Positions 1 through 48,821 of a DNA stretch of 48,821 nucleotides are shown piece after piece (position 1 is the stretch's first letter; every line of letters begins with the position of its first letter). The stretch covers positions 1-48,821 of the forward strand of contig CALJNC010000017.1 in the NCBI GenBank assembly GCA_937981995.1, given 5' to 3'. The translations under genes and the position numbers were made by a program. The stretch comes from an uncultured Chitinophagaceae bacterium. GTDB lineage: Bacteria; Bacteroidota; Bacteroidia; Chitinophagales; Chitinophagaceae. The notes under the pieces were generated by a model. It saw only the letters and a program-made list of their open reading frames with translations, was not told where the DNA came from and made no database searches.

Positions 1-122
1 TTAACTGGTAGAGCACTTTCAGACGATGCAATAACGGTAGAGCTACTATTGATTTTTGGAGGAGAAGATTTTACTGAAAATCCAACCTTGTCAGATGATC
101 ATGTTGATGCAAATGACAAAGC

Positions 123-767
123 ATTTTTAACTTCTTTCCCTCCTTCACTTTCTATTGTTCTTTGATAACCCAGTGGTGCACTTGAAAAAGGTCGATAGCC
201 GGCATACAATTTTCACTTTTGACCATATCTTACTCTTTTCTGTCCTCTTTTGCTTTCTAAAGCGTCTACAAGAAAATTCAAAGTAAGACCAATCAATCCT
301 TCTTCTGTTTCGGTTTCTTGTACACCACCATTACCAACTGCTACGAGTTTGCCACCTGTCATTTCCACTCTAGCCACCATATCAAAAGCTCTGTTGATTT
401 CGGGGGACCTTGAAAACCTAGAGGTAGCCACGCAAATGAAATAATCTATTTCAGTATCCTTCTTATTGGTTTTTTCTAAATATTTAATGGCGTTTAAAAA
501 TCATTTTCTGCTGAGCGTTGTGCCGGAGACCGCTTCGTCTTTGAAAACGGAAACAATCTCTACGTCTTGGTGTTGGGCTCGTCTTTCGCAGTCTGAAATT
601 TGGGCATTGATACCATTCCCTTTTCTTTTTTGTTCTTCAGTCGAAACTCTCGCATAGATAATTCCTTTTTTCTTACCCTTGGTTTTATCCGCTCTTTTTT
701 GTGCTTTGACAGTGACTTGTCTAGTCAATGGATCGTACTGTAGGCTGTTGGAGTGCTTATAAGTCAT
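123..767 (-). pseudogene. Serine site-specific recombinase remnant (resolvase/invertase family) interrupted by in-frame TGA codons
   Basis: Read leftward from 767, the frame starts with a basic leader and then the resolvase catalytic motif YARVSTEEQ; the serine would make the covalent DNA link. GNGINAQ and FKDEAVSGTTLSR follow. The frame meets TGA at 501-503, continues in the same frame through VATSRFSRS, GLIGLTLNFLVDALESKRGQ and RVRYGQK, meets TGA at 213-215, and continues with KLYAGYRPF and APLGYQ. A third TGA lies at 99-101. No TAA or TAG occurs in this frame down to base 1. Recombinase resemblance fades below about base 123, so the zinc-ribbon and coiled-coil DNA-binding parts are missing or outside the window. 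The simplest reading is a decaying mobile-element gene with two nonsense mutations. Recoding of TGA is a weaker alternative. The piece at 501-767 (88 codons) alone could not recombine DNA. Confidence 0.8.
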
Positions 768-1234
768 ATTAAGTTTGCTATGATATAAAAAATGAAAGCG
801 CTACATTAACTGTAGGTATTTTGAATGCAAGTTTGTAACAAGTCTGTGCCATTATTCTACATCATATTTTTCTTAAAGCAAGGATTTTTCATCTCAAACA
901 AGCGATTTTCCAACATTCATATTTTCTATTGTCAGTATATCAAACAAAGAAAGCACAATAACACGTTGTCCTATGCAAAGTCGCTCAAATGTAACACAAA
1001 ACCCACCATCAATATTTGTTTTAAGTAGCATTCGTATTGCCTACTTTAGAAGTCCTCGTCGTCTTTTATACTTCGTAATAATACGCCTGACAAGTGTAAA
1101 AAAATTAATGTCAATTGACTTAACTAAATGTCAAATCGTATCTGTACCGTAATTCTTTTGTCATAAAAAAATAACGCAAAAATGACAGGATATTAATGTG
1201 GATAACGAACACCAGTGTGTACTTTAAATTATTC
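768..1234. other. Intergenic region without a convincing gene
   Basis: The roughly 470 bases between the recombinase remnant and the next secreted-protein gene are AT-rich. A 67-codon frame at 825-1028 has no recognisable motif, no signal peptide and irregular composition, so I do not call it. Near the right end, ATTCTTTTG at about 1151-1159 loosely resembles a Bacteroidota -7 box and could drive the gene starting at 1235. I see no convincing terminal inverted repeat or attachment site here. Confidence 0.5.
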
Positions 1235-1693
1235 ATGAAAAAAGTGCTCTTAGTCCTCATTGTTTCTCTACCTTACTTTAAGGCTTTTTCCCATTGTTTT
1301 TGTGGAAATACCATTGGTTCATTTGGACCTTATTTGATTGATAGTTGTGATTTTGATACTTCCAATACAAATAATTTATTTTTTGAAGTAGATACTACCT
1401 TGCCAAATAATTTGTGGCAGGTAGGAACTGTAACTAAGCTAGGATTCCCAATGGCAAATTTTGGAAACCGCGCAATCCAAACAGATACGGTCAATACATA
1501 TGATACAAATAATATTAGTGCATTTAATATTTGGACGAATAGTATTTATTATGTGCCCACACAAGATTCTGTATTTTCAATTAATTTTTGGCATTATTAT
1601 AATGTTGATAGTCTGCAAGATACCTGTATGGTGCAGTATACTTTAGATTCTGGCTTAACTTGGTTGAATTATACGGATACATTTTTTTTTTAA
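1235..1693 (+). CDS. N-terminal part of a frameshifted T9SS-secreted protein
   Basis: The ATG at 1235 gives a clear signal peptide (MKKVLLVLIVSLPYFKAFS, then HCFCG). An in-frame TTG at 1196 would only add residues before it. The mature part is rich in Asn, Thr and Asp with alternating hydrophobics, as in secreted beta-sandwich proteins (NIWTNSIYYVP, CMVQYTLDSGLTWLNY). The frame ends abruptly at a run of ten T (1682-1691) followed by TAA. If one T is removed, translation continues through KIDYSYQVPSQHLPISN into the fragment ending at 2204, which carries the sorting domain. The two pieces are therefore one gene of about 320 codons, disrupted by a homopolymer indel, by sequencing error, or switched by slippage. 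The function of the mature domain is not recognised. Confidence 0.75.
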   Translation: MKKVLLVLIVSLPYFKAFSHCFCGNTIGSFGPYLIDSCDFDTSNTNNLFFEVDTTLPNNLWQVGTVTKLGFPMANFGNRAIQTDTVNTYDTNNISAFNIWTNSIYYVPTQDSVFSINFWHYYNVDSLQDTCMVQYTLDSGLTWLNYTDTFFF

Positions 1694-1727
1694 AATTGAT
1701 TATTCTTACCAAGTACCATCGCAGCAC

Positions 1728-2204
1728 TTGCCGATTAGTAATAGTCGAGGTTTGTTTTTTTGGACAGGTAAGTCTAATGGGTGGCAACAAGTAAAGATCT
1801 GTTTTACTTATTTAGCTATTAAACCCCAACTTAAAATGAGTTGGCCATTTGGTTTTCGTTTTTTATTTAAAAGTGATTCCATTCAAAATAATAAACCGGG
1901 TTGGATAATAGATAAGGTTAGATTTAGCACGCCTCACATTACGTTCTCAACTAGTGCAATAGAGAACCATTCTCTGCCAATTTACCCTAACCCAAGTAGT
2001 AACGGTGTTTTTTATATTAACTACCCTGACAATTATGTAAATGGCAAAATCTATTTCTTTGACTTCCTAGGAAGGAATGTAAGAGCACTCCCTTTAATGA
2101 AAAAAATCAACTTGGGTAATTTGCCTAGTGGTTTATATACTTATAAAGCAGTGTTTGAAAGAACTGAGCAGTGGTTTTCTGGAACCATTGAGATTATTAA
2201 ATGA
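1728..2204 (+). CDS. C-terminal part of the frameshifted T9SS-secreted protein, with sorting domain
   Basis: This is the downstream half of the gene that begins at 1235. The frame is open from about 1692; the TTG at 1728 is only the first possible start and is probably not used. The first part (GLFFWTGKSNGWQQVKICF, FGFRFLFKSDS, PGWIIDKVRF) looks like the end of a concanavalin-like or MAM-like beta-sandwich. From about 1980 comes a typical type A T9SS sorting domain: IYPNPSSNGVFYINY, then FFDFLGR, then LPSGLYTYKAVF and the C-terminal strand GTIEIIK. That domain targets cargo through the outer-membrane T9SS translocon for surface attachment or release. Without the signal peptide encoded upstream this half cannot be exported, so it works only if the frame is restored at the T run. 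Confidence 0.75.
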   Translation: MPISNSRGLFFWTGKSNGWQQVKICFTYLAIKPQLKMSWPFGFRFLFKSDSIQNNKPGWIIDKVRFSTPHITFSTSAIENHSLPIYPNPSSNGVFYINYPDNYVNGKIYFFDFLGRNVRALPLMKKINLGNLPSGLYTYKAVFERTEQWFSGTIEIIK

Positions 2205-2640
2205 CTTGAAGTATTAAAAAGGTACTAATTTTTAGTTTAAAAAACTTAAGCACCTTATCTTAGATCTAACTAAACTAAAAACTATGTAAAGTAATAATTA
2301 ATTAAAATATATAGCGTTTCTTTTAAGAGAATCACTACGTTGAAATCGCAAAATTAAAAGCTACAGTGAAGAACTTGAAGGAGCGCACCCTGAGAAGGGT
2401 GTGTTCTTCCTGTAAATCATGTAGCAAGGTTTTTGCGAACCTCAACGTATGACAAGCACGGGCTCACACCCTTTTCTTATGTCATGAATTGAACCCGTTC
2501 ATTTAACAAAATAGAGAAGAAACAACATAAACTCATTATGTGCAACAGTGTCAACTTTGTTTCTCCGGCTAAAGAAACATTTACTAAATCATGACGAAAT
2601 CTATTAACTGTACAATATAAAAAAGATTAACTTTAGAACT
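2205..2640. other. 436-base intergenic region with RNA-like hairpins
   Basis: No gene is evident between the two secreted-protein genes. The middle of the gap is visibly less AT-rich than its ends and can fold. Hairpin 1 pairs CACCCT (2386-2391) with AGGGTG (2396-2401) around a GAGA loop, with outer arms GAAGAAC (2368-2374) and GTTCTTC (2403-2409) and a ten-base bulge on the left. Hairpin 2 pairs AGGTT (2427-2431) with AACCT (2438-2442). A third pairing joins ATGACA (2449-2454) and TGTCAT (2480-2485). The remainder (2205-2340 and 2520-2640) is AT-rich, with the promoter for the gene at 2641 presumably at its right end. Confidence 0.5.
2368..2485 (+). ncRNA. Candidate structured RNA or 5' leader element
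   Basis: Three local inverted repeats fall in one 118-base stretch. The first is a six-pair stem capped by GAGA, a GNRA-type tetraloop, stacked below a bulge on a seven-pair stem. The other two are short stems. The order (bulged hairpin with GNRA loop, then smaller hairpins) is typical of structured RNAs. I recognise no Rfam family in it: it lacks the SRP-RNA, tmRNA and RNase P signatures I know. The strand is assumed from the flanking genes; the perfect palindromes fold on either strand, although the GNRA loop exists only on the plus strand. It could be a leader of the gene at 2641 (155 bases downstream), a small RNA, or a relic of a mobile element. Confidence 0.3.
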
Positions 2641-4296
2641 ATGAAATACATAATTTCAATTCTCCTTGTATCGGTAGGTATAAATTTACTTGCCCAGCCT
2701 CCGCAGCCTACACTCAACTGGGTGAAAACTATGGGCAATACAGATGTTGATCAGGTTAGGTCTATGGTACCAACATCAGATGGTGGTTTTATTGCTATTA
2801 GTGAAGTTTATTTTCCGAGCAGTGGTGATTTTATAAAGCCTACAGGTCATAGTTCTTATGAATTTTGTGCCATCCGTTTTGATAGTACCAAAAGTGTGGT
2901 TTGGAAACAATGTTATGGAGGCAGCGGTCAAGATCGGCCTTTTAAGATAATAACACTCAGAAATGGTAGTTTTCTTATAGGTGGTGATACTGAGAGTAAT
3001 GATGGAGATGTCACTCACAAACGAATGGGAGGTACTAATGCTTGGCTATTATGCATTGACGGTAATGGCGGCAAGCTATGGGATAGCACCTATGGAAGCG
3101 CTGTGGGTGTTGGATTTAGCGATGTGATTGAAACACTAGATGGAGGTTATATGCTTTGCATAGTGGGCAATCAGGGTAATGGAGATTTAGATAGCGTTTA
3201 TGGTGGCAATGGTGGGCTGTATGATGCTCATTTGCTTAAATTGGATAGTACTGGTACGAAAGAATGGGTGCGTAATATTGGCGGCACTGGAGATGAAGGA
3301 GCCATGAAAGTTGTACAGCACCCAGATAGTAGCTATTATATTACGCTATATAATGAGTCACTAGATATTGATTGTACCCCTAGTGGTTTTAGTCTGAATG
3401 GTTTTCCCAACCCTGCTGACAATCCCAGCAGAGATATGTACGTTGCTAAGTTAGACAAAAACGGTACAATGCTTTGGCACTATGATTATGGAGGTACCTT
3501 ATTCGATGAGATTAACCCTGGTGGAGGTATTTTATTGGCAGATGACACTTGCCTCTTTGTGGTGGGTAATACTCGATCTAATGATTACATGGCCAGCAGC
3601 AATCATAGTGGTTCTTTAAGTAATCCAATAACAGATATTCTCGTTTTAAAAATAGATACTAGCGGTAAACTATTATGGAGTAGGTGCATTGGTGGCAGTT
3701 ATGATGATGAATGCTTTAGCATAGCCTCTAATGGATCGGGCGGAATATTACTGGCAGGTACTAGTCAAAGTTGGGATGGAGATGTGCCAAGAAGCTTTGA
3801 TAGCAGCGGTATAAATGATGCTTATATAGCGAATGTTGATACCAATGGAGATTTAATTTGGGGCGGGAGTATAATAGGACAATGGAATGATGTATTGGTG
3901 TCGGGATGTGTTTTGTCCGATAAACATCGTATTTTAGTTGGAGGGTTTACAGCAACACAAGGCCCGAGCGGTGACATACCTGGACCTTATAAAGGTAATG
4001 GAGACATGCTCTTTGCTGAGTTTAGTTTATGGCCATCAAGTTCAAATTATATTACTAAAGAAGAGGATTTTATGATTTATCCAAATCCTGCTTCTACTAA
4101 AGTTTATGTGCGGGGAGTATTAAATGATAATGATATTATATCATTACAAGATATTAATGGTAAACAACTCAAAGTACTTTCCAAGAAGGAAGCATTTCAT
4201 GGGATTTCTTTAAGAGAATATCCTGCCGGTTTTTACTTATTATCCATTCGTACAAATAAAACTATCATTTATAAAAAATTAATTATTCAATCCTAA
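2641..4296 (+). CDS. T9SS-secreted repeat protein, probable beta-propeller
   Basis: 551 residues. A signal peptide (MKYIISILLVSVGINLLAQ) is followed by Pro-rich PPQPTLNW. About six degenerate repeats of 55-70 residues then follow, each built as W...YGGS.DD, a GG[FY] turn, a hydrophobic strand GG(T/N)..S, and a strand ending in KLD..G...W. Examples are WKQCYGGSGQD, WVRNIGGTGDEG, WHYDYGGTLFDE and WSRCIGGSYDDE. This resembles the propeller-like repeats common in large Bacteroidota surface proteins; the exact fold is inferred. The last ~75 residues are a type A sorting domain (FMIYPNPASTKVYV ... GFYLLSI ... IIYKKLIIQS). It is complete and in frame, unlike its two neighbours. Thirteen bases separate it from the next gene, so the two are probably co-transcribed. 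No enzyme motif is visible; a role as surface or extracellular binding protein is an inference. Confidence 0.85.
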   Translation: MKYIISILLVSVGINLLAQPPQPTLNWVKTMGNTDVDQVRSMVPTSDGGFIAISEVYFPSSGDFIKPTGHSSYEFCAIRFDSTKSVVWKQCYGGSGQDRPFKIITLRNGSFLIGGDTESNDGDVTHKRMGGTNAWLLCIDGNGGKLWDSTYGSAVGVGFSDVIETLDGGYMLCIVGNQGNGDLDSVYGGNGGLYDAHLLKLDSTGTKEWVRNIGGTGDEGAMKVVQHPDSSYYITLYNESLDIDCTPSGFSLNGFPNPADNPSRDMYVAKLDKNGTMLWHYDYGGTLFDEINPGGGILLADDTCLFVVGNTRSNDYMASSNHSGSLSNPITDILVLKIDTSGKLLWSRCIGGSYDDECFSIASNGSGGILLAGTSQSWDGDVPRSFDSSGINDAYIANVDTNGDLIWGGSIIGQWNDVLVSGCVLSDKHRILVGGFTATQGPSGDIPGPYKGNGDMLFAEFSLWPSSSNYITKEEDFMIYPNPASTKVYVRGVLNDNDIISLQDINGKQLKVLSKKEAFHGISLREYPAGFYLLSIRTNKTIIYKKLIIQS

Positions 4297-4309
4297 AAAA
4301 CAATATACC

Positions 4310-7300
4310 ATGAAAAAACTAATCTTATGTTTCATTTTAATCTCCAATTGTGCACTTGTTTGCGCACAGTCGCCCTCGTCGCCCTCGTATGCTCCTTTGC
4401 CTAATTATTCGCAACCTGGTTTAACTTATCAGCAGGCACTAGATGGTATACTCTATCATTTTAATGACCCTACGGATACAACAGAGGGTAGTAGCTTTTT
4501 AAAAATTAGCAAATGGAAACGTTTTTGGCAGGATAGAATTTGTGCAGACTTTCCAAATGGTAAAAATGCATTTACAGCTTTAGCTGAATTGGCTAAATTT
4601 TCAATTGATAATCCACACGCACTCTGTAGTGAAACCGATGGTAAATTTCAGGGCAATTGGTCCTCAATTGGTCCTGACACTTTGCCGAATAATATGCAAG
4701 CCTTAGGCTTATTTAATACGGTATGGGCGAGTCCTACCGATAGTAATTTTATACTTGCTGGTAGTGGAATGGGTGGTTTATGGAAAACTACTGACGGAGG
4801 AGCGCATTGGCACAATATTACGGATAATGCCAATATTGCAGGTACTATGGGAGTAATGAGTATCGCCGTTAACCCTTCAAATCCAAATGAAATATGGTTA
4901 GCTACTCCTAGCCATTATCATTTACAAGGTTCTTATTGGTTTAACGATGGGTATCATTATGGAGTGATTCGTACAATGGACGGTGGTGCTACTTGGCAGC
5001 ATGAGCCTTTCTTTGTAGGCCCTAATGGGCTATTGTCTATAGAGCACGGGGTGGATAAATTATTGTACGCACCTGACGGAACCTTGTGGGCTTTTAATAA
5101 GAAGAAAATTTTTATGAAGAAGCAAGGGCAAGCATGGAGCGTAGTCCATACGTTAGGAGGGCAAGAGGCGATAACAGATACTTTTTTTACAGATATTGCT
5201 TTTTTACCTAGCCCTCCGCATAGGCTCATAGCATCTACAAATAGTATAATTGATCTAGTAGACTCGGTTGGAAATGCGCTTCTTTATGAGTATAGTGATT
5301 CAGACGGAACTATTCTGCATCAGTATATGCATGATAGTATTGTTAAGTATTACGGTAATCCTGTGCATACTAATATTGCCAGTATATCAATACCTAACAA
5401 TAATAACGTCTATTATGACTATGATGATGTGTTTATAGTGCAAGGCCCTCCGCCTATTTTTGCACCACAAATAAAAAGATTACTTATACTAGGTCATATA
5501 GATAGAACTACTGGAATCATAGACACAAATATTACGAGAAGGGTTACGAATACAGCGATAATTGGAAAATTAATTGTGAGTCCCAATAATCCAAATACTA
5601 TCTATTTTGGAAGCCCTCAAAATGTCGGGGGCGTTGCATATATGTCTGTTGATGGCGGAGAAATTTTTGCTCCCATTAGTACCTATTGGGGAGAACCTAC
5701 ACATGGCGATATACGTGGCATGTATTTACAGACAAGTTCTCCGCTTGATAGTGGTCGAGGAGATTTATTATTTTTTGCTTCAGACGGTGGCATAGGTAAA
5801 AAACCAGCAGGCAGTGTATACAATTTTGGGCAATTTAGTACTAGAACGTGTGTAAATATTAATGGTAGAGGATTAGCAGTAACCCAGTTTTATGGGATGG
5901 CTGATCAGGACGGTCAAGAAAAATTTCTGAGTGGTGGTGCTATTCATAATGGTATGTTTGCCTGTGAGGGAGATCAATCAATCCCTTGGAAGGTTATACA
6001 AGTTACCGATGCCGTAGATTGCGAATTTGATGCAGTGAATAGAGATAAAGCCTACTATCAATTGGGTTATCCTACAGCTCCTAATAATTTCCAAGGCCAA
6101 CTGTATGCATCTGATACTGGCGGTGGACGCAAAATAGATTCTCGTTATTCTTATCAACAAGATCATATTATGCTGCATCAAGAAAAATACGAAAATGCCT
6201 TTCCAATCAATATTTCTGAAACCAGTAAAAAGCTTTATGTGGGTAAAGAACGATTGTGGGTTAAGGATAGCACTTGGTTAAATGATGGAAATTGGAGAAG
6301 GTATGGACCCTTAGGGTCTTACCATCCTAGAGGTTACTATTCTGATCAGGTTTGGGGCATTGACTCATTACCTGTGCGCTGTTTTGCCATTGGAAAAAAC
6401 GATTTGGACGATAGAAAAGCTTACGTATGTTACTTTTCTCAAAATTCTAAAGGAGATCAATTAGTGAGTTATACACCCGATGGAGGGTTAAATTGGTATG
6501 ACGCTACACCGCAGCATCTATTATCAAGTGCAAGTAATGCTGGGCATAGAAGCCCGATCAGTGCCATAGCCATTGGTGATCAAAACCCAAATAAAGTATG
6601 GCTTGGACAAAGCCAAATAAATATGGGTAGCGATGGTAAGCCTACCAATTCACGTAGAGTACTCTATACGGAAGATGATCCATTTGTTGTGGGTAGTGGA
6701 AATGTAGTTTGGAAGGATTTATCCAAGGGTTTGCCACCGCATCCGGTTACCTCATTGGTGTATCAATCGGGTAGTGATGATGTTGTATATGCAGGTACTG
6801 ATGTAGGCGTATATCGTTTCGTAAAGCAAGAGCCTATTGATAGCTCATTCTGGGTATGTTTTAATGATGGTTTCCCTAAATCATTAATCAATGATTTGGA
6901 GATCAATTATTGCAGTGGTAAGTTACGAGCAGCTACACATGGGAGAGGTATGTGGGAAAGCGATTTGTACCATGCTAGTTCAGGCAATATAGGTACGAGT
7001 AAAAAAGTAGATGCTGGTGGTACTACTACTTTAACGGGAGATGTTTATATTGAAGGTAGTATTACAGTAGAAGCTGGTAATACTTTGTTAATAAAAGGCA
7101 CAGCGACTAACCCAACTACAATACACATGCCTAAATGGGGGCGTATCAATGTAAAAAAAGGAGCACATCTTATTGTGGATGGTGCTACAATTACTAATTC
7201 TTGTAATACCATGTGGTTAGGAATATTTATAGATGGTGATGATAATTTGTCACAAACACCTTTAACCAATCAAGGGGTATGTGAATTAAAGAATGGTGCC

Positions 7301-8791
7301 GTTATTGAAAATAGTGAGAATGGTGTTGCTAACTATTGGACAGGACTTGGCGGTGGAATTATAATAGCTAATAATGCTACTTTTAAAAACAATAGACGCA
7401 GCGCGGCTTTTCTAAAATATCAAAATTATATCTCTAATACCATTATACCCAAGGCAGATGTCTCCTATTTTAAAAATTGTTCCTTTATTGTAGATGATGA
7501 TTATCCCAGTACTGGTCCAGTATTTACTTATCATATATCTCTATGGGGTATGGATAGAGTAAAAATAACAGGCTGTTCTTTTGATAATCAAATGACTAAT
7601 GCACTCCATACAGGTAAAGGTATTGCCTGTTTAGATGGTTCTATTTTAGTAAATGAAACATCGAATGCTGGAAACCCAAGTAGTCCTGTTGTGCCAAGTA
7701 CTTTCAATAACTTAGAAATGGGTATAGATTTAGGCGGTTATAATCTTTTAAGCAATGCTATTGTGGTTAACTCAGATTTTAGCGAGAACAAAATAGGTAT
7801 TCAAATGCTTGGTCATGATAATGGAACGTTTGGACTCAACGAATTTGAAAATTTAAGCACCACATGGGGGGTAGGCTTATATGCCAATGAGTGCCCACAT
7901 TATAATATTAGTGAAAATGAATTTGTAGGTAGTAATGCGCATAATACGGTTCCAACTTTTGGAACTTGGATTGCTAACACCTATGCTAATGACAACTTTG
8001 TATATAAAAATACATTTAAAGACTTGGCTTACGGTAGTGTCTCCGAAGAGTATAATCACGGATACCAATTTGGCGGTGGTGCACCTCGTGAATATGGTGT
8101 GCGCTTTAATTGTAATACAAACACGAATAATTTCAGAGACATTTATGTAGGTCCTTCTGGATCTCAATATGGAATACATTCTAATCAGTTAAGCATCTCA
8201 AGTTTGGGTGCATTGCAATCAGCCGGAAACACATTTAGCCAAAATTCACCAAGCCAAAATTCCATAGGTTGGGATTTCGCAAATTACGGTCAAGGAATAC
8301 GATACTATCATTCGGGAGGTACAACAGACCCATTATACAATGATGGTACGATAAGTAAAATGACAACACTGCCTGCTACAAACTGTGATGCCAGATACAA
8401 CCCCAATGTAGACCCGATTGATTTCCCAACATCAAGATTAACTTCTGCTATTATACGTTATAATTCTTTACATGCCTCTTTAGTAACTGCTTTGTATAAT
8501 CATCAGCAGGTAATAGATGATGGAAGCACAAATCAAATGGTTGGCAATGTTAGTGAAACATGGAATGATAATGCTTGGACTTTACGAAATAATTTATTGG
8601 CCGAGTCTCCGTATTTATCAAATGAAGTATTGCGCCAAACGGGTGAAGAAAACATTTTACCGCAAGCGATGTATTTAGAAATTATTCTCGCTAATCCAGA
8701 GGCTTCTAGAGAACGTGAGTTCTTAGAGTTTCTTCAATATGAATTAGCTAATCCATTGCCAACTTATATGATAAAACTTAATTGTGGCTAG
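4310..8791 (+). CDS. Giant secreted protein: sialidase/VPS10-like propeller plus parallel beta-helix (frameshifted near its C-terminus)
   Basis: 1493 codons to a TAG at 8789-8791. A signal peptide (MKKLILCFILISNCALVCAQ) precedes a region with repeated Asp-box motifs: TTDGGAHW near residue 160, TMDGGATW near 225, SVDGGEIF near 448 and TPDGGLNW near 724. This is the pattern of sialidase/VPS10-type beta-propellers. From about residue 905 to 1310 come short repeated strands (VYIEGSITVEAGNTLLIKG, INVKKGAHLIVDGATI, then AVIENSENGV-like turns), typical of a right-handed parallel beta-helix. The final part is helical (LLAESPYLSNEVL ... PLPTYMIKL) and stops without a sorting domain. The sorting domain lies in the next frame (8784-9581). 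Deleting one A from AAAA at 8773-8776 joins them into about 1756 residues. Related Bacteroidota proteins continue across this point with helical sequence, so this is one disrupted gene. Confidence 0.85.
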   Translation: MKKLILCFILISNCALVCAQSPSSPSYAPLPNYSQPGLTYQQALDGILYHFNDPTDTTEGSSFLKISKWKRFWQDRICADFPNGKNAFTALAELAKFSIDNPHALCSETDGKFQGNWSSIGPDTLPNNMQALGLFNTVWASPTDSNFILAGSGMGGLWKTTDGGAHWHNITDNANIAGTMGVMSIAVNPSNPNEIWLATPSHYHLQGSYWFNDGYHYGVIRTMDGGATWQHEPFFVGPNGLLSIEHGVDKLLYAPDGTLWAFNKKKIFMKKQGQAWSVVHTLGGQEAITDTFFTDIAFLPSPPHRLIASTNSIIDLVDSVGNALLYEYSDSDGTILHQYMHDSIVKYYGNPVHTNIASISIPNNNNVYYDYDDVFIVQGPPPIFAPQIKRLLILGHIDRTTGIIDTNITRRVTNTAIIGKLIVSPNNPNTIYFGSPQNVGGVAYMSVDGGEIFAPISTYWGEPTHGDIRGMYLQTSSPLDSGRGDLLFFASDGGIGKKPAGSVYNFGQFSTRTCVNINGRGLAVTQFYGMADQDGQEKFLSGGAIHNGMFACEGDQSIPWKVIQVTDAVDCEFDAVNRDKAYYQLGYPTAPNNFQGQLYASDTGGGRKIDSRYSYQQDHIMLHQEKYENAFPINISETSKKLYVGKERLWVKDSTWLNDGNWRRYGPLGSYHPRGYYSDQVWGIDSLPVRCFAIGKNDLDDRKAYVCYFSQNSKGDQLVSYTPDGGLNWYDATPQHLLSSASNAGHRSPISAIAIGDQNPNKVWLGQSQINMGSDGKPTNSRRVLYTEDDPFVVGSGNVVWKDLSKGLPPHPVTSLVYQSGSDDVVYAGTDVGVYRFVKQEPIDSSFWVCFNDGFPKSLINDLEINYCSGKLRAATHGRGMWESDLYHASSGNIGTSKKVDAGGTTTLTGDVYIEGSITVEAGNTLLIKGTATNPTTIHMPKWGRINVKKGAHLIVDGATITNSCNTMWLGIFIDGDDNLSQTPLTNQGVCELKNGAVIENSENGVANYWTGLGGGIIIANNATFKNNRRSAAFLKYQNYISNTIIPKADVSYFKNCSFIVDDDYPSTGPVFTYHISLWGMDRVKITGCSFDNQMTNALHTGKGIACLDGSILVNETSNAGNPSSPVVPSTFNNLEMGIDLGGYNLLSNAIVVNSDFSENKIGIQMLGHDNGTFGLNEFENLSTTWGVGLYANECPHYNISENEFVGSNAHNTVPTFGTWIANTYANDNFVYKNTFKDLAYGSVSEEYNHGYQFGGGAPREYGVRFNCNTNTNNFRDIYVGPSGSQYGIHSNQLSISSLGALQSAGNTFSQNSPSQNSIGWDFANYGQGIRYYHSGGTTDPLYNDGTISKMTTLPATNCDARYNPNVDPIDFPTSRLTSAIIRYNSLHASLVTALYNHQQVIDDGSTNQMVGNVSETWNDNAWTLRNNLLAESPYLSNEVLRQTGEENILPQAMYLEIILANPEASREREFLEFLQYELANPLPTYMIKLNCG

Positions 8792-9581
8792 TTGGTCAAC
8801 CGAGACGTATCGAACCAGTCTTGAAAATACAATAAGTATGCTTCAAGCTGAACGGAATGAAAGTATCTACGAAGTGGTACAATGTATGATGCACAGTGAG
8901 AATGAAACTACTGATTACACAAATGACATAGCTACATGGTTGGATAAAGTACAAACTGTACATTCTCGTTTTCAGTTATGTGAATATTATTTAAGTAAAG
9001 GTCAAAATGCAAATGCACAAAATACACTTTCTGCAATTTCAACTTCTTTTGAACTCAGTGAGAAAGAGCAAACTGAATTGAACGCTTATACAGATTTTTT
9101 CAACTTTAAAATAGGATTACAGAATAGTAGTATAAGTATTCATGAATTAGATGAAGTCAAGAAAACTGATCTGACAAACATTGCTGAAATGTTCCCGAGT
9201 ACCTATGGTGGACAAAGAGCTCAAAATGCTTTATGTTTTTTCTATAATGATTGTATTACCAAGAGCTTTGCAATAGTACCACCTCAAAATAAAAAGGTCG
9301 TTGAGTCAGTAAATAATATATCAGTACAACAAGAAATCAAAGTATATCCTAACCCTGCTAAAGATCACGTTACTTTTCAAATAATGAATCCAGATAAATC
9401 TTGCGAGGGTTGTAAAATTGTTATTACAGATTTACACGGTCGTACTGTTAATGAAGGAGAATTAAATGAGCTAAGCGGAATGTATATATGGGATACGAGA
9501 AAAATAGTCCCTGGAGCTTATATTTATCAGGTGAAGACTAATTTATCAGTGGAAAGTGGTAAAGTAGTTATTATGAAGTAG
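8784..9581 (+). CDS. C-terminal helical region and T9SS sorting domain of the giant secreted protein
   Basis: The 265 codons from a GTG at 8784 overlap the end of the preceding frame by eight bases. The start is nominal; the frame is open slightly upstream (NLIVASWS). The first ~170 residues are helical and rich in Glu and Gln (TSLENTISMLQAERNES, WLDKVQTVHSRFQLCEYYL, NAQNTLSAI), like the helical spacer that precedes the sorting domain in related giant proteins. The end is a type A sorting domain: VYPNPAKDHVTFQI ... CKIVITDLHGR ... GAYIYQVKT ... GKVVIMK. It has no signal peptide of its own and cannot be secreted unless fused to the upstream frame. A strong intrinsic terminator follows at 9604, closing the transcription unit that starts near 2641. 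Confidence 0.8.
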   Translation: MASWSTETYRTSLENTISMLQAERNESIYEVVQCMMHSENETTDYTNDIATWLDKVQTVHSRFQLCEYYLSKGQNANAQNTLSAISTSFELSEKEQTELNAYTDFFNFKIGLQNSSISIHELDEVKKTDLTNIAEMFPSTYGGQRAQNALCFFYNDCITKSFAIVPPQNKKVVESVNNISVQQEIKVYPNPAKDHVTFQIMNPDKSCEGCKIVITDLHGRTVNEGELNELSGMYIWDTRKIVPGAYIYQVKTNLSVESGKVVIMK

Positions 9582-9603
9582 AATAAGTTTATTACTGGAA
9601 TTG

Positions 9604-9635
9604 AGGTTGTCTATAGGACAACCTTATTTTTTTTT
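9604..9635 (+). terminator. Intrinsic terminator after the T9SS gene block
   Basis: AGGTTGTC (9604-9611) and GACAACCT (9617-9624) form a perfect eight-pair stem around TATAG, extended by G-T and T-A pairs, and followed by a run of nine T from 9627. Confidence 0.88.
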
Positions 9636-9684
9636 GAACTTAAAAATACATTGTTTACCTTATATTTACCCTGTTAAATAAAAT

Positions 9685-9721
9685 AACGCCTAACTATTTG
9701 AAATACAAAAAGTTAGACGTT
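9685..9721 (-). terminator. Probable terminator of tRNA-Asn
   Basis: AACGCCTAAC (9685-9694) pairs with GTTAGACGTT (9712-9721) over ten positions with one wobble, around a 17-base loop. On the minus strand it lies directly after the tRNA 3' end and is followed by ATTTTATTT. The long loop makes it weaker than the other terminators here. Confidence 0.5.
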
Positions 9722-9727
9722 TTGTTG

Positions 9728-9801
9728 CTCCCCCTTCAGGACTTGAACCTGAGACCCTCTGATTAACAGTCAGATGCTCTAACCAACTGAGCTAAGGAGG
9801 A
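9728..9801 (-). tRNA. tRNA-Asn (GTT)
   Basis: The minus strand reads TCCTCCTTAGCTCAGTTGG..., a complete 74-base cloverleaf. The seven-pair acceptor stem is TCCTCCT with AGGGGGA (one T-G pair) and G as discriminator. The D-arm is followed by the anticodon stem TCTGA/TCAGA with loop CTGTTAA, giving anticodon GTT, and by the T-arm CAGGTTCAAGTCCTG. CCA is not encoded. A partial copy of the anticodon arm lies just 5' of the gene, at 9823-9847. Confidence 0.95.
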
Positions 9802-9822
9802 ATATGGTTTCTTTAGTTAAGC

Positions 9823-9847
9823 ACCCTCTGATTAACAGTCAGATGCT
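9823..9847 (-). repeat. Exact 25-base copy of the tRNA-Asn anticodon arm (truncated tRNA relic)
   Basis: Bases 9823-9847 repeat 9754-9778 of tRNA-Asn exactly. After the match the copy continues TTATAAAGGAG, resembling the tRNA 5' end with the D-arm deleted. It cannot fold as a tRNA. It is either a broken tandem duplicate or an attachment-site-like scar of an integrated element. Confidence 0.85.
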
Positions 9848-9897
9848 TTATAAAGGAGTGCAAATATATACTTTTTGATAAAAAAACAAAGAAAATC

Positions 9898-11136
9898 TTA
9901 CTCGTAAAAAACAGTTTTATATGGGTAGCGTTCTCGGTACAAATCTTTGACCTTTTTAAGCAAGATATCCCTAAACTCAGCAATATTCGTCTTTTCCTGT
10001 GCTGAGATGAAAATACAGTTACCATCAAGCCTTTTTTTCCAACTTGCAATCAATTCTTTTAAAAGCTGTTCTTTTACTTCTGGTTCTAACCACTCATCAA
10101 AAGCTTTCTTTTCGTACAGGTCTAATTTATTAAAAATGATAATAACGGGCTTGTCAAATGCATTCAGCTCCTTCAGCGTACCATTCACCACATTCATCTG
10201 ATCTTCAAAAGTGGGGTGAGATAAATCCACTACATGGAGTAGAATATCCGCTTCACGAGTTTCGTCTAGTGTACTTTTAAAACTTTCCACCAAGTGGTGA
10301 GGCAGTTTTCTTATAAAACCTACCGTATCGCTAAGTAAAAATGGAGTACGCTCATAAACTACCTTGCGGGTAGTAGTATCCAATGTGGCAAACAATTTAT
10401 TTTCAGCAAATACTTCCTCTTTACTTAACACGCGCATGATGGTACTCTTACCAACATTGGTATAACCAACTAATGATACTCGTATTAATTCACCACGTTC
10501 TTTGCGTTGAGTTTGTCCTTGTTTGTCAAATTTGATAAGCTTCTTTTTTAATACCGAAACTTTGTCTCTAATAATACGTCTATCCGTTTCAATCTCTGTT
10601 TCACCAGGTCCTCTTGTTCCAATTCCGCCTCCTTGTCTTTCAAGGTGAGTCCACATACCACGCAGACGTGGTAGTATATATTGGTACTGCGCAAGTTCTA
10701 CCTGTGTGCGTGCTTGAGCTGTTGTAGCTCTTGCGGCAAAAATATCTAGTATTAAATCACTGCGGTCCAATACATGCTTATCAAGTGCTTCTTCAATATT
10801 TAATATCTGAGAGCCCGTAAGTTCGTCATCAAATATTAGGATATCAACCTCTGTATCTGCACGATCAATATATTGTTTAATTTCTTGTAATTTTCCTTTT
10901 CCAAGAAAGGTCCGTCCATCAGGGCGCTCGCGTCTTTGGGTAAAGCGTTTTACTTCAATGGCTCCGGCCGTCTCAGCCAAAAAAGCCAACTCGTCAAGAT
11001 ATTCTTCTATCTGCTCATCGGTTTGATGTTGTTGTATCAAGCCTACGAGTATTGCCTTCTCCGATTTTTTTATTTTTTTATTCTTATCTATCAAATGATA
11101 TCCTTTGTATTCAAAATTAGGAAATAATACCAACAA
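9898..11136 (-). CDS. hflX: GTPase HflX (ribosome-splitting/ribosome-associated GTPase)
   Basis: HflX binds ribosomes, and in E. coli it splits stalled or stressed 70S particles. All family landmarks are present: the N-terminal HflX domain with GRTFLGKGKLQEI near 74-87, the glycine-rich linker GGGIGTRGPGETEIETDRR at 169-187, and the G domain with G1 GYTNVGKST (224-232), G3 DTVGF (270-274) and G4 NKLD (336-339). The length (412) fits Bacteroidota HflX. The start is uncertain because no ATG lies upstream of the conserved KAILVGL. TTG at 11136 is listed, but a -7-like box (TTCATTTG) overlaps it, so TTG at 11094, giving a protein beginning LIDKNKK, may be the real start. It diverges from acs. Confidence 0.95.
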   Translation of the reverse strand: MLVLFPNFEYKGYHLIDKNKKIKKSEKAILVGLIQQHQTDEQIEEYLDELAFLAETAGAIEVKRFTQRRERPDGRTFLGKGKLQEIKQYIDRADTEVDILIFDDELTGSQILNIEEALDKHVLDRSDLILDIFAARATTAQARTQVELAQYQYILPRLRGMWTHLERQGGGIGTRGPGETEIETDRRIIRDKVSVLKKKLIKFDKQGQTQRKERGELIRVSLVGYTNVGKSTIMRVLSKEEVFAENKLFATLDTTTRKVVYERTPFLLSDTVGFIRKLPHHLVESFKSTLDETREADILLHVVDLSHPTFEDQMNVVNGTLKELNAFDKPVIIIFNKLDLYEKKAFDEWLEPEVKEQLLKELIASWKKRLDGNCIFISAQEKTNIAEFRDILLKKVKDLYRERYPYKTVFYE

Positions 11137-11179
11137 ATGAATTAGCGATTCTAATCCAAGATTTTGTTTATTTTAGTAG

Positions 11180-11195
11180 TTCGCAATTTTATTAT
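11180..11195 (+). repeat. 16-base element shared with 41668-41683
   Basis: TTCGCAATTTTATTAT occurs here, running into the acs ATG, and again at 41668-41683, with the adjoining bases also alike (TAGTA before, AATCA after with one mismatch). TTCGC near a TAGTA could be a variant -7 box. Two copies are not enough to show function. Confidence 0.4.
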
Positions 11196-13092
11196 GAATC
11201 ATTATAACATTAGTAATCCAACGGACTATCAACAAGCGTATAAAAAATCAGTAGAAGACCCTAAAGATTTTTGGGAAAAAATAGCAAAAGAAAATTTCGT
11301 TTGGAAAAAACAATGGGAAAGCATTTGCGAGCATGATTTTAAAGAAGCAAAATTTACATGGTTCAAAGGTGCTAAATTAAATATAACAGAAAACTGTTTA
11401 GATCGGCACTTAGCTACAAAGGGCGAACAGGCTGCTATAATTTTTGAACCAAATGATCCTAAAGAGGATGCACAGCATATAAGTTTTAATGAACTGCATA
11501 AGCGAGTTTGTAAAATGGCCAATGTACTCAAAGAACAAGGAGTTCAAAAAGGAGATCGTGTAATACTTTATTTGCCTATGATTCCTGAATTGGCAGTATC
11601 AGTTTTGGCTTGTGCCCGAATTGGCGCGGTGCATTCGGTGGTATTTGCAGGTTTTTCTTCAACAGCATTGGCCTCACGTATCAATGATTGTGGTGCCAAA
11701 ATTGTAATAACAGCTGATGGTGGATTTAGAGGAGCCAAAACGATTTCTTTAAAAACGATTGTTGATGATGCATTGAAAGAAACTCCTGCTATAACCAAAG
11801 TGCTTGTTGTAAAACGTACAAGCCAAACTATAGAAATGATAGAGGGACGAGATGTATTTCTTCAACCATTATTAGATGCAGCTAGCGAGCAATTTGAGGC
11901 GGAGGTAATGGATGCCGAGGATCCTTTATTTATATTATATACCTCAGGTAGTACAGGTAAGCCTAAAGGCATGATGCATACTACAGCAGGCTATATGGTA
12001 TACACTGCTTATACTTTTAAAAATGTATTTAATTACAATGAAGGTGATGTGTATTGGTGCACGGCAGATATTGGTTGGATTACGGGTCATTCTTATATCG
12101 TTTACGGGCCGCTAGCTAATGGAGCAACTACCATTATGTTTGAAGGAATACCATCCTACCCTGATTGTGGGCGTTTTTGGGAGGTGGTAGAGAAGCATAA
12201 AGTAAATCAGTTTTATACTGCGCCTACTGCAATTCGATCTTTAGCAAAAGAGAGTTTGGCACTGGTAACTAAATATGATTTAAGTTCCTTAAAAGTAATT
12301 GGCTCGGTAGGTGAACCTATCAACGAAGAAGCTTGGCATTGGTACGATGATAATATTGGTAAAAATAATTGTCCATTAGTAGATACATGGTGGCAAACTG
12401 AAACGGGTGGAATTTTAATTTCTCCATTACCTGGAGTGACTCAAACAACGCCTACCTATGCAAGCTTTCCATTACCGGGTATTCAACCTTGCTTAATGGA
12501 TGCTGATAAAAAGGAACTAGCTGATGCAACAGCAGAAGGTGCACTATGTATAAAGCATCCTTGGCCTTCTATGGCACGTACAATTTGGGGTAATCATAAG
12601 CGATATATTGATACCTACTTTTCGGCCTTTGCCGGCAAATATTTTACGGGCGATGGAGCTCAACGCGATGAAAATGGTTATCGTATAACAGGAAGAATGG
12701 ATGATGTAATTATTGTGTCAGGGCATAATTTAGGTACTGCACCTATTGAAGATGCTATTAATGAACATAAAGATGTAGCCGAAAGTGCAATTGTTGGATA
12801 TCCTCATGACATTAAAGGAAATGCTCTTTACGGTTATGTTATTTTAAAAGAGACGGATAATAGTCCTGAGCAAGTAAAAATCGAAATTAATCAACTTATA
12901 AGTAATCAAGTAGGACCGATTGCTAAATTGAATATAATTCAATTTGTACCTGGCTTGCCCAAAACTCGATCGGGTAAAATTATGAGAAGAATTTTACGAA
13001 AAATTGCATGTAATGAGATGGATAGTTTTGGTGATATTTCTACTTTATTAAATCCTGAAATTGTAGAAGACGTAGTAAAGGGAAAACTATAA
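11194..13092 (+). CDS. acs: Acetyl-CoA synthetase (AMP-forming)
   Basis: Acs converts acetate, ATP and CoA to acetyl-CoA, AMP and pyrophosphate in the cytosol. The 632-residue protein from ATG 11194 has the ANL-superfamily landmarks: the P-loop YTSGSTGKPKGM (about 248-260), DIGWITGHSYIVYGPL, the DTWWQTETG motif, YFTGDGA with the ribose-binding Asp, the hinge GRMDDVIIVSGHNLGTAPIEDAI, and PKTRSGKIMRR near the C-terminus. That last motif contains the lysine acetylated in regulated Acs enzymes. Length and motif order are those of true Acs rather than propionyl or medium-chain ligases, although substrate choice cannot be proved here. An upstream TTG at 11164 is less likely. A symmetrical terminator follows at 13114. 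The start codon overlaps a short sequence also found at 41668. Confidence 0.96.
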   Translation: MNHYNISNPTDYQQAYKKSVEDPKDFWEKIAKENFVWKKQWESICEHDFKEAKFTWFKGAKLNITENCLDRHLATKGEQAAIIFEPNDPKEDAQHISFNELHKRVCKMANVLKEQGVQKGDRVILYLPMIPELAVSVLACARIGAVHSVVFAGFSSTALASRINDCGAKIVITADGGFRGAKTISLKTIVDDALKETPAITKVLVVKRTSQTIEMIEGRDVFLQPLLDAASEQFEAEVMDAEDPLFILYTSGSTGKPKGMMHTTAGYMVYTAYTFKNVFNYNEGDVYWCTADIGWITGHSYIVYGPLANGATTIMFEGIPSYPDCGRFWEVVEKHKVNQFYTAPTAIRSLAKESLALVTKYDLSSLKVIGSVGEPINEEAWHWYDDNIGKNNCPLVDTWWQTETGGILISPLPGVTQTTPTYASFPLPGIQPCLMDADKKELADATAEGALCIKHPWPSMARTIWGNHKRYIDTYFSAFAGKYFTGDGAQRDENGYRITGRMDDVIIVSGHNLGTAPIEDAINEHKDVAESAIVGYPHDIKGNALYGYVILKETDNSPEQVKIEINQLISNQVGPIAKLNIIQFVPGLPKTRSGKIMRRILRKIACNEMDSFGDISTLLNPEIVEDVVKGKL

Positions 13093-13113
13093 GATTTTAA
13101 ATAAGAATAAAAA

Positions 13114-13139
13114 AAAGGGAACTCGTTCGAGTTCCCTTT
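13114..13139. terminator. Bidirectional terminator between acs and the convergent T9SS gene
   Basis: AAAGGGAACTC (13114-13124) and GAGTTCCCTTT (13129-13139) form a perfect 11-pair stem with loop GTTC. A-rich sequence on the left and T-rich sequence on the right let it serve both strands. Confidence 0.88.
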
Positions 13140-13157
13140 CTGTTTTTATTTGTTATT

Positions 13158-15773
13158 CTATTTCTTACGAATAGGGAAAGTATACAGTTTAGAATTCAAA
13201 TCCGAAACTTTTAAAATATACATTCCAGAAACTACATTCTCTAATGAAATGGTTGTGTTGAAAGAACCATTGTCAAGTACGTGATTACTTGAAAGAATAA
13301 TTCTTCCTTGCAAATCATATAGCTCAATTTTTAAGTCGTCAATATCTAAATTATTTATTGAAAGTGTAAGAACATCATTTGCAGGATTAGGATAAACTAC
13401 AACGCTTCCTTCCTCTCCAACATAAAGATTAATAACACTATGCGCTTTTGATTTTAAATTGTAATCAACAGAATGTAATTGGTAGTAGTTGTTTTTTCCT
13501 ACTACTGGTTTAGTATGATTAAATGTATAATGCCAATTCCCATTTGTATTAAATGCACCTTTTGACTCAATCGTAGCGAGTTTTTCTAAACCACTTATTT
13601 GCGTACCATGGTAAAGCTCGAAGTACTGATTATTGTACTCATTTATTGTTTCCCACTGTAATTGATTCTCACCGTTTATTGTTTTACCAAAGAAGTAAAC
13701 ATGGTCAACAGCAAGAGGGGCATTGGTTGAAACTAATATATGCAACGTTGCCTCGGCACATGCTTGCGGCGTACCATCATCACATGTTGTATAAGGGAAT
13801 TCTACAGGGCCGGTAAATCCATTTACGGGAGTAAATGTATACGAACCATCAGTTCCTAAAACTAAAGTTCCTTTACCCGGTATAGTTGTAGTTTGTGCAG
13901 TTACGGTTTGATTATCATCTTGTGGGTCAGTATCATTATCTGATACATTTGCACTTACTGGCGTATTTAAAGGAGTATAAGCAAAATCATCAGCAGCCGC
14001 CGTTGTGTTGGGAGCATCATCTCCTACAACTGTTATAATCTGTAAAGCTGTTTCGCATTGTGCTGGAGTTTGGTCATCGCATACTTCATACTCTAATGTA
14101 TCTGTACCTACGAAACTCGGATCTGGTGTGTATGTTATATCACCTGTAAGAGGATCAACAGTTACTGTACCATTAGAAGGGGAATCAACTACAGATACTG
14201 AACTAGGATCTAATTCATCATCTATGCTACCCGCAGCATCATTGTCTAACGTACTAAGTGTAACAGGAGTACCTGACTCAGTCGAAGCAATATCTGTATT
14301 TGCAACTGGAGGATTATTAGCGCTTTCATCTAAAACCGTTATGGTAAGTAAAGATTCAGGACAACCAGGCATTACAACACCAGGAGGACATACAGGAACT
14401 AAAAACTCATATACACCAGCTACCGGTGTAACAAAAGTATACGTTCCGTCAGGATTCATAGTAGGCATAGCCGTTGTTGGATTTCCTGGATCAGCAGTTG
14501 GCATTCCATAAGTAGTACCCGGTGGGAAACTTTCATCATTTGTACTTACATCACCCGTTACCGGCACATTTACAAAGGTTGCATTAATATCTGGGTCAGG
14601 AAGTATTGGATAAGCTATAGCAGTATCGTTGTTATTGCTTAAATCAGTATCATATAAAACACCCGCAATAGAAGTTGTATTTACATAGCTTCCTGTAGGG
14701 TTTACTGTTGCTGTAATGGTTAATGTTTCAGATTGGCCAGGTATTAAAGTACCTATGTCCCAAGTTCCATCGGCTGAGTTATATGTACCCTGACTTGTAG
14801 TAGAACTTACGTAAGTAAATCCTGAAGGAAGAATGTCTTTTACTACCGCTGCAGTATCTGCGTAAATTTCCGGTGCTGTACCATTATCTGCAGTTAATGT
14901 AAAGGTTACGTTGGATCCAATTGTAGGGGCGTTATTATCTATTACTTTGTTTATACCTAAATCCGATACAATTGAAGCAACAAAGAATTTTCCGTCTCCA
15001 TGATCAAAGGTTGATGCTGTTAAGGTTACTTTTTTTACTACCGAATTAAGTGGAGCAATATCCGATAAGTAAAATAAGGCAATTCCTATTGTTGCCCCTT
15101 CTCCAGCAGCATTTGTATTATCATTTGTTCTTCCACTTTCCCAATAATCAACATTAGTAGCTGGAGGGGCAAAATTTGCACCATAAATTGTTGAACCATT
15201 ACGTACAAATGTACCACCAAGTACCTGGTCAGGGCCACCACCTGCAGGCGTACCAGTTAATTCAACATAGAAGCAGTTATTAGCATTACGCTCTACTACT
15301 GCCACTACAGCACCTGGTGTAGATAAAATACCTTGGCTATATAACAAAGATTGTTTTTGAGCTAATGTGGTTGAATAGGCAACAGAGTCTCCACAGATAT
15401 TCAATCCATTTTGGCTACTTTGAAAATATTGATTTAAATTAAAGTTTTGGAAAGCAGCAAGTGCATTAGCATTCCAAGTAGGCGAACCACTGTTAGATAC
15501 TGTAACCGATCCATTCGTTCTAATGGCATTTGGAGCATGTCCGTTAGGGCCAAGTTGTGTCATTTCATAGCCATCTGGTACTACAAGCTCGCTGTAGTTT
15601 AAGCCATTAATTGTAATACTTGTAAGCACCGTAGGTGATGCTGGAGTTGGTTGAGGGCCTGCCCATTGGAAGGTAGCACCTGTGCGCACACTCATAGCTT
15701 GCTGAGCATTTACATTAATTGTGGCTTGGAAAAGCAAAACCAGGATAAAAGTAAGTTTGTAGAAACGTTTCAT
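13158..15773 (-). CDS. Large T9SS-secreted surface protein with DUF11-like and tandem Ig/cadherin-like domains
   Basis: 871 residues. A signal peptide (MKRFYKLTFILVLLFQATINVNAQ) is followed by a ~250-residue N-terminal region of unknown type. Next comes a DUF11-like repeat (about 280-400: DILPSGFTYVSS ... GTYNSADGTWDIGTLIPGQS ... DTDLSNNNDTA). Two VCBS/cadherin-like Ig modules follow (about 488-690), each with a DNDA/DNDTDP calcium-site-like turn, a G(T/S)(V/Y)T(V/F) strand and a Y.P...F.G.....Y..CDD strand. A sorting domain ends the protein (VVVYPNPANDVLTLSI ... YDLQGR ... GMYILKV). The layout suggests an extended, Ca-stabilised surface adhesin or matrix protein; that role is inferred. It faces acs across a shared terminator. 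No ligand-binding residues can be assigned. The composition (Thr, Asp, Asn, Gly rich) is normal for this class. Confidence 0.9.
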   Translation of the reverse strand: MKRFYKLTFILVLLFQATINVNAQQAMSVRTGATFQWAGPQPTPASPTVLTSITINGLNYSELVVPDGYEMTQLGPNGHAPNAIRTNGSVTVSNSGSPTWNANALAAFQNFNLNQYFQSSQNGLNICGDSVAYSTTLAQKQSLLYSQGILSTPGAVVAVVERNANNCFYVELTGTPAGGGPDQVLGGTFVRNGSTIYGANFAPPATNVDYWESGRTNDNTNAAGEGATIGIALFYLSDIAPLNSVVKKVTLTASTFDHGDGKFFVASIVSDLGINKVIDNNAPTIGSNVTFTLTADNGTAPEIYADTAAVVKDILPSGFTYVSSTTSQGTYNSADGTWDIGTLIPGQSETLTITATVNPTGSYVNTTSIAGVLYDTDLSNNNDTAIAYPILPDPDINATFVNVPVTGDVSTNDESFPPGTTYGMPTADPGNPTTAMPTMNPDGTYTFVTPVAGVYEFLVPVCPPGVVMPGCPESLLTITVLDESANNPPVANTDIASTESGTPVTLSTLDNDAAGSIDDELDPSSVSVVDSPSNGTVTVDPLTGDITYTPDPSFVGTDTLEYEVCDDQTPAQCETALQIITVVGDDAPNTTAAADDFAYTPLNTPVSANVSDNDTDPQDDNQTVTAQTTTIPGKGTLVLGTDGSYTFTPVNGFTGPVEFPYTTCDDGTPQACAEATLHILVSTNAPLAVDHVYFFGKTINGENQLQWETINEYNNQYFELYHGTQISGLEKLATIESKGAFNTNGNWHYTFNHTKPVVGKNNYYQLHSVDYNLKSKAHSVINLYVGEEGSVVVYPNPANDVLTLSINNLDIDDLKIELYDLQGRIILSSNHVLDNGSFNTTISLENVVSGMYILKVSDLNSKLYTFPIRKK

Positions 15774-15883
15774 TTTTTTAATTTAAAGGTTTTAAAAATT
15801 ATTTGGAGGCGTAAAACTAAAAAAGAAACAAGGTTTTAGCAAGCAATAAAGTATACATAAACGGAATATTTTCTTAAATGATA

Positions 15884-15910
15884 AAAGCCACTACTTTACG
15901 TAGTGGCTTT
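15884..15910. terminator. Intrinsic terminator downstream of sodA
   Basis: AAAGCCACTAC (15884-15894) pairs perfectly with GTAGTGGCTTT (15900-15910) around TTTAC. It lies 20 bases after the sod stop codon on the minus strand; its T-rich arm follows in that direction. Confidence 0.8.
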
Positions 15911-15930
15911 AAAAAAATATGTAAGAAGAT

Positions 15931-16530
15931 TTAAAGGGCTGCTTCGAAACGCTTACTTACTTCTTCCCAATTTACAATATTCCAAAAGGCTGAAATATAA
16001 TCAGGACGGCGGTTTTGATAGTTTAGGTAATATGCATGCTCCCAAACATCAATTCCAAGTATAGGAGTTCCTCCACAACCATGACCCATTACTGGATTAT
16101 CTTGGTTAGCAGTAGAGCATACCATTAGTTTGCCATCTTTCACACAAAGCCAAGCCCAACCACTTCCAAATTGTGTAGCTGCTGCTTTTGCAAAAGCTTC
16201 TTTAAAAGAATCCATACCGCCCAAATCGCTATCGATTGCTTCGGCTAGTTTTCCTGTTGGGTTTCCTCCACCATTAGGGCTTAATATGCTCCAAAATAAA
16301 GAGTGGTTGTAAAATCCGCCACCATTATTTCTTACGGCTGCATTGTTTTCACAATCAGCTAGTAATTCTTCAATGCTTTTTCCTGCTAGATCAGTTCCTT
16401 CAATAGCGGCATTTAATTTAGTAGTATATCCATTATGATGTTTTCCGTGGTGAATTTCCATGGTTTTAGCATCTATATGAGGTTCAAGCGCATCATGTGC
16501 GTAGGGTAATTCTGGTAATGTAAATGACAT
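15931..16530 (-). CDS. sodA: Superoxide dismutase, Mn/Fe family (Mn-type signature)
   Basis: It dismutates superoxide to oxygen and hydrogen peroxide. The 199-residue protein has all four metal ligands: His27 (in IHHGKHH), His76 (in [11 protein letters not shown]), Asp161 and His165 (in DVWEHAYY). GGGFYNH near 71-76 and Gln143 in TANQDNP are the Mn-type signature; Fe enzymes usually have their active-site Gln in the N-terminal half instead. Many Bacteroidota enzymes are cambialistic, so the metal is not certain. There is no signal peptide, hence it is cytosolic. A perfect TATATTTG box lies 20 bases upstream of the ATG and a terminator follows, so it is a single-gene unit. Confidence 0.96.
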
Positions 16531-16549
16531 AATTTATTTTTTTAGAATG

Positions 16550-16557
16550 CAAATATA
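16550..16557 (-). promoter_or_regulatory. Bacteroidota -7 box of sodA (TATATTTG)
   Basis: The minus strand reads TATATTTGC, an exact TAnnTTTG match, ending 19 bases before the sod ATG. Confidence 0.65.
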
Positions 16558-16656
16558 ATCATGAAAAAGGTATTGGCTCAGTTAAAACCAATTGTCATAG
16601 GAATGTAACATTTTTAATGAGGTGTAAAGTTGCTTATGTAGTCTCGTCTCATTTCT

Positions 16657-17484
16657 ATGAAAAAAATAGTACTAGTTCTAATCTTATTTATCACTTACAA
16701 TTCCCAAGCTCAAATTTTTGCCGATGGTACCGTGATAACTAGCTTCTCAGCTACTGATATTAATAATGACGTATTCTCTTCTACCATAGCAACTAATAAT
16801 GGTAAACATATTGTAATAGATTTTTCGGCTACATGGTGTGGTAATTGTTGGAACTATCATGGCACAGGAGTTTTAGATAATTATAATAGCTTGTACGGTC
16901 CTAACGGAACAGCAGCACAAGATGCTGAAGTTCTATTTTATGAATCTGATGCATCTACAAATGATAATGATTTAAATGGAGTAGGAACAAATACGGTAGG
17001 TGATTGGGTTACAGGTTCAAATTATAAGATTTTTAATGAATCTAATCCTACACCGGTAAAATCAAGCTTTGCAAATAATGGAGGATTGGGTTATCCAACT
17101 GTATTTGTAGTTTGTAGCGATAGAAAAATGTATCGTCTTGCTACTAGTATTACTAATGCGACCGATGTAAGAAATTTTGTAAATACGAAGTGTGGCTTAA
17201 ACCCACTAAGCGCAAATACTGTGCATGCAGCTAGTTTTTCGTACGAAGTATATCCTAATCCTACATCAGCTAACGTAAAAGTAGATTTGAATATCGATGG
17301 TTTATCTAATGTGCGTTATGATGTATATAGTAGTATTGGTCAAAAAGTACTATCTCAAAATTTAAATAAAATTGAAGGGAAGTCAACAATAGATTTAGAA
17401 ACGGCTACACTTCAAAGTGGGTTGTATATTTTAAACATTACGGTAGACGGAGAAAAAATTACTGAAAAAATTATTGTAGAGTAA
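16657..17484 (+). CDS. Secreted thioredoxin-fold protein with T9SS sorting domain
   Basis: 275 residues. A signal peptide (MKKIVLVLILFITYNSQAQ) precedes a TlpA/AhpC-TSA-like thioredoxin fold: F.ATDINND, then VIDFSATWCGNCWNYH with the redox pair Cys61 and Cys64, then GYPTVFVVCSDRKMY with the cis-proline loop. The last ~75 residues are a sorting domain (YEVYPNPTSANVKVDL ... YSSIGQKV ... GLYILNI ... EKIIVE). It would carry a dithiol active site to the cell surface or medium, which suggests extracellular disulfide or thiol chemistry; the substrate is unknown. The Omp28-like or redoxin families are the closest guess. It stands alone, with a terminator at 17515. Confidence 0.88.
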   Translation: MKKIVLVLILFITYNSQAQIFADGTVITSFSATDINNDVFSSTIATNNGKHIVIDFSATWCGNCWNYHGTGVLDNYNSLYGPNGTAAQDAEVLFYESDASTNDNDLNGVGTNTVGDWVTGSNYKIFNESNPTPVKSSFANNGGLGYPTVFVVCSDRKMYRLATSITNATDVRNFVNTKCGLNPLSANTVHAASFSYEVYPNPTSANVKVDLNIDGLSNVRYDVYSSIGQKVLSQNLNKIEGKSTIDLETATLQSGLYILNITVDGEKITEKIIVE

Positions 17485-17514
17485 ATTAGGGGTTTTATTT
17501 TATAATGATGTGAA

Positions 17515-17547
17515 AGTCATTCTGCTTAGGCAGGATGGCTTTTTTTG
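17515..17547 (+). terminator. Intrinsic terminator after the secreted thioredoxin gene
   Basis: AGTCATTCTGC (17515-17525) pairs with GCAGGATGGCT (17530-17540) around TTAG with two wobble pairs, followed by a run of T to 17546. Confidence 0.82.
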
Positions 17548-17549
17548 TG

Positions 17550-17557
17550 CAACTTTG
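17550..17557 (+). promoter_or_regulatory. -7 box of rsmA (CAACTTTG), supporting a TTG start
   Basis: CAACTTTG matches TAnnTTTG at all but its first base. It lies between the preceding terminator and the TTG at 17563. A transcript starting a few bases after the box would begin at or next to that TTG, giving a near-leaderless message and ruling out the upstream TTG at 17545. Confidence 0.5.
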
Positions 17558-17562
17558 TAATA

Positions 17563-18309
17563 TTGGCAAAGTATAAAAATTTAACACTCAAAAAATCTTT
17601 TGGTCAGCATTACCTGCACGATGAAGCTTATTGTGAGCGCATTGCCTCAGCTATTTTGGCACATGCCCATTATAATATTGTAGAAGTAGGTCCTGGTGCA
17701 GGAGCTATTACAAAATATTTTAAAGAGGATCAGAATTATTTGGGTATCGAGTTTGATCAAGAAAAGGTTGATTACTTAAAAAAGCATTACCCAACTAAAA
17801 ATGTCATTCAAGGAGATATTCTTACCTATCCGATTAAAGAAGAGGTTTTACTCTGTGGTAATTATCCTTATAATATTTCAGGTCCTATACTTTTTAAGAC
17901 CTTGGAAAATAAGGAACACATACCCGTTATGGTTGGGATGTTTCAAAAAGAAGTAACGCAACGAATTGTAGCAAATATTAGCACCAAAGCCTATGGTATA
18001 TTAAGTGTGCTCTGTCAGTCTTTTTATGATTGCAAATTGTTATTTGACATACCAGCCGGCGCTTTTCAACCTCCACCTAAGGTGGTATCTTCTCTTATAC
18101 AAATGATACGAAATGACAATCCCTATGATATCCAAGATTTTCATAAGTATAAAGTATTAGTAAAAACAGCTTTTAATCAACGAAGAAAAACGCTCAATAA
18201 TTCTTTAAAACCATTACAACTTGATGTGCCAAATGATGTAAAAAGTAAACGTCCCGAAGAATTAACACCGGAGGCTTTTGCTAATTTGTATCATACATTA
18301 TATTCTTAA
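17563..18309 (+). CDS. rsmA: 16S rRNA (adenine1518-N6/adenine1519-N6)-dimethyltransferase
   Basis: RsmA (KsgA) dimethylates A1518 and A1519 in helix 45 of 16S rRNA using S-adenosylmethionine, late in 30S assembly. Conserved elements are KSFGQHYLHD at the N-terminus, the SAM-binding VEVGPGAGAIT, GDI (acidic loop), the catalytic NYPYNIS, and the C-terminal FNQRRKTLNNSL. I choose TTG 17563 (MAKYKNLTLKKSFGQ, 248 residues) over TTG 17545: no ATG is available, the upstream option overlaps the preceding terminator T-run and would leave the promoter box inside the gene, and homologues start only about 8-12 residues before the GQH motif. The next gene follows after 12 bases and is probably co-transcribed. 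Confidence 0.95.
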   Translation: MAKYKNLTLKKSFGQHYLHDEAYCERIASAILAHAHYNIVEVGPGAGAITKYFKEDQNYLGIEFDQEKVDYLKKHYPTKNVIQGDILTYPIKEEVLLCGNYPYNISGPILFKTLENKEHIPVMVGMFQKEVTQRIVANISTKAYGILSVLCQSFYDCKLLFDIPAGAFQPPPKVVSSLIQMIRNDNPYDIQDFHKYKVLVKTAFNQRRKTLNNSLKPLQLDVPNDVKSKRPEELTPEAFANLYHTLYS

Positions 18310-18321
18310 TATCTTTAAGTC

Positions 18322-19233
18322 GTGAAAAAGCAAGTTTTACTCGCCGCAAATATTTCTAATACCTTCCGTACATTTTTGGAAGTAAAGAATTACACGCTCC
18401 AAGATTATGACCCTAAAAAAATTGATTATACAGTACAAGGTATTGTAACCTCAACAAAATTAAAATTAGATGCAGCTACCTTAGTAAAATTTACCAATTT
18501 AAAATGGATTGCTCGTTTGGGTTCGGGTCTTGAAATAATAGATTTAGCATATTGCAAAAATAATAATATTGCTTTTGCCTCTTCTCCAGCCGGTATTGCA
18601 AATGCTGTAGCCGAGCATTGTATAGCGATGCTTATTTCATTACAAAAAAATATCAATTCCAGTTTTATAGAAATAAATAATAAGGAATGGATTAGAGAAC
18701 CTAATAGAGGTTGGGAGCTTGAAGGTAAAACCATTGGCCTTATTGGTTATGGAAATACGGGTAGGGCATTCGCCAAAAAATTATCAGTTTTTGGAGTAAA
18801 TGTTTTGGCTTACGATAAGTATCTGCAAGATTATTCTGATTCGTATGCTACAGAAAAAAGCCTGAACGAACTTCAAACAGAATCAGATATTATTTCATTT
18901 CATGTACCCTTAAACCAAGAAACCGAACATTATTACAATGTTGAATTTATAGCTTCATGCAAAAAACATATTCTTTTAAATACTGCAAGGGGTGGTGTGG
19001 TGTCTACTGTGGCCTTACTTGGTGCTATGAAGGAAGGTGCTGTAATAGGTGCCGCTTTAGATGTATTGGAAAATGAAAAAGAACTTACTGTTAAAAGCAG
19101 TACAGCATGGAATCAAGTAGAAAATTTACTGAATTATAATGTGATACTTACACCGCATATTGCAGGTTACTCGCATAACGCGGTTGATAAAATGAGTGCG
19201 GAACTCATGGAAAAACTAAAGGATAATTTTTAG
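18322..19233 (+). CDS. D-isomer-specific 2-hydroxyacid dehydrogenase (phosphoglycerate dehydrogenase-like)
   Basis: An NAD-dependent dehydrogenase of 303 residues starting at GTG 18322. It has the NAD-binding GLIGYGNTGRAFA (GxGxxG), the substrate-binding Arg region in LNTARGGVV, the Glu of ALDVLENE and the catalytic His in LTPHIAGYS. The N-terminal substrate-domain motif is ARLGSGLEIIDL. There is no ACT domain, so it is the short form. It may act as 3-phosphoglycerate dehydrogenase (serine synthesis) or on another 2-hydroxyacid; the sequence cannot decide. It follows rsmA by 12 bases. Its stop overlaps by four bases the stop of the convergent gene at 19230. Confidence 0.9.
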   Translation: MKKQVLLAANISNTFRTFLEVKNYTLQDYDPKKIDYTVQGIVTSTKLKLDAATLVKFTNLKWIARLGSGLEIIDLAYCKNNNIAFASSPAGIANAVAEHCIAMLISLQKNINSSFIEINNKEWIREPNRGWELEGKTIGLIGYGNTGRAFAKKLSVFGVNVLAYDKYLQDYSDSYATEKSLNELQTESDIISFHVPLNQETEHYYNVEFIASCKKHILLNTARGGVVSTVALLGAMKEGAVIGAALDVLENEKELTVKSSTAWNQVENLLNYNVILTPHIAGYSHNAVDKMSAELMEKLKDNF

Positions 19234-19931
19234 TAGATTGTTATATACCCAGTTTCTTTTATTTCATCGTTTTCGAATAGTTTAAAAGAGTAGGTGCCCT
19301 TGGCATTGAAGTTATACTTGTCAAGTACAATTTGTTTTTTCTTTATTCTTGAAATGTATAATACCTCTTCTTTGCGTGGGTTATAAAATTTAAGAGAGTA
19401 TCTTTTTTGACGAGCATCATCTAAGCCAATCATAATATGTCCGGTATAAGGGTTGGTATAAATTTTTGTAGAAGGCTCGTAGTAAAAATCAGTATAGTTT
19501 GCGTTGTCCTCTGTATTGTCTACATCTCTTGAGTTGGTGCTTCCAGTAGTTAATGATTGTAAACGCGACTTTTCAATGGTTGCGGAATCTAATACCACTT
19601 TATATGTATTACTAAACCACTCCAACTCTGAGGCAAAAAGAACTCGAACTTTATAGTAGTTTTTTCCTAATTTAGGTTGTTTGTCAGTAAAACGCTGTAC
19701 ACCTTTTCTTGGTCTAGCAATTGTGCCTATGGATACAAAACTAAGTACACTATCTTGGGAGCGCATAATTTGAACTGACTTTAGTCCGCTGTAATCACTA
19801 AGCCAACTAATTTTATTTTGACCATTTGTTGTTTCTATTTTCAAGCCAGGTAGGCTAGGGATTTCACTATTTTGTGCTTGACTCGAAAAGCCAAAAAATA
19901 AAACAGAAAGAAAGAGTATTAGGTATTTCAT
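19230..19931 (-). CDS. Exported protein with fibronectin type III-like domain
   Basis: 233 residues with a signal peptide (MKYLILFLSVLFFGFSSQAQ). Residues ~28-115 resemble an FN3-like beta-sandwich (IETTNGQNKISWLSDYSGLKSVQIMRS ... FTDKQPKLGKNYYKVRVLF). A C-terminal ~75-residue part has strands (IYTNPYTGHIMIGLD, YSLKFYNPRKEEVLYI, KGTYSFKLFENDEI) and looks like a second beta-sandwich close to a sorting-type domain, although the usual YPNP is replaced by IYTNPYTGHI. It could therefore be a variant cargo or a periplasmic protein. Function unknown. It is convergent with the dehydrogenase gene and has no operon partner on its strand. Confidence 0.75.
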   Translation of the reverse strand: MKYLILFLSVLFFGFSSQAQNSEIPSLPGLKIETTNGQNKISWLSDYSGLKSVQIMRSQDSVLSFVSIGTIARPRKGVQRFTDKQPKLGKNYYKVRVLFASELEWFSNTYKVVLDSATIEKSRLQSLTTGSTNSRDVDNTEDNANYTDFYYEPSTKIYTNPYTGHIMIGLDDARQKRYSLKFYNPRKEEVLYISRIKKKQIVLDKYNFNAKGTYSFKLFENDEIKETGYITIY

Positions 19932-19983
19932 TTAGAAGAAGCGAAAATATAGGATAATATCCTAATAGCGTCTTAAAGCCTTC

Positions 19984-20856
19984 TTAATTGCCACTTCTAT
20001 TTCCTTGGAGTCCGCCGGTATGGACTACAAGTATTTTTTTATGGAGGGTCAGCGCATTCTGATTTAAAATAGTTGTTAGGCCAAAAAACAATTTAGCGGT
20101 ATAAATTTTATCTAATTCTATTTTATGTAGTGTACTAAATGATTGGGCAAATTCAAGCAATTCTTTTGGGCTTTTGCCAAAACCACCAAAATGAAAATCG
20201 TCAATGTACCTTAGCCTGGGCAAGGATGTTGTCAATTTATCCTTTAATGAATGCGCATTTTTAAAAGGAGCAAATCCCCAAATTTCTTGCGTAAATGATT
20301 TGCCTAAGCCGCTTATGGTAGTGCCCGTTCCAATAGAGCAACACAAAACATTATAAGTAGTACTAATGTGAGGTGATATAATTTCCTCGCAGCCTTTTTG
20401 ACCTAGCGCATTATCACCACCTTCTGGTATAAAGTATGCCTGCGGGTATTTTTCTTGAAGCTTTTCTAAAAATGATTCTTCAGTTTTTTTTCTATAATCA
20501 GATCTTGAAATAAAGTGAAGTTCCATGCCCCACTGTTTACAATCGAGTAGTGTAGGGTTGCTTATTTCTTCGCCTCGTACAATGCCTATAGTTCTTATAT
20601 TAAAAAGTTTGCCTGCATATGCCAAGGCATGCAAATGATTAGAATAGGCACCGCCAAAACTAAGAATGCTTTGAGCGCTGCGCTTCTTGGCTTCAAGTAA
20701 ATTATACTTTAATTTAAACCATTTGTTGCCAGATATTTTTTCATGAATTTGGTCCAAACGCAATATGTCTACTGCAGCATAGGAACCATTATCTAGTTCT
20801 AATGAAATAGAACGTATTGGTATTTTTTTTTCAAAAAGTGAAAGATTAATATCCAT
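19984..20856 (-). CDS. PLP-dependent D-cysteine desulfhydrase / ACC deaminase-like enzyme
   Basis: A fold type II PLP enzyme of 290 residues. The PLP-lysine region is GNKWFKLKYNLLEA (about 43-56), with SFGGAYSNHLHALA (66-79) for the PLP ring and substrate, EGGDNALG, and the phosphate-binding SIGTGTTISGL loop. Homologues deaminate D-cysteine to pyruvate, ammonia and sulfide, or act on 1-aminocyclopropane-1-carboxylate; Bacteroidota members are usually short, as here, and their substrate is mostly unproven. The gene starts inside the last codons of era (11-base overlap), so the two are translationally coupled, although no functional link is evident. Confidence 0.88.
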   Translation of the reverse strand: MDINLSLFEKKIPIRSISLELDNGSYAAVDILRLDQIHEKISGNKWFKLKYNLLEAKKRSAQSILSFGGAYSNHLHALAYAGKLFNIRTIGIVRGEEISNPTLLDCKQWGMELHFISRSDYRKKTEESFLEKLQEKYPQAYFIPEGGDNALGQKGCEEIISPHISTTYNVLCCSIGTGTTISGLGKSFTQEIWGFAPFKNAHSLKDKLTTSLPRLRYIDDFHFGGFGKSPKELLEFAQSFSTLHKIELDKIYTAKLFFGLTTILNQNALTLHKKILVVHTGGLQGNRSGN

Positions 20857-21721
20857 ACTCCTTCAAGAAAATGTCACTATCGCGCCAATCTTTACGCACT
20901 TTTACACGCAGCTCCATAAACACTTTGCGTTGAATAAATTCTTCGATGTCTGCTCGGGATTGCTCGCTAATTTTTCGAATCATACCACCACCTTTACCTA
21001 TCATAATAATTTTTTGAGTCTCCCGTGTCACTACAATATCTGCTTCTATTTTAGTGAGCGTTTCTTTGTCTTTATAGCTACGAATATGCACGGCGGTGTG
21101 ATACGGAATTTCTTTGCTTAGCAGCTTAAAAATTTTCTCACGAATTATTTCCTCAACAAAAAATCGTACAGGTCGGTCACTCATATTGTCCTCATTAAAG
21201 TAAGGCGGGTGCACGGGTAATAAGTCTACAATATGTTCAATCAACTGATCGGTACGTATGCCTTCTTGCGCTGAAATGGAAATGATGCGTTGGGGATTTG
21301 CCGCAGCGGTAATTTGTTCTCCTAATTCCTGGAGGTCTTTTTTATGTATGGTATCAACCTTATTTAAGATAAATATGACTGGCTTGTTGGTTTTATATTC
21401 TTTTAGTAGTTCTAAGTTTTCTTCAAGATCGTCATTTACATCCATTACAAAAAGCAGAACATCGGTATCCTTGCGTACATTTTTTATTTCTTCGAGCATA
21501 CGCTCATGCATTTTGTATTTAGCATCTAAAATTCCAGGCGTATCAGAGAAAACAATTTGATAGTTGTCCTCAGTTAAAATACCCATGATACGATGCCGTG
21601 TAGTTTGCGCTTTGCGCGTAACAATTGCTAGTTTTTCGCCTAAAAATTGATTTAGTAGGGTTGATTTACCCGCATTTGGTTTTCCAATAATGGCTACAAA
21701 ACCGCTTTTAAATTCACTCAC
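20846..21721 (-). CDS. era: GTPase Era (30S assembly)
   Basis: Era binds the 3' end of 16S rRNA and assists 30S maturation, acting close to RsmA's target. The 291 residues show G1 GKPNAGKST (13-21), G2 with TTRHR, G3 DTPGI, G4 NKVD and G5 SAQ, then the C-terminal KH domain with IGKGGGMIRKI. The start is GTG 21721 (SEFKSGFVAIIG). A TACCTTTG box ends four bases upstream, so the message is nearly leaderless. It is followed by the overlapping desulfhydrase-like gene. Confidence 0.97.
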   Translation of the reverse strand: MSEFKSGFVAIIGKPNAGKSTLLNQFLGEKLAIVTRKAQTTRHRIMGILTEDNYQIVFSDTPGILDAKYKMHERMLEEIKNVRKDTDVLLFVMDVNDDLEENLELLKEYKTNKPVIFILNKVDTIHKKDLQELGEQITAAANPQRIISISAQEGIRTDQLIEHIVDLLPVHPPYFNEDNMSDRPVRFFVEEIIREKIFKLLSKEIPYHTAVHIRSYKDKETLTKIEADIVVTRETQKIIMIGKGGGMIRKISEQSRADIEEFIQRKVFMELRVKVRKDWRDSDIFLKEYGY

Positions 21722-21725
21722 CGAA

Positions 21726-21733
21726 CAAAGGTA
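21726..21733 (-). promoter_or_regulatory. -7 box of era (TACCTTTG)
   Basis: An exact TAnnTTTG match on the minus strand, ending four bases before the GTG start. Confidence 0.65.
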
Positions 21734-21820
21734 TTACAAGCATTTCCTAATAATTTAATAATTAAACAAAATACTTATCTCATTATTTCCTCAATTGAAA
21801 GAAATACCATTCTTTTGCCG

Positions 21821-21892
<72 letters not shown>

Positions 21893-21898
21893 CTAACT

Positions 21899-21930
21899 GA
21901 AAGTCCGCTATAAGCGGGCTTTCTTTTTTT
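21899..21930 (+). terminator. Intrinsic terminator after the initiator tRNA
   Basis: GAAAGTCCGCT (21899-21909) and AGCGGGCTTTC (21913-21923) form an 11-pair stem with one wobble and a three-base loop, followed by seven T. Confidence 0.88.
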
Positions 21931-21947
21931 ATATTTATTTTTATTCC

Positions 21948-22598
21948 ATGCAATTAAATATAGTTTTTGTTCTATCTCTTTTCATATTAGCTTCTGGCTG
22001 TAATGACGATGCTCAAACAGAAGCTATTTCAAAGGGCAAAGAAATTGCACTTTTGAAAAAGGAAAATGAACTTTTAAAAAAAGAAAGTCAGTTGGGCATT
22101 AGAACAGATTCTTTAGCTGAAGAGGAGTTGTTGACTGAAAAACCCAAACCGAATCCTGAAAAACTTATTGAAAACAAAAGTGAATCCGAATCAGAACTTT
22201 ATGATGAATGGTCAGCACCTGCAGAGCATGGTGAAGTTGACCATTTATATGTAAGAAAAGGCAAGCATAGTTTTTCGTTACAATGGTTAGGTTCTGATAA
22301 ACCAGGCGTTGTAGAAATCGATTACCTTGGAGAGGGTGAATACAGCATAGAAGGTGAGCATCGATCTAAAGATGGATATGCCACAATTAATGGTACATTT
22401 TCTACAGCTTCAAAAAAAGAATTAATTTTTAATGGAAAGATTATTACACAAGTAAACTATAATAACGGTGGTAAGCCTTGTATAAAAAAAGGAAGATATA
22501 ATTTCTTGGCAACTGGAAAAAGAAAGTATTACAGACTGCAAGAAATGAGGAACTGCGAAGAGGCTAATGTTGTCGATTATGTAGATATCTATTTCTAG
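21948..22598 (+). CDS. Lipoprotein with coiled-coil segment, function unknown
   Basis: 216 residues. A lipoprotein signal ends in the lipobox LASGC (Cys18), followed by NDDAQ, so it is probably anchored in the outer or inner membrane. Residues ~30-50 form a short heptad-rich coil (KEIALLKKENELLKKESQ). A charged linker with repeated SESE follows, then a ~130-residue C-terminal beta domain (HSFSLQWLGSDKPGVVEIDYLGEGEYSIEGEH ... KGRYNFLATGKRKYYRLQEM). I recognise no family for that domain. It sits between the tRNA terminator and der and appears to be its own unit. Confidence 0.75.
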   Translation: MQLNIVFVLSLFILASGCNDDAQTEAISKGKEIALLKKENELLKKESQLGIRTDSLAEEELLTEKPKPNPEKLIENKSESESELYDEWSAPAEHGEVDHLYVRKGKHSFSLQWLGSDKPGVVEIDYLGEGEYSIEGEHRSKDGYATINGTFSTASKKELIFNGKIITQVNYNNGGKPCIKKGRYNFLATGKRKYYRLQEMRNCEEANVVDYVDIYF

Positions 22599-22622
22599 AG
22601 CGGTGAGTATCTTTTACTTGCC

Positions 22623-22630
22623 TACCTTTG
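22623..22630 (+). promoter_or_regulatory. -7 box of der (TACCTTTG)
   Basis: An exact TAnnTTTG match ending ten bases before the ATG at 22641, which implies a very short leader. Confidence 0.65.
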
Positions 22631-22640
22631 CACCCATATC

Positions 22641-23942
22641 ATGAAAACAGTAGCCATAGTTGGAAGACCTAATGTAGGAAAATCTACCCTTTTTAATCGT
22701 TTAATAGGCGAGCGAAAAGCGATAGTAGATGATGTAAGTGGCGTAACCCGCGATAGGCAATACGAAGAAGCTGTATGGAACGGACAACAGTTTAGTGTAG
22801 TAGATACGGGAGGATACGTAGGTAATAGTGATGATATATTTGAAAAAGAAATTGTAAAACAAGTAAATATTGCATTGGAGGAAGCTGATGTAATTATGTT
22901 TATATGCGATGTAGCTACTGGTATTACTGATTTAGATGAAGCTTTTGCTAATTTGTTGCGTAAAACAGAGAAACCCATATTAGTGGTGGCTAATAAATCG
23001 GATAATAGTGAGCGCATGCTTGAGGCTAATGAGTTTTACTCGCTTGGTTTTGAGGAAGTTTTTCCGGTATCTTCAGTGGGAGGTTATGGTACAGGTGATT
23101 TATTGGATCGGGTAGTAGAGTTATTGCCTAAAACAGATACAGAAATTACTTCTGACTTACCAAAGATTGCCATTGTGGGTCAGCCAAATGCAGGCAAGTC
23201 TTCTTTGCTAAATTCATTGATAGGTGAGGAGCGCACCATCGTTTCTGATATTGCAGGTACAACTCGAGATAGTATTCATACCCATTATAACTTATTTGAT
23301 AAAGAGTTTATACTCATTGACACGGCAGGTCTAAAAAAGAAACGAAAGGACAAAGAGGAGCTTCAGTTTTATTCTGAAATACGAGCGGTAAAAGTTGTAG
23401 AAGACTGCGATATAATTATGCTAGTAATTGATGCAGAAGTAGGCATAACTGCGCAAGACATTAATATTTTTAGCTTGGCAGAGCGCAAAGGCAAAGGAAT
23501 TGTGGTGCTTATGAACAAATGGGATTTAGTAGAAAAGGATACGCATACGGTAAAAAAATGGACGGAGGCAATCAAAAAGAAAGTAGAACCTTTTACTGAT
23601 GTGCCAATTTTATTTATTTCTGCTACTGAAAAACAGCGTATTCATAAAGCATTAGAATTGGCACTAGAAGTATACGATAGAAGAGCTCAAAAAATTCCTA
23701 CGAGTAAGCTCAATGATATAATGTTAGAAGAGATTCAAAGAAACCCTCCGCCAAATTATCGTGGCCTACCAGTAAGTATAAAGTTTGCAACTCAGCTACC
23801 TGTGGTAGTGCCATCATTTACTTTTTTTGCTAATCACCCCGACGAAGTTAAAAACCCTTACAAACATTTTATAGAAAATAAAATGCGCAAACACTTTGAT
23901 TTTACAGGCGTACCACTTCGAATATTTATTCGGAAGAAGTAG
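22641..23942 (+). CDS. der: GTPase Der (EngA), 50S assembly
   Basis: Der is the tandem-GTPase factor needed for 50S subunit maturation. The 433 residues contain G domain 1 with GRPNVGKST (7-15), DTGGY and NKSD, G domain 2 with GQPNAGKSS (about 179-187), DTAGLKKK and NKWD, and the C-terminal KH-like domain (PPNYRGLPVSIKFATQ ... NPYKHFIENKMRKHFDFTGVPLRIFIRKK). The length is normal and both P-loops are intact. Its 3' end overlaps the convergent gene at 23926 by 17 bases. Confidence 0.97.
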   Translation: MKTVAIVGRPNVGKSTLFNRLIGERKAIVDDVSGVTRDRQYEEAVWNGQQFSVVDTGGYVGNSDDIFEKEIVKQVNIALEEADVIMFICDVATGITDLDEAFANLLRKTEKPILVVANKSDNSERMLEANEFYSLGFEEVFPVSSVGGYGTGDLLDRVVELLPKTDTEITSDLPKIAIVGQPNAGKSSLLNSLIGEERTIVSDIAGTTRDSIHTHYNLFDKEFILIDTAGLKKKRKDKEELQFYSEIRAVKVVEDCDIIMLVIDAEVGITAQDINIFSLAERKGKGIVVLMNKWDLVEKDTHTVKKWTEAIKKKVEPFTDVPILFISATEKQRIHKALELALEVYDRRAQKIPTSKLNDIMLEEIQRNPPPNYRGLPVSIKFATQLPVVVPSFTFFANHPDEVKNPYKHFIENKMRKHFDFTGVPLRIFIRKK

Positions 23943-24453
23943 ACTTTTTCTTTTTACTTTTTTTGCGGCTTTCTGGGATAATTCTTGAAGTAATTCCAAG
24001 TTTTACTCCAGCCAGGTCTGTACCGCCAGTACCAAATTCTAAATTGATACCTGTTTTCTCATCAAAAAAATATCGACCACCTATATGTCCACCCACGCCT
24101 ATTACAGCAGTTGTCTCTTTGGACCAACGAATGGAATAAAGGCCCGTATTCAATCCAATATAAGCATCCCATTCTTCGGGTATTCCAATAAGTCTATTAA
24201 AATGATAATTAGCGTTTGCCGCAATGCCAAACATCCCTAGCCTTACTCCTGGTCCGTCCCAATGAAAAGATGTTTCGCCACCCAGGGTAATATTATGTCG
24301 CAATCCATAGTCAATACCTGCATAAATTGGTATGCCATAGGTAGATCTTCCAACGCCTGCATTCCATTGTTTTTCACCTTGAGGTAGCGAACTTTGACCA
24401 TAGGATAATAATGAAAAAGAAAAGAATAGTAAGGTGATAATAAATGTCTTCAT
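23926..24453 (-). CDS. Small outer-membrane beta-barrel-like protein
   Basis: 175 residues with a signal peptide (MKTFIITLLFFSFSLLSYGQ). Alternating polar and hydrophobic strands with many Gly and aromatic residues (WNAGVGRSTYGIPIYAGIDYGL, ITLGGETSFHWDG, AYIGLNTGLYSIRW, IGVGGHIGGRYFF) suggest an eight-strand-type outer-membrane barrel like those of OmpA/OmpX-sized proteins. Unusually for a barrel, it ends in a very basic tail (ESRKKSKKKKSTSSE) rather than an aromatic residue. Function unknown. It overlaps the end of der on the opposite strand and shares its direction with the lipoprotein gene upstream (13-base gap), likely one transcript. Confidence 0.75.
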   Translation of the reverse strand: MKTFIITLLFFSFSLLSYGQSSLPQGEKQWNAGVGRSTYGIPIYAGIDYGLRHNITLGGETSFHWDGPGVRLGMFGIAANANYHFNRLIGIPEEWDAYIGLNTGLYSIRWSKETTAVIGVGGHIGGRYFFDEKTGINLEFGTGGTDLAGVKLGITSRIIPESRKKSKKKKSTSSE

Positions 24454-24466
24454 GGGGAGAAAGGAT

Positions 24467-25393
24467 TTATAATTTCTTTAAAAGAGCAAAATTATATAAG
24501 GGTTCTTGATTCAATTCGGGTTGAATGTTAAAATCCCAACTTATTTTTTTATCTTTTTTCTTTTTATAATTAAGGAGTCTAAAACCGTTTACACCCAAAG
24601 CAAGTACGCCGGTTACTAAATTTGTATTGCTCAGTTTCTTTTGATAATCTGTTTTGGCATTTCTAAAGGTGCTGGCACCATACAAAAATTCATAACCCAA
24701 TGTCAAAACGCCAGATGCCATTCCTACACGTGCATAGTTTTTGCTGTACTCCGGGTTATTCCAATTTACAATGCTTGCGGTGCTTAAGCCAATATTTGTA
24801 AGGCTGAGTACAGATGAAGGAACACCATATCTATAACCTATATAATTGCTATTTCGTGGATTAGAGTATGTGGGTTGAATTATTGCTACTTCTTGCTTGC
24901 TTAAGCCGGAGTGGTCAATCCAATCTTCTAAAAGCGGAGATTCCATTTCATGTATTGTTGCATATTGATAATCTGAATTTATTTTTTCTGCGGCTTGTAA
25001 TCCCGCACTTTGTTCTACGAGATAACCCACTGCACAAATATTTTTATCTTTATCTATAAAGCATGGTTTGCGCTCGTTTTTATGGTCATAGTTTTTAGGA
25101 AACTGGCCTGCTTCATGATAAGCTTGTAAATAATCTAAAAGAGTATTTCTTTTAGCTAATTGATTATTGCTTAAATGATCAGTGTTTTTATTTCTTAGCA
25201 AATTTTCTACATAAGCTAAGTGCGTTTTAATTCTTAGATTTTCATCGCTTTGGTCAGTAGGCTGTTCGCCAAATTTTTCAATATAACTAATATTGCCAAT
25301 GATGGGGTTAATACTGTCTGGTTGAATAGGAGTTTTTACTTGCTGGCAAGAGCTTATAAAAGCAATTGCTAAAAGGAGGTTTAGGTATTTCAT
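24467..25393 (-). CDS. Lipoprotein carrying an unnamed domain (FIDK...CAVGYL) shared with the protein at 36001
   Basis: 308 residues from ATG 25393; a longer reading from 25474 would bury the lipoprotein signal MKYLNLLLAIAFISSCQQ (lipobox ISSC). After a short linker comes a ~125-residue domain with HLAYVENLLR, HLS.NQLAKRNTLLDYL, FPKN, FIDKDKNICAVGYL, W.D.SGLS and EVAIIQPTYSNP. The same pattern occurs near the N-terminus of the T9SS protein at 36001. I recognise no named family for it. The C-terminal ~120 residues have hydrophobic, Gly-rich segments (ASIVNWNNPEYSKNYARVGMASGVLTLGYEF, LVTGVLALGVNGFRL) that may be membrane helices or hairpins, then a Lys-rich stretch. Probably co-transcribed with the barrel-like gene. 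Function unknown. Confidence 0.75.
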   Translation of the reverse strand: MKYLNLLLAIAFISSCQQVKTPIQPDSINPIIGNISYIEKFGEQPTDQSDENLRIKTHLAYVENLLRNKNTDHLSNNQLAKRNTLLDYLQAYHEAGQFPKNYDHKNERKPCFIDKDKNICAVGYLVEQSAGLQAAEKINSDYQYATIHEMESPLLEDWIDHSGLSKQEVAIIQPTYSNPRNSNYIGYRYGVPSSVLSLTNIGLSTASIVNWNNPEYSKNYARVGMASGVLTLGYEFLYGASTFRNAKTDYQKKLSNTNLVTGVLALGVNGFRLLNYKKKKDKKISWDFNIQPELNQEPLYNFALLKKL

Positions 25394-25489
25394 ATTATAA
25401 ATAACGTTGAATTGTATTAAAACGTATATGCATAGGTCAACTTTTTTATAAATAAACCTAGGAAACTTTTGCAATTGAAAAAGTTTATT

Positions 25490-25497
25490 TAGTTTTG
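25490..25497 (+). promoter_or_regulatory. -7 box of the efflux operon (TAGTTTTG)
   Basis: An exact TAnnTTTG match ending nine bases before the TTG at 25507. It overlaps the other possible TTG start (25495), which argues against that one. Confidence 0.55.
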
Positions 25498-25506
25498 TGC
25501 ACGATT

Positions 25507-26115
25507 TTGGATACTAGACAACAAATAATAGAAGTAGCAACTAAAGATTTTTTGCATTACGGATTTAAGAACGTAACCGTGGACGAAATAGCGCGCAATG
25601 CAGGGATTTCAAAGAAAACGCTCTATCAGGAGTTTAGTAAGAAAGATGACCTTGTTTTAGCTTCAGCACAGTATTACAATGAAAAGCATTGGGATGAAAT
25701 GATTGGAATCATGGACCGAAGCGGTAATGCCATTGAAGAGTTGGTGGGTATTTTTATTCATATGGCTATCATGTTTAAAGGAATGAACCCAGTATGTTTT
25801 GTGGACTTGCAGCGCTATTATTCCAAGGCATATAAATATATGGAGAACTTTAAAAATACCTTGCTCCATGATTGTATAAAGGATAATCTTGAAAGAGGAA
25901 TTAAGGAAGGTCTTTTTCGAGAAGATATTGATACCGAAATTATTGCACGTTATAGAATGGAATCAGCTTTTATGATTATGCATTTAGATATTTTTCCTAA
26001 AAAAGAATTTGACTTGGTCGAAGTAAGCAAACAAACTTCTGCTCTTTATATGTTTGGCATTTCTACTTTAAAAGGTCATAAACTAATTACAAACTACTTA
26101 GAAAATTTAAAGTAA
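25507..26115 (+). CDS. TetR/AcrR-family transcriptional regulator of the efflux operon
   Basis: The 202 residues from TTG 25507 begin MDTRQQIIEVATKDFLHYGFKNVTVDEIARNAGISKKTLYQEFSKK as the N-terminal helix-turn-helix of TetR proteins. The recognition helix is ISKKTLYQEF, followed by DDLV. The C-terminal two-thirds is all-helical and ligand-binding, variable as usual. TTG 25495 is possible but lies inside the -7 box. The stop is one base from the ATG of the TolC-like gene, so the regulator heads the pump operon. By analogy with AcrR-type systems it would repress its own operon until a pump substrate binds. No operator palindrome stands out between 25394 and 25506. Confidence 0.9.
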   Translation: MDTRQQIIEVATKDFLHYGFKNVTVDEIARNAGISKKTLYQEFSKKDDLVLASAQYYNEKHWDEMIGIMDRSGNAIEELVGIFIHMAIMFKGMNPVCFVDLQRYYSKAYKYMENFKNTLLHDCIKDNLERGIKEGLFREDIDTEIIARYRMESAFMIMHLDIFPKKEFDLVEVSKQTSALYMFGISTLKGHKLITNYLENLK

Positions 26116-26116
26116 G

Positions 26117-27505
26117 ATGAAAACAAAACTAATATTATTACTCTGCTTTTTTGGTTTGTCTGCTCAGGCCCAAAGCGTTTACTCCGTGCAGGAATGTATT
26201 GATTATGCTTTGAAAAATCAGGCTAGTATTGCCAAGATAAAACTAGATGAAGAAATTCAGAAGGAAGTAAATAAAGAAGTTACTGCAATGACCCGACCAC
26301 AAGTATCGGCATCTGGTAGTTTACAATATTTATTTATTGTACCCAAGCAGCGATCAGATGCTGGCGCTTTTAACTTTGGCGATGCGTTTAAGTATTTTGC
26401 TTTAGACTCAGCTAAACTAGCGGCTGATCCGCCACCGCCACCAACAGAAGATGATGAGTATACGGCCTTACAATTTGGATTGCCACTTTCGGTAGGTGCA
26501 ACCTTGCAAGTGCAACAAATTATTTTTGACCCTAGTGTAGTGATAGGTTTAGAGGCGCGCGAAAGTTTAAATAAACTAGCAAAACTTAATACAAAGCGTA
26601 GCGAAGAGGAACTTAAGATTAATGTAAGCAAGGCGTATTACAATTGTGTAATTGCACAAACACGAAGTGATTTATTGGATGAAAATATTTCCCTGATAAG
26701 CAAGATGCAAAGCATGACACAAAAATTATATGATGCAGGTTTTGCCGAGAAAATTGACGTGCTGAGATTGACGGTACAAAGAAATAATTTACGCACCGAG
26801 AAAACAAAAATCAATAATTTAATAGAGGTTAGTTATTACCTACTCAAGTTTCAAATGGGTATGCCTTTGACAAATAAAGTGAGCCTAAGTGATAAGTTAA
26901 CCGATGATGCCATTAAAGGTGATTTGCTTTTGGCCAATGCCACAGACTATGATCAACGCACCGAAATGCAATTGCTAAAAACAGGGGTTGAGTTGAATAA
27001 ATTGGACTTTAAGCGATATGATAAATCTTGGTTGCCATCGGTTGCTGGTTTTGGTTCTTTTGGCTACAACTCACAAATGAAGCGGCTTAAAGAAATTGTA
27101 ACCCTGCCATATTTCCCTACGGGAGCCTTGGGTTTATCAGTTAATATGCCCATATATGGTGGTGGTCAGCGCAAGGCAAAAATGAAACAAGCTGAGCTTA
27201 AGATTAAGCAAAACGAATTTGATATAACAAATTTTAGACAAGCTATGGACTTTGAAGTGAGCAATGCACGTACTGCTTTACGTAACAGTATCCTTTCGTT
27301 AGATAATCAAAAAGCGAACATTAAGCTAGCCGAAAAAGTATATACAATTGCCAGAGCAAAATATAAAGAAGGGCTTGGCTCTAATATAGAAATTATACAA
27401 GCACAGACTTCTTTGAAAGAAGCACAAACAAATTATTTTAACTCATTATACGATGCCATGATTGCAAAAATTGATTTGCGCAAGGCACTTGGAATTTATA
27501 AATAA
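26117..27505 (+). CDS. TolC-family outer-membrane efflux protein
   Basis: 462 residues with a signal peptide (MKTKLILLLCFFGLSAQAQ). Two TolC/OEP repeats follow, each a strand pair plus long helices: YSVQECIDYALKNQ at the start, KLNVSKAYYNCVIAQTRSDLL-type helices, then LSVNMPIYGGGQRKAKMKQAELKIKQNE and ARAKYKEGLGSNIEIIQAQTSLKEAQTNYFNSLYDAMIAKIDLRKALG. It would form the trimeric outer-membrane channel of the tripartite pump with the two downstream products. A Pro-rich stretch (PPPPPTEDDEY) near residue 115 sits in an extracellular-loop position. Spacing to the adaptor gene is 23 bases. Confidence 0.94.
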   Translation: MKTKLILLLCFFGLSAQAQSVYSVQECIDYALKNQASIAKIKLDEEIQKEVNKEVTAMTRPQVSASGSLQYLFIVPKQRSDAGAFNFGDAFKYFALDSAKLAADPPPPPTEDDEYTALQFGLPLSVGATLQVQQIIFDPSVVIGLEARESLNKLAKLNTKRSEEELKINVSKAYYNCVIAQTRSDLLDENISLISKMQSMTQKLYDAGFAEKIDVLRLTVQRNNLRTEKTKINNLIEVSYYLLKFQMGMPLTNKVSLSDKLTDDAIKGDLLLANATDYDQRTEMQLLKTGVELNKLDFKRYDKSWLPSVAGFGSFGYNSQMKRLKEIVTLPYFPTGALGLSVNMPIYGGGQRKAKMKQAELKIKQNEFDITNFRQAMDFEVSNARTALRNSILSLDNQKANIKLAEKVYTIARAKYKEGLGSNIEIIQAQTSLKEAQTNYFNSLYDAMIAKIDLRKALGIYK

Positions 27506-27528
27506 CAACATTGATAAATAGAACAGCT

Positions 27529-28662
27529 ATGAATAAAACAATCATATTATTAGTAACCGTATTTTTCTTCCTGGCAGGATGTAGCGGGGATGGAGAAAAA
27601 GGAAAAGAGGCAGATAAGGATCCAAAGAAGGAACTTGCCAAATTGAAGCAAGAGCAAAAAGAAATCGCAGAAAAAATTGCAGCTTTAGAAAGTAGTGCAG
27701 GATTAAAAGATAGTGTGCGTAAAATTCCGGTTCGGCTTACGAGTATGTTCCCAGATCGTTTTGATCAATTTTTAGAACTACAGGGTAGAGTAGATGCAGG
27801 AAAGTCAGTGAACGCAACACCTGAAGCGCCGGGTGTAGTACAACGAATCCATGTGCGCAACGGTCAATATGTACGCCGAGGTCAAACCTTAGCCACGTTA
27901 AAAGCTGAAACCATTAATAATGGAATAGCAGAATTAAATCAGCAAATATCTTTTGCCAAAGTAATGTATGACAAACAAAGAAAGCTTTGGGCGCAAGATA
28001 TTGGCACGGAAGTACAATTACTTACAGCAAAAAATCAATATGAATCTTTGCTAAAGAAAAAGAAAACTACTCAAAGCCAACGCAGAATGTATGTGATTAA
28101 GGCACCCATAAGCGGTGTAGTGGATGACGTGAATATTAACGTAGGAGATATGGCTAATCCTGGAATGCCTAATCAAATACGTATTGTAAATACGGGAGCG
28201 GTAAAAGTAAAAGTTGATATACCCGAAAGTTACGCTGGGAAAGTACGCTCAGGGAGTCAAGCACAAATTATGCTACCTGATTTTAATGATACGATGATTA
28301 CCAATGTGCGTTATGTTCAAAAAACAATTGACCCTTTAAAGAGAACATTTACAGCTGAGATAACACCACCCTCAAGAGGGAACTTGCGACCCAATATGAT
28401 TGCCAAAGTAAAAATTGCTACTTATACTAATACGCGTGCCTTTGTATTGCCTGCTAAGGTGATTCAAAAAATTAATGGTGGCAACTATGTATATGTAAAA
28501 GATAATATGGATAAAGCCAAGTTGAAAAAAGTGATACTTGGTAAAAACTATAGAGGTAAAGTAGAAATACAAAGTGGCTTGCTACTTGATGATTTAGTAG
28601 TAACTGCAGGTTACGAAGAGTTGAATGAAGGAGATAAATTAAGTTTTAAAACAATAAACTAA
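27529..28662 (+). CDS. RND efflux periplasmic adaptor (MFP/HlyD family) lipoprotein
   Basis: The 377 residues from ATG 27529 start with a lipoprotein signal ending in FLAGC, followed by a Lys/Glu-rich coiled segment (KELAKLKQEQKEIAEKIAALES). The adaptor core has the lipoyl-like half GVVQRIHVRNGQYVRRGQTLATL, the helical hairpin (ELNQQISFAKVMYDKQRKLWAQDIGTEVQL), the second lipoyl half APISGVVDDVNINVGDMANPG, then the beta-barrel and membrane-proximal domains (RNLRPNMIAKVKI, LPAKVIQKINGGNYVYV). It bridges the TolC-like channel and the RND transporter. The RND gene starts four bases after its stop. Confidence 0.94.
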   Translation: MNKTIILLVTVFFFLAGCSGDGEKGKEADKDPKKELAKLKQEQKEIAEKIAALESSAGLKDSVRKIPVRLTSMFPDRFDQFLELQGRVDAGKSVNATPEAPGVVQRIHVRNGQYVRRGQTLATLKAETINNGIAELNQQISFAKVMYDKQRKLWAQDIGTEVQLLTAKNQYESLLKKKKTTQSQRRMYVIKAPISGVVDDVNINVGDMANPGMPNQIRIVNTGAVKVKVDIPESYAGKVRSGSQAQIMLPDFNDTMITNVRYVQKTIDPLKRTFTAEITPPSRGNLRPNMIAKVKIATYTNTRAFVLPAKVIQKINGGNYVYVKDNMDKAKLKKVILGKNYRGKVEIQSGLLLDDLVVTAGYEELNEGDKLSFKTIN

Positions 28663-28666
28663 AAGC

Positions 28667-31600
28667 ATGCAATTAAATCCATCCAAGTGGCCTATAAATA
28701 ATCGCACGGCAATATATTTTGCCACGGTGATCCTTGCCTTTATGGGTTATAACGCCTATAATAGCTTGCCTAAGGAGCAGTTTCCTGAAGTGAAGTTTCC
28801 TTCTATTATTGTACAAACTATCTATCCTGGAACTTCTCCTGAAAATATGGAGAACTTGGTTTCCAAGCCTATTGAAAAACAGCTGACCAACATAACAGGC
28901 ATTAAAAAAGTAACGAGCAATTCATTTCAAGATTTCTCTGTTATAACTGCTGAGTTTAATACAGATGTAGATATAGCCGAAGCAAAAATTGATGTGCAAG
29001 ATGCGGTAGATAAGGCAAAACCAGATTTGCCCAATGATTTACCTAACGAGCCGGAGATTAACGAAATTGATGCATCGGAATTTCCTATTATGTTCGTAAA
29101 TCTCTACGGCGATTTTGACGTTACACGTTTAGAAAAATATGCCGATCGTATAAAAGATAAGATTGAAGATCTTAAAGAAATAAAACGCGTAGATAAAGTA
29201 GGAGGTTTAGAACGGGAGATTCAGATAAATGTTGACTTATTTAAAATGAGTGCAACACAACTTTCGTTTAGAGATATTCAAAACGCGATAGCATTTGAAA
29301 ATGTAGAAGCAACGCCAGGGCAAGTAACAGTAGATGGTGAGCAGCGTTTATTATCTATTAAAAAAGTTTTTCAGGATGCTGAGGAGATTGCAAATTTGAT
29401 TGTAAAAAACCCAATGGGTGCATCAATCTATTTGCGCGATATAGCTGAGGTAAAAGATACTTATGAAGACCCTGAGAGTTTTGCGCGTTTAGATGGTAGA
29501 AATGTAATTACCTTAAATATAATTAAAGGTGCGGGTAAAAATTTAATTAACGCTAGTGATAAAATCAACGAGATAGTTGATGAAATGCAGGCTAATGAAT
29601 TGCCTAAGGAATTAAGCATAAAATTAACCGCAGATCAAAGTGATAATACAAGGGTAACACTGCATGATTTAATCAATACCATTATTATTGGTTTTTGTTT
29701 AGTAACCTTGATACTTATGTTTTTTATGGGTACAACCAATGCCATTTTTGTGGCTTTGTCTGTACCGCTATCTATGGCTATTGCCTTTATGGTTATGCCT
29801 AGTATTGGCTTTACGCTCAATATGATTGTACTCTTCTCATTTTTACTAGCCTTAGGTATTGTAGTGGACGATGCCATTGTTGTAATTGAGAATGCACATA
29901 GGATATTTCATGAAGAAGACTTGCCTATTAAAGAGGCGGTGGAGAAAGCGACCAAGGAGGTTTTCTTACCCGTATTAGCTGGTACAATTACTACGCTGTT
30001 ACCCTTTATACCTTTGGCGTTTTGGAGTGGTGTGATTGGTGAGTTTATGTTCTTCCTACCTATAACTTTAATCATTACATTAATAGCTTCCTTAGTAGTT
30101 GCCTACTTTATCAATCCGGTTTTTGCAGTTTCTTTTATGAAGAAGGATCAGTACAAATCGGGCGATAAGATTCGTTGGACTGAAAACACTACATGGGTCG
30201 TGGCTTCATTGGTTGTTATCGCGGCTCTTAGTTATTTATTTGTTGGGTTAATGCTAGGTAATTTAATAGTGTTTTTTCTTTTTCTGTTTTTACTAAATAA
30301 ATTTATTCTTACAAGATTAATTTACCGTTTTCAAAATAATGTTTGGCCAAAAGTACAAGCATGGTATGTGCGTCGTTTAGAAAAAATATTGGATCGTAGA
30401 GGTTGGGTATTGGCTGGTGTGCTTGCCATTTCTATTTTCTCCTTTGTACTTATTGGAATACGAAGCCCTAATGTTTTATTCTTCCCTGAGTCTGAGCCTA
30501 ACTTTACCTATGTATATCTAACCTTACCCGAAGGAACGGATCAGAATAAGACGAATGAGATTTTACAACAATTGGAAGAGAAGGTTTATAGAGCTACAGG
30601 CTATGACAAATCAGGAAAGAAAAAGCATCCATTAATAACCTCAGTAGTTTCTAATGTAAAAGTAGGAGCTACCAATACGCAAGGGGGTGAAATTGGGGAG
30701 TATCCTAACCGTGGTAAGATTACGGTTTCCTTTGTAAAATTTGCGGAGCGAAATGGAAAGTCAACACAAGATGTATTGGATAAAATTAGAACTGAATTAA
30801 AAGGTGTACCCGGTGCTAAAATTGTAGTAGAAAAAGAAAGTAGTGGTCCGCCAACGGCCAAGCCTATTCTTATAGAAATTACAGGTGAAAACTTAGATAG
30901 TTTAATCGCAACTTCAAGAAGTTTAAAGCGTTACCTCGATGATAAACAAATAGGAGGTGTGGAAGAATTGAAAAGTGATTTTCAGGCAAATAAACCAGAG
31001 ATTGTTTTTGATATACAACGTAGCCGTTTAAATATGGAAGGTATGAGCACAGGTCAAATTGCGGGTGATTTACGTACGGCCATGTTTGGTACGGAGGTAT
31101 CACGTTTTAAAGATGCAAATGATGATTATCCTATTGTAGTACGTTTGAAAAAAGACCAACGAAACAATATTGATATTGTAAAAAATCTTCCGGTTACGTA
31201 TAGAGATATGGGTATGGGCGGCGCGGTACGTCAAGTACCTTTAGGAAGCTTTGCTGATTTAGATTATGGTAATACCTATGGTGGTATTAAGCGTAAGGAT
31301 GAGCAGCGAATTATTAGTTTAAGCTCCAATGTATTGAGTGACTTTAATGCAAATACGGTTGTGGCTGAAATACAAGAAGAGATAGATGCTTTTAATCCGC
31401 CAGCAGGAGTAAACCTTAAAATGGCTGGTGAGCAAGAAGAACAAGCGGAAACGGGTGCTTTCTTAGGTGGTGCTTTGCTAACATCTATGGCACTTATTTT
31501 CCTTATCTTAATGATTCAATTTAATTCCTTTAGTCGCTCAATGATTATCATGAGTGAAATAGTATTAAGTGTGGTTGGTGTATTGCTTGGTGTTGGCATA

Positions 31601-32044
31601 TTTGGTATGGATATGGTTATAATTATGACCGGGATAGGTATCGTAGCTCTTGCAGGGATTGTAGTGCGAAACGGAATTCTGCTAGTGGAGTTTGCTGATC
31701 TTAAATTGGAAGAAGGAATGTCGCCTCGAGAGGCTATAATAGAAGCAGGCCGTACTCGTATGACACCCGTATTACTTACAGCTATTTCTACCATTTCAGG
31801 CTTAATTCCATTAGCCGTTGGTTTAAATATTGACTTCGCGCTTTTATTCGAAACGGGTAATCCACATATTTATTTCGGTGGAGATAATGTTGCTTTCTGG
31901 GGGCCATTAGCTTGGACAATGATTTTTGGTTTAGCTTTTGCTACTATCATTACCTTAATCATTGTACCCGTGTTATTATTAATGGCGTTTAATCGTAAAA
32001 AGAAAGTATTAAAAGCCTTAGGTAAGGAAGGGGCTAAGATTTAA
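28667..32044 (+). CDS. RND-family efflux transporter permease (AcrB/MdtC-like)
   Basis: 1125 residues, a proton-driven inner-membrane exporter. It has the N-terminal helix (TAIYFATVILAFMGYNAYNSLP), porter-domain signatures (FPSIIVQTIYPGTSPENMENLVSKPIE), and helices 2-6 with the proton-relay pair in LALGIVVDDAIVVIENAHR on TM4. A second periplasmic half and a second set of six helices follow (ALLTSMALIFLILMIQFNSF ... GIGIVALAGIVVRNGILLVEFADL ... GPLAWTMIFGLAFATIITLIIVPVLLLM). The relay Asp-Asp is intact, so it should be active. The extra length over AcrB (~1050) is mostly around 490-560, where a hydrophobic stretch adds a loop or helix pair. It closes a tetR-tolC-MFP-RND operon; substrates (drugs, lipids or metabolites) cannot be told from sequence. 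Confidence 0.96.
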   Translation: MQLNPSKWPINNRTAIYFATVILAFMGYNAYNSLPKEQFPEVKFPSIIVQTIYPGTSPENMENLVSKPIEKQLTNITGIKKVTSNSFQDFSVITAEFNTDVDIAEAKIDVQDAVDKAKPDLPNDLPNEPEINEIDASEFPIMFVNLYGDFDVTRLEKYADRIKDKIEDLKEIKRVDKVGGLEREIQINVDLFKMSATQLSFRDIQNAIAFENVEATPGQVTVDGEQRLLSIKKVFQDAEEIANLIVKNPMGASIYLRDIAEVKDTYEDPESFARLDGRNVITLNIIKGAGKNLINASDKINEIVDEMQANELPKELSIKLTADQSDNTRVTLHDLINTIIIGFCLVTLILMFFMGTTNAIFVALSVPLSMAIAFMVMPSIGFTLNMIVLFSFLLALGIVVDDAIVVIENAHRIFHEEDLPIKEAVEKATKEVFLPVLAGTITTLLPFIPLAFWSGVIGEFMFFLPITLIITLIASLVVAYFINPVFAVSFMKKDQYKSGDKIRWTENTTWVVASLVVIAALSYLFVGLMLGNLIVFFLFLFLLNKFILTRLIYRFQNNVWPKVQAWYVRRLEKILDRRGWVLAGVLAISIFSFVLIGIRSPNVLFFPESEPNFTYVYLTLPEGTDQNKTNEILQQLEEKVYRATGYDKSGKKKHPLITSVVSNVKVGATNTQGGEIGEYPNRGKITVSFVKFAERNGKSTQDVLDKIRTELKGVPGAKIVVEKESSGPPTAKPILIEITGENLDSLIATSRSLKRYLDDKQIGGVEELKSDFQANKPEIVFDIQRSRLNMEGMSTGQIAGDLRTAMFGTEVSRFKDANDDYPIVVRLKKDQRNNIDIVKNLPVTYRDMGMGGAVRQVPLGSFADLDYGNTYGGIKRKDEQRIISLSSNVLSDFNANTVVAEIQEEIDAFNPPAGVNLKMAGEQEEQAETGAFLGGALLTSMALIFLILMIQFNSFSRSMIIMSEIVLSVVGVLLGVGIFGMDMVIIMTGIGIVALAGIVVRNGILLVEFADLKLEEGMSPREAIIEAGRTRMTPVLLTAISTISGLIPLAVGLNIDFALLFETGNPHIYFGGDNVAFWGPLAWTMIFGLAFATIITLIIVPVLLLMAFNRKKKVLKALGKEGAKI

Positions 32045-32065
32045 ACAATAATATTACAATAACGT

Positions 32066-32097
32066 AAAGGAGTTCATGAGAACTCCTTTCGTTTTTT
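32066..32097 (+). terminator. Intrinsic terminator of the efflux operon
   Basis: AAAGGAGTTC (32066-32075) and GAACTCCTTT (32080-32089) pair perfectly around ATGA, followed by CG and six T. Confidence 0.87.
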
Positions 32098-32104
32098 AAT
32101 TGAC

Positions 32105-32112
32105 TACCTTTG
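32105..32112 (+). promoter_or_regulatory. -7 box of rhlE (TACCTTTG)
   Basis: An exact TAnnTTTG match between the efflux terminator and the ATG at 32129. Confidence 0.62.
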
Positions 32113-32128
32113 CTGCTTATAATACATT

Positions 32129-33397
32129 ATGACATTTAAAGAAATTGGCTTAATACCGCCAATACTCAATGCCTTAGATGCTTTGGGATATACAACCCCA
32201 ACTCCTATTCAGGCACAATCTATTCCAATACTATTAAAGGGTAAAGATTTATTGGGATGTGCGCAAACGGGTACGGGAAAAACAGCTGCCTTTGCTATTC
32301 CTATTTTACAGCAGATGTACGAGAAGGGAGGAGAAAAAGGAAAACGAAAAATAAAAACGTTAGTGGTAACACCAACAAGGGAGTTAGCGATACAGATAGA
32401 AGAAAGTTTTACGGAGTATGGTAGGCATACGGGCTTATACAATACCGTGATTTTTGGCGGAGTAAAACAAGGAAAACAAGTGACGGCTTTAAAGCGTGGC
32501 GTGGATATTTTAATTGCTACGCCAGGTAGATTATTGGATTTAATAAATCAAGGTTTTATAAGCTTACGAGATATTGAATATTTTGTTTTGGATGAAGCTG
32601 ATCAAATGTTGGATATGGGTTTTATCCATGATATTAAAAAAATAATAAAACTGCTTCCGCATCAAAGGCAGTCGCTATTTTTTAGTGCTACCATGGCCAC
32701 AAGAATTGTGGATTTGTCAAAACAAATTTTAGGCAATCCTGAACAAGTGACTATAGCTCCAGAAAAAACTACGGCAGAAAAAGTAGAGCAGTCCATGTAT
32801 TACGTAAGTAAGCCCGATAAGATTAAACTCTTATTGCATCTTATGAAAACAGAAAATATTGAAACGGCCTTAGTGTTTTCGCGTACAAAACATGGTGCTG
32901 ATAAAGTGGTAAAATTGCTAAAGCGAAACGAAATAAACGCAGCAGCGATACACGGTAATAAATCACAACCTCAGCGTCAACGAGCGCTAAAGGCCTTTAA
33001 AGAAGGGGATATTAAAGTACTGGTTGCTACTGATATTGCAGCCCGTGGTATTGATATTGATGAATTATCACATGTTATAAATTATGACTTACCTAATATA
33101 GCTGAGAGTTACGTGCATCGTATTGGTCGTACTGGCAGAGCTTCGGCAAGTGGTCAAGCGTTTTCTTTTTGTGCAGCTGATGAACGTGCTTACTTAAAAG
33201 ATATTCATAAATTAATTAAGCAAGAGGTTCCTTTAATTACGGATCAGCCATATCATGATACCAGCCCGCCCGAAAAACCTGCTAAGCAAGGCGGTGGCGG
33301 CAGAAATAAAAGACCGCATGGCGGTGGGGGTGGTAAAAAACCGAACCCAAATAAACGAAAGTTTTATGGTCGTAAAAAAGGTCCTAAGAAATCATAA
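32129..33397 (+). CDS. rhlE: DEAD-box RNA helicase, RhlE type
   Basis: An ATP-dependent RNA helicase of 422 residues. It shows an N-terminal Q motif (TPTPIQAQSIP), motif I AQTGTGKT (45-52), Ia PTRELA, Ib TPGRLLD, II DEAD (155-158), III SAT (186-188), IV FSRTKHGADKV, V ATDIAARGIDI and VI HRIGRTGR. The tail is basic and Gly-rich (GGGGRNKRPHGGGGGKKPNPNKRKFYGRKKGPKKS), typical of RhlE RNA-binding extensions in Bacteroidota. It likely helps ribosome assembly or mRNA turnover. rluF follows after 15 bases, consistent with a joint role in 50S maturation. Confidence 0.93.
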   Translation: MTFKEIGLIPPILNALDALGYTTPTPIQAQSIPILLKGKDLLGCAQTGTGKTAAFAIPILQQMYEKGGEKGKRKIKTLVVTPTRELAIQIEESFTEYGRHTGLYNTVIFGGVKQGKQVTALKRGVDILIATPGRLLDLINQGFISLRDIEYFVLDEADQMLDMGFIHDIKKIIKLLPHQRQSLFFSATMATRIVDLSKQILGNPEQVTIAPEKTTAEKVEQSMYYVSKPDKIKLLLHLMKTENIETALVFSRTKHGADKVVKLLKRNEINAAAIHGNKSQPQRQRALKAFKEGDIKVLVATDIAARGIDIDELSHVINYDLPNIAESYVHRIGRTGRASASGQAFSFCAADERAYLKDIHKLIKQEVPLITDQPYHDTSPPEKPAKQGGGGRNKRPHGGGGGKKPNPNKRKFYGRKKGPKKS

Positions 33398-33412
33398 GTA
33401 AATTGCATTTGC

Positions 33413-34141
33413 ATGTCAAACGAAAATTCCATATCCCTTAATAAATTTATAAGTAGCTCGGGCTTTTGTTCGCGAAGAGAAGCTGACGAGTATATTGAAT
33501 GGGAGTTAGTTACTATCAATAGTAAATTGGCTAAAAAGGGTGCAAGGGTAAAAGATGGAGATGACGTTAGAGTAGATGGCAGAAGAATTAAAACGAAGCC
33601 CAAACGAGAAGCAATTTATATAGTTTTAAATAAGCCGCGTGGCGTTGTTTGTACAACCGATAGTAAGGAGAAAAACAATATTGTAAATTATGTCAATCAT
33701 AAGGAGCGTTTGTTCCCAATAGGTCGTTTGGATAAAATGAGTGAAGGCTTAATTTTTCTTACTAATGATGGTGATATTGTAAATAAAATTTTACGTGCGG
33801 GTAATGCGCATGAAAAAGAATATCATGTAGTGGTGGAGCGCCCGGTAAAGGAAGATATTATAAAAAAAATGGAAAAAGGGGTAGCGATACTTGGTACCAA
33901 AACCTTGCCATGCACCATTAAGAAAGTAGATGAATTTGCCTTTAGAATTACGCTTACGCAAGGTTTGAATCGTCAAATACGCAGAATGTGTGAACACTTT
34001 GGCTATACGGTGCGTAAATTAAATAGGGTGCGCATTATGAACATTAAGATGGGTAAGCTAAAGAGCGGCGAATGGCGTTACATGACAAAGGATGAGGTAG
34101 CTCAGATTAGCAAAAAAACTGCGGGCTCTAGTAAAATTTAG
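33413..34141 (+). CDS. rluF: 23S rRNA pseudouridine synthase, RluF-like
   Basis: 242 residues. An N-terminal S4 RNA-binding domain (SLNKFISSSGFCSRREADEYI, residues 8-28, to about 60) is followed by the RsuA/RluB/E/F catalytic domain with GRLDKMSEGLIFLTNDG (104-120), Asp107 being the catalytic aspartate. NKILRAGNAHEKEYHV and TLTQGLNRQIRRM are strongly RluF-like, pointing to pseudouridylation of U2604 in 23S rRNA (E. coli numbering). RluB or RsuA are less likely. Probably co-transcribed with rhlE. The C-terminus is basic, without extra domains. Confidence 0.9.
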   Translation: MSNENSISLNKFISSSGFCSRREADEYIEWELVTINSKLAKKGARVKDGDDVRVDGRRIKTKPKREAIYIVLNKPRGVVCTTDSKEKNNIVNYVNHKERLFPIGRLDKMSEGLIFLTNDGDIVNKILRAGNAHEKEYHVVVERPVKEDIIKKMEKGVAILGTKTLPCTIKKVDEFAFRITLTQGLNRQIRRMCEHFGYTVRKLNRVRIMNIKMGKLKSGEWRYMTKDEVAQISKKTAGSSKI

Positions 34142-34364
34142 TTTTATCACTAAAATGTCATTTTATTATGATCTTAGCTAGGGTCTTAATTTCTTGGCCA
34201 TTACAGGCGCTAAAATCCAGAAAATGGTAGTTCAGTAATCTGCTTTTATAATGCTTAATTTAGGCTTTGATTTCTTTATGAAAATGGGGTATTAAAGGTG
34301 TACAATGTTTCATGCCTTCAGGCTTGGTTATGTGCGTATTATTATTATCTTGCGTCCAATACAT

Positions 34365-34949
34365 ATGCAGTTTAAATTTGATTTAGAAGATAGGAATAAG
34401 TTTACCTATTTGACCTATCGTAAATTTGTAGAGGATCAAATGGGTAATGGCGAAACAACTGATGGTGATGAATCTGACGAATTGTTAGATTCTACCAAAA
34501 CAAATGTTGCGCGCATGACTCGTTTAGACAAAACGGTAAAAATAACGGATAAGATGAAAGCAGCCATGGTAAAGGCGACGCCTCAAACTTGGGTTCTTTT
34601 AACGGAAGGTTGGAGCGATGATGCTGCTCAAAATTTACCTATCATAAATAAAATGATGGGCTTCGCTTTTAATGTGGAGTTGCACATCCTGTTACGCAAA
34701 GAAAATATTGATATAATGGATAAGTTCCTTACTAAAAAAGGACAAGCGATTCCTAAGCTTATATCATTTGATGAAAATAAGAAAGTACTATTTACTTGGG
34801 GGCCTCGTCCGCAAAAAATGCAGGAACGTGCTATGGAGTTAAAAAAAGCAGGTGAAGAGTATGGGCAAGAAATTCAAAAATTATATGGTAAAGATAGAGC
34901 CGCAAGTATACAAGTTGAGTTTATAGACTTACTTACCAAAGCAAAATAA
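34365..34949 (+). CDS. Thioredoxin-fold protein lacking the active-site cysteine
   Basis: The 194 residues from ATG 34365 (MQFKFDLEDRN) align by eye with the Bacteroidota thioredoxin-like family (Thioredoxin_9 type): TWVLLTEGWSDDAAQNLPIINKM, ELHILLRKENIDIMDKFLTKKGQAIPKLISFD with its cis-proline, then TWGPRP. Family members usually read W-C-G-D-A-A-Q at the helix start; here it is W-S-D-D-A-A-Q (residues 83-89) and the whole protein contains no cysteine. It therefore cannot do thiol redox chemistry and may be a binding or structural relative. An acidic insertion (GNGETTDGDESDELLD) lies at 28-42. An upstream TTG/ATG reading from 34305 adds a short unconserved leader. No signal peptide; cytosolic. 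A strong terminator follows. Confidence 0.85.
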   Translation: MQFKFDLEDRNKFTYLTYRKFVEDQMGNGETTDGDESDELLDSTKTNVARMTRLDKTVKITDKMKAAMVKATPQTWVLLTEGWSDDAAQNLPIINKMMGFAFNVELHILLRKENIDIMDKFLTKKGQAIPKLISFDENKKVLFTWGPRPQKMQERAMELKKAGEEYGQEIQKLYGKDRAASIQVEFIDLLTKAK

Positions 34950-34970
34950 ATTGCTCAAAAAACTATTTTA

Positions 34971-35007
34971 AAAAACCACAATTCTTTTGAATTGTGGTTT
35001 TTCTTTT
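34971..35007 (+). terminator. Intrinsic terminator after the thioredoxin-fold gene
   Basis: AAAAACCACAATTC (34971-34984) and GAATTGTGGTTTTT (34989-35002) form a perfect 14-pair stem with loop TTTT. Because of the symmetry it could act in both directions. Confidence 0.88.
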
Positions 35008-35016
35008 TCGTCATAT

Positions 35017-35024
35017 TATATTTG
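35017..35024 (+). promoter_or_regulatory. -7 box of deoC (TATATTTG)
   Basis: An exact TAnnTTTG match ending seven bases before the ATG at 35032. Confidence 0.62.
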
Positions 35025-35031
35025 ATATTAA

Positions 35032-35883
35032 ATGGATTTAGATTTCTCAAAAATTCCTGCAATTGATCAAGCTATTGTAGAAAAGCATGTAGCTCGTTTT
35101 AAAACAAACTCTATCAAAGAGGAAAATAAATTGCAAAATTTGAAGCTGGCCTTGAATATGATAGACCTTACAACGCTGCAAGGGACTGATACCGAGAGCA
35201 GAGTAATACAACTATGTCATAAAGCCGTACATGTTTCGGATAGTGTGCCGGAGCTGTCAACTGTAGCAGCAGTATGCGTGTATCCCAATTTTGTGCAATG
35301 CGCAGTAAAAGAATTAGAAAATAAGAATGTAAAAGTAGCTTCAGTTGCTGGCGGATTTCCTAGTGGGCAAACTAGCCTTGAAGTAAAAAAGGCTGAGACA
35401 AAATACGCAATAGACCAAGGTGCTGATGAAATAGATATCGTTATTAGCCGAGGAAAATTTTTAGATAAAGAATACAATTTTGTACATGATGAAATTGCAA
35501 GCCTAAAAGAAGTATGTGGCGATAGACATTTAAAGGTAATACTGGAAACGGGAGAATTGGAAACACTAAGCAATGTGCGCATTGCTAGTGAACTAGCAAT
35601 AGCTGCTGGTGCTGATTTTATAAAAACAAGCACAGGTAAAATTAATCCAGCGGCTACAATGGAGGCTAGCTATGTAATGCTACAAACAATTGCAAACTAT
35701 TATGAACGAACAGGAAAAATGATAGGAATGAAACCTGCTGGTGGTATTTCAACGGCTGAGGTTGCACTACAATATTTAGCTATGCTTGATGATACCTTAG
35801 GTAAAAAATGGATGAACAATGAGTATTTTAGATTTGGTGCGAGTAGGTTGGCTGACGATATAGTTGTTCAATTATCGAAATAA
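35032..35883 (+). CDS. deoC: Deoxyribose-phosphate aldolase
   Basis: DeoC cleaves 2-deoxyribose-5-phosphate to glyceraldehyde-3-phosphate and acetaldehyde in deoxynucleoside catabolism. The 283 residues form a TIM barrel with the Schiff-base lysine in DFIKTSTGK (Lys198), the helper lysine in GMKPAGGIS (Lys234), the acidic EIDIVI strand and VCVYP near 82-85. A ~35-residue N-terminal helical extension makes it longer than E. coli DeoC (259), as is usual in Bacteroidota and eukaryotes. It stands alone between a terminator and an unrelated secreted-protein gene; no deoA, deoD or nucleoside transporter is adjacent. Confidence 0.95.
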   Translation: MDLDFSKIPAIDQAIVEKHVARFKTNSIKEENKLQNLKLALNMIDLTTLQGTDTESRVIQLCHKAVHVSDSVPELSTVAAVCVYPNFVQCAVKELENKNVKVASVAGGFPSGQTSLEVKKAETKYAIDQGADEIDIVISRGKFLDKEYNFVHDEIASLKEVCGDRHLKVILETGELETLSNVRIASELAIAAGADFIKTSTGKINPAATMEASYVMLQTIANYYERTGKMIGMKPAGGISTAEVALQYLAMLDDTLGKKWMNNEYFRFGASRLADDIVVQLSK

Positions 35884-36000
35884 AATAAACGAGTTTTTGA
35901 TCCGATTTATGTTATGCGTGATATTAAATTTTACAATCTAATGAGAATTTTACTCCATTTTTATTGTGAGCACTAATTTTATTTTGTGTATTTTCAGAAT

Positions 36001-37779
36001 ATGAAAAAAGTATTCCTCCTTTTTGCAATATGTTTTACTCTGCAAATTAATGCTAATCCTACCTTAATTAAAGTCAATCAGGAATGGTTGAATCAACTTG
36101 ATATTAATCTTAGTTCTTACGCAAATATTCCTTCTTCTGAATTAGAAGCTATTCAAATGCATTTGAAACTAGTGGAAAAAACATTGCGATCTAGAGATGT
36201 TTCACATCTTTCAGCTTCTCAAAAGGTAAACCGAACGAAATGCTTAAATATTTTGAAAAAATATTGGATTAAGAAGGTCTTTCCTCAAAATGAAGAATTT
36301 AGTTATCGAACACCAATTTTTATTGACAAGTATAATACGTTTTGTGCGGTGGGTTATTTGATGAAGAAAAGTGGTTTTGAAGGTATAGCAAGAGAAATAA
36401 GTGAAGAAAATAATTTGGTGTATGTAAGAGATATTTCTAATCCTAATGCAAGAGCGTGGATGGATTGGGCTGGGTTGACCATGGAAGAATGTGCTTGGAT
36501 ACAGCCTAGTTATGGTAATCCTACTGATTTTAAGCGCTGTGGTAAAGGGACTATCGGTAATGTATGTGCCATGCAAGCAATTAATAATGAACTTGTTGTC
36601 GGTGGAGATTTTACAAAAGTAGATAGTACAATTAATAGTAGTGGGTTGGCTAAATGGAAAAAACAAGGCTCGAGTTATATATGGGAGGATTTTTCTGCAG
36701 GTATTCCACCTAATACGACTCGCTTTAAAGCGGTAGCTTTTTATAAAGGAAAATATTGGGCTGGCGGAGAAAATTTGACAGCCCCGAATGATTATACTAA
36801 GAATAATTTATATTGCTTTGACGGCATGCAGTGGCAGGTAGTTACTCAAATTAAAGGGGATATACGCGATATAACAGTTTATAAAAATGAATTATACATA
36901 TGTGGTATTTTAAGGCGAAGTCAGTTTGATTGGTACAAAATGGCAAAATTAGATACAAGTCAGAACCAATGGGTTGATGTCTACAACGCTGGTTCAGAAC
37001 ATACTTGGATTAATAAAATGAAGGTTTTGAATGATAAACTAATTGTTGCTGGTAATATTTGGATAAATGGGTCTCAAAATATTGCCACTTTTGATGGTCA
37101 AAATTTTGATTATCAATCATTTTATTTAGGGGTGCCTAATGAAGTTATGGACTTCGACGAGTATCAAGGGAAGCTTTACATAGGCGGTTTAGTTAATGGC
37201 TCAGTATCTTCCTATACAATGCGATACTATACTGGTAATTATTGGTTGGATACTAATAGTCTATCATTAAATAGGGCGAAAACAATTAATGTTGTTAAAA
37301 GCCTGAAAGGGAGCTTATTTTGGGCCGGAAATTTTCATAGACCGGGAATGATGTATTCCGCTAAAAATCTATGTAATAACAACAACGCAAATGGTTGGGG
37401 TTTTTTAGATTCAACTGTGACCTGTATGGAAGAGTTCGATGGTAATATCTATATCGCTGGTTTGTTTAAAAATGACATAACTAAGAACAGCCTTAATCAT
37501 ATTTCTTATTTTTCACGAGAAGCTGTAGGGGTTGATGATTTATCCTTAAAAAAAGAACAAATAGTAATTTATCCGAACCCTGTCATACATGCAATTAATA
37601 TTGAATCCAATGTAAAGATTGCCTCATATGAAATATTGAATATTGCAGGAAAGCGAATCAGGGCAGAACAATTAAAAAGAAATGAAATTGATGTTTCAAT
37701 TCTTTCTGATGGTTTGTATTTAATTGGATTAACGGATAAGGATGGACAGAAGGTTTACAAAAAGTTTATCAAGGATTAA
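36001..37779 (+). CDS. T9SS-secreted seven-bladed propeller protein with an N-terminal FIDK...CAVGYL domain
   Basis: 592 residues from ATG 36001 (a GTG at 35986 would extend past the signal MKKVFLLFAICFTLQINA). Residues ~45-175 carry the domain also found in the lipoprotein at 24467: HLKLVEKTLRSRDVSHLS, FPQN, FIDKYNTFCAVGYL, W.DWAGLT and ECAWIQPSYGNP. Seven similar blades follow, each with a G.(L/I)(Y/V)(I/V)(A/G)G core: NNELVVGGDF, YKGKYWAGGEN, YKNELYICGIL, LNDKLIVAGNI, YQGKLYIGGLV, LKGSLFWAGNF and FDGNIYIAGLF. This suggests a Kelch-like seven-bladed beta-propeller. A sorting domain ends the protein (IVIYPNPVIHAINIES ... GLYLIGL ... VYKKFIKD). Function unknown; a surface-displayed binding protein is inferred. 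A terminator lies at 37908. Confidence 0.85.
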   Translation: MKKVFLLFAICFTLQINANPTLIKVNQEWLNQLDINLSSYANIPSSELEAIQMHLKLVEKTLRSRDVSHLSASQKVNRTKCLNILKKYWIKKVFPQNEEFSYRTPIFIDKYNTFCAVGYLMKKSGFEGIAREISEENNLVYVRDISNPNARAWMDWAGLTMEECAWIQPSYGNPTDFKRCGKGTIGNVCAMQAINNELVVGGDFTKVDSTINSSGLAKWKKQGSSYIWEDFSAGIPPNTTRFKAVAFYKGKYWAGGENLTAPNDYTKNNLYCFDGMQWQVVTQIKGDIRDITVYKNELYICGILRRSQFDWYKMAKLDTSQNQWVDVYNAGSEHTWINKMKVLNDKLIVAGNIWINGSQNIATFDGQNFDYQSFYLGVPNEVMDFDEYQGKLYIGGLVNGSVSSYTMRYYTGNYWLDTNSLSLNRAKTINVVKSLKGSLFWAGNFHRPGMMYSAKNLCNNNNANGWGFLDSTVTCMEEFDGNIYIAGLFKNDITKNSLNHISYFSREAVGVDDLSLKKEQIVIYPNPVIHAINIESNVKIASYEILNIAGKRIRAEQLKRNEIDVSILSDGLYLIGLTDKDGQKVYKKFIKD

Positions 37780-37907
37780 ATTATTTTATACAATACTGCC
37801 ATTAAATAAAATTCCTTTTTTTATACATAAATGTAAAGTAGCGTTTTGTTCAAATATCAAAGCTGCTTATTAATAAGTGAAAATAGCGGCAGAATAAAAT
37901 TAGATCG

Positions 37908-37933
37908 AGTCCCAACATGCTTGGGACTTTTTT
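37908..37933 (+). terminator. Intrinsic terminator between the propeller gene and fdhD
   Basis: AGTCCCAA (37908-37915) and TTGGGACT (37921-37928) pair perfectly around CATGC, followed by a run of T to 37933. Its position shows that fdhD must start to the right of it. Confidence 0.83.
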
Positions 37934-37986
37934 ATGACTATGAGTATTGCCCTAGCTGTGCTAACTTAGCAATAATAAATTGTACT

Positions 37987-38775
37987 GTGATAGAGAAGGC
38001 AAAAGGTAAAAAGGTAAAAGGTGACGCATTTGAGGCTGTTGAGGACCTATTGGCCGTAGAAGAAATGCTAAGCATATCCATTAATGGAGAACCATATACA
38101 ATAACCATGCGCACACCAGGAAGTGAAAAGGCGTTGGTGCGAGGAATTTTACTAACTGAGGATATATATACGCGACGAGATGCTCATCCTAACTTTATTA
38201 TTCAGAATAAAAATAACCTAGGTTATGTTACTGAGGTAAATATTGAAATTGAAAAACAGGATGTTGAGAAAGGTATAGAGACTAAAAGAAACTTAATGTC
38301 GGTAACCAGTTGTGGAATGTGTGGTTTACAAGAGACTGATTTGTATTTAGGTGAGCAACTTGAAAATGAAGAGACCTTAGGATCTAGTAAAGTGCAAGAG
38401 ATGTTTGAAACCATGAGGTTGGCTCAAAAAACATTTAAAAAATCGGGAGGCTCTCATGCATCAGCAGCTTTTGATTTAAAAGGTAAATTATTATCAATAC
38501 AAGAAGATATAGGACGCCATAATGCCGTGGATAAAGTAATTGGTGATTTGTTACTACAAGGTATATTAGATCAAGCCAAGGTAATTGTTGTAAGTGGCAG
38601 GCTATCTTACGAGATTGTAAGTAAGACCTATAAAGCTCAAATTCCTTTCTTGGCTGCAGTTTCTGCTCCAAGTTCTATGGCGGTAAAAGTTGCTGAGGAA
38701 GCAGGCATTTGTCTTATGGCTTTTTGCCGTGGCGATCAATTTACTGTTTATAGTCAGGAGGATAAAGTGATTTAG
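37987..38775 (+). CDS. fdhD: Formate dehydrogenase accessory sulfurtransferase FdhD
   Basis: FdhD passes sulfur from the IscS cysteine desulfurase to the molybdenum cofactor of formate dehydrogenases. The frame is open from 37846, but a terminator lies inside that part, so I choose GTG 37987, giving 262 residues (usual length ~260-280). Landmarks are LLAVEEMLSISINGEPY, the cysteine pair in TSCGMCG used for sulfur transfer, GGSHASAAFD, QEDIGRHNAVDKVIGD, VVSGRLSYEIVSK and APSSMAVKVAEEAGI. No formate dehydrogenase or Moco gene is in the window, so its client lies elsewhere. The stop overlaps the stop of the convergent decarboxylase gene by four bases. Confidence 0.92.
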   Translation: MIEKAKGKKVKGDAFEAVEDLLAVEEMLSISINGEPYTITMRTPGSEKALVRGILLTEDIYTRRDAHPNFIIQNKNNLGYVTEVNIEIEKQDVEKGIETKRNLMSVTSCGMCGLQETDLYLGEQLENEETLGSSKVQEMFETMRLAQKTFKKSGGSHASAAFDLKGKLLSIQEDIGRHNAVDKVIGDLLLQGILDQAKVIVVSGRLSYEIVSKTYKAQIPFLAAVSAPSSMAVKVAEEAGICLMAFCRGDQFTVYSQEDKVI

Positions 38776-40196
38776 TAACCCAAAATTTTAAGCATACTTT
38801 GTGCAGTTTGCTCTTTTGCGTAAAGCTTATCAACTAGTTTACCATTTTTATCTACATCAATTATAATATGTTTTGGTGATGGTACTAAGCAATGTTTTAT
38901 ACCTCCATAACCGCTTATTTGATCTTGGTATGCCCCGGTATGAAAAAATCCTACGTAAAGTGGTTCGTATTCTTTTTTAAGAGAAGCCTTGTTTTCTAAT
39001 CCTGATTTTGGAAGATATACGGCATTAATGTATTCTTCTTTGGTATAAAAATCATGACTATCACAGGTCAATCCACCAAGGTGCACTTCGTGCGTTTCTT
39101 CCTTCCATTTATTAATGGGTAGCATTAAAAATTTTTCGCTAATACCCCAAATGTCTGGCAGTGTGGTAATGAAAGAGTTGTCAATCATATACCATGTTTC
39201 TTTATCGTTTTGTTTTTTTTCACCTATTACAGAGTATATAGTAGCACCGCTTTCACCCACTGTAAAGCTTCCAAATTCAGTATAAATATTGGGAGCTTTT
39301 ACATGGTGTCGTTTGCATATTTTTTTTATAGTGGCAACTATCTGATTCACCATGCCTTTGTAGTTGTACTTAAAAGCCAATGAATCCTTGATAGGGAATC
39401 CACCACCAATATTCAGAGAGTCAAGCGTTGGGCATTCCTTTTTAAGGTTGCAATAAAGCGTAACGATAGACTGCAATTCTTTCCAATAATAAAAGTCGTC
39501 CTTAATGCCTTTATTCATGAAAAAGTGCAACATTTTCAAATTGAACTTTTTATGATTCTTTAATTTTTCATTATAAAAATCCAAAATATCTCCTTTGCGT
39601 ATTCCTAAACGAGAAGTAAAAAATTCAAAAGTGGGTTCTTCATCTGCAGCAATACGCAATCCAATATTTACAGGCTCCGTAGATCGTATTCTTTTATTAT
39701 ACTCTGCTAATTCATCCTTGCTATCCAGTACAGGAAGTACATTTTTAAATCCTTTATTAATTAAGTAGGAAATATTCTTAGTATAAGCCGGAGTTTTAAA
39801 CCCATTGCATACGATATGAATGTCCTTAGTAATTTTCTTTTTTGCGTATAGCTTTTTAATAATCTCTAAGTCATAGGCATGCGATGTTTCTATATGAACA
39901 TCATGCTTTAAAACTTCATCAATGATGTAAGAAAAGTGCGAGCTCTTGGTACAATAACAATAGAAGTAATGGCTTTCGTATTTATTTTTTTTAATGGCCT
40001 TTTCAAATAGATTTTTAGCTTTCTCAATCTGACTTCCAATTTTAGGTAAATAAGTAAGCTTAAGTGGCGTACCATATTTATCTATGATTGACTTTAAATC
40101 AATACCATTAAACTGCAGGTAACCATTGGTAAGTTTAAATCCCTCTTGTGGGAAATGAAATGTTTGGTCAATTAAATCGAGATAGGTGTTTTTCAT
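38772..40196 (-). CDS. speA: Fold type III PLP-dependent decarboxylase, probable arginine decarboxylase
   Basis: 474 residues of the alanine-racemase-like plus beta-barrel architecture of basic amino-acid decarboxylases. The PLP lysine is Lys84 in YFYCYCTKSSHF, the phosphate loop is GGGFP (264-268), EFGSF is at 307-311, and the barrel-domain TCDSHD at 377-382 contains the catalytic Cys378. Bacteroidota enzymes of this length are annotated as biosynthetic arginine decarboxylase (agmatine and polyamine synthesis); ornithine, lysine or carboxynorspermidine decarboxylase remain possible because the specificity helix cannot be read by eye. It starts at ATG 40196 with a TAAATTTG box upstream and is not linked to other polyamine genes here. 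Confidence 0.82.
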   Translation of the reverse strand: MKNTYLDLIDQTFHFPQEGFKLTNGYLQFNGIDLKSIIDKYGTPLKLTYLPKIGSQIEKAKNLFEKAIKKNKYESHYFYCYCTKSSHFSYIIDEVLKHDVHIETSHAYDLEIIKKLYAKKKITKDIHIVCNGFKTPAYTKNISYLINKGFKNVLPVLDSKDELAEYNKRIRSTEPVNIGLRIAADEEPTFEFFTSRLGIRKGDILDFYNEKLKNHKKFNLKMLHFFMNKGIKDDFYYWKELQSIVTLYCNLKKECPTLDSLNIGGGFPIKDSLAFKYNYKGMVNQIVATIKKICKRHHVKAPNIYTEFGSFTVGESGATIYSVIGEKKQNDKETWYMIDNSFITTLPDIWGISEKFLMLPINKWKEETHEVHLGGLTCDSHDFYTKEEYINAVYLPKSGLENKASLKKEYEPLYVGFFHTGAYQDQISGYGGIKHCLVPSPKHIIIDVDKNGKLVDKLYAKEQTAQSMLKILGY

Positions 40197-40212
40197 TGTT
40201 TTGTACGAAAAA

Positions 40213-40220
40213 CAAATTTA
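40213..40220 (-). promoter_or_regulatory. -7 box of the decarboxylase gene (TAAATTTG)
   Basis: An exact TAnnTTTG match on the minus strand, 16 bases before the ATG. Confidence 0.55.
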
Positions 40221-40250
40221 GCGCTTTAGCTTATAATAACAGACCGGTTT

Positions 40251-40676
40251 TTAGCAGGATATTTTATCTACACGACGTTCATGTCTACCGCCTTCAAATT
40301 CAGTGTTAGCAAACGCTTCAATGCATTTAATTGCAAGGTCTTCTTCTAAAAAACGAGCTGGTAAACAAATTACATTCGCGTTATTATGCTGACGAGAAAG
40401 TGCTGCAATTTCATCATTCCAAGCTACAGCGGCACGTACTTTTTGGTGTTTATTGGCCGTCATGGCTACACCTTGCGCACTACCACAAATAAGGATTCCC
40501 CAGTCTGCGCCTTCTTCTACGGCGCTTGCTACTGCATGTGCAAAATCGGGATAATCTACACTATCTGGTCCATTAGTTCCTTTATCATCAAAGGTCCAGT
40601 TCTTATCAGCAAAGTGTGCTTTTATTTTTTCTTTTAATTCAGGACCTGCATGGTCACAACCGATAGCAATTTTCAT
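40251..40676 (-). CDS. rpiB: Ribose-5-phosphate isomerase B
   Basis: RpiB interconverts ribose-5-phosphate and ribulose-5-phosphate. The 141-residue protein has MKIAIGCDHAG with the substrate-binding Asp, VDYPDFA, the catalytic-cysteine loop ICGSAQGVAMTANK, and the C-terminal NVICLPAR and EFEGGRHERRV with the phosphate-binding Arg/His. The size is typical. It lies 11 bases downstream of the coiled-coil membrane protein gene on the same strand, and a TAACTTTG box sits within the end of that gene, so it may be both read through and separately started. Confidence 0.95.
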   Translation of the reverse strand: MKIAIGCDHAGPELKEKIKAHFADKNWTFDDKGTNGPDSVDYPDFAHAVASAVEEGADWGILICGSAQGVAMTANKHQKVRAAVAWNDEIAALSRQHNNANVICLPARFLEEDLAIKCIEAFANTEFEGGRHERRVDKISC

Positions 40677-40687
40677 AAGAAATGTAT

Positions 40688-41662
40688 TTACTTCAAAGTT
40701 ATATTGTCCTGTCCAATTAAATAGCCTTTGTGAAAAAGTTCTACAGAATATGTTCCAGGTTCAAACTTATCAGTAGGGACACAATTTGTTTTGATATTGT
40801 AAGAGTTTTTACCTTTTGTATACGATACATTTTTCTTTGTAGTGTATTGCTGCGTGCCGCCTTTATCTAATTGTATTGTACCAGTAGCGTTTCCTTTGGA
40901 GTGTATAATGTTTCCGTTAGGCCCTTTTACTGCTATGTAAATAGTTTGATCTCCAGATTCTATTATACGGTTTACACCTAATGCAAAGTTTACCTCTAGT
41001 AAATCAGCTTTTTTAGCTTTTGTAGTACTTTTCTCTTTTTCTTTACCTAATAGATTTCTTTTCTTATTAATTACATTCATAGAAATACTATTGGCGCTTA
41101 GCACTGATCCCACCTCAACAGTAGTTTGAAGTTCTTTTTTCTCTTCGGTTAATACAACTTCTTTTTGTTTAAGGTCTTCGTTTTCTATTTCAGTAATTTT
41201 CTTTTCCTGAGCTAGGCTTCTATTGTTTTCAGTTAGTTCAATGTTTTCTCGCTTAAGTGAAATAATTTGCTTTTTAAATGTAACAGATAAGTCTTCCAAC
41301 TGTGCAATTAAGTTTTTAGCTTTTTTTAATTCACCTTGCGATGCATTTTGGTCGGATAGGATACGTTGGATCTCTTCCTGTAGTCCACCTATTACGCCAT
41401 TTTTACTTTGAATCAGACTATCCATTATTGCATTTTCAGTTTTCATATTATCCAATCGTGCAATGGCAGCATTGTATTCTTTATTTAAAGATTGTTGCTC
41501 CAAATTTACCTCCTCCAAGCGTAGTTCATTATCATCTACCTCTTTGGATAATTTGTTCTTTTGTATGAAAAAGTAAGCACCTGCAGCTACTAATAGCGCT
41601 ATAATACTCCAAAGTAATAGGTTGGAGTTTTTGGGTTTGTTGCTTTGAAATTCTTCTGTCAT
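40688..41662 (-). CDS. Single-pass membrane protein with long coiled coil, function unknown
   Basis: 324 residues from ATG 41662. A short cytosolic N-terminus (MTEEFQSNKPKNS) is followed by one transmembrane helix (NLLLWSIIALLVAAGAYFFI, about 14-33). An extended coiled coil comes next (about 35-185, Leu/Glu/Lys heptads such as ELRLEEVNLEQQSLNKEY and LKRENIELTENNRSLAQEKK). A C-terminal ~130-residue beta domain ends it (VNFALGVNRIIESGDQTIYIAVKGPNG ... YNIKTNCVP ... FEPGTYSVELFHKGYLIG), which would be periplasmic. I know no named family; similar TM plus coil proteins occur widely in Bacteroidota. Possibly an envelope spacer or scaffold (inference). rpiB follows after 11 bases. Confidence 0.78.
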   Translation of the reverse strand: MTEEFQSNKPKNSNLLLWSIIALLVAAGAYFFIQKNKLSKEVDDNELRLEEVNLEQQSLNKEYNAAIARLDNMKTENAIMDSLIQSKNGVIGGLQEEIQRILSDQNASQGELKKAKNLIAQLEDLSVTFKKQIISLKRENIELTENNRSLAQEKKITEIENEDLKQKEVVLTEEKKELQTTVEVGSVLSANSISMNVINKKRNLLGKEKEKSTTKAKKADLLEVNFALGVNRIIESGDQTIYIAVKGPNGNIIHSKGNATGTIQLDKGGTQQYTTKKNVSYTKGKNSYNIKTNCVPTDKFEPGTYSVELFHKGYLIGQDNITLK

Positions 41663-41667
41663 AGTAT

Positions 41668-41683
41668 TCGCAATTTTATTATA
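41668..41683 (+). repeat. 16-base element shared with the acs start region
   Basis: TTCGCAATTTTATTAT, identical to 11180-11195, with similar flanks. It lies in the divergent gap between the coiled-coil protein and the exonuclease gene, orientated towards the latter, and may be a promoter-like sequence. Confidence 0.4.
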
Positions 41684-41758
41684 AATCAAAATTATAAAAA
41701 GTCAATTAGGATAATAATTTCATTGAATAAAGTTTTGTTATATTTTAGCTTTCCATTC

Positions 41759-42454
41759 ATGCAAAATATTCTCTTTCTTGATATTGAAACGGTACCGGTG
41801 CTTCCATCATATAATGATTTGAGTGAGCGTATGCAGGCTTTGTGGGATAAAAAGTCAAGTAGAATAGCTAAGGATGAAGAGCCCGAAGCTGCTTATAGCC
41901 GTGCCGGGATTTATGCTGAGTTTGGCAAGGTTGTATGTATAAGTGCGGGTTTTATTTATGAGGAAGCCAGCGAGGAACGTTTAAGAATTACCTCTTTTAT
42001 AGGTGAAGAAGTAGAATTGTTTGAACGATTTTTTGAAAAAGTGCGTGCTTTTTTTAAGGGCAGGCCCAAGCAATTTTGTGGCCATAATATCAAAGAGTTT
42101 GATATCCCCTATATGTGCAGGCGCGCCCTTATATGTGGTGTAAAGTTGCCACAAGTTTTGGCGGATATGCAAACTAAAAAACCTTGGGAGATACCCTTAT
42201 TGGATACATTGCAATTATGGAAGTTTGGTGATTATAAACATTATACTTCTTTAGACTTAATGGCAGCTGTATTAGATATTGAAACACCCAAAAGTGATAT
42301 AAGTGGTGCCGATGTAGCCAGGGTTTTTTATGAAGAAAAAAATATTGATCGAATAAAAACCTATTGTGAAAAAGATGTGCTTACTACAGTACAAGTTTAT
42401 AGAAGATTAAATCAAAAAGAAATTTTGCCTTCAACGGCAGTTGAGTTTATATAA
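41759..42454 (+). CDS. Predicted 3'-5' exonuclease (DnaQ-like, PolB-exo2 type)
   Basis: The 231 residues from ATG 41759 begin MQNILFLDIETVPVLP with Exo I Asp/Glu. Exo II is in FCGHNIKEFDIPYMCRRAL and Exo III in YCEKDVLTTVQVYRRL, so all acidic DEDD-type residues are in place. The whole is the stand-alone exonuclease domain related to family B polymerase proofreading domains. It likely trims DNA 3' ends in repair. A longer reading from 41645 adds unconserved hydrophobic sequence. holA starts two bases after its stop, linking it to replication. Confidence 0.9.
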   Translation: MQNILFLDIETVPVLPSYNDLSERMQALWDKKSSRIAKDEEPEAAYSRAGIYAEFGKVVCISAGFIYEEASEERLRITSFIGEEVELFERFFEKVRAFFKGRPKQFCGHNIKEFDIPYMCRRALICGVKLPQVLADMQTKKPWEIPLLDTLQLWKFGDYKHYTSLDLMAAVLDIETPKSDISGADVARVFYEEKNIDRIKTYCEKDVLTTVQVYRRLNQKEILPSTAVEFI

Positions 42455-42456
42455 GG

Positions 42457-43470
42457 ATGAGTGATATAGCGTTTACTAAAAGTACCATAACGTCTTTCAG
42501 GAAAAAGACGCTGCAAAACGTAAATTGTTTTGATGGCGAGGAAACGTATTACATTACCGAATTAGAAAAAGCATTTGAAGAGCATTTGCTCACAGATGCC
42601 GAGCGCGATTTTAATTTACATATTTATTATGGCTTAGATTCCGATTGGAAACAGATTCTAAATACTTGCCAGCAAGCACCTATGTTTGGCGATCGGATGG
42701 TGGTGATTATTAAAGAAGCTTCCAAGCTAAAGGATATAAATAATCTAGCGCCTTATTTAGATAAACTACCTGAAACTACTTTTTTGTGTATTGCGCATAA
42801 GTATAAAAAACTAGATGGGCGTGGCGCTTTAGCTAAGACCCTGAAGAAAGTAGGTACCTATCATACCTTTAAATCATTATATGATAATCAAGTACCGGCT
42901 TGGATTATGCAATACGCCAAAGCGCATAGCTTAGAAATTAGTGAAACCAATGCTCACTTGCTAAGTACCAATATGGGTACGCACCTAGAAAAAATAGCCA
43001 ACGAGCTAGAAAAAGTGCGTATTAATTTAGCGGAAGGAGAAAAAGAAATTACGGGTGATCATATTGAAAAATATATAGGCATAAGCAAAGACTATAACTT
43101 TTTTGAATTTAGCGATGCGCTCTTAGGGCAAGACCGAGCTAAAGTTTTTAAAATTTTAAAGTATATAGAAGCCAATGCTAAATCAATGCCAATGACGGTT
43201 ACTACAGCCACTTTATACGGTACCTTAAATATTATGCATACCTATCATTTAATGGCTAAGCCTGACGTGGGCGTAGTACTAAAGGAGCTAAAACTATCGC
43301 CATTTCAGGCAAAAAAAGCCATACGGTATGCGCATGCTTATACGGAGCTACAAGTGCGTAATGCGCTAAAGTTGCTTTATGATATAGCTCAAAAAGATAG
43401 GGGAGTAGGCGGCACCGTACCACCAGCAGATTTATATAAGGAGTTGGTTGGAAAGTTTTTTGCTTTGTAA
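42457..43470 (+). CDS. holA: DNA polymerase III subunit delta
   Basis: HolA is the clamp-loader subunit that opens the beta clamp. The 337 residues show the family outline: YFITELEKAFEEHLL-like N-terminus (here TYYITELEKAFEEHLL), APMFGDRMVVIIKEASKLK, the AAA+-like fold without a working P-loop, KYIGISKDYNFFEFSDALLGQDRAKVFKILKY, and a C-terminal helical collar (LSPFQAKKAIRYAHAYTELQVRNALKLLYDIAQKDRGVG). Two bases separate it from the exonuclease gene, so the pair forms an operon. It ends close to the convergent 43480 gene, with nine bases between. Confidence 0.93.
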   Translation: MSDIAFTKSTITSFRKKTLQNVNCFDGEETYYITELEKAFEEHLLTDAERDFNLHIYYGLDSDWKQILNTCQQAPMFGDRMVVIIKEASKLKDINNLAPYLDKLPETTFLCIAHKYKKLDGRGALAKTLKKVGTYHTFKSLYDNQVPAWIMQYAKAHSLEISETNAHLLSTNMGTHLEKIANELEKVRINLAEGEKEITGDHIEKYIGISKDYNFFEFSDALLGQDRAKVFKILKYIEANAKSMPMTVTTATLYGTLNIMHTYHLMAKPDVGVVLKELKLSPFQAKKAIRYAHAYTELQVRNALKLLYDIAQKDRGVGGTVPPADLYKELVGKFFAL

Positions 43471-43479
43471 ACAGTAAGC

Positions 43480-43872
43480 TTATGCCTTGCTTTTTCTCGG
43501 TTTCAAAATAAACCAAAGCAACACACAAATAAATAAAGTAAGGATAGCAAAGAATTTTTCGAATAAGGTTATTGCAAAAATATTGCCAACGGTATTTAAG
43601 GCAAATAGAACCATGAAAATCCAAAGTACTATGCTTGTAGTTTTATCTGAAACAAACTGTTTGATATACTTGCCGCGTATTAGCAAGGTAAGGCATAACA
43701 ATAATATTATTCCTATGGATATGAATTCAAATACATACATTTCCGTATCATTTTTTAAGCGGCCACCCCAGGCAATGTCATAAGGTACTATTTTAAGCAG
43801 GATACAAATATGAAAACCTACAACGCTAGCTAGCATACCAAGAAGAATTTTTATAGATAATTTGGAGCTCAT
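43480..43872 (-). CDS. Small four-helix membrane protein, function unknown
   Basis: 130 residues with four hydrophobic helices: KILLGMLASVVGFHICILL, FEFISIGIILLLCLTLLI, SIVLWIFMVLFALNTVGNIF and FFAILTLFICVLLWFIL. The loop after helix 1 holds VPYDIAWGGRLKND.EMYVFE, a motif I associate with conserved hypothetical membrane proteins of Bacteroidota. The C-terminus is basic (KPRKSKA), suggesting it is cytosolic. The start overlaps the ribF stop by four bases, so it is translationally coupled to ribF; no functional link is evident. Confidence 0.8.
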   Translation of the reverse strand: MSSKLSIKILLGMLASVVGFHICILLKIVPYDIAWGGRLKNDTEMYVFEFISIGIILLLCLTLLIRGKYIKQFVSDKTTSIVLWIFMVLFALNTVGNIFAITLFEKFFAILTLFICVLLWFILKPRKSKA

Positions 43873-44801
43873 ATACTGGAATGAATTTGTTTAGCTTTTG
43901 TGCTATCTATGATAATTTGCTTTTTTAAATCTTCAAAAGAATCAAATTTTTTCTCGTCTCTGATTCTTTCTATAAATTTAACTTGTAAGTCCTCACCATA
44001 AATGTCTTTGTCAAAATTAAATAAGTGTACTTCTAATCGAAATTCTTTTTTATTATTTATGGTAGGGCGGTATCCAATATTCATTACGGCTTTATAAAGC
44101 TCATCTTTTAGCTGGGCATGAACTGCGTATACACCACTAGATGGTATCAACTTTTTATCATTTTCTACCGCTAAATTAGCTGTAGGAAAACCTATTGTTC
44201 TTCCTTTTTGATCGCCTTTAACTACCTTGCCATTAAGCATAAAGTTAGATTTGAGTAAGCGGCCGGCTTCTTTTACATTACCCTTGTCCAAGGCATTTCT
44301 TATAGCCGTAGAAGACACATGTGCATCGTCTACTAATTGTTTACTTATTTCTTCTAGTATGAAGTGCCCTTGCTTTGCATATTCTTCTAGCAAAGTTAAA
44401 TTTCCGCTTCTGTTTTTACCAAAGTGATGGTCGTAACCAATTACAAGAACTTCAGGTTTTATTTTTTTTATAATAAAGTCCTCAACATAATCTTTGGCTT
44501 CTTGCTCAGCAAATTCCTTATTAAAAGGAGCAATTACCAAATGGTCAAGCCCTAATTGTTCTAAAAGTTCTTTTTTCTCATGAAGGCTTGTAAGAAGCTT
44601 CAGCTTATGATTTGGGTCAATTAAAAATCTTGGGTGGGGTTCAAAGGTGACTAATACAGATTTTCCATTGCGTTGATTAGCAAGTTCTTGAATACGTTTT
44701 ATTATAATACGATGCCCGGCATGCACTCCATCAAAGGTGCCAATGGTTACAATTGGTTTATCAATTGCAATTAGATCTTTTAAATTGGTATGAAGCTGCA
44801 T
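43869..44801 (-). CDS. ribF: Bifunctional riboflavin kinase / FAD synthetase
   Basis: RibF phosphorylates riboflavin to FMN and adenylates it to FAD. The 310 residues from ATG 44801 comprise an N-terminal nucleotidyltransferase domain (TIGTFDGVHAGHRIIIKRI, then IGYDHHFGKNRSGN and SSTAIRNALDKG) and a C-terminal riboflavin kinase domain (GRTIGFPTANL, PSSGVYAVHA, VMNIGYRPTI, EVHLFNFDKDIYGEDLQVKF). A longer reading from 44909 is rejected because it would overlap purM and its promoter. It is divergent from purM and overlaps the membrane protein gene by four bases. Confidence 0.96.
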   Translation of the reverse strand: MQLHTNLKDLIAIDKPIVTIGTFDGVHAGHRIIIKRIQELANQRNGKSVLVTFEPHPRFLIDPNHKLKLLTSLHEKKELLEQLGLDHLVIAPFNKEFAEQEAKDYVEDFIIKKIKPEVLVIGYDHHFGKNRSGNLTLLEEYAKQGHFILEEISKQLVDDAHVSSTAIRNALDKGNVKEAGRLLKSNFMLNGKVVKGDQKGRTIGFPTANLAVENDKKLIPSSGVYAVHAQLKDELYKAVMNIGYRPTINNKKEFRLEVHLFNFDKDIYGEDLQVKFIERIRDEKKFDSFEDLKKQIIIDSTKAKQIHSSI

Positions 44802-44840
44802 TATTTGAGCCGCAAATCTAAATATAGTTTTACAATATTC

Positions 44841-44848
44841 TATCTTCG
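44841..44848 (+). promoter_or_regulatory. -7 box of purM (TATCTTCG)
   Basis: Matches TAnnTTTG except for one base (TTCG), ending seven bases before the ATG at 44856. Confidence 0.5.
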
Positions 44849-44855
44849 CGCTACA

Positions 44856-46022
44856 ATGAGTAATTTGTACAAACAACGTGGCGTAAGCGCCGATAAAGAA
44901 GACGTACACAAAGCAGTAAAAGACTTAGATAAAGGCTTATACCCCAAGGCCTTTTGTCGTATTTATCCTGATTATTTAGCTGGAGATGATGCTTTTTGCA
45001 ATATCATGCATGCTGATGGTGCAGGCACCAAAAGTGTATTAGCTTATTTATATTGGAAAGAAACTGGCGATATATCTGTTTGGCGCGGAATCGCCCAAGA
45101 TGCTTTGGTTATGAACCTTGATGATATGCTTTGTGTGGGTTCCACAGGTCCTTATACTTATACAAGTACCATTGGGCGCAATGCTTCTATCATACCAGGA
45201 GAAGTTATCTCTGAGGTAATCAATGGTACGCAGGAATTTATTGATGAAATGGCAAAGCATGATGTGGATATACATTTCTTAGGTGGTGAGACGGCCGATG
45301 TAGGAGATGTAGTACGCACAATGATAGTAGATGGTACCATGATGGCACGTATGCCTAAAAATGAAATTATTGATAGTCAAAAAGTAGTACCCGGCGATGT
45401 AGTGGTTTCGATTGCTTCTTTTGGTAAGGCTGTGTACGAAAAAGAATATAACTCAGGTATTGGGAGTAATGGTTTGACGAGTGCTCGTCATGACTTATTA
45501 AAAAAGAAATATGCAATGGATTTTCCTGAAGCAGTAGATCCTCACTTGAATAAGGATGTAATTTTTAATGGGAAGTATGCCTTGACTGATAAGGCAGATA
45601 CAATGGAAAATATTGGTAAACTTATTTTATCGCCTACAAGAACCTATGCACCCTTAGTTAAAAAAGTGTTGAGTACGCTAGGCCAAAAAGTAAATGCCAT
45701 TATTCATTGTAGTGGTGGTGCTCAAACTAAATGTTTGCATTACTTACCAGATAATGTACGTGTAGTAAAAAATAATTTAATTGCTCCTCCAGAAATATTT
45801 ACTAGAATACAGGAAGCTGTAAATACAGATTGGAAAGAAATGTATAAAGTATTTAATGTAGGACAACGATTAGAATTTTATACAGATAAAGGAAGTGCCG
45901 AAGAAATTATAGGTATGGCCAATGAGCTTGGTTTAGATGCGCAGGTATCAGGTTATGTTGAAGCGGCTGATAAGAAATCTTTATTAATAGAATCAGTATA
46001 TGGTTCTTTTGAGTATGAATAA
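44856..46022 (+). CDS. purM: Phosphoribosylformylglycinamidine cyclo-ligase (AIR synthetase)
   Basis: PurM closes FGAM to aminoimidazole ribotide with ATP in de novo purine synthesis. The 388 residues from ATG 44856 (MSNLYKQRGVSADKEDV) show the PurM/PurL fold: HADGAGTKSVLAYLYW, DALVMNLDDMLCVG, the Gly-rich FLGGETADVGDVV, GDVVVSIASFGKAVY, SGIGSNGLTSARH and the C-terminal IIHCSGGAQTKCLHY. It is longer than E. coli PurM (345) by insertions typical of the Bacteroidota form, including near 205-250. Upstream TTG/ATG readings from 44790 overlap ribF and are rejected. A strong symmetrical terminator separates it from the convergent histone-like gene. Confidence 0.94.
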   Translation: MSNLYKQRGVSADKEDVHKAVKDLDKGLYPKAFCRIYPDYLAGDDAFCNIMHADGAGTKSVLAYLYWKETGDISVWRGIAQDALVMNLDDMLCVGSTGPYTYTSTIGRNASIIPGEVISEVINGTQEFIDEMAKHDVDIHFLGGETADVGDVVRTMIVDGTMMARMPKNEIIDSQKVVPGDVVVSIASFGKAVYEKEYNSGIGSNGLTSARHDLLKKKYAMDFPEAVDPHLNKDVIFNGKYALTDKADTMENIGKLILSPTRTYAPLVKKVLSTLGQKVNAIIHCSGGAQTKCLHYLPDNVRVVKNNLIAPPEIFTRIQEAVNTDWKEMYKVFNVGQRLEFYTDKGSAEEIIGMANELGLDAQVSGYVEAADKKSLLIESVYGSFEYE

Positions 46023-46047
46023 GCAGAGCTTTAGCTATAAGTAAAAG

Positions 46048-46076
46048 AAAACCCCACGCAATGCGTGGGGTTTTTT
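46048..46076. terminator. Bidirectional terminator between purM and the histone-like gene
   Basis: AAAACCCCACGC (46048-46059) and GCGTGGGGTTTT (46063-46074) form a perfect 12-pair stem with loop AAT, with A on the left and T on the right. Confidence 0.92.
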
Positions 46077-46095
46077 AATTTTTAGAAAGAAGAGT

Positions 46096-46515
46096 TTATT
46101 TCTTTTTTCTTTTAGCTGGCTTTTTCTTAGCTGCCTTCTTTTTAGTAGCTTTTTTCTTAGCTGCTTTCTTTTTGGCTGGCTTTTTCTTAGCTGCTTTCTT
46201 TTTAGTAGCTTTTTTCTTAGCCTTTTTCTTAGTTGCCTTCTTTTTAGTAGCTTTTTTCTTAGCCTTCTTTTTGGTAGCTTTCTTTTTAGTAGCCTTCTTC
46301 TTAGTGGCTTTCTTTTTAGTAGCTTTTTTCTTAGTGGCTTTTTTCTTTTTAGGAGCCGCTTTTCTTTTGGTAGCTTTTTTCTTAGTTGCTGCCTTTTTCT
46401 TTTTGGTAGCTTTTTTCTTAGCTACTTTTTTCTTAGGAGCTGCTTTTTTCTTTGCAGTTGCCTTGCGTTTTGGAGCAGCCTTTTTACGAGTTGCTTTCTT
46501 TTTAGCTTTTGCCAT
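46096..46515 (-). CDS. Histone H1-like Lys/Ala-repeat protein
   Basis: 139 residues made almost wholly of Lys, Ala and Thr with a few Pro and Arg. The sequence is a tandem of five-residue units (ATKKK, AAKKK, APKKK, AKKK), e.g. the run around residues 58-85. This resembles the C-terminal tail of histone H1 and bacterial H1-like proteins (Hc1/Hc2, AlgP-type), which bind DNA or RNA through charge; nucleoid or RNA binding is inferred. There is no globular domain. The coding DNA is a near-repeat (on the plus strand TTTTTTCTTAG and TTTCTTTTTAG units), prone to length change by slippage. A TATCTTTG box lies 27 bases upstream of the ATG. The opposite strand also shows a 117-codon Phe/Leu-rich frame, which is only its shadow. 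Confidence 0.88.
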   Translation of the reverse strand: MAKAKKKATRKKAAPKRKATAKKKAAPKKKVAKKKATKKKKAATKKKATKRKAAPKKKKATKKKATKKKATKKKATKKKATKKKAKKKATKKKATKKKAKKKATKKKAAKKKPAKKKAAKKKATKKKAAKKKPAKRKKK

Positions 46516-46542
46516 TGTTTTTTGAATTTTAAGTTAGTACCG

Positions 46543-46550
46543 CAAAGATA
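46543..46550 (-). promoter_or_regulatory. -7 box of the histone-like gene (TATCTTTG)
   Basis: An exact TAnnTTTG match on the minus strand, 27 bases before the ATG. Confidence 0.62.
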
Positions 46551-46665
46551 TAAAAAAACTTTTCGGAATAGCAAAACTCATTTCAATAGTTTTTTATTAA
46601 CTATTAAAGCAAAAAATTAATTGTAATTGAAAATTCGACTAAAAAATCGGAGAGTACAAGTAAAA

Positions 46666-46911
46666 CTAAACTATTGAAACAATAGTTTTAGAACTTGTCT
46701 TTTTAAACTCAACGGTTCCATCTGCTAATGCAAATAATGTAAAATCTTTACCTTGACCTACATTTTCACCAGCGTGAAATTTATTTCCTTTTTGACGGAT
46801 AATAATGTTGCCATTAATAGCTGCTTGTCCACCAAATATTTTTACGCCCAAACGTTTACTGTTTGAATCTCTTCCGTTCTTTACACTACCTTCACCTTTC
46901 TTATGTGCCAT
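46666..46911 (-). CDS. rpmA: 50S ribosomal protein L27
   Basis: 81 residues. The N-terminus [29 protein letters not shown] is that of bacterial L27, whose N-terminal tail reaches the peptidyl-transferase centre. It is followed by [32 protein letters not shown]. There is no cleavable extension before the MAHKK as in Firmicutes. The length is slightly below the common ~85. It lies 26 bases after rplU in the conserved L21-L27 pair. Confidence 0.97.
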
Positions 46912-46937
46912 TGTATTGTGTGTTTAAAAATTTAAAA

Positions 46938-47225
46938 TTAAAGTGATGTGATTTTTACCTTAGTTAATTGATCACGGTGACCAATTTTTTTAGCATAACC
47001 TTTACGGCGCTTCTTATGAAACGTCATAACCTTATCACCTTGAATATGTTCTATTACTTCTGCTTTCGCTGTACCTTCTCCAAAAGTAGCCTTGCCACCA
47101 TCTGATGTCATTAAAACTTTTGCGTCTACAGAAGCTCCAACTTCTTCATTCAAGTGCTGAACAAATAATTGGTCATCTTTCTCAACTTTATACTGCTTTC
47201 CAGCGATTTCTACTATTGCGAACAT
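46938..47225 (-). CDS. rplU: 50S ribosomal protein L21
   Basis: 95 residues: MFAIVEIAGKQYKVEKDDQLFVQHL at the N-terminus and a C-terminal KVMTFHKKRRKGYAKKIGHRDQLTKVKIT, the L21 signature that binds 23S rRNA. The length is within the family range (about 95-105). First gene of the rplU-rpmA operon, transcribed from a TATCTTTG box 24 bases upstream. Confidence 0.97.
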   Translation of the reverse strand: MFAIVEIAGKQYKVEKDDQLFVQHLNEEVGASVDAKVLMTSDGGKATFGEGTAKAEVIEHIQGDKVMTFHKKRRKGYAKKIGHRDQLTKVKITSL

Positions 47226-47248
47226 GTTCGTGATTTTTTTAAGGAGTG

Positions 47249-47256
47249 CAAAGATA
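47249..47256 (-). promoter_or_regulatory. -7 box of rplU-rpmA (TATCTTTG)
   Basis: An exact TAnnTTTG match on the minus strand, 23 bases before the rplU ATG. Confidence 0.65.
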
Positions 47257-47370
47257 TTCGATTTTCCACAACCGCAAAGGTTTTTGAGGAAAAAATAAAA
47301 GCAAAATTGGGGAAAACCATAGTCAATTATGCTTTTAGTTCTCGACTTCCATTATTTTGCAGTTACGAAT

Positions 47371-48821
47371 ATGGGAATTAAATCGTTATTAGCCCGTCCT
47401 TTTGCCTCTACAGTGGTTAAAAAGCTTGAAAAACAGCGAAAAAATGCTGTTCGGGACCAAAAAGACCTCTTTCAATTCATATTGAGCAGGGCGCAAATCA
47501 CTCAATTTGGCAAAGATCATGAGTTTGAAAAAATTACGAGTCATTATGAGTTTACTCAAAATGTACCCATAAGAGACTATGAGGAGCTGAGACCCTATAT
47601 AAGTAAGATAATAGCAGGAGAAAAAGATGTACTGTGGCGTGGAAACCCTGCCTACTTTGCCAAAACAAGTGGCACAACAAGCGGGGCTAAGTTTATTCCT
47701 ATAAGTAAAGATAGTCTACCGAATCACATGAACACGGCTCGGGATATGCTGCTGAATTATATTCATTTGAGCAAGGAGCATAGCTTGGCAGATGGCAAAA
47801 TGATTTTTTTATCAGGTTCGCCTACTTTAGAGGAGACGGGCGGCATTAAAACAGGAAGGCTTAGTGGCATAGTAAATCATCATGTTCCAAATTATTTACG
47901 CAAAAATCAATTACCCTCTTACGATACAAATTGCATAGAGGAGTGGGAAGATAAACTAGATAAAATAGTGGAAGAAACGATTGAGCAGGATATGAGATTG
48001 ATTAGTGGTATTCCGCCCTGGGTTCAAATGTATTTTGATAGATTGCAAGAAAAAAGTGGTAAAACGATTATTGAATTATTTCCAAACCTAAAAGTATTGG
48101 CACATGGTGGAGTAAATATTCAACCTTATAAATCAAAACTTTTTACTAGCTTGGGAACAGATAAGGTTCAGTTTTTAGAAACTTTCCCGGCAAGTGAAGG
48201 ATTTTTTGCTTTCCAAGATAACTTAGAAGATGAAGGACTTTTACTAAATACGAATAGTGGTATTTTTTATGAGTTCATTCCTTTGCAAGAAATAGATAAG
48301 GAAAACCCAAAACGAATAACGCTGGGTGAAGTTGAATTAGATAAGAACTACGCTCTTATTATAAATAGTAATGCAGGTTTGTGGGGCTACAATATTGGAG
48401 ATACCGTCAAGTTTGTATCCTTAGATCCTTATAGAATAGTTGTAAGTGGGCGGATTAAACATTTTATATCAGCCTTTGGTGAGCATGTAATAGGAGAAGA
48501 AGTAGAGCATGCTATGCGTATAGCAAGTGAAAAGCATAATGTTTCAACGATAGAATTTACGGTAGCACCTTATATATCATCTGATAAAGGGGCATCTTAT
48601 CATGAGTGGTTTGTATCCTTTGAGCAGGCACCTGATAATATGCAAGCCTTTGCTAAGGAAATAGATAATGCTTTGCGCAAAAAAAATATTTACTACGAGG
48701 ATTTAGTAGGCGGTGGCATATTAAAATCATTAGTAATTACTCCTATGAAAAAAAATGCCTTCCAAGAATATATGAAAAGCATAGGCAAACTAGGAGGACA
48801 AAATAAAGTACCACGCCTAAG
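47371..48821 (+). CDS. GH3-family protein (ANL-like acyl-adenylating fold), partial at window end
   Basis: The frame from ATG 47371 (MGIKSLLARPFASTVVKKL) stays open for 483 codons to the window edge, so the last few residues are missing. It shows GH3 auxin-promoter family landmarks: the P-loop-like FAKTSGTTSGAKFIPIS, then FLSGSPTLEETGGIKTGRLSGI, SGIPPWVQMYFDRL, the FPASEGFFAFQ motif, GLWGYNIGDTVKFVS with the Asp, SGRIKHFISAFGEHVIGEEVE and the C-terminal GKLGGQNKVPRL. Plant members conjugate amino acids to jasmonate or auxin; the role of bacterial ones is unknown, and amide or thioester formation through an acyl-adenylate is inferred. No signal peptide. A TTATTTTGC near-match to the -7 box lies at 47352-47360. 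Confidence 0.9.
   Translation, partial: MGIKSLLARPFASTVVKKLEKQRKNAVRDQKDLFQFILSRAQITQFGKDHEFEKITSHYEFTQNVPIRDYEELRPYISKIIAGEKDVLWRGNPAYFAKTSGTTSGAKFIPISKDSLPNHMNTARDMLLNYIHLSKEHSLADGKMIFLSGSPTLEETGGIKTGRLSGIVNHHVPNYLRKNQLPSYDTNCIEEWEDKLDKIVEETIEQDMRLISGIPPWVQMYFDRLQEKSGKTIIELFPNLKVLAHGGVNIQPYKSKLFTSLGTDKVQFLETFPASEGFFAFQDNLEDEGLLLNTNSGIFYEFIPLQEIDKENPKRITLGEVELDKNYALIINSNAGLWGYNIGDTVKFVSLDPYRIVVSGRIKHFISAFGEHVIGEEVEHAMRIASEKHNVSTIEFTVAPYISSDKGASYHEWFVSFEQAPDNMQAFAKEIDNALRKKNIYYEDLVGGGILKSLVITPMKKNAFQEYMKSIGKLGGQNKVPRL

Follow-up and report, generated by a model that had tools for sequence, protein, structure and literature searches.

A two-state RNA element, probably a switch, mostly preceding genes for surface, uptake and secreted proteins in many Bacteroidota

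Bacteroidota are major polymer degraders in soils, waters and guts, largely via secreted and TonB-fed systems, and to our knowledge little is known of how these genes are controlled after transcription has started. Several described RNAs come close to the element reported below. The trp attenuator follows a segment logic of 1:2, 2:3 and 3:4, in which an antiterminator (2:3) excludes both 1:2 and the terminator (3:4), with a U-run after 3:4. ANTAR leaders (nasF, amiE, eut) place two tandem hairpins and a competing terminator in the leader, and the CAT/RAT antiterminators (BglG/LicT) are hairpins that overlap a terminator. Within the phylum, Flavo-1 RNA (RF01705) is an orphan structured RNA, and structured 5' elements without Rfam hits are described from Flavobacterium psychrophilum in PMC9723704.

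Each of these has something in common with an RNA element found at positions 2313-2480, + strand, of the window, by which we mean the whole 48,821-nt stretch of DNA analysed, from an uncultured Chitinophagaceae bacterium. This extent is that of a covariance-model match (R1, R2 and R3) over the full model. We propose, with a probability of roughly 0.78, that the element heads the downstream operon at its 5' end and attenuates transcription in cis, with trp-like logic and no leader peptide. It is probably an RNA switch that, mostly before surface, uptake and secreted-protein genes in many Bacteroidota, decides whether the next gene is read. At the level of sequence comparison, both of its folds, its strand, its position before a gene and its terminator-like end are established.

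Like the trp attenuator, the element has four segments and a U-run; unlike it, the element bears no sign of an ATG leader peptide, would use a whole-length rod (helices P1-P4) as antiterminator, and precedes targets that are not amino-acid operons. It shares the two tandem hairpins and the competing terminator with ANTAR leaders, but its loops are the variable, mutually complementary strands of helix P2, and its antiterminator is the rod and not the second hairpin. In PMC3369936, ANTAR leader loops are described as requiring A1 and G4. An A1/G4 pattern is absent from the two loops of the element, since the P2 columns carry several letters at the first and fourth positions (92 copies). A search for the ANTAR domain gave no match in 20 genomes, nor in the control; CAT_RBD was found in none of 20 element-bearing genomes, with 4 of 14 control genomes positive. 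The examples that PMC9723704 names for F. psychrophilum precede pheA, hisG, ftsY, acsA, alaS and rimP, unlike the element, and an overlap of the element with the 64 structured 5' elements of that source is possible. We found no such element in the open-licence literature searched, which included the accessible parts of PMC8632094, PMC3369936, PMC2965389 and PMC9723704. The RNA is apparently undescribed, an attenuator leader with a new fold.

No Rfam 15 family overlapped the element at or above its gathering score in the window or in 40 of the 92 aligned loci, and none exceeded its cut-off anywhere in the window, which settles a check proposed in a first-pass annotation of this DNA. No Flavo-1 match overlapped the 40 scanned copies at E up to 1; at one locus (L047, 549-619, - strand) a sub-threshold Flavo-1 match of 33.1 bits (gathering score 42) lies about 0.9 kb from the element. 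Three other candidates were set aside. 6S-Flavo RNA (RF01685) gave no covariance match in the window or the 40 loci and none in 29 genomes, the control also lacking a match. With a lax threshold, Rfam gave nothing beyond weak, sub-threshold matches, and the two that overlap a copy were taken as chance: SpR19_sRNA in the window (minus strand; 15.7 bits, cut-off 79) and ctRNA_p42d at locus L090 (25.8 bits, cut-off 50).

The element lies in an intergenic gap of 436 bases (2205-2640) flanked by two co-directional secreted-protein genes. The first-pass annotation had placed a structured RNA at 2368-2485. Structured RNA is indeed there, but the span was too short, as the conserved element reaches 55 nt further 5'. 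Of the hairpin that had been drawn, the apical part is present within the strongly structured part of the gap: CACCCT (2386-2391), the loop GAGA (2392-2395) and AGGGTG (2396-2401). The outer stem GAAGAAC/GTTCTTC (2368-2374/2403-2409) has a base-pair probability of 0.0 in the ensemble of 2313-2486, and in the minimum-energy fold GAAG at 2377-2380 takes up the CTTC of GTTCTTC in its place. The remark that the structure is not at a gene end with a T-run was half right, in that a T-rich run does follow directly after CACACCC (2465-2471), a sequence able to pair with the 3' arm of the same apical hairpin. Stability was compared with that of dinucleotide shuffles, a lack of it having been named as a reason to drop the RNA; for 2305-2505 we obtained z -5.6, with none of 200 shuffles as good. 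In the same kind of comparison, 2350-2515 on the + strand gave z -3.8 (0 of 200 equally good) and the whole gap z -4.3 (0 of 100), while the minus strand of 2350-2515 was weaker (z -2.6, 2 of 200).

Next, homologues were sought. A BLAST search with the DNA gave matches in 7 of 99 relatives. One is the window itself and one a partial relative of the same genus (L010); the other five span 22-31 bases each, and among these L011 alone was inspected. On folding, the same-genus relative takes the same shape (z -6.8). A covariance model of the window copy alone (R1), run on 195 genomes, detected three full-length copies in the genome of that relative (G001) and one weak match (E 0.003) in another genus (G172). 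Retrained on these five sequences (R2), the model matched at least 23 of 394 genomes of the family, the own genome included, and at least 14 of 396 genomes of the order. Retrained on 47 rows, 41 of them distinct (R3), it matched at least 45 genomes in a phylum-wide set of 296 and, with deeper scoring, at least 23 of 38 family genomes, one by a partial match only; both counts include the own genome. The six genomes scored deepest held at least 2, 6, 0, 7, 7 and 11 copies, the first being the window's own. Genome and copy counts are lower bounds because a first-look filter scores only some candidates per genome (at most 7 in the family and order R2 scans, 9 in the phylum R3 scan, 74 in the 38 family genomes and 150 in the six). 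A further run was positive in 18 of 20 genomes, mostly ones already positive, and gives no frequency. A pattern search turned up seven named stretches in six MAGs; all match R2 and all carry labels of Bacteroidetes or its subgroups, one being Flavipsychrobacter and one Sphingobacteriales.

The search thus supplied what the first-pass annotation had called for, homologues with compensatory changes: 92 copies were aligned (A8), with a median pairwise identity of 0.46. Loci L056 and L058-L062, whose RNA sequence is the same as that of other loci, and the partial match L108 were left out of A8. From an earlier alignment (A6) the last row, a minus-strand echo of L027, was dropped, and removal of identical sequences brought 47 to 41. 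A MAFFT alignment of the first two sequences put P2 and P4 out of register and was not used for the models; hits listed without a locus are outside the examined set.

The structure in the models is a rod, state R, made of P1-P4 with inner helices plus a small hairpin, H0, 46 pairs in total. Its main strands in the window are the following.

2336-2343, + strand: TACGTTGA, 5' strand of P1; partner 2442-2449 (family z 38.3, pair counts)
2442-2449, + strand: TCAACGTA, 3' strand of P1; partner 2336-2343
2346-2353, + strand: TCGCAAAA, 5' strand of P2; partner 2431-2438 (family z 26.1); loop of the 5' hairpin in the putative terminator state
2431-2438, + strand: TTTTGCGA, 3' strand of P2; loop of the 3' hairpin in the putative terminator state
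2360-2365, + strand: GCTACA, 5' strand of P3; partner 2420-2425 (family z 34.9, pair counts)
2420-2425, + strand: TGTAGC, 3' strand of P3; partner 2360-2365

Over the 92 copies, 91.7% of the model cells are paired (55.1% when shuffled, 37-43% when slid), 1430 cells are compensated as against 458 shuffled, and the covariation score is 0.825 versus 0.196. Two-sided change occurs at all 46 pairs, a count that says little at n=92 because shuffles average 42.2; in the first five sequences it occurred at 29 of 46 pairs (11.9 in shuffles). The alignment favours the rod, since its rows were aligned by models of that structure. When each strand was tested against its own partner (2000 permutations, n=92), helices P1-P4 gave z 17.6 to 38.3 and H0 z 10.2. 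G.U cells outnumber A.C cells by 354 to 91, indicating that RNA of the + strand is what is kept.

A second set of helices was first spotted by eye, when the window's tail CACACCC(TTTT) was seen to complement the apical 3' arm. The segments and helices concerned, which make up state T, are given below.

2314-2323, + strand: GCGTTTCTTT, segment 1; pairs with segment 2 in the putative terminator state (helix S0, z 11.0), also part of the small local hairpin H0
2377-2391, + strand: GAAGGAGCGCACCCT, segment 2; its partner is segment 1 in the putative terminator state and segment 3 in the rod (helix P4)
2392-2404, + strand: GAGAAGGGTGTGT, segment 3; pairs with segment 2 (rod, P4, z 17.6) or segment 4 (terminator, helix T, z 12.5)
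2465-2476, + strand: CACACCCTTTTC, segment 4; 3' arm of helix T, the family mean of own partners exceeding all 2000 permutations
2472-2478, + strand: TTTTCTT, T-rich run at the end of the candidate terminator stem, read directly from the sequence
2332-2369, + strand: helix S1, TCACT (2332-2336) with AGTGA (2365-2369); overlaps P1 and P3 by one base each (family z 15.9)
2427-2442, + strand: hairpin S2, AGGTT (2427-2431) with AACCT (2438-2442); excludes P1/P2 (family z 9.5)

For each alternative helix, own partners were compared with partners from other copies (2000 permutations, n=92, kinship uncorrected). T, between the apical 3' arm and the tail, and S0, between the 5' end and the apical 5' arm, gave z 12.5 and 11.0; S1 gave 15.9, S2, which joins the flanks of the P2 3' strand, 9.5, S3 7.8 and S2' 4.8. 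Five segment pairs expected to be unpaired gave z 0.1, 0.9, 1.0, 1.2 and -3.3, the last of which indicates that z is uncalibrated here. None of the alternative helices is part of the covariance models, so the alignment is not fitted to them. In 51 rows never used in any model, the values were 10.1 (T), 9.2 (S0), 11.2 (S1), 6.1 (S2) and 5.6 (S3), S2' falling just below its own permutation maximum; an earlier run on the 41 distinct rows agrees. S1/S3 and S2/S2' are partly linked, because a rod's 3' half is the complement of its 5' half; this holds less for S0 and T, whose segments 1 and 4 are not part of the rod. The strong helices of the window copy are S0, with 10 bp, and T, with 12 bp; S1 is formed by 5 bp and S3 by only 3 bp. 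A closing 1:4 helix between the 5' end and the tail was rejected (z 1.9 in the full set, 3.0 in held-out rows, both below the permutation maximum). S1 was at first taken for a pseudoknot, but it overlaps P1 and P3 by a base each with no linker and so fits the other fold better.

The alternative helices are mutually compatible, and each clashes with some part of the rod; together they make two hairpins in tandem, with the P2 strands as their loops. The antiterminator pairing 2:3 (z 17.6) excludes the pairings 3:4 (12.5) and 1:2 (11.0), strands 2 and 3 being shared between the helices. Compensatory evolution thus reveals both of two complete alternative folds in a single RNA. Under the mechanism we propose, segment 1 would pair with 2 and segment 3 with 4 in state T, helix 3:4 and the U-run acting as an intrinsic terminator that keeps the operon off. 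In state R, the 5' half would pair with the 3' half as the rod P1-P2-P3 capped by P4 (2:3), leaving segment 4 unpaired so that polymerase reads on. Since the hairpins of state T expose both P2 strands as loops, loop-loop kissing between these complementary strands could start the change into the rod. The use of 1:2, 2:3 and 3:4 as in trp raises the question of a ribosome that mediates attenuation through a leader peptide, as in trp and his. We consider this very improbable: short ATG ORFs at the right place are depleted, with 23 in 92 copies against 54.5 in plain-shuffled sequence (ATG starts only).

The end of the element was examined in the same copies. Over its last 10 nt the T fraction is 0.74 and 0.69 (two five-base bins), compared with 0.12 just before and about 0.3 after, and a run of at least four T is present in 71 of 92 tails, leaving 21 without, and in 20 of 92 control windows. 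Helix T looks like an intrinsic terminator because its tail runs into U's; in the window it closes a 61-nt loop, long for a terminator. A median of 22 nt (IQR 21-24) separates the last rod strand from the U-run, and a strand about 22 nt behind the polymerase would be about to leave it, so we infer that the rod can be complete as the decision falls.

By predicted energy the rod is usually the stabler fold, with T minus R at a median of +5.1 kcal/mol and a range of -13 to +22 (kissing lies outside the model), which implies that switching needs kinetics or a factor. For the window copy, the rod with its tail held open has -53.8 kcal/mol and the terminator fold -49.6; in the second copy of the same genome the order is reversed (T -54.1, R -48.5). 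The isolated halves of the window copy fold as the predicted hairpins (-17.9 and -31.7 kcal/mol). Together, the energies and the folding of the halves suggest that the 5' hairpin 1:2 would be made first, with termination as the default, and that a protein or other signal, or a slow polymerase, would let the rod win. Such a signal may act at the near-invariant AA/UU/GG/C positions around P2. In A8 these are A42, A43, U56, U57, G180, G181 and C196; they flank P2 and form A-U and G-C pairs in the two hairpins, while A/C and U/G are opposed in the rod. They would be the best place for a bound protein or ligand. Because the switch helices are known base by base, the sensor of such a switch would be directly testable.

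We then looked at what precedes and follows the RNA. The Bacteroidota promoter box has the consensus TAnnTTTG according to PMC9723704. Counted in this form or as the relaxed TAnCTTTR, the latter chosen after the sequences had been viewed, the box is present within 110 nt upstream of the RNA in 58 of 91 copies, against a control mean of 11.2 (maximum 24) and 11 on the reverse strand; still further upstream it is present in 7 of 91. It is found in 1 of the 62 RNA-ORF spacers of 40-450 nt, shorter and longer ones being left out (control 5.5), and in none of 92 copies in the 120 nt behind the RNA (control 7.8). Among 22 further copies, 15 have the box upstream. There is no enrichment of an antisense promoter, as in plasmid copy control, either inside the RNA (4 of 92; control 6.4) or behind it (7 of 92; control 9.0). 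For the window copy, we note one candidate.

2256-2263, + strand: TATCTTAG, putative weak promoter -7 element, picked by eye; does not match the counted box

In 85 of 92 copies, the next ORF (about 80 aa or more) runs in the same direction as the RNA; the median distance is 107 nt, and 78 of 92 lie within 300 nt. Among ORFs of at least 120 aa within 400 nt, 71 are co-directional and 3 are not. The 22 further copies, judged by the longest ORF starting within 500 nt, divide into 19 co-directional, 2 opposite and 1 with none. Upstream ORFs have no bias toward the strand of the RNA (36 +, 54 -, 2 none). The box and the terminator-like end delimit a unit of median 168 nt, which is what an independent small RNA gene of about 170 nt would look like, with its own promoter and terminator, acting in trans and indifferent to the gene behind it; the presence of several copies per genome would also suit such a gene, four of the six most deeply scored genomes having at least 6, 7, 7 and 11. 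We regard it as quite unlikely, given the co-directional ORF behind 85 of 92 copies, the scarcity of boxes between RNA and ORF, and a terminator arm competing with the rod that a stand-alone gene does not need. Of the two roles offered by the first-pass annotation, small RNA and leader, the second is thus the one favoured by the shared direction of RNA and gene, by a promoter-like box that precedes the RNA but does not follow it, and by a terminator-like 3' end competing with the rod.

The genes following the window copy form a tight co-directional cluster of three, two of them with a T9SS sorting domain.

2641-4296, + strand: first gene behind the RNA (spacer 160 nt), 551 aa; has a T9SS type A sorting domain and is weakly similar to an SBBP beta-propeller family
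4310-8791, + strand: second gene, 1493 aa; matches no Pfam family and a single NCBIfam family weakly, below the cut-off
8784-9581, + strand: third gene, 265 aa; has a T9SS type A sorting domain

In the own genome's second copy (L112), a small lipoprotein-like ORF lies 24 nt downstream. Over the copies, 83 co-directional ORFs of at least 80 aa within 600 nt were taken as the downstream set. By a crude hydropathy rule, a hydrophobic signal-like N-terminus is present in 47 of these 83 proteins versus 13 of 87 upstream proteins. Pfam matches in this set cover 51 families, of which 25 are listed; among the matches listed are TonB plug domains (9), sigma-70 regions 2 and 4 (5 each), SBBP propellers (3) and many other families once or twice. 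The downstream genes are diverse, with no common pathway among the targets. If a single RNA class stands ahead of the genes for TonB receptors, ECF sigma factors, T9SS proteins and lipoproteins in many families, it would define a new regulon. We can also imagine, at rather less than even odds, a phylum-wide class of sensor RNA whose regulon comprises genes for surface, uptake and secreted proteins, and in which all strands are exchanged between the rod and two hairpins with mutually antisense loops in response to a protein or small-molecule signal. Terminated leaders, once released, might in addition act in trans on other copies through the same loops.

If the signal were a metabolite bound by the rod or by the two-hairpin state, the terminator being the expression platform, the element would be a riboswitch. 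A terminator/antiterminator platform and a few near-invariant positions (those around P2) are consistent with this, and diverse targets would suit a general signal; on the other hand, there is no large conserved unpaired core, every paired column shows compensated variation, and the targets lack a common pathway. We rate a riboswitch as unlikely, somewhat less so than a free-standing small RNA, and its odds lie within those of the attenuator, of which it is a sub-case.

Opposite-strand ORFs of at least 60 aa within 400 nt upstream number 45, and at least 10 of these divergent proteins have Cro/CI-type HTH domains by Pfam. Such a protein is a possible partner regulator. By eye, the divergent minus-strand ORFs upstream of L067, L072, L076, L080, L081, L097, L104 and L114 have a Cro/CI-type HTH look, and several such ORFs precede SusC/TonB or ECF genes.

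The scattered distribution, with 0-11 copies per genome (lower bounds) among diverse neighbours, bears on the question of whether the unit is RNA at all or a miniature mobile element or DNA cruciform of the REP/MITE kind. Recombinase- or transposase-like ORFs were seen by eye near L022 and L025, and near the contig start the window has a short serine-recombinase/resolvase-like ORF (501-767, - strand) with weak sub-cut-off matches to CcrB, IS607 and YneB. We give this explanation hardly any weight. Compensatory evolution at 46% median identity, a G.U over A.C bias on one strand, a fixed orientation to promoter-like box and gene and a fixed U-run all speak for the RNA and the attenuator reading. 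Two pattern scans of viral contigs, sensitive only to near-consensus copies, gave no match.

A few further observations concern single loci. At L018 and L021, the element is preceded, some 200 nt upstream, by a tRNA gene of the same strand; mobile DNA commonly inserts at tRNA genes. At L017, the gene following the copy (690-1379, - strand) looks by eye to be lipoprotein-like with a cysteine- and glycine-rich C-terminus, and the next gene encodes a membrane protein with a thioredoxin-like segment; the two may be a peptide-maturation pair. Finally, the P2 sequence CTGGTA/TACCAG is common to 16 rows of A8 from several families, as seen by eye (L031, L041, L064, L067, L068, L069, L071, L072, L075, L078, L080, L081, L083, L084, L093 and L110), while P2 varies elsewhere; this reflects either recent spread or a recognised sequence.
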